64,000 bases of DNA, taken from assembly GCA_030568195.1 (NCBI GenBank), contig JAJLTO010000008.1, positions 496,001 to 560,000 on the forward strand, in the 5' to 3' direction. Shown here in pieces: positions 1 to 64,000 of the stretch. Source of the stretch: Dipodascopsis uninucleata var. uninucleata (lineage: Eukaryota; Ascomycota; Lipomycetes; Lipomycetales; Lipomycetaceae). A program made the position numbers and the translations under genes. The number at the start of each line of letters is the position of its first letter. Position 1 is the stretch's first letter. The notes below the pieces were generated by a model. It was not told the DNA's origin, searched no databases, and worked only from the letters and a program-made list of their open reading frames with translations.

Positions 1-2038
1 GCACGATTTGGAATGGTAACGTCGGCGCCAACTTCTATAAGTTGCTGTACAATACTTTTGTTACCAACACGGGCAGCAATATTCAAGCAAGTATCTCCAT
101 TCTTATCTTGGGCATTGACAACCTCTGATATAAATTTGCCTAAACTTATAGCTGCCTTTTTATTCGACGACCCTTGTTGAACAATCCATTCAAGCAAACA
201 TTCTAAATAATATCTCGATGCAGATGATCGACCTCTAATGCCTGCCGTAAGCGATATATGATGAAGAACAGTACGACCTTGTTTGTCTGACAAGGTAATT
301 GCAGGATACAGAAGATCCAAGAGTTGAGGAAAAGAAGACTGGTCGAAATTGTTAGTGACCAGAACAGCACGAATAAGAGCAGTCTCTCCAACATAATTTC
401 CCCTGCGTGGATCAGCACCATGAGCCACCAAGTCACGCACAAGCTGAATTCGCGCCAGAGCCGAAGCCCAGTGCAGAGCCGCATGACCAAGATCGTCAAT
501 CGCAACATCTACCTCAACAGCACCAAAATTATTAGATAAAGCGTCAAATACAGTGGACACGCCTGACGTTTCGTTCGTCAAAAAAATTTGTGTCATGAGT
601 TCTTTCGACTGTTCGTAATTTGAAATAGAGTTTACATCCAGAGGATCTAGCGTCTCGAATTTGGCATCGTCAATTGGTATTATAGTAGCATTGGCCGTTG
701 CGGCTGTTGCAGCGGTGGTAGAAAAAGAGTTAAGAGCTGAAATATCTTCCATGTCATCGACTGCAGTTGATACTCCAGCTATATTAGGTGCATCGATACG
801 AGCCCTCTTTCTTGGCGGCTGATCATCGTTTAGACAATTGGTCAAGTGTTGTTCTTCAACTTCATCATCATCCACGTCGGTAGGAGCATCAGCTGTATTA
901 AACGAAACAGTATGTAAAGTATCTCCATTCACGGTAGCCTTCTGAGAGACTTGTCTTGTGATAGTATTGAAAGCAGAAGGTGTTGAAGCAGAATGAAATG
1001 AGCCCATACCACCTCCAAATGATGATGCTGCGTTGAAGGAGGCATTCCCCTTACTTGCCACACTGTTTTGAGCAGACGCGGATGCATATATTTGCTTCCT
1101 TCTTGCAGCCATAGCTTGTTCCTTCGTAGGAGTTTGCTCTGAGTTAGGTGCACTTGGATCAAATTCCAAAAGGGGCTCTAAAAATTCATCCACTCCATAT
1201 TGCTTGCAAAACTCGCGGCCCCTTTCAAAAGGAACCCACGTTCCCTGGTATTTTCCATATCCACCTTGTACTTTTTCATGTTCACCAGTGTGGATTTCTT
1301 TCTCTAGAATCTTTGTTCGTCTTCCTTTATCTACACCACCAACCTTCAAAATCTGGGTAGCATTCAAATAAGAATCTGACCGTCTCCTCATTACGGCAAC
1401 TCCGTTTACCATCATTTCATATACAGATACCCCAGAATAGACGGCCTATTTACACAAAACGTTAGTAACAAGTTTATTTCGCAGATCTTTATAGTACTCA
1501 TGTAGTCTTGTCATCATATTGTAGTTAATATTTACGATTTAACAACATGAACACAGTCTTATAGACTTACAGTATATATATTCGAACCTGGAGCTCCTAA
1601 TCCCAAGGGTGGCGGAGGTGGTGGTGTTTCCTGAGGCGTTGAAGTCCGTGAATCAAGAGTTTGCTGTGATTGCGATTGCTGAGACAATAACGATTGACTC
1701 GTTGACCCAGTTACACCAGGTGCCAAAGTAATTCCAGTGCCAGTAGCCATTATGCTTGTTGTTGACATTGGATTACTTATATCAGCGTTGTTGTTAATTC
1801 TATTACTAGATGTGGTATTGATATCGTGCAGACTTGTTCTTGAGGGTCCCCTTCTGGTTTCGGTCACAATGCTTGTCTGCGGGTCTTGCACAATTGCTTC
1901 AGACGGCGATTCGGAAAAAATATTACTTTTTCTCTTCTGCTGTGATGTGTTAGTATTTATAGATGGAGATAAAGGTGTTTGAACTGGAGCAGATTGCGCA
2001 TAGACGGATGATGAAGCTGCAGCAATCGACGAAGTCAT
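1..2038 (-). CDS. APSES/ankyrin cell-cycle transcription factor, Mbp1/Res type (3' end outside window)
   Basis: DNA-binding subunit of an MBF-like complex that drives G1/S transcription. Two exons are seen: 1571-2038 and 1-1445, joined in phase 0 across a 125-nt intron (donor GTAAGT). Exon 1 encodes a Ser/Thr/Gln-rich arm ending in a proline run. Exon 2 opens with the APSES domain (YSGVSVYEMM, VAVMRRRSDSYLNATQILKV, KVQGGYGKYQGTWVPFERG), then a low-complexity linker with a KRAR basic patch, then ankyrin repeats (DLGHAALHWAS, DKQGRTVLHH, DKNGDTCLNIAARVGN). The domain order matches Mbp1, Res1 and Res2; the C-terminal dimerisation region lies beyond base 1. An upstream in-frame ATG at 2065 is an alternative start. 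I cannot tell Mbp1 from a Res paralogue, so no symbol is given. Confidence 0.9.
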
Positions 2039-2074
2039 TTCTTGGTCTGCATGCCAATGATGCAATTATACTTC

Positions 2075-2080
2075 ACGCGT
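2075..2080. promoter_or_regulatory. ACGCGT (MCB-like) element just upstream of the APSES-factor start
   Basis: A perfect ACGCGT hexamer lies 37 bp upstream of the chosen ATG and 10 bp upstream of the alternative ATG. MCB is the known binding site of Mbp1/Res factors, so autoregulation is possible. ACGCGT also occurs elsewhere in the window, including inside genes, so a chance hit is quite possible. Confidence 0.3.
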
Positions 2081-2943
2081 CAGATCTTTGCGATAAGACA
2101 ATTCCTATACGTCTTATTAGCCATTCCTTCTATGTATATTTAGCGTGCTTCCAATTCCGACGAAATTCTTTATGTTTTTCTTTAACAAGTTCCTTTTTCT
2201 CACCTCTTTCTCGGCGCAGTCCTTTTTTCCGTTTCTTTTTCCTATGTAAACGAGCGAATGTTCAGATTAATATTGCTCCACTATTACTTTTTAATATATT
2301 GACTGGTCTCAATATATGCCAATAATTATTACACTTAGCAATACTACAACAACTTAGCTATTCTGAACTCTCGATATCGGATTTCGGTTCAGTTTTGTTG
2401 CTAAATGTCGATTACAGTATTCTAAAACGTGTGAAGCTGGGCAGGGAAAGGAAAAGCCGCGACCGTAAGAAAAAGGCGCGCGCGCGCCAAAATGGAAAGA
2501 GTCGCGACTGCGCGTTGTCAGGTGATTATAGGGTAAAATAAAATTTTAGAGTAATTAGGGTTGTGATTTCTCTTTTATTTCCTTTAAAGGAGACTAATTC
2601 TAGTGTACATCGGTTTTATAAAATCATTGAAATAAAAAATGTTGCGAAGACGAGATGTTGCAACAGAAAATAAAATGATAAAAAATTAGTAGAAACTAAT
2701 AACAGATAGGTAGTTTTTGAGTGACATTGGGCAACAGGTCGTAGAAAACAAACAAGTTGACAGTCATATCAGCGCTAGATGGCGCTGTCAGGGCCAGCCA
2801 ATACACACTTTGATTTTGATAATTTCAAGTATATGTGCCAGTTCAATCGTAAGCAAGAACGATCGTAATCACCATGATACTTGGACACCAATCAAATATT
2901 CAGAATCAACACAAAATGAATTGCAAAAAAATAGAGCACTACT
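2081..2943. other. Intergenic region between APSES gene and Nup93 gene
   Basis: This is the upstream region of the APSES gene and the 3' flank of the Nup93 gene. It is mostly AT-rich apart from a CpG cluster around 2450-2515, described separately. I see no gene. Confidence 0.6.
2475..2488. promoter_or_regulatory. GC-only palindrome GGCGCGCGCGCGCC, E2F/MBF-like
   Basis: A perfect 14-nt palindrome sits in AT-rich DNA about 440 bp upstream of the APSES gene. Read on the minus strand, which is the direction of that gene, it begins TTTTGGCGCGCG, matching the E2F core TTTSSCGC. Further CpG words (CCGCGACC, TCGCGA, TGCGCG) lie within 40 bp. It may be a cell-cycle upstream activating site; function is inferred. 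Confidence 0.35.
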
Positions 2944-5916
2944 TTAGAGTTCAGTCTCCATTCGCGTAAGATGCCCATATACCCTATAGTAATATGTGTT
3001 ATCAGCATATATCTTCCTCACATCAACAACCATCTAAAACACTTACTCTCTTGGCATGCGATACTGAATCATTCCCGCATAAATCATGCAATTCTTAGCT
3101 CGTGTACGAAGGTCACCAATTTTCTAGAAATCATGTCTGTTAGATGTGAACCAAAAATATTTTACGAATCCTACAGCAGAAACACCTACCTTACTGCGAC
3201 TAGCATCTGAATACGCAGAAGAATCCATCTGTCTTGTAACACGTACACAGCATTCCATAGCCATGACAAGCATCATCGGAACGTTTCGAGCAACAGACTC
3301 GTCCAGAGCACTGAATTGCTGAGCTCTACGCCTAATAGAGCCCGTATCGTTGTCAAGTTCCATTGGTAAAACATTGACACGAGATATGTGCGACAGACAA
3401 TCTTCCCACGATCCATTTTCAAAAGCACGACGTGCATCTACAATTTGTAGAAGCATGCTACAAGCATCACGGTTCTTAGCTGAGACCTTCTTTAAGATCG
3501 CGCCATTGGTGTTGTACACTGCCATCATATTTCTAGCAAGTTGCACTGGATCCTCGAGCGCTGCAAGTGACATACTCACATCTGTTGCAGTGCCTCCAGA
3601 AGAGAGATCCGCAATTGCAAGCGATTCACCTAAAGTCTTGTTGATAATACCAACAACGATGTCGTATTCTTCTGATAGGTGATAAAGCAATACCGCATCT
3701 GCAGTTCTTCCGTCTTGGTCAGCTTGAATAGCCGCTTGTTCCGTGATTGTCTGCAGATATTCTTGTTCATTTCTTATATTGATGAGACCCATCTTCCGCT
3801 CGATGATTCCTGGTTCTCTGGTACCATCAGAGAGTACATCACCAAGTAGAACCGCAAAATCACGGGTCTCCAATACTAACTCTCGCAAAGCCTCGTGACA
3901 TAAAGTTAAGTAATGCTCACCGACTGGTGCAGATAAGTCGCCATTCAGGCATATTAATGATATATAATCAACTGCAATCTCTGGATCGGTACGACGGAAG
4001 TCTCTGGTATAATAGCCGATCAAGCGTGCAAAATTGATCTCAGGCTGATCAGTTGAATTTAATGTTAACAGATCTGCGCCAGTATCTGTGGTATCAGTAC
4101 AAACGCGTAACAGACCATAATATGTTAAGACAATTGCAAAGTGTACGGCATCAACTGGTTGAAACTTATAGATATAATGAATTGCGCGTTCATACTGTCC
4201 ACTAAGTAACAGAGCCTGGAAATATACTCCAGGATTATTTCCCTTTGGATTGAAGTGACGAGCCCCAAACTGAACTAGCATATTGCGGAGATCAGTAAGA
4301 GTATATCTATCACCTCTATGAGTAGAAAACACATCATTGATCTCCGAAGCAGCAGACGATTCCTGCACTAGCATTAGTTGAACCCACATCCAATCCTCAG
4401 CAACCAAGAGAATTTCTGGTATATTTTTACGGGCAAGGTCACATCTACCCAATAATTTGTATAGCGCATATTTGTAAGGGTCATCAGTCTTCGGATCGTA
4501 TGCCTTTAGATGATAGTTGAACTCAGACACAAGGCGTTCATGTAGCTCCCTTGGAAGCATTCGGTCATCACCTGACTTGACGTATGCACGTAGATAGGTC
4601 GGAAATGTTCGTTCGATCTTTTGGAAATAATTTTCATTTTGGTTAGTATACTCAAGGGCTTCGTTGAGATGACCAGAGCGAAACAGATAATAAAGTAGAG
4701 CCCAAATCGGAACGTTGTTGACAACTTCAAGATTATTCTTAGTCCATTGCCTATTCTTCAAAAAGCGTAGCTTGAGATAAGCAAGAATCTTGTTAACAAC
4801 AGATGGAATACCACCCAGTTGAGCTTCTTGCGGATATCGAGCAATCTCTGTCTCAAGTAATGCAAAAAATTGATTTTCTAGATATTTACGCGATCCACGA
4901 GCTATCATCTGACGGATTTTGATCGCATCTGTGGAATCTGGGGCAGACTCGCAATAAGTTTTTGCAAACTTTCGCTCTCCGGAATTGTTTGGTATAACCA
5001 AATGTAAAATTTGCCAGGCATCATATAATTGTTGCGTACGTGTATCCATACCTAAGCTCTTCGCGACTTCGGCAAAAACCTCGATAGGTTTGAAATTACG
5101 ACCTTCTAGTCGATGTGTGTTGAGTAAATTGACAACAGCAGCATACCGTTGTTGGCGTGTCTGCTGTTGTTGCTGTTGTTGCAGCGGCTGTGGAACTGCT
5201 CCTGAAACTGCACCAGAGGGCCCAACTGTATCAATTCCCCCAACATCTGGGAATTCTAGCTGTCCAGAAATAGGCCCAAGAACTGACCTACCAAGAGAGG
5301 ATTTCTTCCATCCTGCTGTCTGTCCACGGCTTCCATGACCCAGTCGTGTATGTCCTATGCCATCCAAATCAGCAGACAACGGAATATTTCCAGCATTATC
5401 AGTAGATATGCCTAGCTCAGCTTTGAGAGACGCTGCTGTACCTCTTGGAACCAGACCAAAATGCTCACATATAAGAAGTTTTTCATAGTTCCAATCAAGT
5501 CGTACTGACTGAGCTACAAGCGAATCGAACTTTTGAACAGTTTGTCGAATTGAGTCTTCAATCGATGCTACTATGTTCTCTTCTCTCCGATATCGCAGAT
5601 AGCCATCGACATCTGTATCTGATGAGAACACAATAGGATCAACTGATGTTCTTAGATCTACAGAATCAAGATCTTGAGCAATGTCCTCAGCATTGATACC
5701 ACTACTGGCAAGGAGGTAGTGTGCCTTCGTACCAGCATCTGCAGCGCCTTGTGGAGCTGCCTTTTCTCGAAGGTGATGAATCTGTGAGATAATATCATGG
5801 ATACCAAGCTGAATTGATCCTAGTCCTGTAATGTTTCGCGGCAAGCTCTTTGTGTTTTCTAGCAGTTGGTCGAGCAAGGATGCTGCTAATGGCTGCGGCC
5901 CTGCTTCCACAGACAT
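2944..5916 (-). CDS. Nucleoporin Nic96/Nup93
   Basis: Scaffold nucleoporin of the inner ring of the nuclear pore; it binds the Nsp1/Nup62 channel complex through its N terminus. Exons are 3190-5916, 3047-3123 and 2944-2983, giving about 947 aa, normal for the family. The long exon carries the Nic96 helical solenoid (for example AKTYCESAPDSTDAIKIRQM, WALLYYLFRSGHLNEALEY). The two small 3' exons add the conserved tail (AKNCMIYAGMIQYRMPRE, then VYGHLTRMETEL), which supports introns of 66 nt (3124-3189) and 63 nt (2984-3046). Reading through the first of these would end the protein after 21 unrelated residues. A poly-Gln tract encoded near 5165-5190 lies in the N-terminal linker. The gene shares a divergent promoter with the Sir2 gene. 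Confidence 0.92.
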
Positions 5917-6584
5917 ATCAAAAATGCACTTCTAAAAGCCTGTCTAATAAATATAATTGAAGGATATGAATGACCGATTAGTTCCACTTAATAACTGCAT
6001 CTATTCACGTACTATAAAAATAGCTTGATACTACTTATACATCGTGAATATATATATGATGCCTTTTCCATCGCGTATTTTTTTTTGGTCGCATATACAT
6101 TTACCCTGACAATACACAATCTTTGTTAGTTACCCGTACTATCACGTGAGCATTTGCTATGTGGTAGGAATTTGCATGCACTTTTTTGGTTACCATTAAT
6201 AGCAAGTTAATAGTAGCACAATGAAAGAGGCAACAATAATAATATTACTCAATAACAAGGGTCTATCGATCAACTTGTACTAAGAAGGGGATGAATTTGT
6301 GGTTTTGCTTGTTCAGTAACAAAGATAATACGAAATCTCATTAATCCTTCAGAATGGCATTTGACACATGTGCGGCTCATGCCGAACTGAAGTCAGTTTT
6401 TATTAAGCTTTATACTCATATATGTATAAACTATAGAGTATATAGGGCATAAGCGAAACAAAGATAAGGTTTTAGCTAATCAAACGCTTGTTGATTGTTA
6501 ACTTTTTTGCGACTTCACAATCGCCATCGCTTTCCTGTTTCTGTATAGATTTAGTGCACTAGTAGGTATATTAGTCGAGCCATA
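5917..6584. promoter_or_regulatory. Divergent promoter between Nup93 and Sir2 genes
   Basis: A 668-bp AT-rich stretch lies between two divergent starts. It contains a T-run near 6078-6086 and TATA-like words near 6415-6445. I see no gene or conserved motif I would defend. Confidence 0.6.
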
Positions 6585-8332
6585 ATGGAAGATGACGGGG
6601 ATTTAACGAAACAGAAGGAAATAATCATAGAAGAGAGGCAAGGCACCGAGATAGAACTGGAAGGCGCATCATCGGAGTCAGAGTCCGAAGCGTCAGCGGT
6701 ATCAAGCAATGCATTTTCACTGGGCACCTTTTTTGAGGACATAGTAGATGGTGTAGGATCCGATTCAGACGAGGAAGAGCTATCTGGAGGTGAGTACTCA
6801 GATTTTTAGTTAGCAATGTCGTCGGCAATGTCCGGATATAACGAATATGTTATACTGGAGGGAAGTAACGGAGTATATAGAATATATATGCTAATGAGTT
6901 CTGGTCTCTGGAAGATCAAAAGCCTAGTCGTGACGAGTGCTTGGAAGTAAGATCGTACCTTCGGAAGTATGGCCAACAACGATTTGTGGAACGGTATTTA
7001 ATTGGTAGTGAAGGTGGAGAGCCGCAATTTTCAATACGAGCACTACTATATATTTTTGGTGTACATTTACCGCCTATTCTTAATGACTTCGACGAAGATG
7101 ACTTGGCACCATTGCTTTCGATGGCAATGGCTAGAGAACTCTCCCGAAGAGATCGGCTACCAGATGTACGAACTATTGACGATGTTGTGCGATTAATTAA
7201 GGAATCAAAAAACATTGTTCTCGTTACGGGTGCCGGAATTAGCACGTCTTTAGGTATTCCGGACTTTCGCTCTGATACTGGTATATATAAGAAGCTGGAA
7301 GAGATGGGATTGTCGGAACCGCAGGAAGTCTTCGATTTGAGTGTATTTCGTGACGATCCCTCCATATTTTATACATTTTCTAAGGATATCTTACCGGAGG
7401 TGAAGCGATTCAGTCCTACGCATGCGTTTATAAAGCTCTTACAAGACAAGACTAAGCTTCTGACGGACTACACTCAGAATATTGACAACCTTGAGGCTTA
7501 TGCAGGTATTAATAGGGCAAACTTAGTCCAATGCCACGGCTCTTTTGCGTTCGCTACTTGCCAGACCTGTGGGCACAAAGTACCAGGTGAAGATCTTTTT
7601 GAAGATATTCGAAATGGTATCGTCAGCCGTTGTAGGCAAGTACGTTCTACCCCTTTAGAACGTTCACAAACACCGCTGAAGCGCAAGCGAACGGAGGACG
7701 AAGACGATGATTCCCAACACGGTGTCGGTGACAAGACTTCGACTAGTGATCTCTGTAATGGAATTATGAAACCGGATATTACTTTCTTCGGAGAAGCACT
7801 CCCTAAAGAATTCGAAAGTAGATTGTTACATCATGATATTGATCTCTGTGATTTGCTGATATGTATTGGTACGTCACTCAAGGTCGCACCTGTTAGCGAG
7901 ATCATTCGTGTGATGCCACAAACGGTACCTCAGATATATATCTCACGCACTCCATGCACTCATGCAGAATTTGATGTTTCGCTTTTGGGTAATTGTGATG
8001 ATATCGTTACGTATCTATGTGACAGACTTGGACCCGACTGGAAACTTATTCATGAAATGGTTCCCTTGGATGGAAAGTTTCATGGAGATGTGATTGAGAC
8101 AGCACCTGGAGTATATAAATTTATTACTGCGGATGAAGCCGCTCTTCTGACCGAAAAGATATATGAGGGTGAAGCTGAAAGTACTACTAACGATACTAAA
8201 TTATCGGAAGCTGATAATTCTCCTGATCCACTATATTCGGAAACTAATACAACTCTAACAACTCTGACTTCTGGTTTAGCTGGTTCGACTACGACTACGA
8301 CACCCTTAATAAAAGATATGAAAGTGGACTGA
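6585..8332 (+). CDS. NAD-dependent protein deacetylase, Sir2/Hst1/SIRT1 type
   Basis: Class I sirtuin that removes acetyl groups from histones and other proteins using NAD, probably nuclear. Exon 1 is 6585-6789; exon 2 most likely starts at 6915 (125-nt intron, acceptor GGAAG), giving about 540 aa, though that acceptor is uncertain. The Glu/Asp/Ser-rich N terminus is followed by a helical Sir2 N-domain (SYLRKYGQQRFVERYLIG), then TGAGISTSLGIPDFRS, TQNID, catalytic His in CHGSF near residue 275, and MKPDITFFGEALP. The zinc module is odd: CQTC is present, but the third and fourth Cys are 40 residues apart, separated by a KRKR and acidic insert. Part of that insert (7640-7735) is in frame and bounded by intron-like signals. 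Converges with the gene at 8931-11498. Confidence 0.9.
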
Positions 8333-8930
8333 AATACAACTTTCTAGTGTTATATTCTCCCTATGCATACAACATATATCTAGTGATAGATATTGATACC
8401 ATATATACTTTTCTACTGATGTCTTCTTATAGTTTAAATTAATTTTTATTATCTATTTTTAGTCTAGAAGTCTTGTTCTGCTTATTCTTAGTATGTTTGA
8501 ATCTTTTCAAGCCATGTTTCGTACAATTAAGTTAGAAAGGAAGAAGTATCGTTGTAAAAGTCTTCTATCATAGCAGAGGCTCGAAAGTGCACACTTATAT
8601 CCCAAGTAAAACATTATCGAGCTTATATCTACTTTCGAGAGTTAAATTTATCAACCAAATGCGAAGCGAAAACAACTAAACAAATGTGTGTCACTCACTA
8701 GTCTACATTACTCTAGACAAAAATTACCAAAAAAAAAATAAAAGCAGTGAAACACAAATTCTTTTGTAGAACAATACAAGGCAAGAATATACAATCTCCA
8801 ACAACCGCGTAGGTTCACCACCATCAAATGAGAGGGTAGACGGCCTGCAAAAAATATGAAACAGACGATATTTTCAAAAATCTCAAGCCAAACTAATATT
8901 GAAAAACGACATAAAAGCCCGTAATCAATT
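8333..8930. other. Convergent intergenic region
   Basis: 3' flanks of the Sir2 gene and the serine-rich gene at 8931-11498. AT-rich with several AATAAA-like words. No gene seen. Confidence 0.6.
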
Positions 8931-11498
8931 CTATATCCATCCCTCAAGTGCTAATAATGCGTTGTCCATTCGCCGTCGTCCCTCCTCCCTCTTCTTATCA
9001 TCGAAAGAAATATCAACACTCAGCCTCCCTAAAGTCTCTATAAACTTTTCCAGCATTCTCTTGTGTTCAAGCTCAAGGTTGTATATGTTATCGAACTCGG
9101 ATCCAGGGGGCATCTGCCAATCAAAATTAAGATCTTTAGAACCTTTATTGCATTGTTTGTCTGATCCATGATATTCTTTTGTTTTTCGAAACTTGCTATT
9201 ACTGTCCTCTACCGTATATAAAGGCGACGAGACAACCCGTTCCTTATAGGGCTTAGAAGATACTCGTCTCGAAGATCTATGCTCTTGACGCTTAGATTTC
9301 TCCGTTGAGCTTTTGCTTGTGTGCCGAGCAAGATCATTCTCCGAGTTCGTTCGCCTATGCGACCGACTTGGCACAGATGATTCCTGAGGATGTACCATAG
9401 GGGCCGGTGGCTGCGAAAAGACTCGATGAGACGTGCTACGTCTAGATGGGGACGGTACAGCAATCTGCGGTGACAGATTCCCAGCAGAGACATGACGAAT
9501 CGTTGCACTCGCATCTGACAACGGATAATGCTTATCCATCTTGGAAGTTGACCTTGAATAACTCTTGGGGCGCGTCTTTTTCGTATTTATAAAACTCGTC
9601 GATAAATTTGGTGCACGTGAATCTTGATAATCACTCTCAAACTCGTCCTCGATGCTCGACGCTGCGGTATCGTATGCCGAACTTGCTGTCTCGTGAACGT
9701 TAGTAGATGACATTCGAGAAGGACTTAATCGTTGTACAGTAGTGTTATCACTCGCCATAGACGTCCGTCTCCAAGAAAGTTCAGATCCCGAGCCGCTAAA
9801 TTGGCGAGGGCCACGAGGTTTAAATGACAGTCTTTTAGAGCTAGTTGATAGTCTACGCTTATCTATATGCAAGCCTTCGATCGTCTCTGGACCGTCTGTC
9901 AGTTCATCTTGGTTTCCACTCGAGCTTTGCGAGTTCTGTCTCGAGGGCCGAGAGCTACCGGCCGCGCCCTCAGATATAATATCCTCCTTCGTATCATGTT
10001 CCTCCCCCCTTATTGTATCATTCCCTTCTTGAGTGTATTGGTCATCAGCCTCGCTATGAGAGTCCACTTGTACTTTCAGTCCAATGTCAGTTTTTAACTC
10101 TTCAGGCGAATAAGTGTCAGGCATATTAGGTAAAGATGCCTTGTCTTCAGATGGCGTCAGGCCTTCCTGGGTTAGGACATCGCTTTTGACCGAGTTTGTG
10201 TAACCATTGGTACTTCCTTCGCTCTCTGAATTTGAGGCTCTTGCAGATGAAATATATACTGATGATGCTCGTTGTCCACCGTAGGCCATGTTTGCAGACA
10301 TCTGCTGTGCATATTGTAGAGATGAATGATCAGATAGTAGAGAAGGCGCGTTAATAGATGTTTCGCTACGATGAATTCCGTGGCTGGCTATCGATCCTGA
10401 TGCAGAATGGTAGTGCGGCGGTTCAAGTGACGAGGCACTATCAATAATGAAAGAAGTCCTTTGCTGTTGATAATTACTCTTAGTGCTATCCATACTCGCT
10501 CGCGGCTGAGAGGAGGTGGCAGAAGATGCAGACTTGAAGAGAGGTGGAGTACCGCGGCGTGCATTAATACGGGACTGCATCTCGTTGACGTGACCTCGGA
10601 ACTCTCGAACTTCGTCAAGAAGATGGAGCATATCAGATGTCAGTGACGACGACTTTCTCTCTTCTGGATGCAATGGGTAGGCGAGAGGCGTGCTTTTCTC
10701 TGGAGACTCGTCTAAGGCTGCAAGCTCCCGCCATTCTGCCTCTCTAGTAAGTTCTTTGAGATTGAAAGGTTCAGAAGATGAAGGCACAATTATCTCTTGA
10801 CTACTATGCGGACTACCTTTTGTGCGTTCTGTTTCGTAAGTTTTAGAGCCCTCCATTTCATAGCTGTCACCACGACTAGATTGAAAAAAATTCTGCTCGA
10901 ATGGCTTATCAATCATGAGCTGATCTTCTATTTGACGCAAAAGTTCTTCACGGTCAAATTTGTCAATGTCAAAATTTGCAGATGTTTGGTCTGATAACAT
11001 TTGGGCACTGGCAAACCATCTGGCATCAGGTTGTCGCATATCGGTAATTGTATCCAATGCCTCGCTATCAGTAGAAGTACCAGTTACTGAATCATTGCGT
11101 GTTAGAACAAGTTTGGGAACTTCAATTCGTTTTGTGGAACGATCATACTGCTCCGATGAAGATGACGCAAAAACATCCTCTCGGCCCACACGACTAAGTT
11201 CGATACCGGAGTCTGCCGTACTCATACGCTTGCTATCCCTCCTGCTACTACTCTCTTCCTGAGGATCTACATAGTCGCTATCGTCCACTTCTACTTCCTC
11301 CAGCGTAGATGCGTGCACTGGACTGCTGATAGTAGTAGCATCAATTGCTCCAGATCCCGATCGTCTCCCAGTCGCTCGATTCTTAGCCAATGATAGACGA
11401 TTGTCCACTTCCTGTCGTCACGAACCACCATGGAATGTTAGCTAGCTTGACTATGGTAGTGCGTACCATACATTCCTCTCATCAATCATCAACGCCAT
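8931..11498 (-). CDS. Large serine-rich protein with conserved-looking C-terminal helix; not recognised
   Basis: I do not recognise this gene. The long open frame has no ATG at its 5' end, but a 9-codon exon at 11472-11498 (MALMIDERN) joins it in phase 0 across a 60-nt intron (11412-11471) with a GCTAAC branch site, giving 835 aa. Most of the protein is low-complexity, rich in Ser, Asp, Glu and Arg with many RxxS and SP sites, so probably disordered and phosphorylated. The last 80 residues differ: FDNIYNLELEHKRMLEKFIE followed by more amphipathic helix, ending in MDNALLALEGWI. That looks like a conserved coiled-coil module. A cytoskeletal or cell-polarity scaffold is possible but only a guess. 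Confidence 0.7.
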
Positions 11499-12537
11499 CG
11501 CTTCGTTTCACTTGCGAATGCGTCACATATCCATACGTCCCATACCCCTGTCTCCTAACTCTGCCTACCTTCAATCTGCGCTTTGCTTGCGCTAGAAGCT
11601 TATCCGTATAGCTCTGGCGAAGCTTTACACCCTGGTATTGTGCATTTGTCTGCATCCTTCTTCATGTCCACGCTGCTTGTTGAACTTTAGAACCTTCAAG
11701 CCAACTGCATACCTAACGAGGCGCTATTTTAAAAAAGAAAAAAATTATAACAAAACTATTGTGCCCCGAAGTCTGGGTATATTTTAATACTTCAGGCCTG
11801 TCTTTGGCTTCGGTGTTTTGGGGCTTAAGGCTGCTACTGACGTGTAGCCATTCAGTTGGCTTAGTATGATGGTCCCGGGTAAATCAAGCTATATGTGGAA
11901 ATATATAAACAAAGATGCCAGGACACCAGAGTTTCGAAGAGTGCACAGCACCAAATACGGCATTTCTAGCAGGAAAAATGTTAAAGCGAGAGAGATAGCA
12001 TGAGATAATGAATAATAAAAATTAAACAAGTGCAAAAGATTGCTAAAAAACAATGCAGTTAAATGAGAAGAAGCACAAGTGGCTGGGTAATGGCTGGAGT
12101 AGTAAAAAAATTGGTAACCCTTTCTATCAGTGTAGAGGAGCAGATGACGGTTGAGACTCGGCACTAAACCTACTAATATAAACCATAAACTTTTAGATAC
12201 AGTAAAATGCACTATAGATCAAAAATAAATTGACCTGTAAGTAAATTAACGTTTAAAAAAGACTTTGGCAGTTGCGGCGGGAAAATTGGTTGGTCGAGCA
12301 TTGGAAGATATGACAAACCGGTAAGTCGCCTAAAAATATGCACATACGAAACATAGGCATATGCTCACTCGATGTATAGATGGATGGGCAAAAGTATCGA
12401 TAAGGACTAGTCAATAATGATGATGCTTCTGATCTTATTCAGCACCTATATGTCACATGGCTTCAAGCTATGCAGATATCAAAACTGAGAAACTTAAGGC
12501 GACGACCTATGATTTGATAGTGAAGTTCGAGCTTCGG
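11499..12537. other. Intergenic region, upstream of the serine-rich gene
   Basis: About 1 kb between two minus-strand genes: promoter of the serine-rich gene and 3' flank of the Acl4 gene. A C/T-rich patch on the plus strand spans roughly 11470-11620. An open frame on the minus strand at 11889-12212 is hydrophobic and low-complexity and I do not call it. Confidence 0.55.
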
Positions 12538-13697
12538 TCACTCGTCTTGGTCTTCTTCGTCATCCAAAATGTCCAGCCACTCGCTTTCGTCATTTTCGTT
12601 TTTGTCATCGTCGTCCATGGCGTCAGACTTCTCCTGTGCCATTAAGGTGTCGATTTCATTAACGTATCTTCGAACCTCGTTAAGCATTTCCTCTGGATCA
12701 TCTAAGCTGGAGGCATCTACTTCAAGTAGCTCGGATGCAGTATTAAATGCCTCATTGGCTAAAGAAAGTGTCTTTCGCTTGTGGTTCTTGAAAAATTGCT
12801 GGTAATAAGCTAATCCTAGGAGATACCATGCCTCAATAACATCTTCATCGAGATCCGTCATTCGCAAGCTAGCTTTTTCAGCTATATCGTACATCTCTGT
12901 TTCAATTGATAGTCTTGCTAGAGTCTTTAATGTCATAATTTGTGCTACCTCGTCAAAACCATCATCGTCGGAAATTTGATTTTCGTCTGTAGCGTAGGAC
13001 ATCGCGCAATACAGTTCCCACGATCTCTGAATAGCCTCACGAGCATCGTCTAGGCGCTGTTGAGAAATTCTTATAGATGCAAGCGTAGAATAAGAATCCT
13101 GGTGATCTGCGTCAACCATTAGAGACTCAGCAATCAGAGCCTCACAACTGGACTCTGCTTCAGGCTCCATACTATATTTTAGGTTGATATTAACAATCTT
13201 ACATAATTTACCATCTAGCACACTCTCGGTCTTTCAATAAATACATACCATAAATCAGTCATCCAGATCTCGATACTTGAGCAAAGAGCATCGCATAATT
13301 TTTTTCGCAGAATTGCTTTTCCGATATCGGTTGTTTGGTCTATACTAAGCTCTGTACGTAGTCCATCGCATGCCCTACGAAACCATTTAATAGCGTCATG
13401 GCCACCTGAAAACTGGCCCAGCCAGAGATACTTTTCATAACCACCACGGCTTCCACGAGCATCATCTAGGTCTGCAGCTCTAGTGAAGTAATTGTATGCC
13501 AACTCTGCATGTTGATCGCCATTAGGCTCGTCTGGAAGTGACGATAACTCTAAGTGACACTCCGCAAGAGCCTGTACCGCCTGAATATCATTGTCTGCCT
13601 CTTGTCCGAGAGAGGACAAGGTCTTCCGAGCAGAATGAGGATCCTTGTTCGCCAAGTATTCCCTTGCTTCTGACACCACACTTGCTATATCCGCCAT
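12538..13697 (-). CDS. ACL4: TPR assembly chaperone of ribosomal protein Rpl4 (Acl4-like)
   Basis: Acl4 captures newly made ribosomal protein uL4 and escorts it to the nucleus for 60S assembly. Exons 13249-13697 and 12538-13171 join in phase 2 across a 77-nt intron (donor GTATGT), giving 360 aa. The sequence shows degenerate TPR helices (YFTRAADLDDARGSRGGYEK, VIEAWYLLGLAYYQQFF) and an acidic tail ending WLDILDDEEDQDE, matching fungal Acl4. The ATG at 13697 is preferred because it gives the usual short N terminus before the first helix; an in-frame start at 13760 is an alternative. Its start is divergent from the GIR2 gene, another translation-linked gene. Confidence 0.82.
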
Positions 13698-14117
13698 GCT
13701 TATAGCTCGTAGGATCACTATGACTTGTTGTCTTAGTAGATCCGATCCAAATGCTGTCAATCAAAATATTTTTTTACTTCCAAAATATTTTCAGGATTTT
13801 TTTGTCATACTCCCTAATCCTAGTATGGACCAAGTGGAGTGGCTGATTAACAGAAAAAAATAGACAAAAGATCTTGTCCACACATAAGACGGTTCAGAGA
13901 TTATTCAAGGCCGTCATCCGTGAACATAAAGCAAGAAACTGAAGAGCATAAATAATTTGTTGTTTTTCAGCTTATTTTGGTTTGTCTTTGAAAGAGAAAA
14001 GCGTGGTCGTTAAGAATATCGAGAAGGTCACATCTAACATCATCAGGCTCTTGACGAGCAAAAAACAATTGGTTGTAACAAGAGATATTTGCTGGGTATA
14101 CCATTAAAATATTTAAT
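13698..14117. promoter_or_regulatory. Divergent promoter of ACL4 and GIR2
   Basis: A 420-bp region between two divergent starts, AT-rich with T and A runs. No specific operator is recognised. Confidence 0.55.
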
Positions 14118-14930
14118 ATGGATCCAGATGAAGAAAAGGCTCAGGAACTGGAGCTTCTGCAATCCATGTATCCGGATGAATTGACGATTGAGTCGTCATC
14201 GAAATTTTCTATATTGCTGAAGCTAGAAGCTCCAACTACTTCAGGAGGAGCACAAATCAAGAGCTCTCACCAATGTGTCCAAGTTCAGGTCGAATATACC
14301 GAAGGATATCCAGAAACTGCAGCCGGAATTGATTTACACTGGGTTATGCAAGAACCAGAGGAGGAAGATAACGAAGATAACGAGGACGACAAGGACGACG
14401 ATGTCAATGTGACCAAAATATTGGAAGAGCCAATTTCCCTTACAAACGGCGATCTTGATGATTTACGAAACAAAGCTAACCAAGAGGTAAGTAGCAAAAC
14501 CTGGAAGTATTATACCGAATAAGTTTCTAATAATATAATCTTTTAGGCTCAAGATAATCTGGGATTTCCTTCAGTATTTGCAATTACTTCCTCCATTAAA
14601 GATATGGCAGAAACGATTTTACAAGACAGACTTACAGAGCGTGAAATGGAAAGAGAACGTAAGATACAACAAGAGGAAGAGAAAGAGCAAGCCAAGTTTA
14701 GAGGAACGCTTGTAAATAAAGAGAACTTCTACGAATGGAGGCGAAAATTTAGGGCCGAAATGGCTGCTCTTGCTGAGAGAACGGCAGTTAAAGATCCAGC
14801 ACGAGAAGAACAAAATAAAAGACCAACAGGTAGAGAAATATTTGAGAAGGGTTTAGAAGGAAGTAAAAAGGAAGATGACAATGAAGAAATACTATCTCAG
14901 GATCTCAAATCTGTAAAGATTAATTCATGA
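14118..14930 (+). CDS. GIR2: RWD-domain protein, Gir2/RWDD1 family
   Basis: Gir2 (RWDD1, or DFRP2-linked) binds the translational GTPase Rbg2/DRG2 and Gcn1 and so touches ribosome stalling and Gcn2 control. Exons 14118-14486 and 14547-14930 join in phase 0 across a 60-nt intron (GTAAGT to TTTTAG), giving 250 aa. An N-terminal RWD domain begins EEKAQELELLQSMYPDEL; an acidic stretch follows; a charged helix comes next; and the conserved tail motif GTLVNKENFYEWRRKFRAEM identifies the family. The codons just after the intron (AQDNLGFPSVFAITSS) also fit, which confirms the splice. Length is usual. Confidence 0.9.
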
Positions 14931-15183
14931 TGTACGATTTGATTCGCAATATATTGCGCATTCTTATCCTGATCGAGCTGTGTTTTGCATATTGATACAA
15001 ATAAATAGATATAATACAGAGTCCTTGAAATAATTTTTAAAATTTTCATGCTGAAGGAAATTTTTTAGATTTTGTAGATTCTTTGTCGTTTGTATAGCTG
15101 AATATATTCACCAAAGCTATGTCAACCGACCTTGTAGTCTGTTATTCGTTTCCATTGTCCATTCAATAAGTAATATTCATTAC

Positions 15184-15578
15184 TTAGTCATCAAAGTCAT
15201 CTTCCAAAGACACTATAGTATAAAATCAAAGTTAGCTAGCTTTATTCAAACAGTAAAAATGCGGAAAACACTGGTTTTTGGTAATTATCTATCATACCGA
15301 GTGCACCTTTCGAATCACAGATACTTTCCATCTCCCTCGCAATATCTTCTTCGTAGCGTTTCATATCCCATTTCCATGTAGATGCCACTCCATCTGCTTG
15401 CTCGTTCGACTGATCCTCGTCAGCAGACGATGAAGACATGCCATGAACTGGATTTGTTGCAGACGTTAACTCTTTGCGGTCTATCAACACAATGCTATAT
15501 TAGTAAATCTCTGCTTTTTTACTACCTTATTATGATATATATCATCTTACTCTTAGAAGAGACGTTCGAAGAAGACAT
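15184..15578 (-). CDS. Small acidic-tailed protein from three exons; not recognised
   Basis: I do not recognise this gene. Exons 15551-15578 (28 nt), 15298-15480 and 15184-15212 (29 nt) join through 70-nt and 85-nt introns with consistent phase, giving a 79-aa protein. Splice evidence: donors GTAAGA and GTATGA, acceptors GATAG and CTATAG, and a GCTAAC branch site before the last exon. The protein is Ser-rich at first, then has a helix (WKWDMKRYEEDIAREMESIC) and ends SLEDDFDD, an acidic tail of the kind seen in subunits of larger complexes. Without the last splice the frame ends in an unremarkable hydrophobic tail. It may be a small subunit of a known complex that diverges too fast to recognise by eye. 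Confidence 0.5.
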
Positions 15579-15939
15579 TTTAGTACGATCGCTCAAACAG
15601 GTTGCAAAATGCACTTTTCAGCAGAGAAATTACAAACTGGTTATCAATTACGATGACAGGGAAGTTGCAGATGTTTAGAAGTTACTGGGAAATTATTAAT
15701 AAAGTGCGTTGTGCTAACTAATCCATTTCCATTTTAAAGACCGACACATGAATGAGCATCTACATAAGAGAAAATATATATACATATATGAGTAAGAAAA
15801 TGCCAAAACCAGATAACAAAATAAAAATAGCTGAGTAGCAATACGAATAACTCCGGTCCGATTAATATGAGCAGATCACTGTAATCCAAACTCATATTTA
15901 GATGATGATATGTAATTATGGTGCTATGATGTTCTTAAT
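15579..15939. other. Short intergenic stretch
   Basis: 361 bp between two minus-strand genes: promoter of the 79-aa gene and 3' flank of the Cys-rich gene. AT-rich, nothing recognised. Confidence 0.5.
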
Positions 15940-16567
15940 TCATCTTTTCTCATAGCATTTTATACAATAAACATCGCCATCCGGGAGTCTAAACCAAGAG
16001 AAATTATTAGCAATCAAAATCCAATAGTAAACTTACACAGGTCGCACTTACATCTCACTACTGCAGCCACTGCAACACAGCGATCTGCAGGCTGCACATT
16101 GTCTCATGCATACAACACAAGTAATCTCGCTACACAGCTCGCAGTTACAGTTATCTCCTGCAAGCAAAGATGGATTCTGTCGATGACATACATGACACTT
16201 TACAAGTGAAATATATTTTTTCTGAGGCTTTTCTGAGTGATAGCTGGGTCAAAACATCGGACATTAGCATCCAACACAAGAAAATGTTTGCACGGAAGAC
16301 ACATTGCTCGTAGAATACTTACTTTTCATTTTCCCCCAGAAATATATCGCGACTGGATTTTTTGGCAATCTTCTGCGTAGTAGGACCCAACATAAAAGTA
16401 GATCTACCTCTAGACGACACGCTTCCAACATTATTTGTTACAGATGTGATTTCTGTCCGGCCTGCTGGCGCCTCTTGTTGGAGGAAAGGAGCTAGAGACC
16501 GATTGATGTAATCCTGCTTCGACGGTGACGCCTCCAACAGCTTTCTCTTTCTGCAGATCGGCGACAT
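15940..16567 (-). CDS. Small cysteine-rich zinc-binding protein; family not recognised
   Basis: Three exons, 16323-16567, 16052-16243 and 15940-15988, join in phase 2 at both junctions through introns of 79 and 63 nt (GTAAGT donors, TGCTAAT-like branch site), giving 161 aa. The N-terminal half is basic and Ser-rich (SPICRKRKLLEASPSK). The C-terminal half is a dense cysteine module: CHVCH, CNCELC, CVVCMRQCAACRSLCCSGC and finally CIKCYEKR, enough ligands for at least three zinc ions. The layout suggests a compact cross-brace or treble-clef fold, but I cannot name it. An in-frame TTG lies just upstream of the ATG, preceded at once by a stop, so the ATG at 16567 is preferred. Divergent from ALG6. 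Confidence 0.7.
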
Positions 16568-16596
16568 CTCCAAGTTCTAATATTTTCTCAAGCAGT

Positions 16597-16622
16597 CGAC
16601 AGCTAGAGATAGCTGTCGACAT
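16597..16622. repeat. Perfect 10-bp inverted repeat
   Basis: GTCGACAGCT and its reverse complement AGCTGTCGAC flank a 6-bp spacer, giving a 26-bp hyphenated palindrome 30-55 bp upstream of the Cys-rich gene's ATG. It could be a dimeric regulator site or a 5'UTR hairpin. Confidence 0.5.
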
Positions 16623-16765
16623 CGAATGTACAGCTGAGAACTATGTATACTATACTCGGCCGAATAAATAGAAACTTATGCTTTAATTTCTCCTCTCGAT
16701 CTCTATGCCCTGTAGCAATGCAAGATGTCTTGCAAGTCGTTACGATAGAGATTTTTTTCATATAA

Positions 16766-16785
16766 ATATATATATATATATATAT
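16766..16785. repeat. (AT)10 microsatellite
   Basis: Ten AT units in the divergent promoter upstream of ALG6. Likely length-variable between strains. Confidence 0.8.
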
Positions 16786-17059
16786 TTGAAACAATATACA
16801 CGCTTCCTTCTATAGTCAATACAATCGAAATAAGAATATTTCAAGTGCAGCAGTGGTAAAATAGAAGAAAAGATGGTAAGCGAAGACTAATGTGAATTAG
16901 AAGCTAGTGAAAAGCCTGCTGAAAATACAACATTTGGGACTTGGGTAAGCTAAACAGTTGGCCTTAGGAACGAGGAGTGAGCAGGATACTTAATATCATT
17001 TTTCATCAAGGACATTTTCTAGCTTTAGGAGCCTGTTGATTATGCTTATTTAAACTAAA

Positions 17060-19191
17060 ATGGCTCCAAAGAAGCAAGCTGCAAAAAATGACGAAAATAA
17101 AGAAGAATTTATGGGCAATGAGGACCTACAGCAAAAGCTACGAGGGAAGACGGAGCTCTCACCTTCATCCTCAAACCTACTATCACCCTCGACAACTCCA
17201 AAATCGTCGGGGGAGAAATCACTTGATGCAGATGGTAGCAATGGACAGAATAATGCAGTACTTGCAGAACTTAGCAATTCACCATTAAGTGTATTCCTCG
17301 GCACATTTAAGGAAGCGAAGACGCAATGGGTTGCTCGTCAGGTCATTATCATGATCTCTATTTTATATCGCCTCGGCGTCGGATTAGGAGAGTACTCAGG
17401 TAGGCAACACCATTTTGAGGCATCAATGCGATTCTTTGTATAATAAACAGGGCTTTCTATACGATGGTAAAGTAAAGTGAATAGAAAGACTGACGTATTT
17501 TTACTTCGTAGGATTTGGCAATCCTCCGATGTTTGGTGACTTCGAAGCGCAGCGACATTGGATGGAAATCACACTCCATTTAACAAGGAATAACTGGTAT
17601 TGGTATGACCTACAATATTGGGGTTTGGATTATCCACCGTTAACGGCATATCACTCATGGCTCTTTGGATATTTGTAAGTGCAACTGAAAAGTGTACTAA
17701 TCTTAATACTCAGTTTCATATTAACATAAAGAATAGTGGATCAAAAATCAACTCGTCATGGTTTGAACTAGACACTTCCAGAGGATGCGAAGATCCTGAT
17801 CTTAAATCATACATGCGCTTAACAGTTGTGTTGAGTGAATTGGCGGTATATATTCCTGCAGTGTCTATGTTTGTGAGATGGAAGGTGAAGAGTTTAAGAC
17901 TTTCACCACTTTACCATAGTATAGCATCGGCAGCCATCCTCTTTCAACCGGCACTTATCATTATTGATCATGGACATTTCCAGTAAGTGATATATATATT
18001 ACATGATGAGTACCTCGTTATTATATATCTGACATCGTTATTCTATTCGTATAGATACAATTGTGTTATGCTGGGATTTACTCTACTTGCTATTACCAAT
18101 ATTTTACAAGACCGACTCGTAGTTGGTTCAATATTTTTTGTACTTTCACTTTCCTTCAAGCAAATGGCACTGTATTATTCACTTCCTATATTTGCTTATC
18201 TTTTGGGTCTCTGTATCTTTCCTAGGCTGAACCTCTTGAGATTTATTTCTCTGGGTGTTTCGGTTGTTCTCACTTTTAGTGTAGTTATATTTCCTATGTT
18301 CCTTTATCGCGGCGTTGGTGGCTTTAGCGGTATTTTCACGCAATTGCAGCAGATATTTATCAGAATATTTCCATTGCAGCGAGGGCTTTGGGAGGATAAA
18401 GTTAGCAATGTTTGGTGCACCATGAATACGATTGTCAAGCTTAGACTTATGTTTAATTCTTCTGAGCTACAAAGGATCAGGTAAGATTTATACTTTATCT
18501 GCTACATTTATACTTGTCATTAACTCTTAAAAGTGCAATCTGTACAATCCTGGCTATTTTACCAGCTCTTGTTATTTTATTCCTTCATCCTCGAAAGAAT
18601 ATCTTGATATGGGGATTATCTGTAAGTGCCTGGGGTTTTTTCCTATTTTCATATCAAGTACATGAGAAGACCGTTCTTCTTCCACTTCTTCCGGTTACTC
18701 TACAGCTTGCGGACAATCCAAGTGCAAATGTTCAAAGCCATATTTACTGGATCAATAATGTGGCTATGTTTAGGTACCTATTTCTTTGCGTTAATTTTTG
18801 AATGATCATATTTCTCTAACGTATTACAGTCTATGGCCTCTTTTGAAGCGTGATGGTCTAGTTATGCAGTATTTTGTAATTATATTTTTGTGGAACTGGC
18901 TGATGGAATCATTTTCTAAACTTCCCGATACTTTATTTGGCAAATTGATCATCTTGGTATGTAGATTTCCGTTAAGGATTGTCCTCTTTCATTCTTCTAA
19001 CAATGTCTCTTTAGTCATCATATTCAGCGATTGTCCTGCTTCACATTTTTGAGATGTTCGTGCCTGCTCCTGGTCAATATCCAGACATCTACGTTCTAGC
19101 AAATATCACGTTATGCTGTGGATGCTTTGGCTTGTTCTTGATATGGAATTATTCTCAATTACTTCAGGCAGTAAAGACGAAGACTGCCTGA
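17060..19191 (+). CDS. ALG6: Dolichyl-P-Glc:Man9GlcNAc2-PP-dolichol alpha-1,3-glucosyltransferase (Alg6)
   Basis: ER multispanning enzyme that adds the first glucose to the lipid-linked N-glycan precursor. Seven exons: 17060-17399, 17512-17674, 17737-17982, 18055-18480, 18534-18773, 18830-18956 and 19015-19191; all phases agree and give 572 aa, normal for Alg6. Recognition motifs are [20 protein letters not shown] in the first lumenal loop (family catalytic region), [17 protein letters not shown] and [15 protein letters not shown], then hydrophobic segments to the end. A hydrophilic N-terminal arm of about 75 residues precedes the first membrane segment. Introns are 53 to 112 nt. Converges with COX17, with 295 bp between stops. 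Confidence 0.93.
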
Positions 19192-19486
19192 GCAGCATAT
19201 AATAGCATTGTTCAGTTAATCATCCATATTACATAAAGATATACTTAGAGACAAGATATATAGTTACAAATTTGAGTTAAAATAGAGTAGGATACTTCGA
19301 ACAGAACGTCGATATTCATATATACTGTGTTTTATATGTACAATATGTGTTATTCTTAATTTAAAGTAATTAAAAGTGACTCTCGGTTATAGTCTTAGCC
19401 TTCGGTAACATCTTTGCTTCCGCTAAAGTATACAGCCATTTATGCCAGTTTAGTACTTGATCCTCTGACCAATGATCGATATGTAT

Positions 19487-19933
19487 TTACAATTCGAAAC
19501 CGTAGCCCTTCATGCAATTCTTGTAGTTTTGAATAAGCTCTGCACACTTCACATTTCCATTATCTGACATCAACATGCATTCATCTCGTGCAGTCTTCTC
19601 ATCGACACAAACACAGCATGGCTTTGGTCGAGCTAGAGAGATCATATATTAGTTAACAATTTTATTCATGCCCGAATTCTTTAGATGATTCCAAAAATCA
19701 ACAACTGTTTCCATTCTCTGCACTAGAAGTCAGATTCACAAATTTCAATCATTTACCTGGCACATTTGAGGAGTCGACTAAACAGCAGTAGTAATTAGTA
19801 TTCCAGATTCTAAATTGGCGATGTCATAGACGTAGATAAGTTCCAGACTGTGCTATGCCTTAAAATCCTCTAACATACCTTTTAGTCCGATTGGAACCTT
19901 ATTCTCTAAAGTAGCACTCTCACTGCCTGGCAT
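19487..19933 (-). CDS. COX17: Mitochondrial copper chaperone Cox17
   Basis: Carries Cu(I) in the intermembrane space to Sco1 and Cox11 for cytochrome c oxidase assembly. Three exons, 19879-19933, 19757-19777 (only 21 nt) and 19487-19632, join in phase 1 at both junctions to give 73 aa. Introns are 101 and 124 nt. The invariant KPCCVC copper motif and the twin CX9C pattern (CCVCVDEKTARDEC and CAELIQNYKNC) end in MKGYGFEL, so identity is secure. The gene is too short and too split to show as an open frame. It is divergent from RNA1. Confidence 0.93.
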
Positions 19934-20376
19934 TTTTGATATATCTATAAATCACAAATTCTAGCAGTTTTAGAAATGATTGTAGCTTGCAATATTAAAT
20001 TCTATGATATTAATAATGATAATACTAGTAGTGAAGAGAACCCGAAAATATTTCGATACGTTCTCGGAGCGCAACTTTGGATCTGAATTAATAATCGAAA
20101 TTATCTTTGTAATTGGGAGAAGTCACGTGAAATGAATTGAGAGAACTAGTACATTCAAAATTTATATAAACAAAAAATACAATATTAAAAAAAGGAAATT
20201 ATAGTGAAAACCTGTATGTACAAAAAATCATCAAACATAACAGGCTTGTAACGAGATCTATCGACTGCTAAACATAAGTAGTCAAACAGACAGTTTGAGA
20301 GCGTGATACTGAATATAGCTGTTTTGAATTGTTGACTTACCGAAGACTTAACAAGAATCATCGGCTAAGAAAGAGA
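19934..20376. promoter_or_regulatory. Divergent promoter of COX17 and RNA1
   Basis: 443 bp, strongly AT-rich with A-runs; contains a CACGTGA word near 20124-20130, an E-box-like site that bHLH factors of the Cbf1/USF type can bind. No gene seen. Confidence 0.45.
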
Positions 20377-21631
20377 ATGCCGTCAAAAACATTTTCTCTT
20401 GAGGGCAAATCCCTTAAACTTGATACTGCAGAGGATATCGCACCATACATTAAAGAACTAGATAGTATTGATGAATTAGAATCCATTAATTTGTCGGGAA
20501 ATACCTTTGGAGTTGGAGCATGCAAGGCGCTTGCAGAGGCGTTGAAGTCGAAGACATATCTTAAGGTATGACATATGTGTGGGCTGAAGTAAAATCTATT
20601 AGAAAATGTTAACACTATATATATAGGATGCTAATTTGGCTGATATGTTTACTGGTCGTCTCAAAGAAGAAATTCCCATTTGTTTGTCTAATATTCTTCC
20701 TGTGTTGACGACTCTCCCAGATCTAACTACGATCAACCTCTCAGATAACGCGTTCGGTCTCGCAGCTATTGATCCTTTGTCGGACTTCCTATCCAAACAC
20801 ATACCTTTACAGCATTTGATCCTTGCAAACAATGGGCTTGGACCGATTGCTGGCTCCAAGGTAGCCCTTGCATTGACGGATTTGGCAATGGCTAAGGCTA
20901 ACGTGAACAGCAAATATGAACTTGAAACCGTGATCTGCGGACGCAACAGATTAGAGAACGGTAGTATGGAATCGTGGAGTGAGTGTTTTTCCGCGAACAA
21001 AGGAATTCGCGAAATTCGATTTTATCAAAATGGTATTAGGCAAGAAGGTATTGAATGCTTGTTAGCTGGTCTTGCTGGTTGCATTAAGCTTCAGAAGATT
21101 GATTTACAAGATAATACTTTCACCGCTAGAGGCGCTAGTGCATTGGCTAAAGTATTGCCAAATTGGAGAGATGAGCTTATTGAACTTGGAATAAGCGACT
21201 GTCTCTTATCAACTCGCGGTGGAATAATACTTGGTCAAGCTCTTATTGATTCGGGGAAATTTCCAAAGCTGAAGATTCTCAGACTACAGTATAATGAGAT
21301 TGATGCTATGGGTGCGGGACTACTCAACAATGCTATCGCATTAAATCTGGACGTATTGGAGAAAATTGAACTCAATGGAAACAAATTTTCGGAAGATGAT
21401 CCTCTGGTAGCTAAACTTCAAGATATCTTTGAGGAACGGGGTTTTGGTGAAATAGACGATCTTTCAGATATGGAAGAAGATTCGGAAGATGAGGAAGAAG
21501 AGGAAGAGGAAGAAGAGGAAGAGGAAGTTGAGAAGGAACTCGAGCAAGCAGAAGACCAAGAAATTGCGTTAGAAGCGCCCTCAAAAGAAGAAGACGAACT
21601 TTCGAAGAAGATCGAATCTTTGTCTATTTGA
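20377..21631 (+). CDS. RNA1: Ran GTPase-activating protein (RanGAP, Rna1)
   Basis: Cytosolic GTPase-activating protein for Ran that maintains the RanGTP gradient for nuclear transport. Exons 20377-20565 and 20627-21631 join in phase 0 across a 61-nt intron, giving 397 aa, the usual length. Leucine-rich repeats run through most of the protein (LESINLSGNTFGVGACKALA, LTTINLSDNAFGLAAIDPLS, LQKIDLQDNTFTARGASALA, LKILRLQYNEIDAMGAGLL). A Glu-rich tail near residues 345-365 ends the repeat domain, as in yeast Rna1. An arginine-finger-type residue lies in the conserved CGRNRLENGS loop. The start at 20377 is the first ATG in frame; upstream non-ATG codons are in frame but unlikely. Confidence 0.94.
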
Positions 21632-22223
21632 TTCAATTACATTGTCACATTATAAGATTTGACGAAGACATGATAGCGGTTAACGCTATTTTGATTTTGT
21701 TTTATCTATATTTTATATGATAGTTCAATTAAACCGAAGTGTATCATTCCATCCTCTCCATATTTCCAATTTTTACTGGATTTCACGTAATTACACCTAA
21801 CTATTGTTTCTAGCTCATAGTAGTGTTTGACAAGATACTATATATATACTATATATTTATTTAACTACATTTATTGATCCACAGTACATAAAGCTGTCAA
21901 TTTCTATCCTTTGCTGCTTTTATATAATATATTGAGGGAAGAAAAATCCAATTATGCAAGAACAGAATATACTCAGAAGAACCATAAATATATAGCTTCA
22001 CCTTATGTGGATTTTAATAAAAAGACCCGAAGTCTGCGACGTTGATGTAAGTGAGAGTACTGTCTCTGCACAAACAAGATGAATAGCTCATAATGCTCAG
22101 AGGACACGAACAAATATAAATGCTATTTGTCCAGTATTAGGATTTCCGAATATACTGAATTCGATACAAATATATAGTAAACAACTGTATCTAGTTATAT
22201 AATTATTCTAAGTTGTAACTAAT
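21632..22223. other. Convergent intergenic region
   Basis: 592 bp between the RNA1 and acyltransferase stops, very AT-rich with AATAAA-like and TATATA words suited to 3' end formation. No gene seen. Confidence 0.6.
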
Positions 22224-23738
22224 TTAATCAAAGTCTTCTGCAAAAATATCATCACCAGCAAAATAAACATAACCTATTCCCTTATACGACATGCCCTTCC
22301 TCTCGATGCCGTCTAGCAACTTGTCCTTGCGAACCCAAGTTTTTTCGAGCCACTTCTCAAGACCACGACGGTGAGTTGGAAGCTGCAAAACTGATAATCG
22401 ACGGACATGGACATGCAATTCCCATGTGTTATGGCTTCCAAACAGAATATCTCTAAGACTAAGTGCTATTCGGCTCAGATTTTTTGTGAGGGGCCCTTCA
22501 TCTTTGTCCCCCTGCACCTGATCTTCTAATCCACTAGCAACGGTATCGAATGTTTGAATAGTGCCGTCTGGACTTATGGTATCTCTCGAACTGTCAATAG
22601 TACCTGCATCAGAGACTTTTCTGGTCGGAGTAGAAGTTGCAGTCGGAGGTGGCATAGCTAATTTTTTTGAAATACTGAATCGGAGATCATGTGTTCTGCG
22701 GTATATAAAAGTAACGTCGTAAACAAGTTTTATATCAGTTTCTTTTTGAACGTGTTTCATTGTTGGAACAAATGCTTCGATATAGCTTCAACGTTAACCT
22801 CCGGAAAATATTTAGAGAAAGAAGAAAACATTCGCTATATTTACCTTCAAATCTAGGATATAAAAGATGGAGAAATCGGGGTAAGCCATTAGCTCGACAA
22901 TACCGTTGATGCTAAGCCATAAACACTCTGGTTAGTCGTCTCCAATGCAAATAATAAAACGATGACTCGTTAAAATATTTATAGAACCTCTTGATTTAAT
23001 TCCAGTGAATATTTTATCGTTTCTGGAAAGGTAACCAGCCCTATAAAACAACATGTTAAAATCAAACTCTATCTATTATATAATCTAAACTTATAGAGAT
23101 ACTCTTCTTACAAATGGGCTCTATGAATATGTCCTGAAATAGAGCTTCCTTGTCAGCCTGGCAGTCAAATGTCCAATCCTGCGAAACCCAGAAACTCTTA
23201 AAAAGCCATCTTAGAGAAGGTATAAAGAAAACTGATCTCCATGCTAAGAAACGTAGGCGTCCCTGCATGCCGTAAATATTAGATAGCGCATGTAGGAGGA
23301 TATAATCAGCGTAAGATCTGTGATTACCTAAAGCGTACAGTGATTTATTAGATCGCAACAAAACAACTAAGTACCTAGAATAAAGCAGGCATCGTACAGA
23401 CTAATATTGCGCTACTATTTGGCTCTAATATGTCACCACTGAAAGATATCTGAAACTTATTGACAGTCTAAACACCATTAAATGAAATATATTGTTAGAA
23501 CGTCCAGCAATGACCCCAAGAATCTATGTATGTTAGACGCACACACCTCAATAATAAACTGTAAATAACCCCATACTGAGGCTGCAACCATTGCAGTTAG
23601 AGTATATTTCCATTGTGGATATCCAATTGTAAAGCTTTGTACCAGGTGAACAAAGATATTGCTTATGAGGATATCCGCTACAGCAAACGCGTCCACTACC
23701 ACTGCCTTTGCCAAATGTTTGGGGGGTATTGTCTCCAT
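22224..23738 (-). CDS. Lysophospholipid acyltransferase, LCLAT1/Cst26 (PlsC) type
   Basis: ER membrane enzyme family that re-acylates lysophospholipids such as lyso-PI. Six exons fit by phase: 23547-23738, 23398-23467, 23112-23327, 22988-23040, 22845-22911 and 22224-22774, giving 382 aa. The catalytic HX4D motif is intact (CNHRSYADYILLHALSNI). The region after WLVTFPE matches the family in position, but the usual EGTR is read as ETIK. Downstream NGLPRFLHLLYPRF and LVYDVTFIYR are family-typical. The N-terminal segment has two hydrophobic stretches. The donor of the fourth intron (GTTCTA at 22982-22987) is weak, so the EGTR-region exon edge needs transcript evidence. The C-terminal region has a Ser/Thr-rich linker. 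Confidence 0.82.
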
Positions 23739-24627
23739 TTGTAGAGGTAAGTGAAATTTTCACAGATGAGTTCAACCTCCCTATTAATCAGGTATTCGAA
23801 TAGCAGTAGTATTTACTGCGGTATTTGTTGATCACGAAATCAGTCAGTATTAAATGTTTTCGTGTTGCGCCAACTAAGAGCTGACACGCTCATTCATTAA
23901 CAAAGCCGATATAGCTTTCTTCTTTGATCTACTTCTAGGCTATCTTTCGCAGCTCTATTAGAATACGTTCCTTGATCAGCTATCGGTGGAGCTAATTATA
24001 AAATAAATACCGATGCCTATCACTATTGTATAAAGCGAATTTTCTCGAGCATGAACAAACAATGTTGTGTAGTTCTCTTTGTCGAGCTTACATGGCTAAA
24101 CAAACGAAGCACATAATAGACGCACTGCCACGAAAATAAGTGGCAGTGCAAGTTAATCTGTTATCATTGCGGCGCAGGTATTGCTCTCTCTTACCCTTCC
24201 ACTATTAACACATCCATTTGGTTTATGAAAGTTTATGAAGAGCGATTTCGTTTGTTGTAGTTAGATATAAACGAATTATTTGTTCGTACGTTCTAGGTAG
24301 AAACTACAGTTATCTTCTGTAGAGCTACGCTTTAAAAGAGAGGCTCAGGCGGAAAAGTACTTAGTATTTGAGGAAATATCGCAGGTTGTAGTAGTAAAGG
24401 ATTGCATTGAGGTTGACAAACAACAAAAAAAGAGAGAATCTGGAACATAATGTTCTAAGGGGCGATAACTGTGAAAGAATAATTGTGGATATTGGTTTTT
24501 CTGAACAATATAGGCGTTTGCTTGAAGCCTATATAGGACGGCAGACAATCGTCAAGGAAATTAATTTCACGAAGCTGTGAACGGAAGTGCAGGCCGAGTA
24601 TCGCTGTATCTACAGAAAGAATTAACC
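23739..24627. promoter_or_regulatory. Divergent promoter region, acyltransferase and STIMATE-like genes
   Basis: 889 bp between divergent starts. A GTGGCAGTGC / GCACTGCCAC inverted repeat lies near 24124-24153. I see no supported gene; a minus-strand open frame at 24345-24548 has no family features. Confidence 0.5.
24124..24153. repeat. Inverted repeat (hairpin) in divergent promoter
   Basis: CACTGCCACG and CGTGGCAGTG arms are separated by a few bases (read around 24124-24150), flanked by longer imperfect complementarity. Could form a hairpin or be a bidirectional terminator-like element; function unknown. Confidence 0.4.
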
Positions 24628-25547
24628 ATGTCATCTATGGGCGACGAGTGTCAACTTTTGGGCCCATTTGCTTTGCTTGTGCAAGGAGCAATGGGTGCTT
24701 TGGCTATATTGTCGTTAGTGTTCAAGCGATATAAAGAACATCCAAGGCGTCCAGTGCTTATCTGGTATGAAGTCTTTGTTTCGGATGAGTAACGAGTAAT
24801 CAATAAAAGAGTACTAACGGATGGGTCTTCCTAGGGCGTTTGATGTGTCTAAGCAGGTCTGGGGTGCTTGCGGCATACATATACTTAATCTTTTTCTTGC
24901 AAATTTTTCCAGCAATAATGCCGAGGATGTCCCTACGAGTCCGTGTAACTGGTGAGCAGGAAATAGTGTTGCTTATGCAGAAATAGTGGGTGGGAGATTT
25001 GTTGTTGACTAGTTTTCCTTGTATTCATAGGTACTTCCTCAACATCTTGTTAGACACTACCATAGGAGTTCCTATACTGTGGTTCTTCCTTGCACTTATC
25101 AGTCGAATAGCTACTAATGCTGGTGTCATGGGAATCAAGTCTGGTGAATATGGCCATCCGCCCAAGTGGTCTTGGTTCTTCAGACAGGCACTGATTTATT
25201 TTATGGGTCTGACTTGTATGAAGTTTGTAGTTTATGTACTGCTGACTATATTCCCATTTTGGGATGACCTGGCTCAATTCCTTCTCTCATGGACTAAGGG
25301 GCATGAAAAGACAGAGGTAGCATTCGTCATGCTTGTTTTCCCGTTGATTATGAATATCGTCCAATATTATCTTGTTGATTCCATTATCAAGTCCCACGAA
25401 CGAAAACTGCCTGTGAGACGCTTGTCCGATGAACCATTGGCAGAATCCGCCAGTGCGATTGAAAGATATCAAAGCGCAATCTCCTCTGCACGACACGATC
25501 GATATGTCGACTCACCAGACGATTCTTCAGTAATAACTGTTCATTAA
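24628..25547 (+). CDS. STIMATE/TMEM110-like multispanning membrane protein (yeast YPL162C type)
   Basis: Integral membrane protein of the STIMATE family; the animal member regulates STIM at ER-plasma membrane contacts, while fungal members are vacuolar or ER proteins of unclear role. Exons 24628-24764, 24835-24951 and 25031-25547 join in phase 2 twice, giving 256 aa. Introns are 70 nt (with a TACTAAC branch site) and 79 nt. Hydrophobic segments include GPFALLVQGAMGALAILSLV, VWGACGIHILNLFLANF and VPILWFFLALIS, and further ones follow. The family signature SGEYGHPPKWSWFFRQALIY is present. A cytosolic Ser/Arg-rich tail ends the protein. The true start is the ATG at 24628; an upstream GTG in frame is not needed. 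Confidence 0.85.
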
Positions 25548-28230
25548 GTTCTATAGAGCATATAGAACTTATCAAACCCCGTCCTTATGTCGCGTCCCAC
25601 CAAACGATCTGCAATTATACAATATCATTATTTTGGTACGAATGATAGCGATTCCATACTTTTTGAAATGCTCTTCTCTCTACAGTTTCAGTTCCTTTCA
25701 ATTCACAATTTTCGTGTTAGTAGAATCCAATTAACATTAATTCAGACGGTATTTAAGTTGGACAATTTTATAGTAGTGGTGAACGGTGCGATAGCAGATT
25801 ATAGTAATAACATCTGTCGACCTTGTTCAAGTTTAGTTATTTCATGAGACTAGAGATTCTAGCTGATAGTTTGTGCTTACGAAATAATTCAGTCTAATTT
25901 TGACTGGTGTAATATAATTGAAGATAGATATTATCATATTGCTGTTACGATTCTCTTGAATACCCAGATTTCCTTATTGTTAACGCGTATTCACTTCCCG
26001 AAGAAACGCAGCTAGCATATCTTAATATGCTAATTTATAACTGGTTTCGTTGTCCTTATGTGCAGGCGGGTTTGATCTGTATTTATAGGAACCCGATGCA
26101 GAGTCTGTTTAGAAAGGGACTTGGGTAAGGCTTAAATGTCCTGTATTTCGACCCAACCTTATCGCCCGTGACACACTATTATTACCATGCCCATTAAGAC
26201 CAACCTCGGCGCAGGTAAATGGTTTCTAGACTGGCTAGGTACATCAATTATTATGGCCCGTATAATTTTAGCATATATGACCCAACCCGGATATGGATCA
26301 CAAGAGCGAGTAATATGGTGCATAAGGATACTCAGTAGCCGGCGATACTACATTGAGATATATAAGATGTGATTGGACATGCTCTTTTCTTAGTAATGGA
26401 TAACCCAGAGCTATAAGGTTATTAAATTTTCATTGCATATCTGGTTATTGTTTCCTGCCATTACTGCCGACAGAAAATCTGTTACATGACAGAGACATGC
26501 AAATTCATAACCTGGTCTACAAAAGTCATTTTGAGTCCATTGCTGAAGTAATAGAATCTTGTTCACGCCATTTTTAATAGCTGAATAAAGTTGGTTCACC
26601 AGAAGTAACAAGCTCGAAGAGTTTCCGTGATTTAGATTTCAGCGACCCCCACACTCTGGAATATGCTCACAAAACTGAGATTTGAATTTTTGTGCGGCCA
26701 TACAAGTAATAGAGCTATAGTTTTCGATCTTTTGACAGCTATCTGATCAGTATATCCAAATGCTGGTTGACATCGCACTTCAGAGTGCGAATAGCGACGA
26801 GCAGATAGAGCCTACAAATCTCGAGAAAAATTTAAAACACGCCATACTAAATCTGAATTAAATTGGCATGTGCTGTCGCATAGACAGATCTAGAGGTTTG
26901 TTATCCATAGTTCGAGGACATTTCCTTCTTATTTCCGTGCATAGTTTGCTCCAGATTAATCAATGTGCTGCGATTATAACTTTATACACAGTCACCGCCA
27001 GTCTCAAACTTGATACTATTTTCAATGGACATAATCGCACAATAGCTTAGAAGTACAACAATAAGCTACCAGAAGTATAAAATAATAAGCTGTTCAAGAC
27101 TGTAAAGAACGAAATTATAGGTTACATATTTATTAAACACTAAGGCTATATACAATAGATGCAGAAGGGCTTTAAACTGTACACCATGTGGGCATTAGCC
27201 GGTGGGTGTTCCTTGTAGTTATATATCTACCCTTCACCAACGGACAACAGTGACACGACGAATTGTGCGTGGCTATTGCCTATTCTACAATGCAATCAAA
27301 ACTATTTTTGATCTCAGCATTCCACCTGATTAATCAGCCTCGTTCTGTACACTAAACAATTGAGCTATAATGTCCAATTCTACACATGTTACGTAAACTG
27401 ATACGGTATACACCGGTAATAATAAAGTGGCCAATTGTAATATAACTACTATCTTTTAACATTCTAAGGATGCACATTTCCAGGACTTCGACTTCGTATT
27501 ATTGCGCTCGTTGTAAATCTCTGACCAATTCGTTCTGGTGATAATTAAACAGACAATGGATACTAGAAATTATTAGTTTAGGTAGTCTATGCTAGATATT
27601 GGTTATCCGCCAGAAAGCGCCCGAAGACAAAAAACGCCAATACTATTTTTCTTTTTAGGATATTCGGTTGAGTCTTGTCCGGACCGGATTCTCTCGTCTA
27701 GTAGCAATTAATAACAAATGCGTATCCATAACATAATATTTCGGCTGTATTACGTAATTTGACAATACACGTTACAACGTCTACACTGCACGCCTTACAT
27801 AACGAAGAGCCAATTACCAATAGCGAAGAATAAATCCAAGTCGTTGATGGCCCCCTCAATCATATAGTGTAGCTGGCTTTAGATAGCAAAAGGTGCCAAA
27901 GAAACACAAGCCGTATCAGCTATAGGCGGTGGCCGGCACAGCTCTGCGGTTGGGATGGACTGAGAGTCTGTGTGCTAAGTAGGTAGTGTTTAGTAGTAAG
28001 AAAAAAATAATAAATAATATTAGTTCTTGTTATACATCACTGCGCTTCCATTTTAGATTTATAATTGCGTCGTTTCCTTCCTTTCTCTTTCCTTTCATTT
28101 TTCTTTTTCTTCTTTCTCAATTCTACATCAATTTCTCTTCCTTTATTCTAAATCAAAAGAATTTGATTAACCAAATTTCTTTTGCTTTACTTAAGTCTAT
28201 CCAAGAATTATATTTCATTGAATAATCACA
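25548..28230. other. Long gene-free stretch upstream of 6PGD gene
   Basis: About 2.7 kb, the second longest gap here. Open frames are short (at most 86 codons) and lack family features. It probably holds the 6PGD promoter in its last 300 bp. The rest could include a non-coding RNA or a degraded gene, but I see no direct evidence. Confidence 0.5.
28071..28145 (+). promoter_or_regulatory. Pyrimidine-rich core promoter tract of 6PGD gene
   Basis: A 75-nt run made mostly of C and T (TTCCTTCCTTTCTC and similar) ends about 85 nt upstream of the ATG. Such TC-rich tracts mark transcription starts of highly expressed fungal genes, which fits the strong codon bias of the gene. Confidence 0.55.
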
Positions 28231-31157
28231 ATGTCTGAGCCTGTGTAAGTCCTTCATTTAATAGTTTAATTTGTTGTTATATAGCCAGAGATAGATACGA
28301 TTGACGTATGAAGCTGTTGCTTTCTATGCCTTCGTATTTTGTTTTGTCTCCGAGTAGATACTGGCAATATTATTATTTAGTTATATGTGAAGATGTGGGA
28401 ATGAATTGACTGCGATGTGATGCTGGTTTAATGGATTTCATGATTTGGTGATCGATAAGAGTCTTCGAGAAATGATGTGCATCGCTAGTGAATATGGCTA
28501 TGACACCTATGGAGACAATGGACAACATAATATTTATGATTTTTTGTATATTATTAATATCTATTTTAAGAATTGCTGTTATTCTTGTCTGTTTAATCAT
28601 TGTGGAAATCGATGGAAATTTACATAGGGACAATGCTATCATTACTATATTTTGACATTTTGAGGAATTGTGGTGTTTGATAAGCTTGTGGAATTCGAAC
28701 AGGTATGCTGGCCATATCATGTTATTGTTTATGAACACGTAATATTTTGCAGATCAAGATTTCAAGGTTTAGCATATGGTGGTGTTTGAAGCTGATGATA
28801 CTTGAAGCGGGGCTAGATGGTGCTGGACTTCATTGCATATATTATTCCAGTGCTCTTGTTTTTTGGATGTTGCATATAATGTGGATGTATTGGTTTTATG
28901 TTACTATTTTTATAGTTATTAGAATTGTGTGAACAACGAGTTTTGCTTAAGTTCATGCAATGATTTTTTTGGTAACCAAGTGATGACCGGCGGAGTTCTC
29001 ATTTTAAGGATGTGGTTGATTGTGGTTAGTGATTGTTATTGCAACCTGTATTTGGTTGCCGTACAGTAGGATTCTCACACTTCACATATTATTATTTGAT
29101 TGCAGGAATTGACTTTATTATTATGTCGTGATTTCTAACTAACTATCTTTTTAGTGGTGGTATGTATTATATATTCAAGGCTTTGCTATTCGAATGCATC
29201 TTGCTATCATGATGATTTATAGCGTAGCTCATTACAAGAATCGATCAAAAGTATTTCTTGAGGGCTGGGGTTGAACATGGACTTCGCAAGCTAGTTATTA
29301 GTACATTGAAACTAACAAAAGCATTCTAATAGATATTGGTCTTATCGGTTTGGCCGTTATGGGTCAGGTATGTCAATAATTTTATTCTGTTAATTGTAAT
29401 ATGTATCTTGATTGCAGTTTCTCCTTCATACATGGGCATCCATGGTAGTTCGCTATCCAGAAGCACAGTCTCTTGCATGATTAAGTGCATATTCTCTATA
29501 GCGGGCAATTATATGATGTTCGTATATATCAAATTTCTGTCCATACCTGTTACGTACTAGTACGGATCTTAATTCGGGCGTCTCTTCTCCGTTAAATGAA
29601 GTTGACAGGATTATTTGTGTTTTTCGTAATCAATGTGTTATGGTTATGTAATTATTTAGCGGAGAATTTTTATGACAAGATTGATTCTTTACAGCAACTT
29701 GTCCATTGACTAAACGACTAATGTGAATTATGATCTAGAACCTGATCTTGAACGCCGCTGATCATGGCTATACCGTTATTGCCTTCAACCGTACTGTTTC
29801 CAAGGTTGACCACTTCATTGAGAACGAGGCTAAGGGTAAGAGTATTATTGGTGCTCATTCTATTGCTGAGCTCTGTGCCAAGTTGAAGAAGCCACGCCGA
29901 GTCATCCTTTTGGTTAAGGCTGGTAAGGCTGTTGATGACTTCATTGAGTTGCTTCTTCCACATATGGAGCCAGGTGACATCATCATTGATGGTGGTAACT
30001 CTCACTTTCCTGACACCAACCGTCGATGCAAGTATCTTGCTGATAAGGGCTTTTTATTTGTTGGATCCGGTGTCTCTGGTGGTGAGGAAGGAGCTCGTTA
30101 CGGTCCAAGTTTGATGCCTGGTGGAAATGTTAAAGCTTGGCCTCACATCAAGAAGATTTTCCAAGACATTGCTGCCAAGTCTGACAACGAGCCATGCTGC
30201 GACTGGGTCGGTGACGAAGGTGCTGGACATTTCGTTAAGATGGTTCACAATGGTATTGAATACGGCGACATGCAGCTTATCTGCGAGGCCTACGATATCC
30301 TTAAGAGAGGTGCTGGCTTCACCGATAAGGAGATCGGAGATGTCTTTGCCAAGTGGAACAAGGGCGTCTTGGATTCTTTCTTAGTTGAGATTACCCGTGA
30401 CATCTTGTATTATAATGATGATGATGGAACTCCTCTGGTGGAGAAGATCCTTGACACTGCTGGTCAAAAGGGTACTGGTAAGTGGACTGCCATCAACGCT
30501 CTTGATCTTGGTATGCCAGTAACTTTGATTGGTGAGGCTGTTTTCTCCCGTACTCTCTCTGCTATCAAGTCTGAGCGCGTTCGTGCCAGCAAGATCTTGA
30601 CTGGACCTACTCCAAACTTTACTGGTGACAAGCAGGAGCTTGTTGACCAACTTGAGCAGGCTTTGTATGCTTCTAAGATTATTTCTTACGCTCAAGGATT
30701 TATGTTGATTAGAGAGGCTGGACGTGATTATGGCTGGACTCTTAACAATCCTGCTATTGCTTTGATGTGGCGTGGTGGTTGCATTATTCGATCTGTTTTC
30801 TTGGGAGACATCACTCGTGCTTACCGTCAGAAGCCCGACTTGGAGAATTTGCTTTTCGACGACTTCTTTAAGAGTGCTATTGACAAGGCTCAGCCCTCAT
30901 GGCGTCAGATTGTTGCCCACTCTGCCTTGTGGGGTATCCCAACTCCAGCTTTCTCTACAGCTTTGTCCTTCTATGATGGTTACAGAAGCGAACGTCTCCC
31001 AGCTAATCTCCTCCAGGCTCAGCGTGATTACTTTGGTGCTCACACTTTCCACATTTTGCCACAGTTTGCTTCTGCGAAGTACCCTGTTAACACTGATATC
31101 CATGTTAACTGGACTGGAAGAGGTGGTAACGTTTCTGCTTCTACTTATCTTGCCTAA
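28231..31157 (+). CDS. GND1: 6-phosphogluconate dehydrogenase, decarboxylating
   Basis: Oxidises 6-phosphogluconate to ribulose 5-phosphate and CO2 with NADP, the third step of the oxidative pentose phosphate pathway in the cytosol. Exons are 28231-28244, a 5-nt microexon 29155-29159, 29333-29367 and 29739-31157; phases 2, 1 and 0 agree and give 490 aa starting MSEPVGDIGLIGLAVMGQ. Introns are 910, 173 and 371 nt, far longer than others here. Motifs: GLAVMGQN (NADP fold), FNRTVSKVD, DIIIDGGNSHFPDTNRR, VGSGVSGGEEGARYGPSLMP, catalytic Lys in GAGHFVKMVHNGIEYGDMQL, and ANLLQAQRDYFGAHTF near the end. Codon choice is strongly biased (GGT, GCT, AAG), as expected for high expression. Confidence 0.95.
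29155..29159 (+). other. GND1: Five-nucleotide microexon of 6PGD gene
   Basis: TGGTG lies between a strong acceptor (tandem CTAAC branch motifs, then ATCTTTTTAG) and a perfect GTATGT donor. It completes Val5, adds Gly6 and begins Asp7, making MSEPVGDIG. Without it, exon 1 (phase 2) and the exon at 29333 (needs phase 1) cannot join in frame. Confidence 0.8.
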
Positions 31158-31862
31158 ATTCTGATTTAAGGATCAAAGGTTGAGAATTGAGTAGAAGACT
31201 AGTTGGAAAAACAAAAAATATTATAGGTGTTTCTTTGGAGATTTCTATAGTCTAATCTTTTAATTCGGCACTGAGAGATATGAGATTTTAATGAATAGAT
31301 CTGGCTGGATAAGTCAAAAGATGTGCGATGCCAATGACTTGAATGAAAGTCTTTTTGATTTTCTTTTTTTTTGTATTTAACGCCCACACTTGTTTTGTTA
31401 TTTATAAAAGAAAGTCGATGAATATTTTTGGTGATTCTCGTATTTTTAATTATGATAATCCAGTTTCAATTTTTTTATTGATTATTATCTATTTATTCGA
31501 TCTAAATTCTATTTAATTATTTATGAGTCATTCTTATTATATGTCATTCTCTTATTGCTAATTGAATATTATTATTATATGATTGTACATTCATGGTTAT
31601 ATGTAAGTTATCACTATAGACATTAGAGTCATTCTGTAGCTTACGCGTCACCTAATAAACACAATAGCGGAGAGATGTAGTTGATTCAAGTAATATCACG
31701 TGATCATATGACGTAATACAGAACACCGGAGATCTGCGGTAGATGGCAACTACATAAAGGATCCATTCAACTACTGCATGCTTCTACATCTGTAGAATAA
31801 CCTGAATACATTTTGAGTTATTTAATATTTGTATACTAAGAGAATATTGGAAATATACTAAA
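31158..31862. other. Intergenic region between 6PGD and I78 genes
   Basis: 705 bp holding the 6PGD 3' flank and I78 promoter. AT-rich; contains ACGCGT near 31643 and CACGTGATCATATGACGT near 31698-31715, an E-box (CACGTG) next to a CRE-like TGACGT. No gene seen. Confidence 0.5.
31698..31715. promoter_or_regulatory. E-box and CRE-half cluster upstream of I78 gene
   Basis: CACGTG, CATATG and TGACGT fall within 18 bp, about 150 bp upstream of the inhibitor ATG. CACGTG is the classic site of Cbf1/USF-like bHLH factors, such as the one encoded at 35013-36416. Linkage between the two is inference. Confidence 0.35.
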
Positions 31863-32343
31863 ATGAGTTCCAATAACGAAAATTCTGCGTCGAATGAATT
31901 TGGTTCTAATAGAAACCCGAAGGGCGGATATCACGATCCTATTGCTGTGAAATGGCAGAAGGTTCTTGTTGGCAAGAAGTTGACTGACTCTAGTAGTGCT
32001 ACTGACGATGTATGTGTGCTAAGGATAAATATAACAAATAAGTAGAATTTAAAAATTACGTGAACATATTAAAGCTAACATTTAGACAAACGCTGCAGTC
32101 ATATCCGAAATCACAGTTGCCATCACCATATCGAGTTGTCAAGCCTGGCAGCATGCTAACTATGGATTTCCGACCAGAAAGGTATGTGGTGATACTTCTT
32201 TAGTACTAGCCAGCTATTGGGCAGTTATATATTTGCTAGTACCGTATAATATAGATGCTATTGGGTGCATTAGCTGATTTCTCTCTAGATTAAATATTAC
32301 ATTGAACAAAGAAGGAGTTATTGAGCATGTACGAACTGGTTAA
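31863..32343 (+). CDS. Small peptidase inhibitor, I78 family
   Basis: I78 proteins inhibit serine proteases such as elastase, trypsin and subtilisin; most known members are bacterial and fungal. Exons 31863-32009, 32075-32181 and 32289-32343 join through 65-nt and 107-nt introns in phases 0 and 2, giving 102 aa. The signature PYRVVKPGSMLTMDFRPERL is nearly canonical and is followed by NITLNKEGVIEHVRTG. KWQKVLVGKK is the usual first motif (often W..LVG). There is no signal peptide, so it should act inside the cell, perhaps against vacuolar proteases on leakage. The acceptor AAAG at 32071-32074, not the later TTTAG, keeps the frame and yields the family motif TFRQ. It converges with SFT2. Confidence 0.85.
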
Positions 32344-32893
32344 GACGCTTCGTGAATGTGTTTAGCAGAACAAGTAGTAGCTAAACTTGTGACTATAGCA
32401 ACTAAAGACCTTGTGTATGATCATACTCTATGGCCAGAACGTATATACAAGATAATGTACTTAACACGGTTGTTTTGTATATAGCATTATCTATTCGTGA
32501 TTGTCGAGCGAGAGCTACATCATTAAATATGAGCCTGATTAACTCATTGGCTTTTAATTATTGCTATATAGAGAATTAAGTCAACTTGTTAACAAGATTC
32601 TCTTTTTCTAGCATTAGACTGAGATAATGTGGCACTTCTGTAACCGAAGTGGAATAATAAATTTAATTGAAATTCGAAATATTAAAAATATCATTATTAA
32701 AGTCATTCGCCATTATCAAATCCATCTCACCAAAATGATAGGAACTAAAAGTTTTAAGAAAATGCATATTAAAGAATGCATATAATTGTTTAGAAGATTC
32801 TACCAGATTGCCGGTATTACAAATGAATGTAATTAAAATTGTCTATATAAATTCAGGATATGTATCTTAGAATTTCCAACGAGTTCGAAGATA
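32344..32893. other. Convergent intergenic region
   Basis: 550 bp between the I78 and SFT2 stops, very AT-rich. No gene seen. Confidence 0.6.
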
Positions 32894-33812
32894 TTACGAA
32901 TCTAACCATGAATTAACTTGACGGAATCCCAGTCTAAATATCAAAATACATCATGTTAGAAGGGGTTTTAACATTAAAACAAATTATATTTGACTGACCT
33001 TGACGCAAGTCGAAGACCATTAGTTCCCCAGGGGAAATAACTAACAGCATACCAAATGGCCGCAACGATCTGCACGGCGCATGATATTATCGTAAGAATT
33101 GGAGAGCGGAGCTATAAAGAAGTTAGATACTCGATCATATAGAGTCAGAAGAAGAAATGGTAGCTTACTCCGAGACTGAAAACCAATGTTAAGACGATAC
33201 TTCCAAAATAAATCACTGTAAAAGGCAACCGATTAACGGAAGTCAGATGTACTATGTAATTCACAGGACCTTGAAGGCATCCAAACGATATTACAAATAA
33301 AAGAGATGCCAATGACCATCTGTATTCACGACTAGTCAGTAACAGAAAAGGTAATACTCGCGTAAAGAATGTTACATACAGGATAGCAAACTTCGTTGGC
33401 CGTAATACCAGAACAGGGAACAAAGCAAAGCATAGGGCATATATTGCAGCAGAAATGACTATGCAAATACCAAAGCAAACCAGACGATCCCATCTAGATA
33501 CTATCGATAGAAAAAAATCAGCTTGTGTCTATACTCTCAGTATATTCATTCGATATATCACTTACAGTTAAACCAAGACGGTTCCTGAACACCACTCATC
33601 TGACCGTTTTCGGCAATTGGCAATTGCATGTATCCACCACCCCCTTTGAATGGATTTATTGACTGCAGCTTGTTTGTGATATTTGCCATCGACAAATCGT
33701 TCAATCCAATTCCTGAACCATTAGAATTTCCGCTCGTACTAGCTGCATTTCCCGGTCGGGAATTCCAGCTGCTAAACTGCTGTCTAAACGACGACTCCGC
33801 TGAAGACGCCAT
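32894..33812 (-). CDS. SFT2: Golgi vesicle transport protein Sft2
   Basis: Four-span Golgi membrane protein that aids fusion of endosome-derived vesicles with the late Golgi. Four exons, 33566-33812, 33169-33500, 32999-33111 and 32894-32933, join with introns of 65, 57 and 65 nt in consistent phase, giving 243 aa. The N-terminal 80 residues are Ser/Gly/Asn-rich, then SWFNLSRWDRLVCFGICIVI starts the first span. Later motifs LRPTKFAILYVTF, FGCLQGP and YFPWGTNGLRLASR are family-typical, and the last exon adds LGFRQVNSWLDS, as in yeast Sft2. The start at 33812 is preferred over an upstream ATG at 33866 because it gives a typical acetylatable MASSAE N terminus. Confidence 0.9.
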
Positions 33813-35012
33813 CTCACGTTGCTTTCTCTGCAAACTATAGCAATAAGTAGTTGTTATAGTGAACACTAGACTGTATTGTGTGCGTGGCTAATAAGTCTTG
33901 TAAAGACAGATAATATTGTCTTTCTGCTTGACTCTTTTGCTTTACTATATTAATATCTGTAGACGATCCACATATATAGGGAAATAGAGATATAGAATGC
34001 TGTCGATACGTATGCGTATGCGTGGCAATATATCTGTTCAGCTGTCTGAGAAATCTTATGCAAGCTGACTTCTTTAAACACTTTTAAGGTCCAGACTTGG
34101 GTGAGCAGATGACTTTCTTAGCCGTTTCCTCTTGTTTTGGTATGAGTGAAGCAGTATGACCCGAGCTGCTTCCTGTCTTCTATCTTGTACTTTTATACTT
34201 TCTGGAATCCTTTTAAGAGATACCCACTGTCGTGTCTGTTATATTCGCTCTGTTACATCAAAACTACACCTGTTTCTTGCTCCTATTCTGAAACCTGTTT
34301 CTGTTATATCCACGTTATGTTTAGATCATCGCGGTACGCTGCTGGCCCTAACATATTTAGGGCTCTAAGGTCCATAACTTTTGATTAGGGCTTTTCTGAT
34401 AAATGTTATAGGGTAAACAATTTGTGATCTACTGTGAAATTCTTGTGACTCGCAGTTGAAAGATTTATGCAAATTACCCGGTGATGTCTGCGGCTCGATG
34501 GCTGACTGGTGGGGGATATCAGCGAAGCTTAACTCAATATAGGCAGTCCATGCTCAACATCCCCCAGTGGCCCAAAACCGCCGGCTGGACAGCGAAGATA
34601 CAACCACACGCTTTATTTGTTGTCTAGACACGGAAGCAGAAGTGCAGTTTTTTAAAAGTCAGCGCGCACGCAATAAAGAAAATAAATTGTTAATAATAGA
34701 GCCGGGATTTGTAAAGAAGACTCAAATCTAGCGGTTGAATTACAGAAGAGCAATATTAGAAGTGTTTTAAAAGCACTGAGCGCCCAGAAAAAGCACTCAG
34801 TGTCGCATAGTCGGCAGCACAGAGGACGATAGCCGGCAATATATATAGCGAAATAGCGGATAGTAGCGGAAGGATCTGCTCAGGGTAGCGGAGTAAGCAG
34901 CTGGTTTCTAATACGAAAAGTATTCGAGCAGATACTTGCTAGCTATTACTCACGTCAGCTACCGACGTGCGAAGAATTGTGAAGACGAATAAGGTACAGG
35001 AGGACAAGCAAG
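33813..35012. promoter_or_regulatory. Divergent promoter of SFT2 and bHLH gene, with long leader
   Basis: 1.2 kb between divergent starts. The part from about 34480 to 35012 is richer in G+C and contains short similar blocks (AGCACTGAGCGCCCAG near 34770 and AGCACTCAGTGTCGC near 34792), suggesting a long, structured 5' leader or a dense regulatory region for the bHLH gene. No gene seen. Confidence 0.5.
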
Positions 35013-36416
35013 ATGTCGTATAACTCCCCGCCGCCATTTATTAAACCTGATCCCGATGGGCTCTATTATGATATGCCACCTTCAGGTGTTCAGTCTGGAT
35101 ATATGAACGCAGGAAATAATCAGGCAGCTAATCCAGAACTAATGACACGAGAAGTATTGACGCGAGGATTTAGTTCTTTCGACGATGCAAATATTTCATC
35201 TTCGATGATTCCAGAGTCGGATCTGCTGGACTTTGAAGCTCTGGGAAATACGGACATGAATTATCCAAGCGGTACAGGTGATAGTGGTACAAATGGCAGA
35301 ATTGATATGAAAATGGGTGCTGAAAATGGTCAAAATATGGGTAGCATGGGAGGTCAGGACATGAACCTTGGGATGGGTAGCTACTTCTCGCCCTCGTCTC
35401 GCAATGTCAAAATGACGTCTCCAGTACCTGGATCTTCTCCTTTTGATGAATTTATGATGCAGCAACAACAGCAGCGGAATATAGGCCAAAAGATTATGTC
35501 AGGAAATAATTCCGCTCAGCAGGCTGTCCGCGTTCCAAGACCTGGTAGCCACACTCAAAGATTTCTCTACGATAATGACTATATTCCAAAACATCAATCA
35601 AATTTACAGAGCATGAGCGTGCCGGAGTCTTCTAGCTGGAATACGCCTCCTGGCAGCTTCGATCAAGGCTATACTTCGCCTCCCTCGACATCTGCAAGAC
35701 CACTAGGATCTTCATTGCCAGGCGGAGATACTGACAAGCAGCAGTTGCTGATGATGGAGAAGAGACGACGACGAAGGGAATCTCATAATGCTGTGGAGCG
35801 TCGAAGACGAGATATTATTAACGAGAAGATTCAGGAGCTGGCTTCTTTAATCCCTGAACATCTTCTTTTAGGAGCAGCAACTTCGACAAATACCAGTGCT
35901 AGTACTGGTAATGCTGCTGGGGTTAATAGCGGAAGCGTCGGTACTGATGCCTCTACGCCAGGTGGATTTTCTTCAACTCCGGTCTCATCTGCTGTGGCAG
36001 CAGCTGCTGGAAAGGATGGTAAGCCTAACAAAGGTATCATATTGCGCAAAAGTGTAGACTATATCAGACAGCTTCAAACAATTTTAGAAGAGCAAAAGCG
36101 CCGTAACGTTGAGCTAGAGTTGCGCGTTCAGAGTCTTGAAAAACAGCAAGGAATAACGCGTAATATGGAAAGCGGACCATCATCAATAAGTCAGCAGTCT
36201 GGTGAATCAAATTCTGGATTAGGTATTTCTTCATCTTCTGACAGCGGAAATGGTATAAATACAGTTACATCTACTAGTAATCACAATACTGGTAACAATA
36301 TGTCTACCATAAGTGAGTATGGTGAAGATTTTGAGTATGACGACAATGTTTTCAGAGCAAGTCCTCATCCAATTTCTGACAACGATCTTGATTTTGGGGG
36401 AATGGAGATTAATTAA
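35013..36416 (+). CDS. bHLH transcription factor, USF/Rtg3-like
   Basis: Intronless, 467 aa. The basic region RRESHNAVERRRRDIINEKI (about residues 253-272) has the His-Glu-Arg set that reads CACGTG-type E-boxes. Helix 1 ends IPEHLLLG; helix 2 is KGIILRKSVDYIRQLQTILE, followed by a short leucine-repeat coil to about residue 378. The loop is expanded by about 50 Ser/Thr/Ala/Gly-rich residues. The N-terminal half is Met, Gln, Gly and Ser-rich and the C-terminal tail Ser/Asn-rich with an acidic end, both likely disordered activation regions. It resembles the fungal group with KPNKG before helix 2. Rtg3, Cph2 or GlcD-gamma type are all possible; the exact orthologue cannot be fixed. Confidence 0.88.
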   Translation: MSYNSPPPFIKPDPDGLYYDMPPSGVQSGYMNAGNNQAANPELMTREVLTRGFSSFDDANISSSMIPESDLLDFEALGNTDMNYPSGTGDSGTNGRIDMKMGAENGQNMGSMGGQDMNLGMGSYFSPSSRNVKMTSPVPGSSPFDEFMMQQQQQRNIGQKIMSGNNSAQQAVRVPRPGSHTQRFLYDNDYIPKHQSNLQSMSVPESSSWNTPPGSFDQGYTSPPSTSARPLGSSLPGGDTDKQQLLMMEKRRRRRESHNAVERRRRDIINEKIQELASLIPEHLLLGAATSTNTSASTGNAAGVNSGSVGTDASTPGGFSSTPVSSAVAAAAGKDGKPNKGIILRKSVDYIRQLQTILEEQKRRNVELELRVQSLEKQQGITRNMESGPSSISQQSGESNSGLGISSSSDSGNGINTVTSTSNHNTGNNMSTISEYGEDFEYDDNVFRASPHPISDNDLDFGGMEIN

Positions 36417-36863
36417 GAAGGCTGTCATTGTTTGATACTTTTTTGTTTTTTGTCTGACGCATCTTTTAAATATGTGTCTCCTTTCTTTTCTTTGCTGTTA
36501 ATTAGTAGGGAATTATTATATTGATATATATCTACATATCTATTTCTCTATATGTATGTGTATTCTTATGTAGGGATTACTGGATACTTGGATAGATAGT
36601 TAGTTTGCTGTATTTTTGTTTGGTTGAATATGTGTGTAAGTGTATCCTAATATGTTAATTACTCTCTTTTTTTACTGGTCTTCACACTGATTTATCTATC
36701 ATCATACATATAAATTATTTCTACCTGTCTAGTTTTGTTATTATAATATCTTTCAGTTTCTAATGTACTCATACTGTTATATATCTTCTGTCTGGAGTTC
36801 GCATCTAATATATTATTACTAAAATTGTTGAGCTATAAAAAATATTCTCTTCTGATATCATTT
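36417..36863. other. 3' flank of bHLH gene
   Basis: About 450 bp of very AT-rich DNA rich in TATATA and TATGTA, suited to 3' end formation. No gene seen. Confidence 0.5.
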
Positions 36864-37250
36864 TACAGTTAGCCTATGATGGAGGCTGAGCTCTATATAT
36901 ATCTCTGGACTAGAGATGTACGAAAGATACTGTTGGTTCAGACGTAATACTTCACGTAGCATTTGATATCTTTCTTCCATATACCCAGGTACTACTCGTT
37001 CAGTTGGAGCCGCACATTGATGGGGACAGAATAGCTTCACGAAGTTTTACATTTCTCTAAACATAACGTAATCCACCAAGGTATTTAATCAAATTAAGCA
37101 CATCAAAGTACACTTCTTCGTACGGAACGTCCTAGAAGACAAGAACTGATCTGCCATAACTAGTTATAGTCCCTCAGATATTCAAGTGCTGGATAACCAG
37201 GACTTACCTTCACGACCCGACTGAGAAGCTAGAAAGCTAACGCGCCCTTG
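36864..37250 (-). CDS. Possible small multi-exon gene; not recognised
   Basis: Protein-like stretches on the minus strand: exon-like 37207-37250 (about), then a 76-nt intron with GTAAGT donor (near 37206) and TTCTAG acceptor (37132), then DVPYEEVYFDVLNLIKYLGG (about 37060-37131). A further frame in 36864-37040 reads CPHQCAAPTERVVPGYMEER and MLREVLRLNQQYLSYISSPE. I could not link these into one convincing model or recognise a family. The gap to the IDE start (37287) is tiny, which is unusual for a divergent gene. It may be a real short gene, or antisense to IDE leader transcripts. Confidence 0.25.
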
Positions 37251-37286
37251 GCATATTGCTTGTCCGGCTGACCTAAATAACTGTTA

Positions 37287-40200
37287 ATGATTAATAGGCT
37301 ACGATCGATTATTTCATCTAGGCAGTGTTATTACTGGGCTACTACTGCAACGGTAGCATCTATTACCTCGATATTTATATATAATCCGACTTCTTTCGGA
37401 GGATTTAAATCTTTTTTTCTTGCTAAACTTCAGTGTTCTCGAGCATATTCGACTTCAATGGTGCAGAATTTCTCGACTACAGGCGGTGCATCACTCTCAT
37501 CAGCCATGAGCTCTGGAATGCTTTCAGTAGTTGCTTCGCAGTTGGAGCGACCAGAGCTTGACAATCGATCATATAAAGTAATCAAGCTTTCTAACGAGCT
37601 TGAAGCACTCTTGATTCATGATCCTGACACTGACAAGGCGTCTGCAGCTCTTGATGTACATGTGGGCAGCTATGCAGATCCTCCAGAACTGCAGGGATTA
37701 GCTCATTTTTGTGAACATCTTCTTTTTATGGGTACTAAAAAGTATCCTAAAGAAAACGATTATAGTGAATATTTAGCAGCTCATTCTGGTCATTCCAATG
37801 CATATACAGATACCCAGGATACCAATTATTTTTTTGAAGTCGGTCATGAATATTTAGAGGGTGCTCTTGATAGATTTGCACAGTTCTTCATCTCACCGCT
37901 CTTCTCAGTTGATTGCAAGGATAGAGAGATACGTGCAGTAGATTCAGGTGAGCTCAAGGATCCATAATTGTTGTCTATTCTGATTGATATCCTATATATC
38001 AGGTTTATTAACGACCTCCTAATTCTATATAGAGAATAAAAAGAATCTTCAATCCGATGTCTGGCGTTTGCATCAAATTGATAGATCTCTTTCCAATCCA
38101 AACCATCCTTATTCGAATTTCAGTACAGGAAATATCAACACTTTGTCTACAATTCCTAGTAGTCAGGGCATTGACGTCAGAAATGAACTTCTCAAGTTTC
38201 ATGAACGTTTCTACTCTGCTAACATTATGAAACTAGTCATTCTTGGTCGAGGTAAGTTGATTCAGTTAAAACTTGTATAGTTTAGTAGCTAAAGATTTTT
38301 ATTGATAACATTTTAAGAGCCTCTTGAGCAACTTGAACAGTGGGCTGTTGAAAAGTTCTCTGCGGTTAGGAATAGCGGCATTGCGGCTCCGAAATTCGAA
38401 GAAAGTCCATTAACTCAAAGAGAATTGAAAGTAAGTAACATTTATTGCATGAAAATGCAAAATAGATTATCTAACTAGTAGCTTTATGATGCAGAAACAA
38501 ATATTTGCAAAGCCAGTAATGGACGAGCATGCTTTGGAACTTACATTCCTATTTCCTGATCAGCGTGCCCTCTATAAGAGTCATCCTGGACATTACTATT
38601 CACATCTTATCGGCCACGAAGGACCGGGCTCTATTTTAAACTATTTGAAGAAGAAGTCATGGGCCAATGGCTTGTCTGCTGGTGCGTCTCATGTAAGTGA
38701 CGGTACAGAATTTTTCAACATTTCTGTGGAATTAACAACGGAAGGGTTAAGTAAGTAAAAGTCTTTTCTCATTTTGTTAGCATGTAATATATAGTTTGAC
38801 GACTGACGTCGAGTAGAAAATTATGACAAAGTTCTTGTGACCGTCTTTCAGTATCTTAGAATGCTTCAGAAAACACCACCTCAAGAGTGGATTTTCGAGG
38901 AGCTAAAAGAAGTTGCCGCAGCAAGTTTTAGATTCAGACAGAAGTCTCCAGCTTCATCCACTACATCACGTCTTGCGGCCACTATGCAAAAACCTTTACC
39001 TCGTGAATGGCTTCTCAGTGGTCCTACGTTATACCGTGAGTTTGATGAAAAGGAGATTGCCCGATCTGCTGAGTATTTTGATCCTGATCGCTTCAGATTC
39101 ACTTTAATCAGTAAGGAGGTACCTGGTGGGTTTGATAAAACTGAGAAATGGTATGGTACTGAGTACAGAGTTGAAGACATTGATACCAACCTAATAGACG
39201 CCGTTAAAAATGCTCCTACCAATGAAGAACTTCATTTACCAGCGAAAAACAACTTTATTGCGACTGATTTTGAAGTAGACAAGAAAGATGTTAGTTCACC
39301 ATCAAGAAATCCATCTCTTATTTACGATACTTTCGGTTGCAAGCTATGGTATAAGAAAGATGATACATTCTGGGTTCCAAAAGCAAATATTTACATTGCC
39401 TTTAGAAATCCACTTGCTACGATAACCCCTAGTAATTCAGTTAAGACTAGGCTCTTCGTAGATCTTGTATGCGATTCATTGAATGCGTTTACCTATGCTG
39501 CAAATATTGCTGGTCTCAATTTCCGACTTGGAATGGTACAAGACGGATTATATATCGGTACAGATGGATATAATCATAAGATACTTATTCTTTTGAAGAC
39601 GATTTTGGAAGAGATCAAAAATTTTAAAGTCGATCCAGAGAGGTTTGAGGTAATTCGAGAGAAACTAGAAAGAGAATACAAGAATTTTGATTACGCAGTT
39701 CCATATCAGCAGATTGGTTTTTACACGTCATATTTGTTGTCAGAAAGGAGCTGGCTCAATGAAGAAAAAATCATGGAACTTAATTCTGTTACATCAAAAG
39801 ATTTAGAAGCATTTATTCCAGATCTTTTACGTCAATTTGATACGGAGATTCTTGTCCATGGAAATCTAGGAAAAGACGATGCTTCAAATATCGCCAAGAT
39901 GGTAAATGATACTCTGAAGCATCGTCCGCTACCTCAGTCTTTAGACGTTCTTGCACGATCGCTTATTCTACCTTCAAAGTCTGGTTTTTCGTTCAAGCGT
40001 TCCAATAGAGACGAGAAAAACATCAACTCTTGCATTGAGTATTTTTGTCAAGTGGGTGACATTACGAACAAGCGTCAGAGGGTAACTCTGGCTCTTCTTG
40101 CGCAAATTGCCAACGAGCCAGCGTTCAATCAGTTGAGGACAAAAGAGCAACTTGGCTATGTTGTGTTTAGCGGTGTGCGTCATACTCGTACTACGACCGG

Positions 40201-40912
40201 ATTCCGTGTATTAATTCAGAGTGAGAAGCCAACCGATTATTTGGCGGCTCGCATTGATGCTTTCTTTGACTCGTTATATAACATCATTAATGAGATGCCA
40301 GACAATGAGTTTCAAGATCATGTGAAGAGTTTAATTACTAAGAGAAAGGAAAAATTAAAGAATCTTGGAGAGGAAACATCCAGATACTGGAACCATATTC
40401 AGTCTGGATACTATGATTACTTCAGAAGCTACGATGAGGTGGATATACTCGCTACAATCACGAAAGATGAAGTGAAAGATCTTTTTCAATCATATGTCCA
40501 TCCCACATCAAACTCTAGATCGCTTATGCTTGTTGAGCTCCAATCGCAGTGTGCTAAAGATCTACCGTCGCTACAGGATTTGTTGAAGTCGCATATCAGC
40601 GACTATTGGAAGCAAACCGAACTCGCAGCTGATAAGCAGCCATCAGACGCAGAACTCGACGAATCAGTAGCATCTGCCGATCCTAAGCGGGCCCTAAAGG
40701 AATTATTTAACAAAATTGATAATGGATTGTGGGAGAAGAGTGGAGAATCGTTTGTGAATGAGCAGATTGGTCTTTCTACTGTGCCCGAACGTCCTGAGTT
40801 TTGCAAGGATATTGGAAATATTTCTCAGTTCAAATCTAGCCTTCACGTATCATCTGCACCACTACCTATTAGTGATCTTAGTGCATTCAAGAAACCAGAT
40901 CCGAAATTGTAA
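37287..40912 (+). CDS. Insulin-degrading enzyme-type M16 metallopeptidase (insulysin, Ste23-like)
   Basis: Large zinc peptidase that encloses and cuts peptides; yeast Ste23 matures a-factor. Five exons: 37287-37947, 38033-38251, 38318-38430, 38495-38750 and 38817-40912, with introns of 64 to 85 nt, give 1114 aa. The inverted zinc motif HFCEH with a downstream Glu ([18 protein letters not shown]) is intact, as are later M16 motifs ([20 protein letters not shown]). Before the family core lie about 58 residues that look like a mitochondrial presequence ([13 protein letters not shown], then RAYSTS). A Met at residue 58 (MVQNFS) would make a cytosolic form. The C terminus, DPKL, is not a good peroxisomal signal, unlike the AKL of animal IDE. 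Confidence 0.94.
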
Positions 40913-41337
40913 AACAAAAGCTGCAAGAAATAAAGAAAGAAGGGTCTTGTTTTAATATTGGGCGCTTGTATGTTTAATAAAGGTTCACCGTTAATTGTCG
41001 CTCAATTCCAAATTCGCTATCGGAGAGAACTATGACACTCATAAAGATCAGATTAGAGATATTAGATATATTTATTATATAAGATAGTTTGTACTATTAA
41101 GTTTATTCTTGTGCTATGTGGTAGTATTATTAAGTTGTTAATTGTCAATAGTGCCAAAAAGTGCTCTTGTTTTCAAATGGCTAAAGGAACAGTCTTTTGA
41201 CATCGACGTTCTTCTTGCGACTTTTTTTAAAATAACTCAATTAAATTCGTTTACAATACCATATTCACTAACTAAATTCCAGAATGTAGGCTCTTACCGA
41301 AATACTCAAATGTATTTTATTATATGTAGTCTCTAGT
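40913..41337. other. Convergent intergenic region
   Basis: 425 bp between the IDE and complex I subunit stops, AT-rich. No gene seen. Confidence 0.6.
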
Positions 41338-42110
41338 CTAGTGGTGATGTTTCTGCTGGAACCGTAAACCACCTAAATATTAACACAGAAAGGTCAGTAA
41401 GGCTATAAAAAACATGTCATATTACATAAATATATGTAATATACACTTAGTCCAGAATTGAAACAAAATGAAAGTTTACTAACAATAAGTGCAAGTGTTA
41501 GGCCCATCCTATAGAGAATGTCAGCGGTATGTTCGGCATTATCGACTAACAGCTAAAGTCGATAGAACTTCAAAACTTCAAACTCACCATATCCAAATTA
41601 ATGAAAACCTTCGGGTGTCCTTGCACTCCTCGACCTCCGTCGCAGACAGCAATATTACTCTCAACCATACGAATGGGCTGCTCGGCAATTAATTCAATGG
41701 CAGCATATGGTCTTGGCTGTAATTATAAACATTCAAATATAAGCGACAATTCACTAAAGAAGTCTAAACATTGGCCAAGTCCAAAAATAAGAGACATGGG
41801 CCAAATATAAATGCATACATACCTGAGTTGAAAGGTCCTTCTGAGCAAATCGGGCTCCAACCATTGCCTGTGAACGTGGCTGTTGGCTCTCGGCCCAGGT
41901 TTCGAGACGATTAGGTGCCTGCATTCCGACAATCTTTTCCTCTTCGGTCATCTCTACATTCTTGCTAGATTTGGTCGCAGGAACAGATTCTGTTGAATAT
42001 AGACGAGCAACTACTGCTATTTTTCCTCCAAATCGAAGTGATGGTGAGCTGGCTTTAGCCACGGACAAGCAATGAGTTCTCAACATCTTCGACTTCAATC
42101 TAAAATCCAT
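41338..42110 (-). CDS. Mitochondrial complex I zinc subunit, NDUFS6 type
   Basis: Accessory, zinc-binding subunit of NADH:ubiquinone oxidoreductase, needed for late assembly of the N module. Four exons, 41823-42110, 41588-41716, 41484-41508 (25 nt) and 41338-41372, with introns of 106, 79 and 111 nt, give up to 158 aa. The N terminus is a presequence; the second Met ([14 protein letters not shown], start 42086) is the likelier start. The core reads [20 protein letters not shown] then [14 protein letters not shown], which supplies the Cys, His, Cys, Cys zinc ligands. The last two ligands depend on the 25-nt exon. Presence of this gene implies a complex I respiratory chain. Confidence 0.93.
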
Positions 42111-42552
42111 ATTCCAGTCGTCAGCAAAATATACCTGTATATAAGAAACTACTCTATCTTTATTTTTCCCATGCCAAATTCTTCTGCTAATATACGTACA
42201 ATTCTACTCCCTTTTCAAAAATGTCTATTCCTACCTATTCAATCAAACACAAATTCATTTTCTTGTCTGTAATTTTACGTGATAGTTTTATGGGTACGGG
42301 TAGATCGTGGTTGGAATAGCGAAAAATTTGATTGGCTCCACCAGAGATTCGAAGTTGTCGTGGAAACGACAATGTTGGGTAAGGGTATTAATGAATAAAC
42401 AAGTGCGTGTTAAAAGACTATATTAATGAGATTAAAACATGAAATAGTGACCTGAAATGCGACGAACAGCGACATCAGTAGCGATCTAATAAATCTAAGG
42501 ATTTTTAAGTATCAAAGGACTAAGTTATTGAGTTAATTAATTGTAAAGCAAG
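42111..42552. promoter_or_regulatory. Divergent promoter of NDUFS6 and condensin genes
   Basis: 442 bp between divergent starts, AT-rich. No clear ACGCGT or other cell-cycle motif is seen here despite the condensin gene. Confidence 0.5.
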
Positions 42553-45045
42553 ATGGCGTCAACCGAGATTCTCCAGAGACGCGATGTAAATATCTGCGAT
42601 CAACAACTAGTATCAGCAGGAAGAGCTATGGCAGCAATATTTCAGGAAGCGCAGAAGTCTACAACCTCACATAGAAAGCTATGTGTCAAGATGTGGCAGA
42701 TACAGGATAAGATGGCATCTAAGGGCTTGGAAAGTCAATTCAATTTTCGGTTCTTAAGTATGATCAACCGAGTTTTACCAATTAAAAAGAGTGAGCAATC
42801 TGCTGAAAAAGTTGTGAAGTTCTGCAGTCACTATCTGGAACATATCTCACCCAAAGGTGTGTATACTATGGTTGCGTAGCCTATAGCTGATCATCATTAT
42901 TATAATTACTAATGTAAGCTGAATTAGTGGTCAAAGATTCAAATGCTGAAGGATCTGATGTAGAAATGAATGATTATTCAGATGGCGAAGAGTCTCCAGA
43001 AGCTGCCATCATGTCGCACTTTGTCGAAGCATTAGTGACTCATCTGCTAAAAGGAGTCGATGCAAAGAATAGAATTGTTCGCTTTCGAGTATTCCACTTT
43101 TTGGCCTCTATCGTAAGCAGCTTAGGTGAAGTAGAGTAAGTCACGAAGATATATGCCAGAATAAATGAAAATAGTTGATTTGAGAGCTAATTGAAGATCT
43201 TTTGTACAGCGATGATCTATTTCAGGATATAAGGTCTGCTTTCGTTAGAAGGCTACATGATAAAGAGACTGCTGTTAGAGTACAATGTGTTCTTGGACTG
43301 TCTCGATTACAGGGTACTGACGATGATGACGAGCCCGAACCAATTATGGAACTTCTTCTCAATGCTTTACAACATGATTCGAAAGCGTATGTAGCTAGTC
43401 TGAATTGTCCAAAATACTCTCTATGTGCTAATAAATTTTTATTTGAATAGCGAGGTACGAAGAGCGGCATTATTAGCTATGGAAAAGACGAACCTTAGTA
43501 TTCCATATGCACTTGAACGTGCGCGTGATACCGATACTAGTATCCGAAGATGTGTCTATACTCGCACGCTCAGTGAAATAGGTGATTTTCGACTTCTGAG
43601 TATAGGAATGAGAGAAAAGGTTCTGTCCTGGGGCCTCAATGATCGAGATAGTAGCGTTAAGAATGCTACTGCTCGAATTTTTGCTAATGGATGGCTCGAA
43701 AATACGGGTAATGATTTGCTTGAGTTACTTGAGCGTCTAGATGTTCTCAATAGCAAGATTGCGAGCGACGCCATGTATTCTTTATTTTCAAGCCGCCCAG
43801 AACTTCTTAAGAGTCTCAATTTTCCCGACCAGCTATGGCAGAACTTAACAGCTGAAACGGTATTTCTTGCCAGGGTATTTGTATCTTATTGTCGAACAGA
43901 AAAAGATTTAGAAGGCGTAATAGAAGATAAGATACCCGAAGCAACAAAGATTGGATTTTACATTGAGAAATACAGTCAATTTCTAGATTCGGACGGAAGC
44001 GAAGAAGCCGCATCTGAGAAGGAATTCATTTTGGAACAATTATTGCTAATTGCAGCTGGTTTAGATTTTTCTGATGAGATCGGACGACGAAAGGTCTTCG
44101 ATGTTACTCGAAAAATAATAGCACACGAGAATTTGCCAGATATAATAATGGAAAAGGCTATTATTGTTCTACGTAAAGTTGCTCTTCAAGAGAGAGAGTT
44201 TTGTCAAGTTCTGCGTGAGATCATTTCTGAACTTCAAGATGACGCAGATGGAGCAGATGATTCATTTCACTCTGCGATATCTGCTATTAACGAATCCGAT
44301 GACAGATCAAGTAAACATACACCATCTAATTCTAGCAGTCAAGATATAGTACGAGAGATTGTAATAAGCCTTAAATGCCTTTACATTATACAATGCATGC
44401 TCGAGAACGTCTCAACGCTAAAGAATAACTTCAACCTTGATAGCTTGTTAAATGAAGTTGTTATTCCTGCCGTAAGGAGTCATGAAGCACTTGTTAGGGA
44501 AAGGGGTATACATTGCCTTGGACTGTATTGTCTAATTGACAAGGTAAGTTAACTTTCAATTGTTAAATATCTGTCAAACTGTACCAGATGCTAACATTGG
44601 CATATTTACCCAACAGAATCTTGCTATAAACAACTTAGTATTGTTTATTCACTGTTTCAACAAAGGAAATGACAACTTACAAACCAAAGCCCTTCAAATT
44701 ATCTGTGACATACTTGTATCTCATGGATCTTGCTTGCTTGGCGATGAAAGCGGAATTGACTCTGCTACTATTGGAAAGCTATTCATTAAGGGTGTAAACA
44801 TGAGCAGTCATCCTCAAATTCATGTGACTGCTGCTCAGTCTCTCTGTAAGTTATTATTAGCAGAAGTCTTAAGCAACGATGATGTCAGTGCACTGGAGGA
44901 GAACGAGGCGATTCAAGAAGCTATACGTGAAGTGATGACCTCACAAGTTAACACTAGAGTAATTAATGGGCGCAACCCAAGTATCCAACCACACTCAGTT
45001 TCATTTTCTAATCGGCAGTCAATTGCTAGTCAGGTAAGCGACTAA
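42553..45045 (+). CDS. Condensin complex subunit 3 (Ycg1/Cnd3/CAP-G), short form
   Basis: HEAT-repeat subunit of condensin that clamps DNA in mitotic chromosomes. Five exons: 42553-42856, 42928-43135, 43210-43386, 43451-44543 and 44617-45045, with introns of 64 to 74 nt, give 736 aa. Typical stretches are VSAGRAMAAIFQEAQK, KNRIVRFRVFHFLASIVSSL and RRLHDKETAVRVQCVLGLSR. The Cnd3 C-terminal domain starts normally (LVRERGIHCLGLYCLIDK, LVLFIHCFNKGNDNLQTKAL) but stops after CKLLLAEVLSNDD: the usual region with a YFNP-like and RQ..S.FFPV motif is missing. The frame ends SQVSD, or could splice at GTAAGC (45034) to a 16-codon tail. Fungal members are about 875 aa or longer. Confidence 0.88.
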
Positions 45046-45746
45046 GATCGATTTCATCACTCATACTGCAGGGTAGCTTTAATTGGACAGATATAAAGAA
45101 GCAGAGGATTAATCTCTAGTCTCGCTGAATATGAGTGGTTTTTTAAGCACATTGGCGTACGACGATGCTGGATTACGAATAAATGGAAGATCAGGCCTAC
45201 AAGGGCCTACAAGGATAATATTTCTCCATGCATGCCAGGCACTTTGCGTATTTAATACGAATATTCGTTTCTGATTTATTTTTTCCATTTTTAATATCTT
45301 ATATTTGTTTGTATAGATCGTTTGTTCTCTGTACGAGTAGTAATGTCCATGTGCCTAAAATATACCAGTGACATTTCCTGATGATCACACATCCCTTTTT
45401 ACATGATATGTTTTCACAGAGCCTTTTCCTTTCTGTCCGCTGTCTCTAATGAACATATATACCAGTGCTTGACAGTATGTTATCTGTTGTGACTTCTACT
45501 CTGCTCGCTCATATATAACCATTTTATCCGGATCCTGTTCCTGCCCCTGAATATCATCATCGGGTTTTGGGTTTCTATGTTAAACAAGTTGTTCTTCCGG
45601 TAAGGACAAGCCATCATCAGTTACTTTTTTTTAGGTGGCTTCAGAATTGAATATAATATAACAGAATAATAACCAGACAAGTCAATCGATTAGTTCAAAA
45701 AATTTTTGAGTTATGTACATGACTATTCAATGCATTTATATTTGAT
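45046..45746. other. Intergenic region downstream of condensin gene
   Basis: 701 bp. It contains a 10-bp tandem duplication (GGCCTACAAG twice, about 45191-45212) but no sequence resembling the missing condensin C-terminal region in any frame I read. Confidence 0.5.
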
Positions 45747-47692
45747 ATGAATGTACCAACAAGATATCGGTCGCTTCGCAGAAAGCGGCCTGCAACAGCG
45801 GGCTCAGCCGCAGAATCATATTATCCAGGCTCCATAACAGTAGTACCACCCCCGCCGCTACCGACGGCAGCTATAGTAGCAAACGAATCTCGAATCCTAA
45901 GGAATGCAGGCGGTATTGACACAGTAAATAGTGATAGTCGCCTTCAAACGGATGCAACGGAGGTAGGGAGTTTTAAGTATTTTTCTCTTAAGTCTTTTAC
46001 GCAGAAAAGATACTGGTTCTAAGCGGCTGTGTTTTATTTGCAGTTGCTTTTCGCATTCTTCTAATATAGAGTTTTATATTGCAAAATACGGAGATCAATG
46101 CTTTAGGGAATGAGAGGAAGTTTCTAAGAATAATAAGGAAATAGGGGCTGTGAAATATCTGCTCGAGGTGATGAAGCAGCTGCTGTATTGTCGGTGATAT
46201 AATGTGATCCACTAACATGTGCCCATACTATAAAAATCTTTAATCGATTACTAACTGTAATACAATTTTGATTTTATCCATATAGAACATCTTTATCTCG
46301 GACAACGTCCTGGTATCAAGACCAAAATCGAAGGAGATTGCCTCTTCAGGAAGTAAGGATGGTTTAATTGCACCTATCAGAAGTCAAGGTCCAATGCCTT
46401 CTCCAAAGAAAGACACTCGAACGAAGCAATCTGCCATAGATCACACCGCTTCCGATCCATTTCTTGACATGGCAGTACCTTTGGTTGCGCCAAGACCAGA
46501 TCATGCTACTGTTGCGAAGAATTCAGTATTGGAGAACCTGCTTCGAGGCGATAGTTCTTCTCTTTCGAACGAGAGACGCTCATCATCATTGGATGCTGCT
46601 AGAGAACAATTCAGGGAATTGTCATCTTCGCCAATGACTTCGGTTCATTCTGTAGATTCTAGTGTCTCCTCGAATATGCAGCCTGGTATTACGAGCTCGG
46701 TATCTGATAATACATTGGGGTCTCGTGGGACGCATCAGCGACTGTCATCCAACAATCCATTCAGATTATCTGCAAGCCGATCGCCAAGTATCCAAAGTCG
46801 TGAGCAGCTCTCAACCACAGCAAAACTATCTGATAGCGACGATGAAGATCTACCGCTTTATTTGCGACTACAGAGTATACAAATTAGAAATACGACAACT
46901 AGTCCAAGGAACCCTTTTACAGATGATTCCGACCAAACTGACACTGATATTAGCAACATATCTGGATCATCTTCAGTTCAACAATATCGTCTCAATAAAG
47001 CTATCCAAAATGAAGGTGCCGGACTAGTTCCAATAGATGAAGTTGAGCGAGAAAGGCTCAGAAAGCATGAGCAGCGTCCAAATGCAACTACTATTCCTTA
47101 TAGTTATTATTTGCGTGATGATGAGAATGAGCCATTGGTTGACCTTCCAGAGACATCAGATAAACAGAGTAGCCATAAACGAACCAATACTGATTACCAG
47201 TGGAATTTACCAACGTATGGGGAAAAGAATATAGATCCCTCTACGTACAATAAGCTAACCCAGAAGGAAAATTCGAACCACAAGTCTTCTGGCTCGAAGT
47301 CGAGTAATACTTCACATCACAATCACAGTCTCAGTTATCACTATCGTGGGACAACGTCTTCTACGGTAACACCACCTATGACTGCTATTTCTACTACGAA
47401 AGATACAGTAGTGTCCTCGAGAACATCGTCGTCGAGACCCGCCACAACTGGTAGTAAATCAGAAGAACTGCAGAAAGAAAGCTCTAAGATTAGGACGAGA
47501 AAAATGCGTGAGCTTTCGGATGTTCGACTATTTACCAAAAATAAGTCCGCTCAACAACAAACTGCTCAGGAGGGGTATTCTAAAACGCCTGGAGGTAGGC
47601 CGTTATTAGATTTTGCTGCAGAAAAAAAGACTCCAAGTCGCCGTTCTCTGTTTAATAAAGGAAGTCTGTTGGCTAAGATTGACCGTCATTAA
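45747..47692 (+). CDS. Serine-rich basic protein; not recognised
   Basis: I do not recognise this gene. Exons 45747-45962 and 46286-47692 join in phase 0 across a long 323-nt intron (donor GTAGGG, acceptor CATATAG), giving 540 aa. The N terminus is arginine-rich (MNVPTRYRSLRRKRPATAGS), followed by a proline run. The body is rich in Ser, Thr, Asn, Arg, with few hydrophobic residues, so mostly disordered. Possible short conserved motifs are DNVLVSRPKSKE, DEDLPLYLRLQSIQIR and a C-terminal block KTPGGRPLLDFAAEKKTPSR then RSLFNKGSLLAKIDRH. Many SP/TP sites suggest CDK substrate. A nuclear or spindle-linked role is possible but unproven. Confidence 0.65.
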
Positions 47693-48986
47693 CTGCCAGC
47701 TATTTCTGTGACCTAAAAACTATTAATGGATCAAGCTCTGAATTTTCTGTCTCTTCTGTTTTATAAATTACTGTTTTATTCTATTATTGGTTCGCATGGA
47801 CTGTGAGATCGCGACGAGGTAAAGCATCGTCTGCATGAGTACTTGCAATAGGCTGTGTGTGTCATTAATCCAATCATCTTCTAATATACTAGGAGTACTA
47901 GCGTGAGTTTATCATGCTTACATAGTTCATGTTTCCATAGTCTCTCTGTCTAATCCAAACACTTTCTCTACATAAAGAAACTAAGTATCTTTGTGATATG
48001 TCGGATATATTGATGACATATTTTATATCTTCATGACCAGTTGAAGCTGCGCTGTATTTTATTTGCATGAAGTAAGTGTTTATTAAGGAAAAACTTGAAG
48101 TCGATAGCTTATAAGCTAAAACGAACATATATCAATGAGCGTATAATACTATAGCTCTCATCACCGTTAAATAATCACAAATTTACCCACCTAGCGGCTA
48201 GTATCCACGAACCGCTACCGTATCTGCCAGTTGTATAAGCGGTCGCACAATGAGCGCAATTAGTCGATGCGCACAAACTATTCACAATATCTAGTAAGCT
48301 AATAGATATAACGAGACCATCGTGTGAAATAAAACTAATTTAGTATATGATTATTATTACCATTATTATAAACAAAAATTTAACACTTAAAAGGACACTA
48401 AATTCTACACCATTTCAATTATATCACGAACTCTTTACACATATATCTTGTTACTTAGCTTCCCAATAATACAAAACATCAGACCTTTTTCGATGCTATC
48501 TATATATTATATGCATGCCTTACGGGGTACATATCTTCTTGACAAAAAGAGCATGTCAATAAAAGACTAAAAATAATGAACAAAAAGTTTGACAATGACA
48601 TATAATAATCGGAAAACAAAACGAGAAACAATAAAGACGGAAATGTGCTCAGATAAAAGTAGATATCTTCATGATAGAGATCCACATATGTAGTTATATA
48701 TGCGTCCTTCTAGCATATACATATACATATATATTTATATTTATATATACTGATACAGAATGAAAGGAGCATCCGAAATTGACAAAAACTTTCAAACAAA
48801 GACTTTTACCTCAAACCCTTCGCAAACTTTCGAAACAAATACCCTTTTATCAACCCACTATAATCAAACACAAATAACATGTCACATTTAAATGTCTCTA
48901 TATATGCATGCAGGCGTAAATGCGATTCATAATCTCACACATGCATATACTTATATCGCAATTATCAAATAATCTATTCCAGTAGT
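47693..48986. other. Convergent intergenic region
   Basis: 1.3 kb between two convergent stops, AT-rich, with an AT-repeat patch near 48715-48750. No tRNA-like B box or gene seen. Confidence 0.55.
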
Positions 48987-50828
48987 TCAGCTTAGCATCG
49001 CACCGCCCACAGTAGAAGGATCAACCATACCGATTCCTCCGTTCATCAAAGTAGGATCTGCAACAACAGCAGCACCTGCTCGTGATGCTCCACATCGAAG
49101 ACACGAGACGTTTTTAGCGAAGTTGTGGTAGCCGCATCCTTCAGTTCCACATTTCCAGTCACCAGCACGGAACGGAACCATTCCGAAGGAACCATTACCT
49201 CTGTTGTTGTTCCAGCCTCCTATGTTCGGTATCGCTCCACCATTTGGAGGCTGCATCATCATTGGTGCTTGATAGTTATTATACATGAACATAGGATCTT
49301 GAGCAGGCGTATTTGATGAAGCAGGGAATGAACAGCGGAAGCAAGCCGTGCGCCTCTGAAAGTTCGAAAATCCACATGACGGGCATGTCCAGTCCCCAGG
49401 TCGGGGCCGATTTTTACTAGGCGGGAAAGGAGTCAAAATTTCTTGAGCACGGTCAAGAACTCGACTGCTAGAAGGTGAAACTTCTATTGCTTTCTCATTG
49501 AGCGCCCGACCGTTCATGGCCAAGCTCTCTGCAGCCTCCTCGTGAGAAGAAAAGACCGCAAATCCTGTTCCAGTAGGTTTATGCTGATCGGGTGTTCGCA
49601 GGGTCCAAAACGCAATTGGACGTCCACCATACTGAGTGAACCAACTTTCAAGTTCAGATTGGGTCGTATCATGAGGCAAATTAGACAAGTGCAACACCTT
49701 TGATCTCTCAGCAAGAAAAGCCCGAACATCGGCACGGGCGTCTAGTGGCTTCACCAAAACATCGGGATGCTGTTCCGGAGGATGTGACTTTTTTATGAGA
49801 CCCTGCAATACACGTGCGAGAGTAATAGTTTCCTCCATTGCCCTTCTAGGAGATGCTGGAGCAAGCGCTTGAAGGTGAAAAGGAAGATTGTGTTTTATAG
49901 GAGCAGAACTTTGAACAGACTCAACTTCAAGAGCGGCGCAAATATTAGAAAGAGATGACGCCGAAAATGGTAATGATTCTGGATGATGTGCTTGCCATCG
50001 CGTGTACTCTGTACGAAGATCGAATGAGCGAGAATGTTGTAAATATGGCGGTAAAATGACAGCCTTATCACGAGCCTCACGGGGAAGTTGCACTCGCAAA
50101 TCCCATGCATTTAATGTGACAAAGGTAAAATCAAGTCCTTTTGAAATCAGATAGTCCTGTGCAAAGTTATCAAATCGTGATATTGCATCTCTGAATGTCC
50201 CCGCATTTCGCACATGTTCCCAAGTAAGCGTTGTTAAGCTTGCTGCTAAAAATTAGTAATCTACTAGCTTTATAGTAACATAATAATGACGAAGCATATA
50301 GAGTAACGAAATAAGAAATATTAAAAAATTACATACTGCAAAGAGCCGTTATGGGAGTATTAATTGGTCTAACTAATACACTGTCGCGATGGATCTAAAG
50401 GAAACAGAACAGCAAAAGTCAGTACTGCTCGCAAGCCATGTTCGAATCTTATAGGTAGTCAATGAACATCCAATCAATTTCTGCAACCTCTAAAAATAAT
50501 ATTCATCGACATATCCGTTGCGTAATATTGAAATATGTTGTATTTAGAGAACTAGAAGTCATAAACATCTGTTCCCAAAATCTCACATCTAGCATGCTGC
50601 ATTTTCTATTCCACCCAACCATTTGCAATCTTCACTGCTATTACAGCTTTTCTGAACATCGATTCAAGCCCCAATCAGTTAATTAAAGAGAGAGCATACC
50701 TCCTCGAGTGTCTTCGCATTCAACAAGATCCATGCCATCTCTATCACCTCTGCTGAATCTTTAGTGACATAAACGCCATGCTCGTCGCATGTAGTGGCGA
50801 CATGAATTACAACAAACGCGTCCGCCAT
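48987..50828 (-). CDS. NRP1: RNA-binding protein Nrp1 (pseudo-exonuclease, RRM, two RanBP2 zinc fingers)
   Basis: Fungal stress-granule RNA-binding protein of unclear role. Exons 50700-50828, 50337-50394 and 48987-50242 join in phases 0 and 1 across introns of 305 and 94 nt, giving 480 aa. The N-terminal fold is a DEDDh exonuclease (FVVIHVATTCDEHGVYVTKD, LVRPINTPITALC, LTTLTWEHV), but the first acidic pair DxE of active enzymes reads HVA, and the middle Asp region reads LNAWDL, so it should be inactive. Next comes an RRM (VLHLSNLPHDTTQSELESWF, GTGFAVFSSHEEA), then two zinc fingers, GDWTCPSCGFSNFQRRTACF and GDWKCGTEGCGYHNFAKNVS. Sequence is close to filamentous ascomycete versions. Divergent from the methyltransferase gene. 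Confidence 0.92.
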
Positions 50829-51308
50829 GAGAAACTAAAAATACGCTGTCTCGTTCAATTTTAGGTCCAAAAATTTTCGAGTAGATTTTCTATCTCTATT
50901 GATGTATTCGACCTGTTATCTATCGCTCAAAACACATACAAGTCGATCTTTAACTGTATCCTCCTAACCTATCGAAGGAGTTTGATGAGTTTTCAAAATT
51001 ATAAAAATTTTTTTGTTTCTTTTAAGCTGGCGAATATTAACGAACCAAAGCGGCCATTACGATATAAGCAGGGTAATTATTATTGGTACTATACCCTTTC
51101 ATAAAAGAAATTAAATTACCCTATTATGCCCCTGAATTAACACCGGGTAAATATAAAGTTCAAATAAGATTTAATTTATCTGAAAAGAAAAGAAGTCTTT
51201 AGAGGAGTTCATTGCTCTCAGTTAAATAATTTGACTATACGGTCTACTTATCAGTAGGTGAGAGAAAGTAGCGTTAACTGAGCGATACTGAGTAAAATCG
51301 AAAATCAT
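50829..51308. promoter_or_regulatory. Divergent promoter of NRP1 and methyltransferase genes
   Basis: 480 bp, AT-rich with T-runs near 51005-51020. No gene seen. Confidence 0.5.
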
Positions 51309-52845
51309 ATGGAGACGGTTACAGATAGTTTTCCATTTCCAGCAGGGTATGACGATTTGGAAAGATATTTGTCAGATCTAGTGGAATTCTATCGATCGCC
51401 TCTTGTCCGTAAATTGTCGTCAGAAGTACATATACTGAACTTCTTGCTCAGTGACAGTGACTTATTCGAGGCGATTCTACCTATAGAATGGGTTTCATAT
51501 TTAGATGACACCCCTCTAGACGCTAGCTTAAGTCTAATAATCAATATCAATGAAAGCAGTGAAGGTAAAAAGCATGAGAACTGAATGGATGTCGCGTTGA
51601 AATTTTTTCATTGGTAAATGTGTTTGCAGAGACATATGTAGAGGAGTTTCGCTAACAAAACTTGTAGATAATATTCCAGCGTCGCTCGTAGAATTTTTGG
51701 ATAAGATAAAGTCTTTTGCTATGCATCGCAAGCCAGATAATGAGAATAAAACGTCGATATCGCTAGAAAAATCGGCTCTATCGCTGGGAATGTCTCCAAA
51801 AAAACTTCACGAGTGCGCATACTTGTCAGAAGCAGTAGCTAAAGTTTGCAATAAAATCAATTCTACGAATATTATTGATCTAGGTAGTGGGAAAGGATAT
51901 TTATCTCGTACATTAGCATATGAATATGGATTCTCTGTGGTTGCTATTGAAAATGTAGAGTCAAGAAAAGAAGGCGCAGAACGTTTAGATGAATTATATG
52001 ATAGGAAGGGAGGCAAGCGCAGGGTTCTGCAGGAGGTGAATGGTTCAGGATCGCTCGTACATATGGAGAAATTTGTTGATAATGGAAACTTAAGCGACGT
52101 TGTAGAAAAGGCAGATATGAAAGGAGAGAGCATAACGCTCGTCGGCCTTCACACGTGTGGCAATCTCTCCCACCACGCACTTCGGAGCTTGATTGCAACA
52201 AAAGAGATTTCGGCTGTTGCGGTTGTTGGCTGCTGCTACAATTTAATGACAGAACGAGCTGTGGATAAAGATGACGAAGGATTTCCTTTAAGTAGGAAAT
52301 TGGAGAGCTACTCGATTCCAATGCCAACTTCTGCCCGAATGCTTGCCTGTCAAGCTCCAGCAACCTGGACTAGGAAAACTCGCGACGCTTTTTTTAAGCG
52401 TCATTTTTACCGCGCACTACTACAGCGAATATATTTAGATCGAGGTTTTATTAATCCTGAAAAAGTTAATCATAGACAAGACGATAGGATTCAGGTTGGA
52501 AGTCTACGAAAACAATGGTATAAATCATTTGCTATTTATTGTCAAGGCGCAAGTAGGCGTGTGCGTGAGACTTATGGAATGAAGTACCCTCCTGAAAAGC
52601 GTGAGCTTTTGGTAGTATCTGAGGATGTTGCTACGGTGTATATACAAAAATACAATGATAAATATAAACGTCTTGCAATTCTTTGGACTTTGATGGCGAC
52701 GGCGGTCGGTTCACTTACAGAAGCATTAATTCATCTCGATAGACTATTTTTTATAAAAGAGCAAGGGGCGAAAGAAGCTTACGTTTCAGTGGTTTTTGAT
52801 CAAGAAATATCAGCTAGAAACTTAATGGTAGTTGGTATCAAATAA
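51309..52845 (+). CDS. Methyltransferase of the METTL25/RRNAD1 family
   Basis: Class I SAM-dependent methyltransferase. Animal METTL25B and METTL25 are the relatives; their substrates are little known, with histidine or RNA both proposed. Exons 51309-51564 and 51632-52845 join in phase 1 across a 67-nt intron (acceptor TTTGCAGAG), giving 489 aa. Motif I is NIIDLGSGKGYLSRTLAYEY, with the acidic residue of motif II in VVAIENVESR. The family hallmark TLVGLHTCGNLSHHALRSLI followed by AVAVVGCCYNLMTE is clear. The N terminus before the intron is mostly helical. Converges with CDC16. Confidence 0.88.
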
Positions 52846-53263
52846 AAGTTTTGTAAATCAAAAAAGCAATATTGTATAATGGTGATAATGTCGCTTGTGA
52901 AAAGCACTTTGAGCTGTAAAGATGCATTTTATACAATCTTTACTCTTCAGATATGTATTGGAATTGAGAATACTGGTGCTATGCCATAATTTCTGTTAAT
53001 TGGAATATGCACTAGCGTTTGATACCATTGCTAATTTCATGAGTGTTCTTAATAGTTCTTTTCTTCCATTTAGATAATTTATATACATTGATGAAGAAAA
53101 AGGAAAATAATATTATAAGTACAATTTCGCCATAATTATAAGAAAACTGCGCTTGACAAGGAAAATAATCCTATTATTGAAATAACTGAGATGTAAGATT
53201 ATAAATACAATGCAAAAATCGTGAATATGTAGAAAGTGACTCTGATAGGGTATCCGGTTTAAC
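52846..53263. other. Convergent intergenic region
   Basis: 418 bp between the methyltransferase and CDC16 stops, AT-rich. No gene seen. Confidence 0.6.
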
Positions 53264-55538
53264 TTAGGTTGCTGATGTAGAGCTGAGAGTACCAGCACTA
53301 TTAGCATTCTCTTCCAATGCGCGCTTTAGTAGATCCCAAGAAACTGGATCGTTCGGAGCTAAACTCAGTGCCTGTATTAATTTAAGTAGTATGTTAGATA
53401 TATTCGTCAACGTTTAAACTGCATATGCTGAACTTGGACTTACATCTTGGAAATTGAGAATCGCTTCGCCTGTTCGACCTAATTGGAGATTTACAAGACC
53501 CATCGCAGAAAATACTTCAGGCTCGTGCTTAGAAACCCTTAAGACCTCTTCAAAATTATGGAGAGCTTCCGGCCAACGACGTAGTTGTCTGAAAGCATGA
53601 CCAAGATTAATTTTAATGGGAACCCATGCTTTAGTGTCACTGTCCAATTCATCGGCCACCTTCAATGCCTTATAGAAAAACTCTAGAGCCTTGTCCAATT
53701 GGTTTTTATGATATAAAACAACACCCATTTCGTTCAGTAAAAGAGGGTCATTTTTGCAAATACTATAAGAGGCATCCAGATATTCCTCTGCTAATGTGAA
53801 ATTATGAAGTTGTAAATGCTGCATTCCCAAGAATAATGACGGAAGGTGAGTCCCCTGGAATAGCCGTGCCGCCGTAGAATATGCTGAAACGGCCTGTTCA
53901 TGTTCCCCTTCAACTGCAAAAGTGTGAGCAAACCCAATCCATGCAGCGCCAAAATGAGGATTCATCATGGATGCTTTACTAAAGAAACGCCTGGCTTCAG
54001 GAATCTTATGAATAGCAAGATAGTAAACACCTATGGTGAGCCATGTAACTGGCTCTTCTGGGTGGTTCTCCGCCATTTCGTGGGCAATTAAAAATAGCTT
54101 GTTCTTCTTTTCAAGCTCATGCAAACATGCCAAATAGAGGGGAATAATAGAAAACTTGAATCTATCCTTCTCGAGAACCTTTTCACATAGTTCTAGGCAC
54201 TGTTTGAATCTACATTGCACGAACAACAGTTCTGCTCGACTTTGGATCAACTCAGAATTCTCGCTGAGATTATACTTTAACTGAAGCTGCTTTTCAGCTT
54301 CGAAGAATCGATTGGCATTATAATACTAAAAATCGCGTTAGAACAAAAAGAATCTTTCCAAAGCCTCTTATTAGTAAAAATTACCTTGTTGAGTTTAGTA
54401 GTATACAACAATTTGACTAGATCACCATCTTGAATATCGTCGAAGTTCAATGTAGACACAAAATGGCGCTCTTATTAGAGTGAGAAAAGAGAACTGTGTT
54501 AGAAAAATCCTTCAACATCAACTATTATTTAAAAATTGGTAATATTTACCTTCAGAGGGTGTCATAAGACTATTAGAAATAAGCTCATCAAAAGCTTCGT
54601 AACACTTAACATCAATAGTGAGCGCCTCTTTGAAGCAATCTTTTGCTTTCTCAAAGTTGTTTTGATTAGAATATATAATACCACGAAGATAACACATAGA
54701 CGCTTGAAGTTTTATTCCACCATCAGAACTACTGTTTTCATTATCCTCTGTATTGAAAGACTATTAGAATCTAGAGCAACGCTTTAACAGATGGCCCAAA
54801 GTACTTACCACTCGAAAAGGGGTTTGATTCACCAGTGATAGCCAATGCTTCCTCCCATTTTGACAGTCTAGTTAAACATAAGGCCGCAAGGTATCTGCAA
54901 CTAGGACTCTTCTCTAGATCTTGTCTCATTAAAAGCTGTCGTGCACGTGCATAGTGGCCAGTGTTGTAGTGGACTTGGGCAAGCCAGAAAGCATCGTTCG
55001 GATCGTCGGTCAAGGAAAGAACTGTATCGCCAATGAAGATAGCTGTTTGATATTGATGTTGCATGTAAGCATCATGTCTCCATAGTCTTAATCTCTCAGC
55101 TTGGTTTAAGCTTGCTAGGTACGCTTTGTTAGCTCTGAATACACTAGACGGGGTACTTTCAGAGTTGAGTACTGATGATGTTGTAGGCGTTTTGCGTACT
55201 GGAGTAGAAGTAGCTTCCATATCTGATCCAAATCCAAAAGATGGATACTTCTGACGTGAAGTAGGCGGAAGCGGTGTTGAAATAGGATCTGATGAATAAG
55301 GCATTGCATTTATAACTGGCGCGATTGGGGATATCGATAAAATCGAAGAGTTGTGAAGTCCTACACCAGCAGGAGATGTAATAAATCCTTCCGTTGTGAA
55401 TGATGGAACGTCTGGACCACCGACAGATTCTATATTACCATCATTTGATATATTACCGTCCTCAACTTGGATAGGACCGCCAGGTCTACCCGTTGATATA
55501 GGTGTTTGAAATGCCTGTGATGATCTTCGATTTGACAT
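53264..55538 (-). CDS. CDC16: Anaphase-promoting complex subunit Cut9/Cdc16 (APC6)
   Basis: TPR scaffold of the APC/C ubiquitin ligase that triggers anaphase and mitotic exit. Five exons: 54809-55538, 54550-54747, 54385-54470, 53444-54325 and 53264-53371, with introns of 59 to 79 nt, give 667 aa, as in yeasts. A Ser/Pro-rich N-terminal region of about 110 residues with TP sites precedes the first TPRs (LWRHDAYMQHQYQTAIFIGD, CRYLAALCLTRLSKWEEALA). The conserved LLYTTKLNKYYNANRFFEAE and EEPVTWLTIGVYYLAIHKIP, then SLFLGMQHLQLHNFTLAEEY and LNEMGVVLYHKNQLDKALEF, identify the family. The last exon adds ALSLAPNDPVSWDLLKRALE. Confidence 0.94.
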
Positions 55539-55667
55539 TGCTATAGCTAGTCAATATCACTTCTTTTGTGTTTATGGATATCTTCTCTTTCAGATGCCAC
55601 TGTTCAAGCTGTTTTGTCACCTTAATATTAAATAGCTATTTCCATATAGCAACAAAATGATATTGAA

Positions 55668-56377
55668 ATGTGTTCTGTAACTGAAAAGATTGTGGATTTG
55701 TTTGGGTTTAAACGCGTCTTGCCTTGGCTGAGGAAAACACAAAAACAAGATGTCGACAAAATGGATGGTCGGCCCTCACATTTACACTAACCTTTTGTGC
55801 TACACTAGAATGAAAATAACACACGAGGATTCAGTCTCTAGAGCGATTCCATATACTCAGAAAATTTCACTTAACCGCTTTCTATCTGTCTACAATTGTG
55901 TATCCTTTAGGTTGCGAGACGTAAAGATTATGTGTTGCCAGCTACGGAAGCAATATTTCTCATTGCACGTTGCCGGCTCCTAAAGAAAAATTTTGATTAT
56001 CTACATGGAAAACCACCACGAGATCTCTTCGCACAAATAAAGGTGTTAATTTATTTCAGGCTATGAAGTCAAATACTAGGAAACTAGTTTACGAATAGCA
56101 AGGAGTCCCTACATCTTCGTTCGAAAGTTCTATATTATGGTCGATATCACACTGTGCTTGTGATTTAAGGAGCAAAGAGTACTATATATATCAGTCCGAT
56201 AATTTAGGGAATTTTGCAAAAGTGCCTCCAGATTATATTAGAGTAGAGATCAATTACTTGAATTTATACTGCTTTCGCATGCTATCTTATCGGATTCGCG
56301 GTTCAAAAAGATATATAATATTTTATGTTGGAAACTCTCTCTCCATTAAACGAGATATCCGCAAAATGGATTCCTGA
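55668..56377 (+). CDS. Possible small three-exon gene; not recognised
   Basis: A likely unrecorded gene of about 164 aa. Exon 1 (55668-55751) reads MCSVTEKIVDLFGFKRVLPW and goes on basic and amphipathic. Exon 2 (55911-56042) reads RRKDYVLPATEAIFLIARCR then LLKKNFDYLHGKPPRDLFAQ. Exon 3 (56099-56377) is open for 92 codons, with its frame opening exactly at a TAG acceptor. The second intron is 56 nt (donor GTGTTA); the first is 159 nt with an odd GTCGAC donor, so that junction is unsure. All junctions are phase 0. No family recognised. Starts only 130 bp from the CDC16 ATG on the other strand, implying a shared promoter. Confidence 0.4.
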
Positions 56378-56870
56378 ATCAGTACACTGGTGCTCATATA
56401 TTCGTATATCCATGACTATTTAAAATTCTCATATTATTCATTAATATGTATCAGCTAACCATCAGCGGTTAAATATAATGTACTATGTATGTAGTGTTGC
56501 CTAAATATATCTTATAAAGGGCTTTTATGAGCAACGAGAGCTACATAAGATTTGATATGCAGCATAGTATAAAGTTTAACGAGTACGCAGTTTTGCTAAA
56601 CGACCACAAAACCGACCCGACGAACTAAGCTCGCGCAAAAAAAGATATATACTAAAATCAACACTGTAAGGCGTGGTACGTATATACGTATTTATTCATT
56701 CATACAATTGTACATGTACACACATATATAGTACAATTCCACAATAATTGAATTCAAAAGCTATCGGGATTAGTTAAAAGATTCTGTTATATTGAGATAT
56801 TTCACATCTTTTCTCTAGTACAATCGAATAAAGATAAAAATCGAGCTAAAAGTAATAGTAACAGAGGAAA
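56378..56870. promoter_or_regulatory. Promoter region of ERG20
   Basis: 493 bp, AT-rich with TATATA and ACATATATAG words close to the gene. No gene seen. Confidence 0.5.
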
Positions 56871-58411
<1,541 letters not shown>

Positions 58412-61400
58412 TAATTGTCTAGGCTTTTTTCCGGTGGCCTGAGATCAAGCTGTTAGCTAGGAATGACTTTGGGCCTAGGTGAATTTGCAGTGTAAAATTT
58501 GCAATAAGTGCTTTGCTTAATTTTTTTGTTTAACTAGTTAATGTTTTGTAGCTCTGATAGTAGCAGAAAGTCGTAATAGAAACCATTTATTGCTAATATA
58601 ACAGTAAGATTAATCAGCCTTTTGGCGCAGGAACGGATAGTGACTGATATTCGCTAATAAATTTGTCATATTATGTTCCGTGGTGAGTCATAAGTAATAT
58701 TCTGAGCATTGAAAAAATATTACCGTATCTTGGTAAAGGATCTTAAAAGCTCTTGCTTTGCGAGCAGCTTCATGTTAGATACAGCTTTGTATCTGGTACT
58801 TTTTTCACTTTTTATTGAGAGCTTATTTTGTGTATGTGGGTGAATTTCTGCTAAATACCTTTGTACAGTATCGTTGAGAACTGCATAATTCTACTTTGAC
58901 GGCGTGTTTGCACAGCGATCTCGCTTTACCCAGTGCTTTTTCGACTTGCGCACTTAAATTACTTTATTATATCTTAATTGTTGGTCTGGCACTAGCTGAA
59001 TATTAGCATATATTAAACTTAGATGCTAATATTATTTATTAAGGAGTGCATAACAAATAATTCAAGGTATTTTACACATGCATCTAAACGGCATTAGTAT
59101 ACTCAACATGTGTATATCTTTCGGTCATGAGACTGAATTTGACTGTGCTGAACTGAGTAAATACCACTCTTGTTTTAGATATTCAATATTAAGACCAATT
59201 TATGGCATGGTGAACTCGCTAATTTAGATCATGCATAGAGTTTATTGTCTAAGACATGTATCTTTCAGTACTATGTCGCATAGATGACTCTCCTAGCAAT
59301 CGTTTTCTAGAAGTCTTGATTGTTCTTCACTAACTGTAGCGCCAGAGGGTACCAAGCAGCGGCAATTTGCTATGGCTGAAGTCTGCAAAGGTAGAATCTT
59401 GAAACAAAAAGACTTAGAGTTTGACGTGTGCTCTCTGCGCTCGCAATTGTGTCGGTCAATTCTACGGAAGTTTTGCTAAATAATCCATTATCTATCCGCG
59501 AGCAAAAACTGGCATTTGCCCAGTAGCGTTATGATCTATATCGCAGTTGAAGACACGATGTACATCAGTATATTTCTAATAAGATTCGCAATGTGCTTCA
59601 GTCGCTAGTGCCATTCATTTGTAATTGGAAAGTTTCGAAAGCTAGATTGATCATATACTGTAGCCTTTCTAATCACCAGGGGCAGCGAGCCGCGCGCGAA
59701 CTGCCTGCTTACTATTGCCAGCTGTTAGCTAACTTCTACGTAAATTTTATTCTCACGTATTTTAAAGCTATGCTATACAATGCGCTCGTGGCATAAATGA
59801 CGTATAGTAGTGTATATTCTGAGGCGCTGCGAGTCCGCTCATTCCTAACTTCCTCGGCAAATAAATCAGAAAATATTTGAACTGTGAGCATCAGTGCTGT
59901 CCTGGCTCCACGAACGTCCATTCGCGACTTCAATCCTCTCTTGGAGCTATGAGAATTAGTTACTCCGAAAAGCTTTCTCACTTTTCTTGAGATATTTTGG
60001 GTTTGCATCCGTAATGGTTCACTCGGGTATGGCCGAGTCATTTTGAGTATTCACTCTTGTAGTATCGGAAGTTCGCAGGTTCCTACGTTCACAAATTAAT
60101 CTTTAGCAGAGCACCTCTTGGGAACCTCTTCGTCGCTGCCTGAGCATTTTTGTTGTAAATTTATTCTAGTTTTTGGTTCGTTCTTGGGCGCCTTTTCTTC
60201 TTATTTGGTAAGGTGACTGTGCTAGTTTAGTATGAACTTCTAGGTATATTCTAGTAGTCATATATTAAGCTGTTTTTGCAGTTCAGCGAACTTGTGAATT
60301 ATCCTCGAATCAAAAGTATTTTCTTTCTTCTACTTATTTATATTTTTTTGCACAGAAATGGCGACTACACACAGTTTGTTTTTCGTGCATTCACTTCCTG
60401 AATACATGGCTAAATTTAGTTTTAAGGATATGCCGCGTACTTTTCAATTGATCTCTGCACTACTAATGCCACTTACCAGATATGGCAAATTTCTTGTCTA
60501 CTTGAACTTTTCTGACAGTGATATACAGAACGGCAATTTCAGATTAAGCAATTATACCTAAGTAAGATTAATTGACAACTTTTTGACGATCTAATGTGTC
60601 GCGGACCACTGTAGAGTTTCCTGAAGTTTTCTCACGGGCATCTCCATGAGGATCATAGTGAAAGAGACTTTGATCCTGACCAGCAACAAGATCAAACTAT
60701 TTTTTAGTGTCTTGAAACCACATAACCAATGATACGTGAGCACTTATCGCTCTATCTTGCTCTAGATGTAATAGATGCATGCGTCTAGAACTAGCCTGCA
60801 TCTGCAGATGGATCAAACCAGCACGGTGCCTAATTTCGCACAATAACAGGTGTATAATATACAATTACCACTCTAGATTATTCAATAAATAACTATTAAC
60901 TCTAAATAATCTCTTAGATACATTTTTTTTATAAGTTGGGAGCGAGCTTAGTGCTCTAATGTTGATCAATATCATTCCTGTGATAGAGCAGAGCAATATG
61001 TTCTGCAGCATAATCCATAATGCAACGCTTAATTTAGACTTCAAGGGTTTAATGAGATTAAATTAGACGAAACACGATAGGGTTTGCTCGCCATGCTTGC
61101 GATATACTGGATGGAGTCTTGCTATATTTATTTCAGTACCTCGAACAAGGCAGTCAAACGTCTCCAAAGTCCGGCAGACCTATAATGGAATCACGCAGAG
61201 TTTATCGTTCGGAAATTGCAGTTATTTTATTTGTAGTTTCATACGTGTCTTTGAAGATATGGCTTGAGCTGTCCATAGCTTGCCACTATGTGAAATACTC
61301 TTCTTACACTTTAATACCTTCCTTCTCAAGTGGATTAATGGCTCGCAACCTGACTGGTCCGGTTTACGTGAGATGACCAGCAGCATGAAAAAACTACTCG

Positions 61401-64000
61401 GAAGATCCATATTTTAATAAATTTTATCCATCATCAAGAGAACGAAGGTGGCTAGCTTGTCAGGAGCCATCAAATCAGCTGGCTAACCAGTCTCTACCGA
61501 GGAGCAGTCATATCGTTACTTATTTTCTGCTATTTTCAGGGAGTAGAATCGAATATTAATAAATGCTCCTAGATGAACTCGGATACATAATATTATGGGC
61601 AACTTCAGAAGTAACGAATATGTAATAGATGTTGCATGTGCTAAGAGTGCAATAAGCATACCATCTACTATATACTAATATTTCTAAGGGGTCACATTTA
61701 TATCTTATCACATTCGAATCATTATTATTTACTACATATTTTATTAATTATTATCTGTGCTGCTTGATTACTGAAGATATATCCCATAATCAATATAAAA
61801 GAGAATCGACGTTGAATGTACATATGGCATCAAGTAGGCTATACGAGGCGCATATAAATAGAAGTGTAAGCATGTATGCAGAGTTCACGTACTCTGCATC
61901 GCATGTATTCGAGTATATTATGGTAAGTTACGCAAATCGGCAATTATATACTGAGTTCTCTTGCGATATCGCACTATGAAATTCAAATAAATATTTATCT
62001 ATCGTTTCTGGATGTAAGTTTGAACTCTACTGCGGTGGGCTGGGCGTAGTTAGAAGTGGTCAGATGAAGAACGTTCCTCGTATGCTATTACGAACAAAAT
62101 ATCAGATTACCTACTGTCTATCTTGCTATGTAATGCGAACTCTTTAGTCTTATCGTATCAGACTACTTATATCAGTGGCATATATGTAGTAATGTCTAGT
62201 AGATATTTTCCAAGCAATCGCTATTTCGTGATCTTAGTACGGAACTATGTTTTACGCTACGATGGTGGCAGGTGTTTAGCTAACCTTAGCATTGAAATGT
62301 ACGCCAGAGCGGTACATACTATTGCGTTTTCTTGTCGGTCCTTAGTAGCGTATTAAAGATTCGCTTTCCAAGGATGGATAGCATTATAAGAAGTTTGCTA
62401 TAGTGTTATGTCACCTTTTAGATTTAGGTCTTCGGCTCAGTTATTGTGTTGACTGTTATTGTTTTCCGCCTTGTAATCTAGCATGATAAATATAACACAG
62501 TAATACCCTATATGTAGTCATCTTATCCTTTTTTTTGGTTGATATCAGTTCTACTCGAATATTACTAGTATAATAGAATGAATGTAGCATAGCGAACGAT
62601 TGTTAGTTAAATGTCATAATGAAAGCTGTACACTGTCGATGAGAACACATTTCTTTGACAGGAGACTTCAATCATCACTAAAAGAAAGCCAGCTCATATG
62701 GCACACGTACCATTTTCAGAAAAATCAAGCTTTCCTAAATTATCCTCCAAAAACTCCAGAAATATTTGAGCGGGTAATTGAACAAGCGCAGTGGATACCG
62801 TGCAACGAACATGCCTGTGCTGGAGGCGTTCGGATGCAAGATAGTAAATATAGCGTCAGGCAAACGGAAATGTCGACCAAATTCAACACTAATCCACATA
62901 CTTTTTGTGAACCTTATGGTTGTCGCTGACTTTTGATTTCCCTACAGGAATAAGTATCTAACAACCTAAAACTCCCCTGTTGTTAGCGATATTAGTTAAG
63001 TGCTATATCTAACCTTGTTCCTTAGCTTTGATTTGATTGTCAAGTCTTCCCGCCCGCTATGAATAACGATACCTCGCGTTTACGTTAACAGTCTACAGAG
63101 CGGAATGAGTACAACTGCTACCGCTGAAGGAATGTTCGCAGCGGAGAGACGCTGGCCACTCATAAAAGTTGCTGAGGTCACATAAAACCGACCTGTCTAC
63201 TTACAATTTAAGAATGGCACCAGTTCACAAAAGCGTGCAAATCTGATCGATTGAAGTATTACATCTGTCGGTGTTGAAGCTATCGACGGCTAGCGCCGGC
63301 CAACATAGTATATACCAATCATGGACCAAGACGCCGTTTTTGACATGATAGCAGAGATCTAGTAAGAGGCACATTCTAGGTTTTATTTTATTTAATTTTT
63401 CTCTGTTTGGTTTCTCCCAAACTAGATAAACACAGGCACAGCAGGACGATAAATACAAGCCAAAACCAAGCGGCTATATCAATTAGAGCTGACACCGATA
63501 TAGGTGTAAGGGCTAGGCTCAGATAAGGTAGCAAACTAAGCGAGATAGACTAAATATTGATGGAGAAATAGCAGGCGAGCTTCGGAAACCTTTGTTGCGG
63601 TTACAACATGCATTAGTTAGGCATCTGTCTTCCATAAGCGCACTTGCTCACGTATCGTAGTGCGTGCCCATAGATAGACAAAGTCAAGCTAGCATGAGAT
63701 GACCAAAGCACTGCTCTTCGTACTTCGTTTCGGGGCTAGTGCCTTAGACCAAAATGGCTTAAACTTCCCAGACAGACGGGGAGACATGTGGTCAAGGGTT
63801 TGGAAATTACTAGCATGTAAGATAAATAGTTAGCTGCTTCTATTAGACGTGAGGAAGCAAGCCGGCAAATCTCTGACTACTCATGGATGCTTGCAGCTCT
63901 TGTATGTATAGGAATTTTCTTTAGTAGTGGTCTTCGGCCTGTGGACCTGTCGCGCACACCGCCGCCGAATATGCGTTCGTTTTCAGTGAACATGCACGGG
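58412..64000. other. Long stretch without recognisable genes
   Basis: 5.6 kb in which I can support no gene. Short open frames occur (60358-60561 plus; 62600-62929 plus, no ATG start; 59736-60041 minus), none with family features. Base composition is mixed: AT-rich blocks near 61680-61760 and GC-richer patches near 59670-59700 and 63930-64000. There are no clear repeats, transposon ends or telomere-like arrays. It could hold a non-coding RNA, a decayed gene, a long promoter for a gene past 64000, or fast-evolving small genes. Confidence 0.5.
60358..60561 (+). CDS. Weak candidate small gene or exon
   Basis: A 67-codon frame starting ATGGCG in good context just after a T-rich run ending GCACAG. 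It includes SLPEYMAKFSFKDMPRTFQL and YGKFLVYLNFSDSDIQ. I see a faint likeness to the start of sliding-clamp folds (Rad9/Hus1 style) but it is too weak to name. Might equally be chance. Confidence 0.15.
   Translation: MATTHSLFFVHSLPEYMAKFSFKDMPRTFQLISALLMPLTRYGKFLVYLNFSDSDIQNGNFRLSNYT

Follow-up and report, generated by a model that had tools for sequence, protein, structure and literature searches.

A predicted five-nucleotide microexon in the 6PGD gene of Dipodascopsis uninucleata

The pentanucleotide TGGTG at positions 29155-29159 of the analysed window (64,000 nucleotides; C8:496001-560000 in an assembly of 16.2 Mb and 25 contigs) is in all likelihood a true microexon of 5 nt, probably of constitutive use, within the sole 6PGD gene found in this assembly. 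The evidence consists of the sequence itself, the reading frame, the splice-site strength and the homology of the encoded protein. The 6PGD gene spans positions 28231-31157 on the + strand with four coding exons (14, 5, 35 and 1,419 nt), which are arranged in the gene model as follows:

28231..28244, + strand: coding part of exon 1, 14 nt (ATG TCT GAG CCT GT), ends in phase 2
28245..29154, + strand: intron 1, 910 nt, 40% T (GTAAGT...CTAACTAAC...TTTTTAG)
29135..29143, + strand: branch-site motifs of intron 1 in overlap, CTAACTAAC, with their end 9 nt ahead of the AG
29155..29159, + strand: microexon TGGTG, 5 nt (TTTTTAG/TGGTG/GTATGT)
29160..29332, + strand: intron 2, 173 nt (GTATGT...CTAAC...TAG)
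29312..29321, + strand: cryptic acceptor CTAACAAAAG, would permit exon 1 to be joined directly and in frame (MSEPVILIDIGL...), considered unused
29333..29367, + strand: exon 3, 35 nt, coding for IGLIGLAVMGQ, with which the NADP-binding fold begins (TAG/ATATTGG; CAG/GTATGT at its end)
29368..29738, + strand: intron 3, 371 nt (GTATGT...CTAAT...TAG)
29739..31157, + strand: exon 4, 1,419 nt including the stop, remainder of 6PGD (CTAG/AAC; stop at 31155-31157)

All elements named in the initial annotation, i.e. TGGTG between a CTAAC-repeat branch site with TTTTTAG acceptor and a GTATGT donor, are present in the sequence. Exon 1 and its donor read ATGTCTGAGCCTGT/GTAAGT (donor at 28245), an in-frame stop is located four codons upstream of the exon 1 ATG, and the three introns are all of the GT-AG type with CTAAC or CTAAT branch motifs. 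The spliced product comprises 490 aa without internal stop and belongs to 6PGD by its two Pfam domains, NAD_binding_2 (165 bits) and 6PGD (428 bits), both above the cut-offs. A 6PGD paralog as second gene copy was considered and rejected: PF00393 matched the gene of the window alone in the assembly, and the paralog question was checked on locus L002 among the seven PF03446 matches of the profile search. Intron 1 (910 nt) lies far above the 40-125 nt of the 41 introns of the splice model (see below), themselves selected at <=140 nt, and a regulatory role of this long intron is possible; no Rfam match to an intron-borne RNA was obtained for the window at gathering thresholds or for positions 28000-29800 at E up to 1.

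Once spliced in, TGGTG would finish the Val codon of exon 1, add a conserved Gly and open an Asp codon just ahead of the NADP-binding strand, with predicted mRNA junctions that read CCTGT-TGGTG-ATATTGG. The resulting N-terminus MSEPVGDIGLIGLAVMGQ (predicted N-terminal peptide (M)SEPVGDIGLIGLAVMGQ) agrees with the initial expectation for a fungal 6PGD. Among the 120 top-ranking proteins out of 8,000 scored, which were used for the comparison, the closest named homologs were those of Lipomyces: P0002 from L. chichibuensis (92% identity over 100%, 490 aa, representing 23 member sequences) begins with MSEPVGHIGLIGLAVMGQ and differs from the predicted N-terminus by one residue, the exon 1 residues MSEPV being identical; P0003 from L. 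oligophaga shows 89% identity over 97% (475 aa). The agreement of P0002 with the microexon product is one at the protein level, as proteins of the relatives were compared. Given the GT at the end of exon 1, the AT ATT GGT at the beginning of exon 3 and a protein reading VG(D/H), five bases of the form NGGNS are needed between both exons, and the sole instance of AG-NGGNS-GT in the intervening 1,088-nt gap is the microexon. The GLIGLAVMG motif with three preceding residues is present in 113 of the 120 best-listed homologs; the residue encoded by the microexon is Gly or Ala in 111 of these 113, and the following residue is Asp, likewise in 111/113. Furthermore, the solved 6PGD chain 2p4q_A, the S. 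cerevisiae enzyme, aligns from query residue 6 on. The pentanucleotide is thus required for the frame and codes for conserved residues, with the reservation of an in-frame direct join at 29322 that is discussed below.

For the assessment of splice-site strength, introns were inferred from 264 kb of the same genome (window plus 200 kb) wherever excision would link two long open frames. Seventy-nine of them were kept, none of which overlaps the 6PGD gene, and those of <=140 nt (41 introns) constitute the splice model, which rests on open-frame continuity and not on transcripts. Canonical splice sites directly flank the short exon, and the acceptor (score 13.9) and the donor (10.3) range at the 68th and 61st percentile of the 41 inferred introns, respectively; the microexon sites score as well as those of ordinary inferred introns of this genome. 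Similar values were obtained for the exon 3 acceptor (14.1, 68th percentile) and donor (10.5, 71st percentile) and for the exon 4 acceptor (13.0, 54th percentile). The exon 1 donor reaches just the 12th percentile (8.6), which counts against the gene model. Between exon 1 and exon 3, 2 of the 76 GT sites exceed the 5th percentile (the donors of exon 1 and of the microexon), as do 11 of the 50 AG sites, among which the microexon acceptor is second only to that of exon 3. The top acceptor preceding exon 3's own and the microexon donor stand 5 nt apart within the 1,088-nt gap. The TTTTTAG acceptor was found in one of the 41 reference introns and the double branch motif CTAACTAAC in none of them; these unusual features perhaps help in microexon recognition.

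When in-frame solutions with a single middle exon of <=400 nt were enumerated (n=106), the microexon path scored 32.7 versus 18.7 for the next, i.e. 14 bits ahead. Position 29333 was not reached in frame, directly or via the microexon, from any further single first exon with an ATG at or after 27901 and a donor >3 bits. Under loose thresholds, 369 in-frame paths with two middle exons were obtained; those with the highest scores combine the pentanucleotide with another exon (sum of 34.5 for four sites). Without the pentanucleotide, the sum for four sites was at most 24.3, versus 24.2 for the two sites of the microexon. An in-frame exon of <=32 nt with the observed 24.2 bits occurred in none of 1,000 dinucleotide shuffles (best shuffle 23.7), while at least 28/1,000 scored within 6 bits of the observed value; the latter count is a lower bound, as weak acceptors were pre-filtered in the null scans, and candidates that this filter could mask are confined to those with a perfect donor lying no more than 0.03 bits from the limit. 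When the 264 kb were divided into 910 overlapping pieces of 1,088 nt, only the piece holding the microexon reached 24.2 bits (0/909 others).

The pattern AG-N5-GTRNGT occurs once in the gap versus a mean of 0.097 per 1,088 nt (528 kb of strand, window included), and AG-NGGNS-GTRNGT once versus 0.004 expected per 1,088 nt; the bare AG-N5-GT is not rare (three in the gap versus a mean of 3.9). At the genome level, the strict motif CTAAC-N3-25-TAG-N5-GTATGT was not enriched (three places in 16.2 Mb, microexon included, versus six matches of the reversed control), so that the case rests on position, frame and homology. Likewise, CTAAC..TAG-N1-15-GTATGT (52 versus 60) and CTAAC..TAG-N1-15-GTAAGT (38 versus 71) were no commoner genome-wide than their reversed controls, and this genome therefore shows no visible tendency towards short exons. 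Other CTAAC..TAG-short-GTATGT matches, e.g. C10:25339-25369 and C14:230014-230043, are possible microexons, which as a class do not exceed the reversed control. The same 32-nt match was present at C1:1850808-1850839, close to where contig C1 ends (length 1,851,678), and at C24:363-394, at the start of C24; this suggests a subtelomeric repeat common to both or an overlap between the contig ends.

The initial annotation regarded the microexon as required by the exon phases and a direct join of exon 1 to exon 3 as impossible. Signals and homology favor the first part, whereas the second does not hold strictly: an in-frame AG is located 11 nt upstream of 29333 (29320-29321), and the join of exon 1 to an exon starting at 29322 would be in frame, stop-free and without microexon (mRNA CCTGT-CATTCTAATAG-ATATTGG; product MSEPVILIDIGLIGLAVMGQ, 492 aa). 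The score of this cryptic acceptor (10.6) falls inside the training range; however, it is composed of 8.6 for the branch and merely 2.0 bits for the AG context, the distance of the branch A to the AG is about 6 nt in CTAACAAAAG, and the site uses AAG (5/41 model introns) rather than the usual TAG (27/41). At the TAG 11 nt further on, which relies on the same branch, the score is 14.1. In addition, the protein would be two residues longer than P0002 and carry an Ile at the position occupied by Gly or Ala in 111 of 113 homologs. Based on these differences, the direct join is considered highly improbable.

A comparably small chance is assigned to a different or additional middle exon, or to two coexisting forms generated by alternative splicing, e.g. 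a peroxisomal one as in the case of Candida albicans GND1. Indeed, dual targeting of fungal 6PGD is described for C. albicans and Ustilago (PMC7214817, PMC3798809), an RLAGI-like insert is found at the position of the microexon junction in 25 of 113 homologs, and the frame permits paths with two middle exons, e.g. with 28685-28702 added before the pentanucleotide. The latter depend, however, on weak sites and extend the N-terminus beyond that of P0002, and any other single middle exon is subject to the 14-bit deficit given above. A PTS2 motif was not matched in the unspliced frames of 27700-29760; over 25000-29760 three matches were obtained, all upstream of 27400 and one of them containing a stop. 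Among 51 single-middle-exon isoforms, four contain a loose PTS2-like string, all with donors scoring <=-5. Membership in a group of dual-targeted, GND1-like genes was therefore rejected, no PTS2 being credible in the unspliced frames or the single-middle-exon isoforms.

The chance that translation starts at the MGQ codon in exon 3 with everything upstream untranslated is practically negligible: P0003 of L. oligophaga and three more of the 120 best-listed entries start there, but such a start deletes GLIGLAV, the beginning of the NADP-binding fold, which is found in 113/120 best-listed homologs and aligned in 2p4q_A, and MSEPV at 28231 matches the start of P0002 exactly. The four entries in question (P0003, P0102 of Aspergillus fruticulosus, P0056 and P0060) lack the start of this fold and are likely to be either partial open frames or gene models that were cut short. 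The MGQ start of L. oligophaga, known from the protein entry alone, would be the outcome expected from an annotation blind to small exons. The initial prediction that the microexon would be missed by automatic annotation is thus in line with the L. oligophaga entry, whereas that of L. chichibuensis covers the full length.

For the microexon as the preferred reading, the following course of splicing is proposed. TGGTG would be flanked by two standard U2-type introns. The branch A of intron 1 (29138 or 29142) is separated from the donor at 29160 by 22 or 18 nt, with the five exon bases in between; at this spacing, introns 1 and 2 are unlikely to be recognised simultaneously and would probably be removed one after the other, in either order. 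Skipping of the microexon would lead to loss of the frame and a stop after 23 codons (product MSEPVYWSYRFGRYGSEPDLERR-stop); retention of intron 2 would equally result in a stop after 23 codons and retention of intron 1 in a stop after five codons. In consequence, the microexon looks obligatory, and since under the predicted gene model its inclusion is required for 6PGD, a constitutive exon is favored over a switch. Its actual splicing, the order of intron removal and its constitutive use are predicted on these grounds. An arrangement as stwintron of the [D] type was rejected because there is no second donor at the 5' end: donors that pass the 5th percentile in 28231-29332 are restricted to 28245 and 29160, and the alternative donor at 28243 scores -7.3. 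The [A] and [L] types were considered by eye only.

Inserts with RLAGI or a similar string were observed in 25 of 113 fungal 6PGD entries (24 with a narrower pattern) and comprise mostly about 17 aa. They are positioned after the first few residues and before the (A/G)(D/N)FGLIGL core, i.e. at the microexon junction of the window; carriers are P0006, P0007, P0009, P0017, P0040 and others, while other Aspergillus entries are devoid of the insert. The insert resembles a conserved alternative N-terminus, PTS2-like except for Gly in place of the consensus His/Gln. From the RLAGI-type inserts in many filamentous-fungus annotations and the PTS2 isoform in Candida, it might be speculated that fungal 6PGD has an ancient site of alternative splicing for targeting at its V-G junction, the 5-nt exon being either the shrunken, obligatory remnant of the exon once used there or a switch that breaks the frame when skipped and so reduces 6PGD at low NADPH demand for lipid synthesis; this proposal is regarded as tentative and rather improbable.

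If spliced as predicted, TGGTG would represent an obligatory 5-nt exon within a highly conserved metabolic gene from a budding-yeast lineage and a test of how the spliceosome handles two introns with nearly overlapping signals. It may also account for the truncated database entry of the relative L. oligophaga and is of use for annotation, as gene-finding software can overlook exons of this size. 6PGD is a supplier of NADPH in oleaginous yeasts, which gives the gene model practical weight.

Among the literature matches listed, which covered few subscription papers, no Saccharomycotina case of an obligatory 5-nt exon in a conserved metabolic gene was present; the literature on Lipomyces 6PGD introns and Saccharomycotina microexons, with the same coverage, likewise contained no such case. 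With regard to the gene itself, a close parallel is C. albicans GND1, a 6PGD gene with reportedly splicing-shaped targeting, whose alternative splicing yields a PTS2 isoform (Strijbis 2012, as cited in PMC7214817 and PMC3798809; PMC9549241); in Ustilago, the PTS2 isoform of 6PGD is described to arise through non-AUG initiation (PMC7214817, PMC3798809, PMC9549241). No credible PTS2 was found for the 6PGD of the window. The complex introns or stwintrons of Lipomyces, the genus of the closest homologs, in which the donor is interrupted or directly adjoined by an internal intron (PMC7138796), resemble the present arrangement in that two consecutive splicing reactions occur at one place, whereas introns 1 and 2 of the 6PGD gene are kept apart by the coding pentanucleotide. 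The exact complex-intron sequence pattern published there for the L. japonicus reticulon gene does not occur in the assembly. The microexon of Trichoderma virens Xlr2, also from an ascomycete, is described as a regulated switch with two isoforms (PMC11121469); as skipping of the 6PGD microexon leads to an early stop, evidence for an Xlr2-like switch is not given. The plant microexons of <=15 nt, often misannotated or missed (PMC8831610), and the 1-nt exon of Arabidopsis (PMC4674806) share the tiny size with the 6PGD exon but differ in their origin from plants and, for the first set, in the RNA-seq data from which it was derived. A close resemblance in structure is that to the single-nucleotide exon of Fusarium CYP621A (PMC12940212), an ultra-small fungal exon that is likewise forced by incompatible intron phases in a conserved motif and is usually misannotated there; it is documented by 20 orthologs and SRA reads, whereas the 6PGD exon measures 5 nt and is known from the sequence of one genome. 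The initial assertion that exons this small are very hard for spliceosomes is fair in general but has to be qualified by these 1-nt exons reported with reads in Fusarium. Tiny exons are already known down to 1 nt, and the 6PGD pentanucleotide is a fresh example of them rather than a new mechanism.
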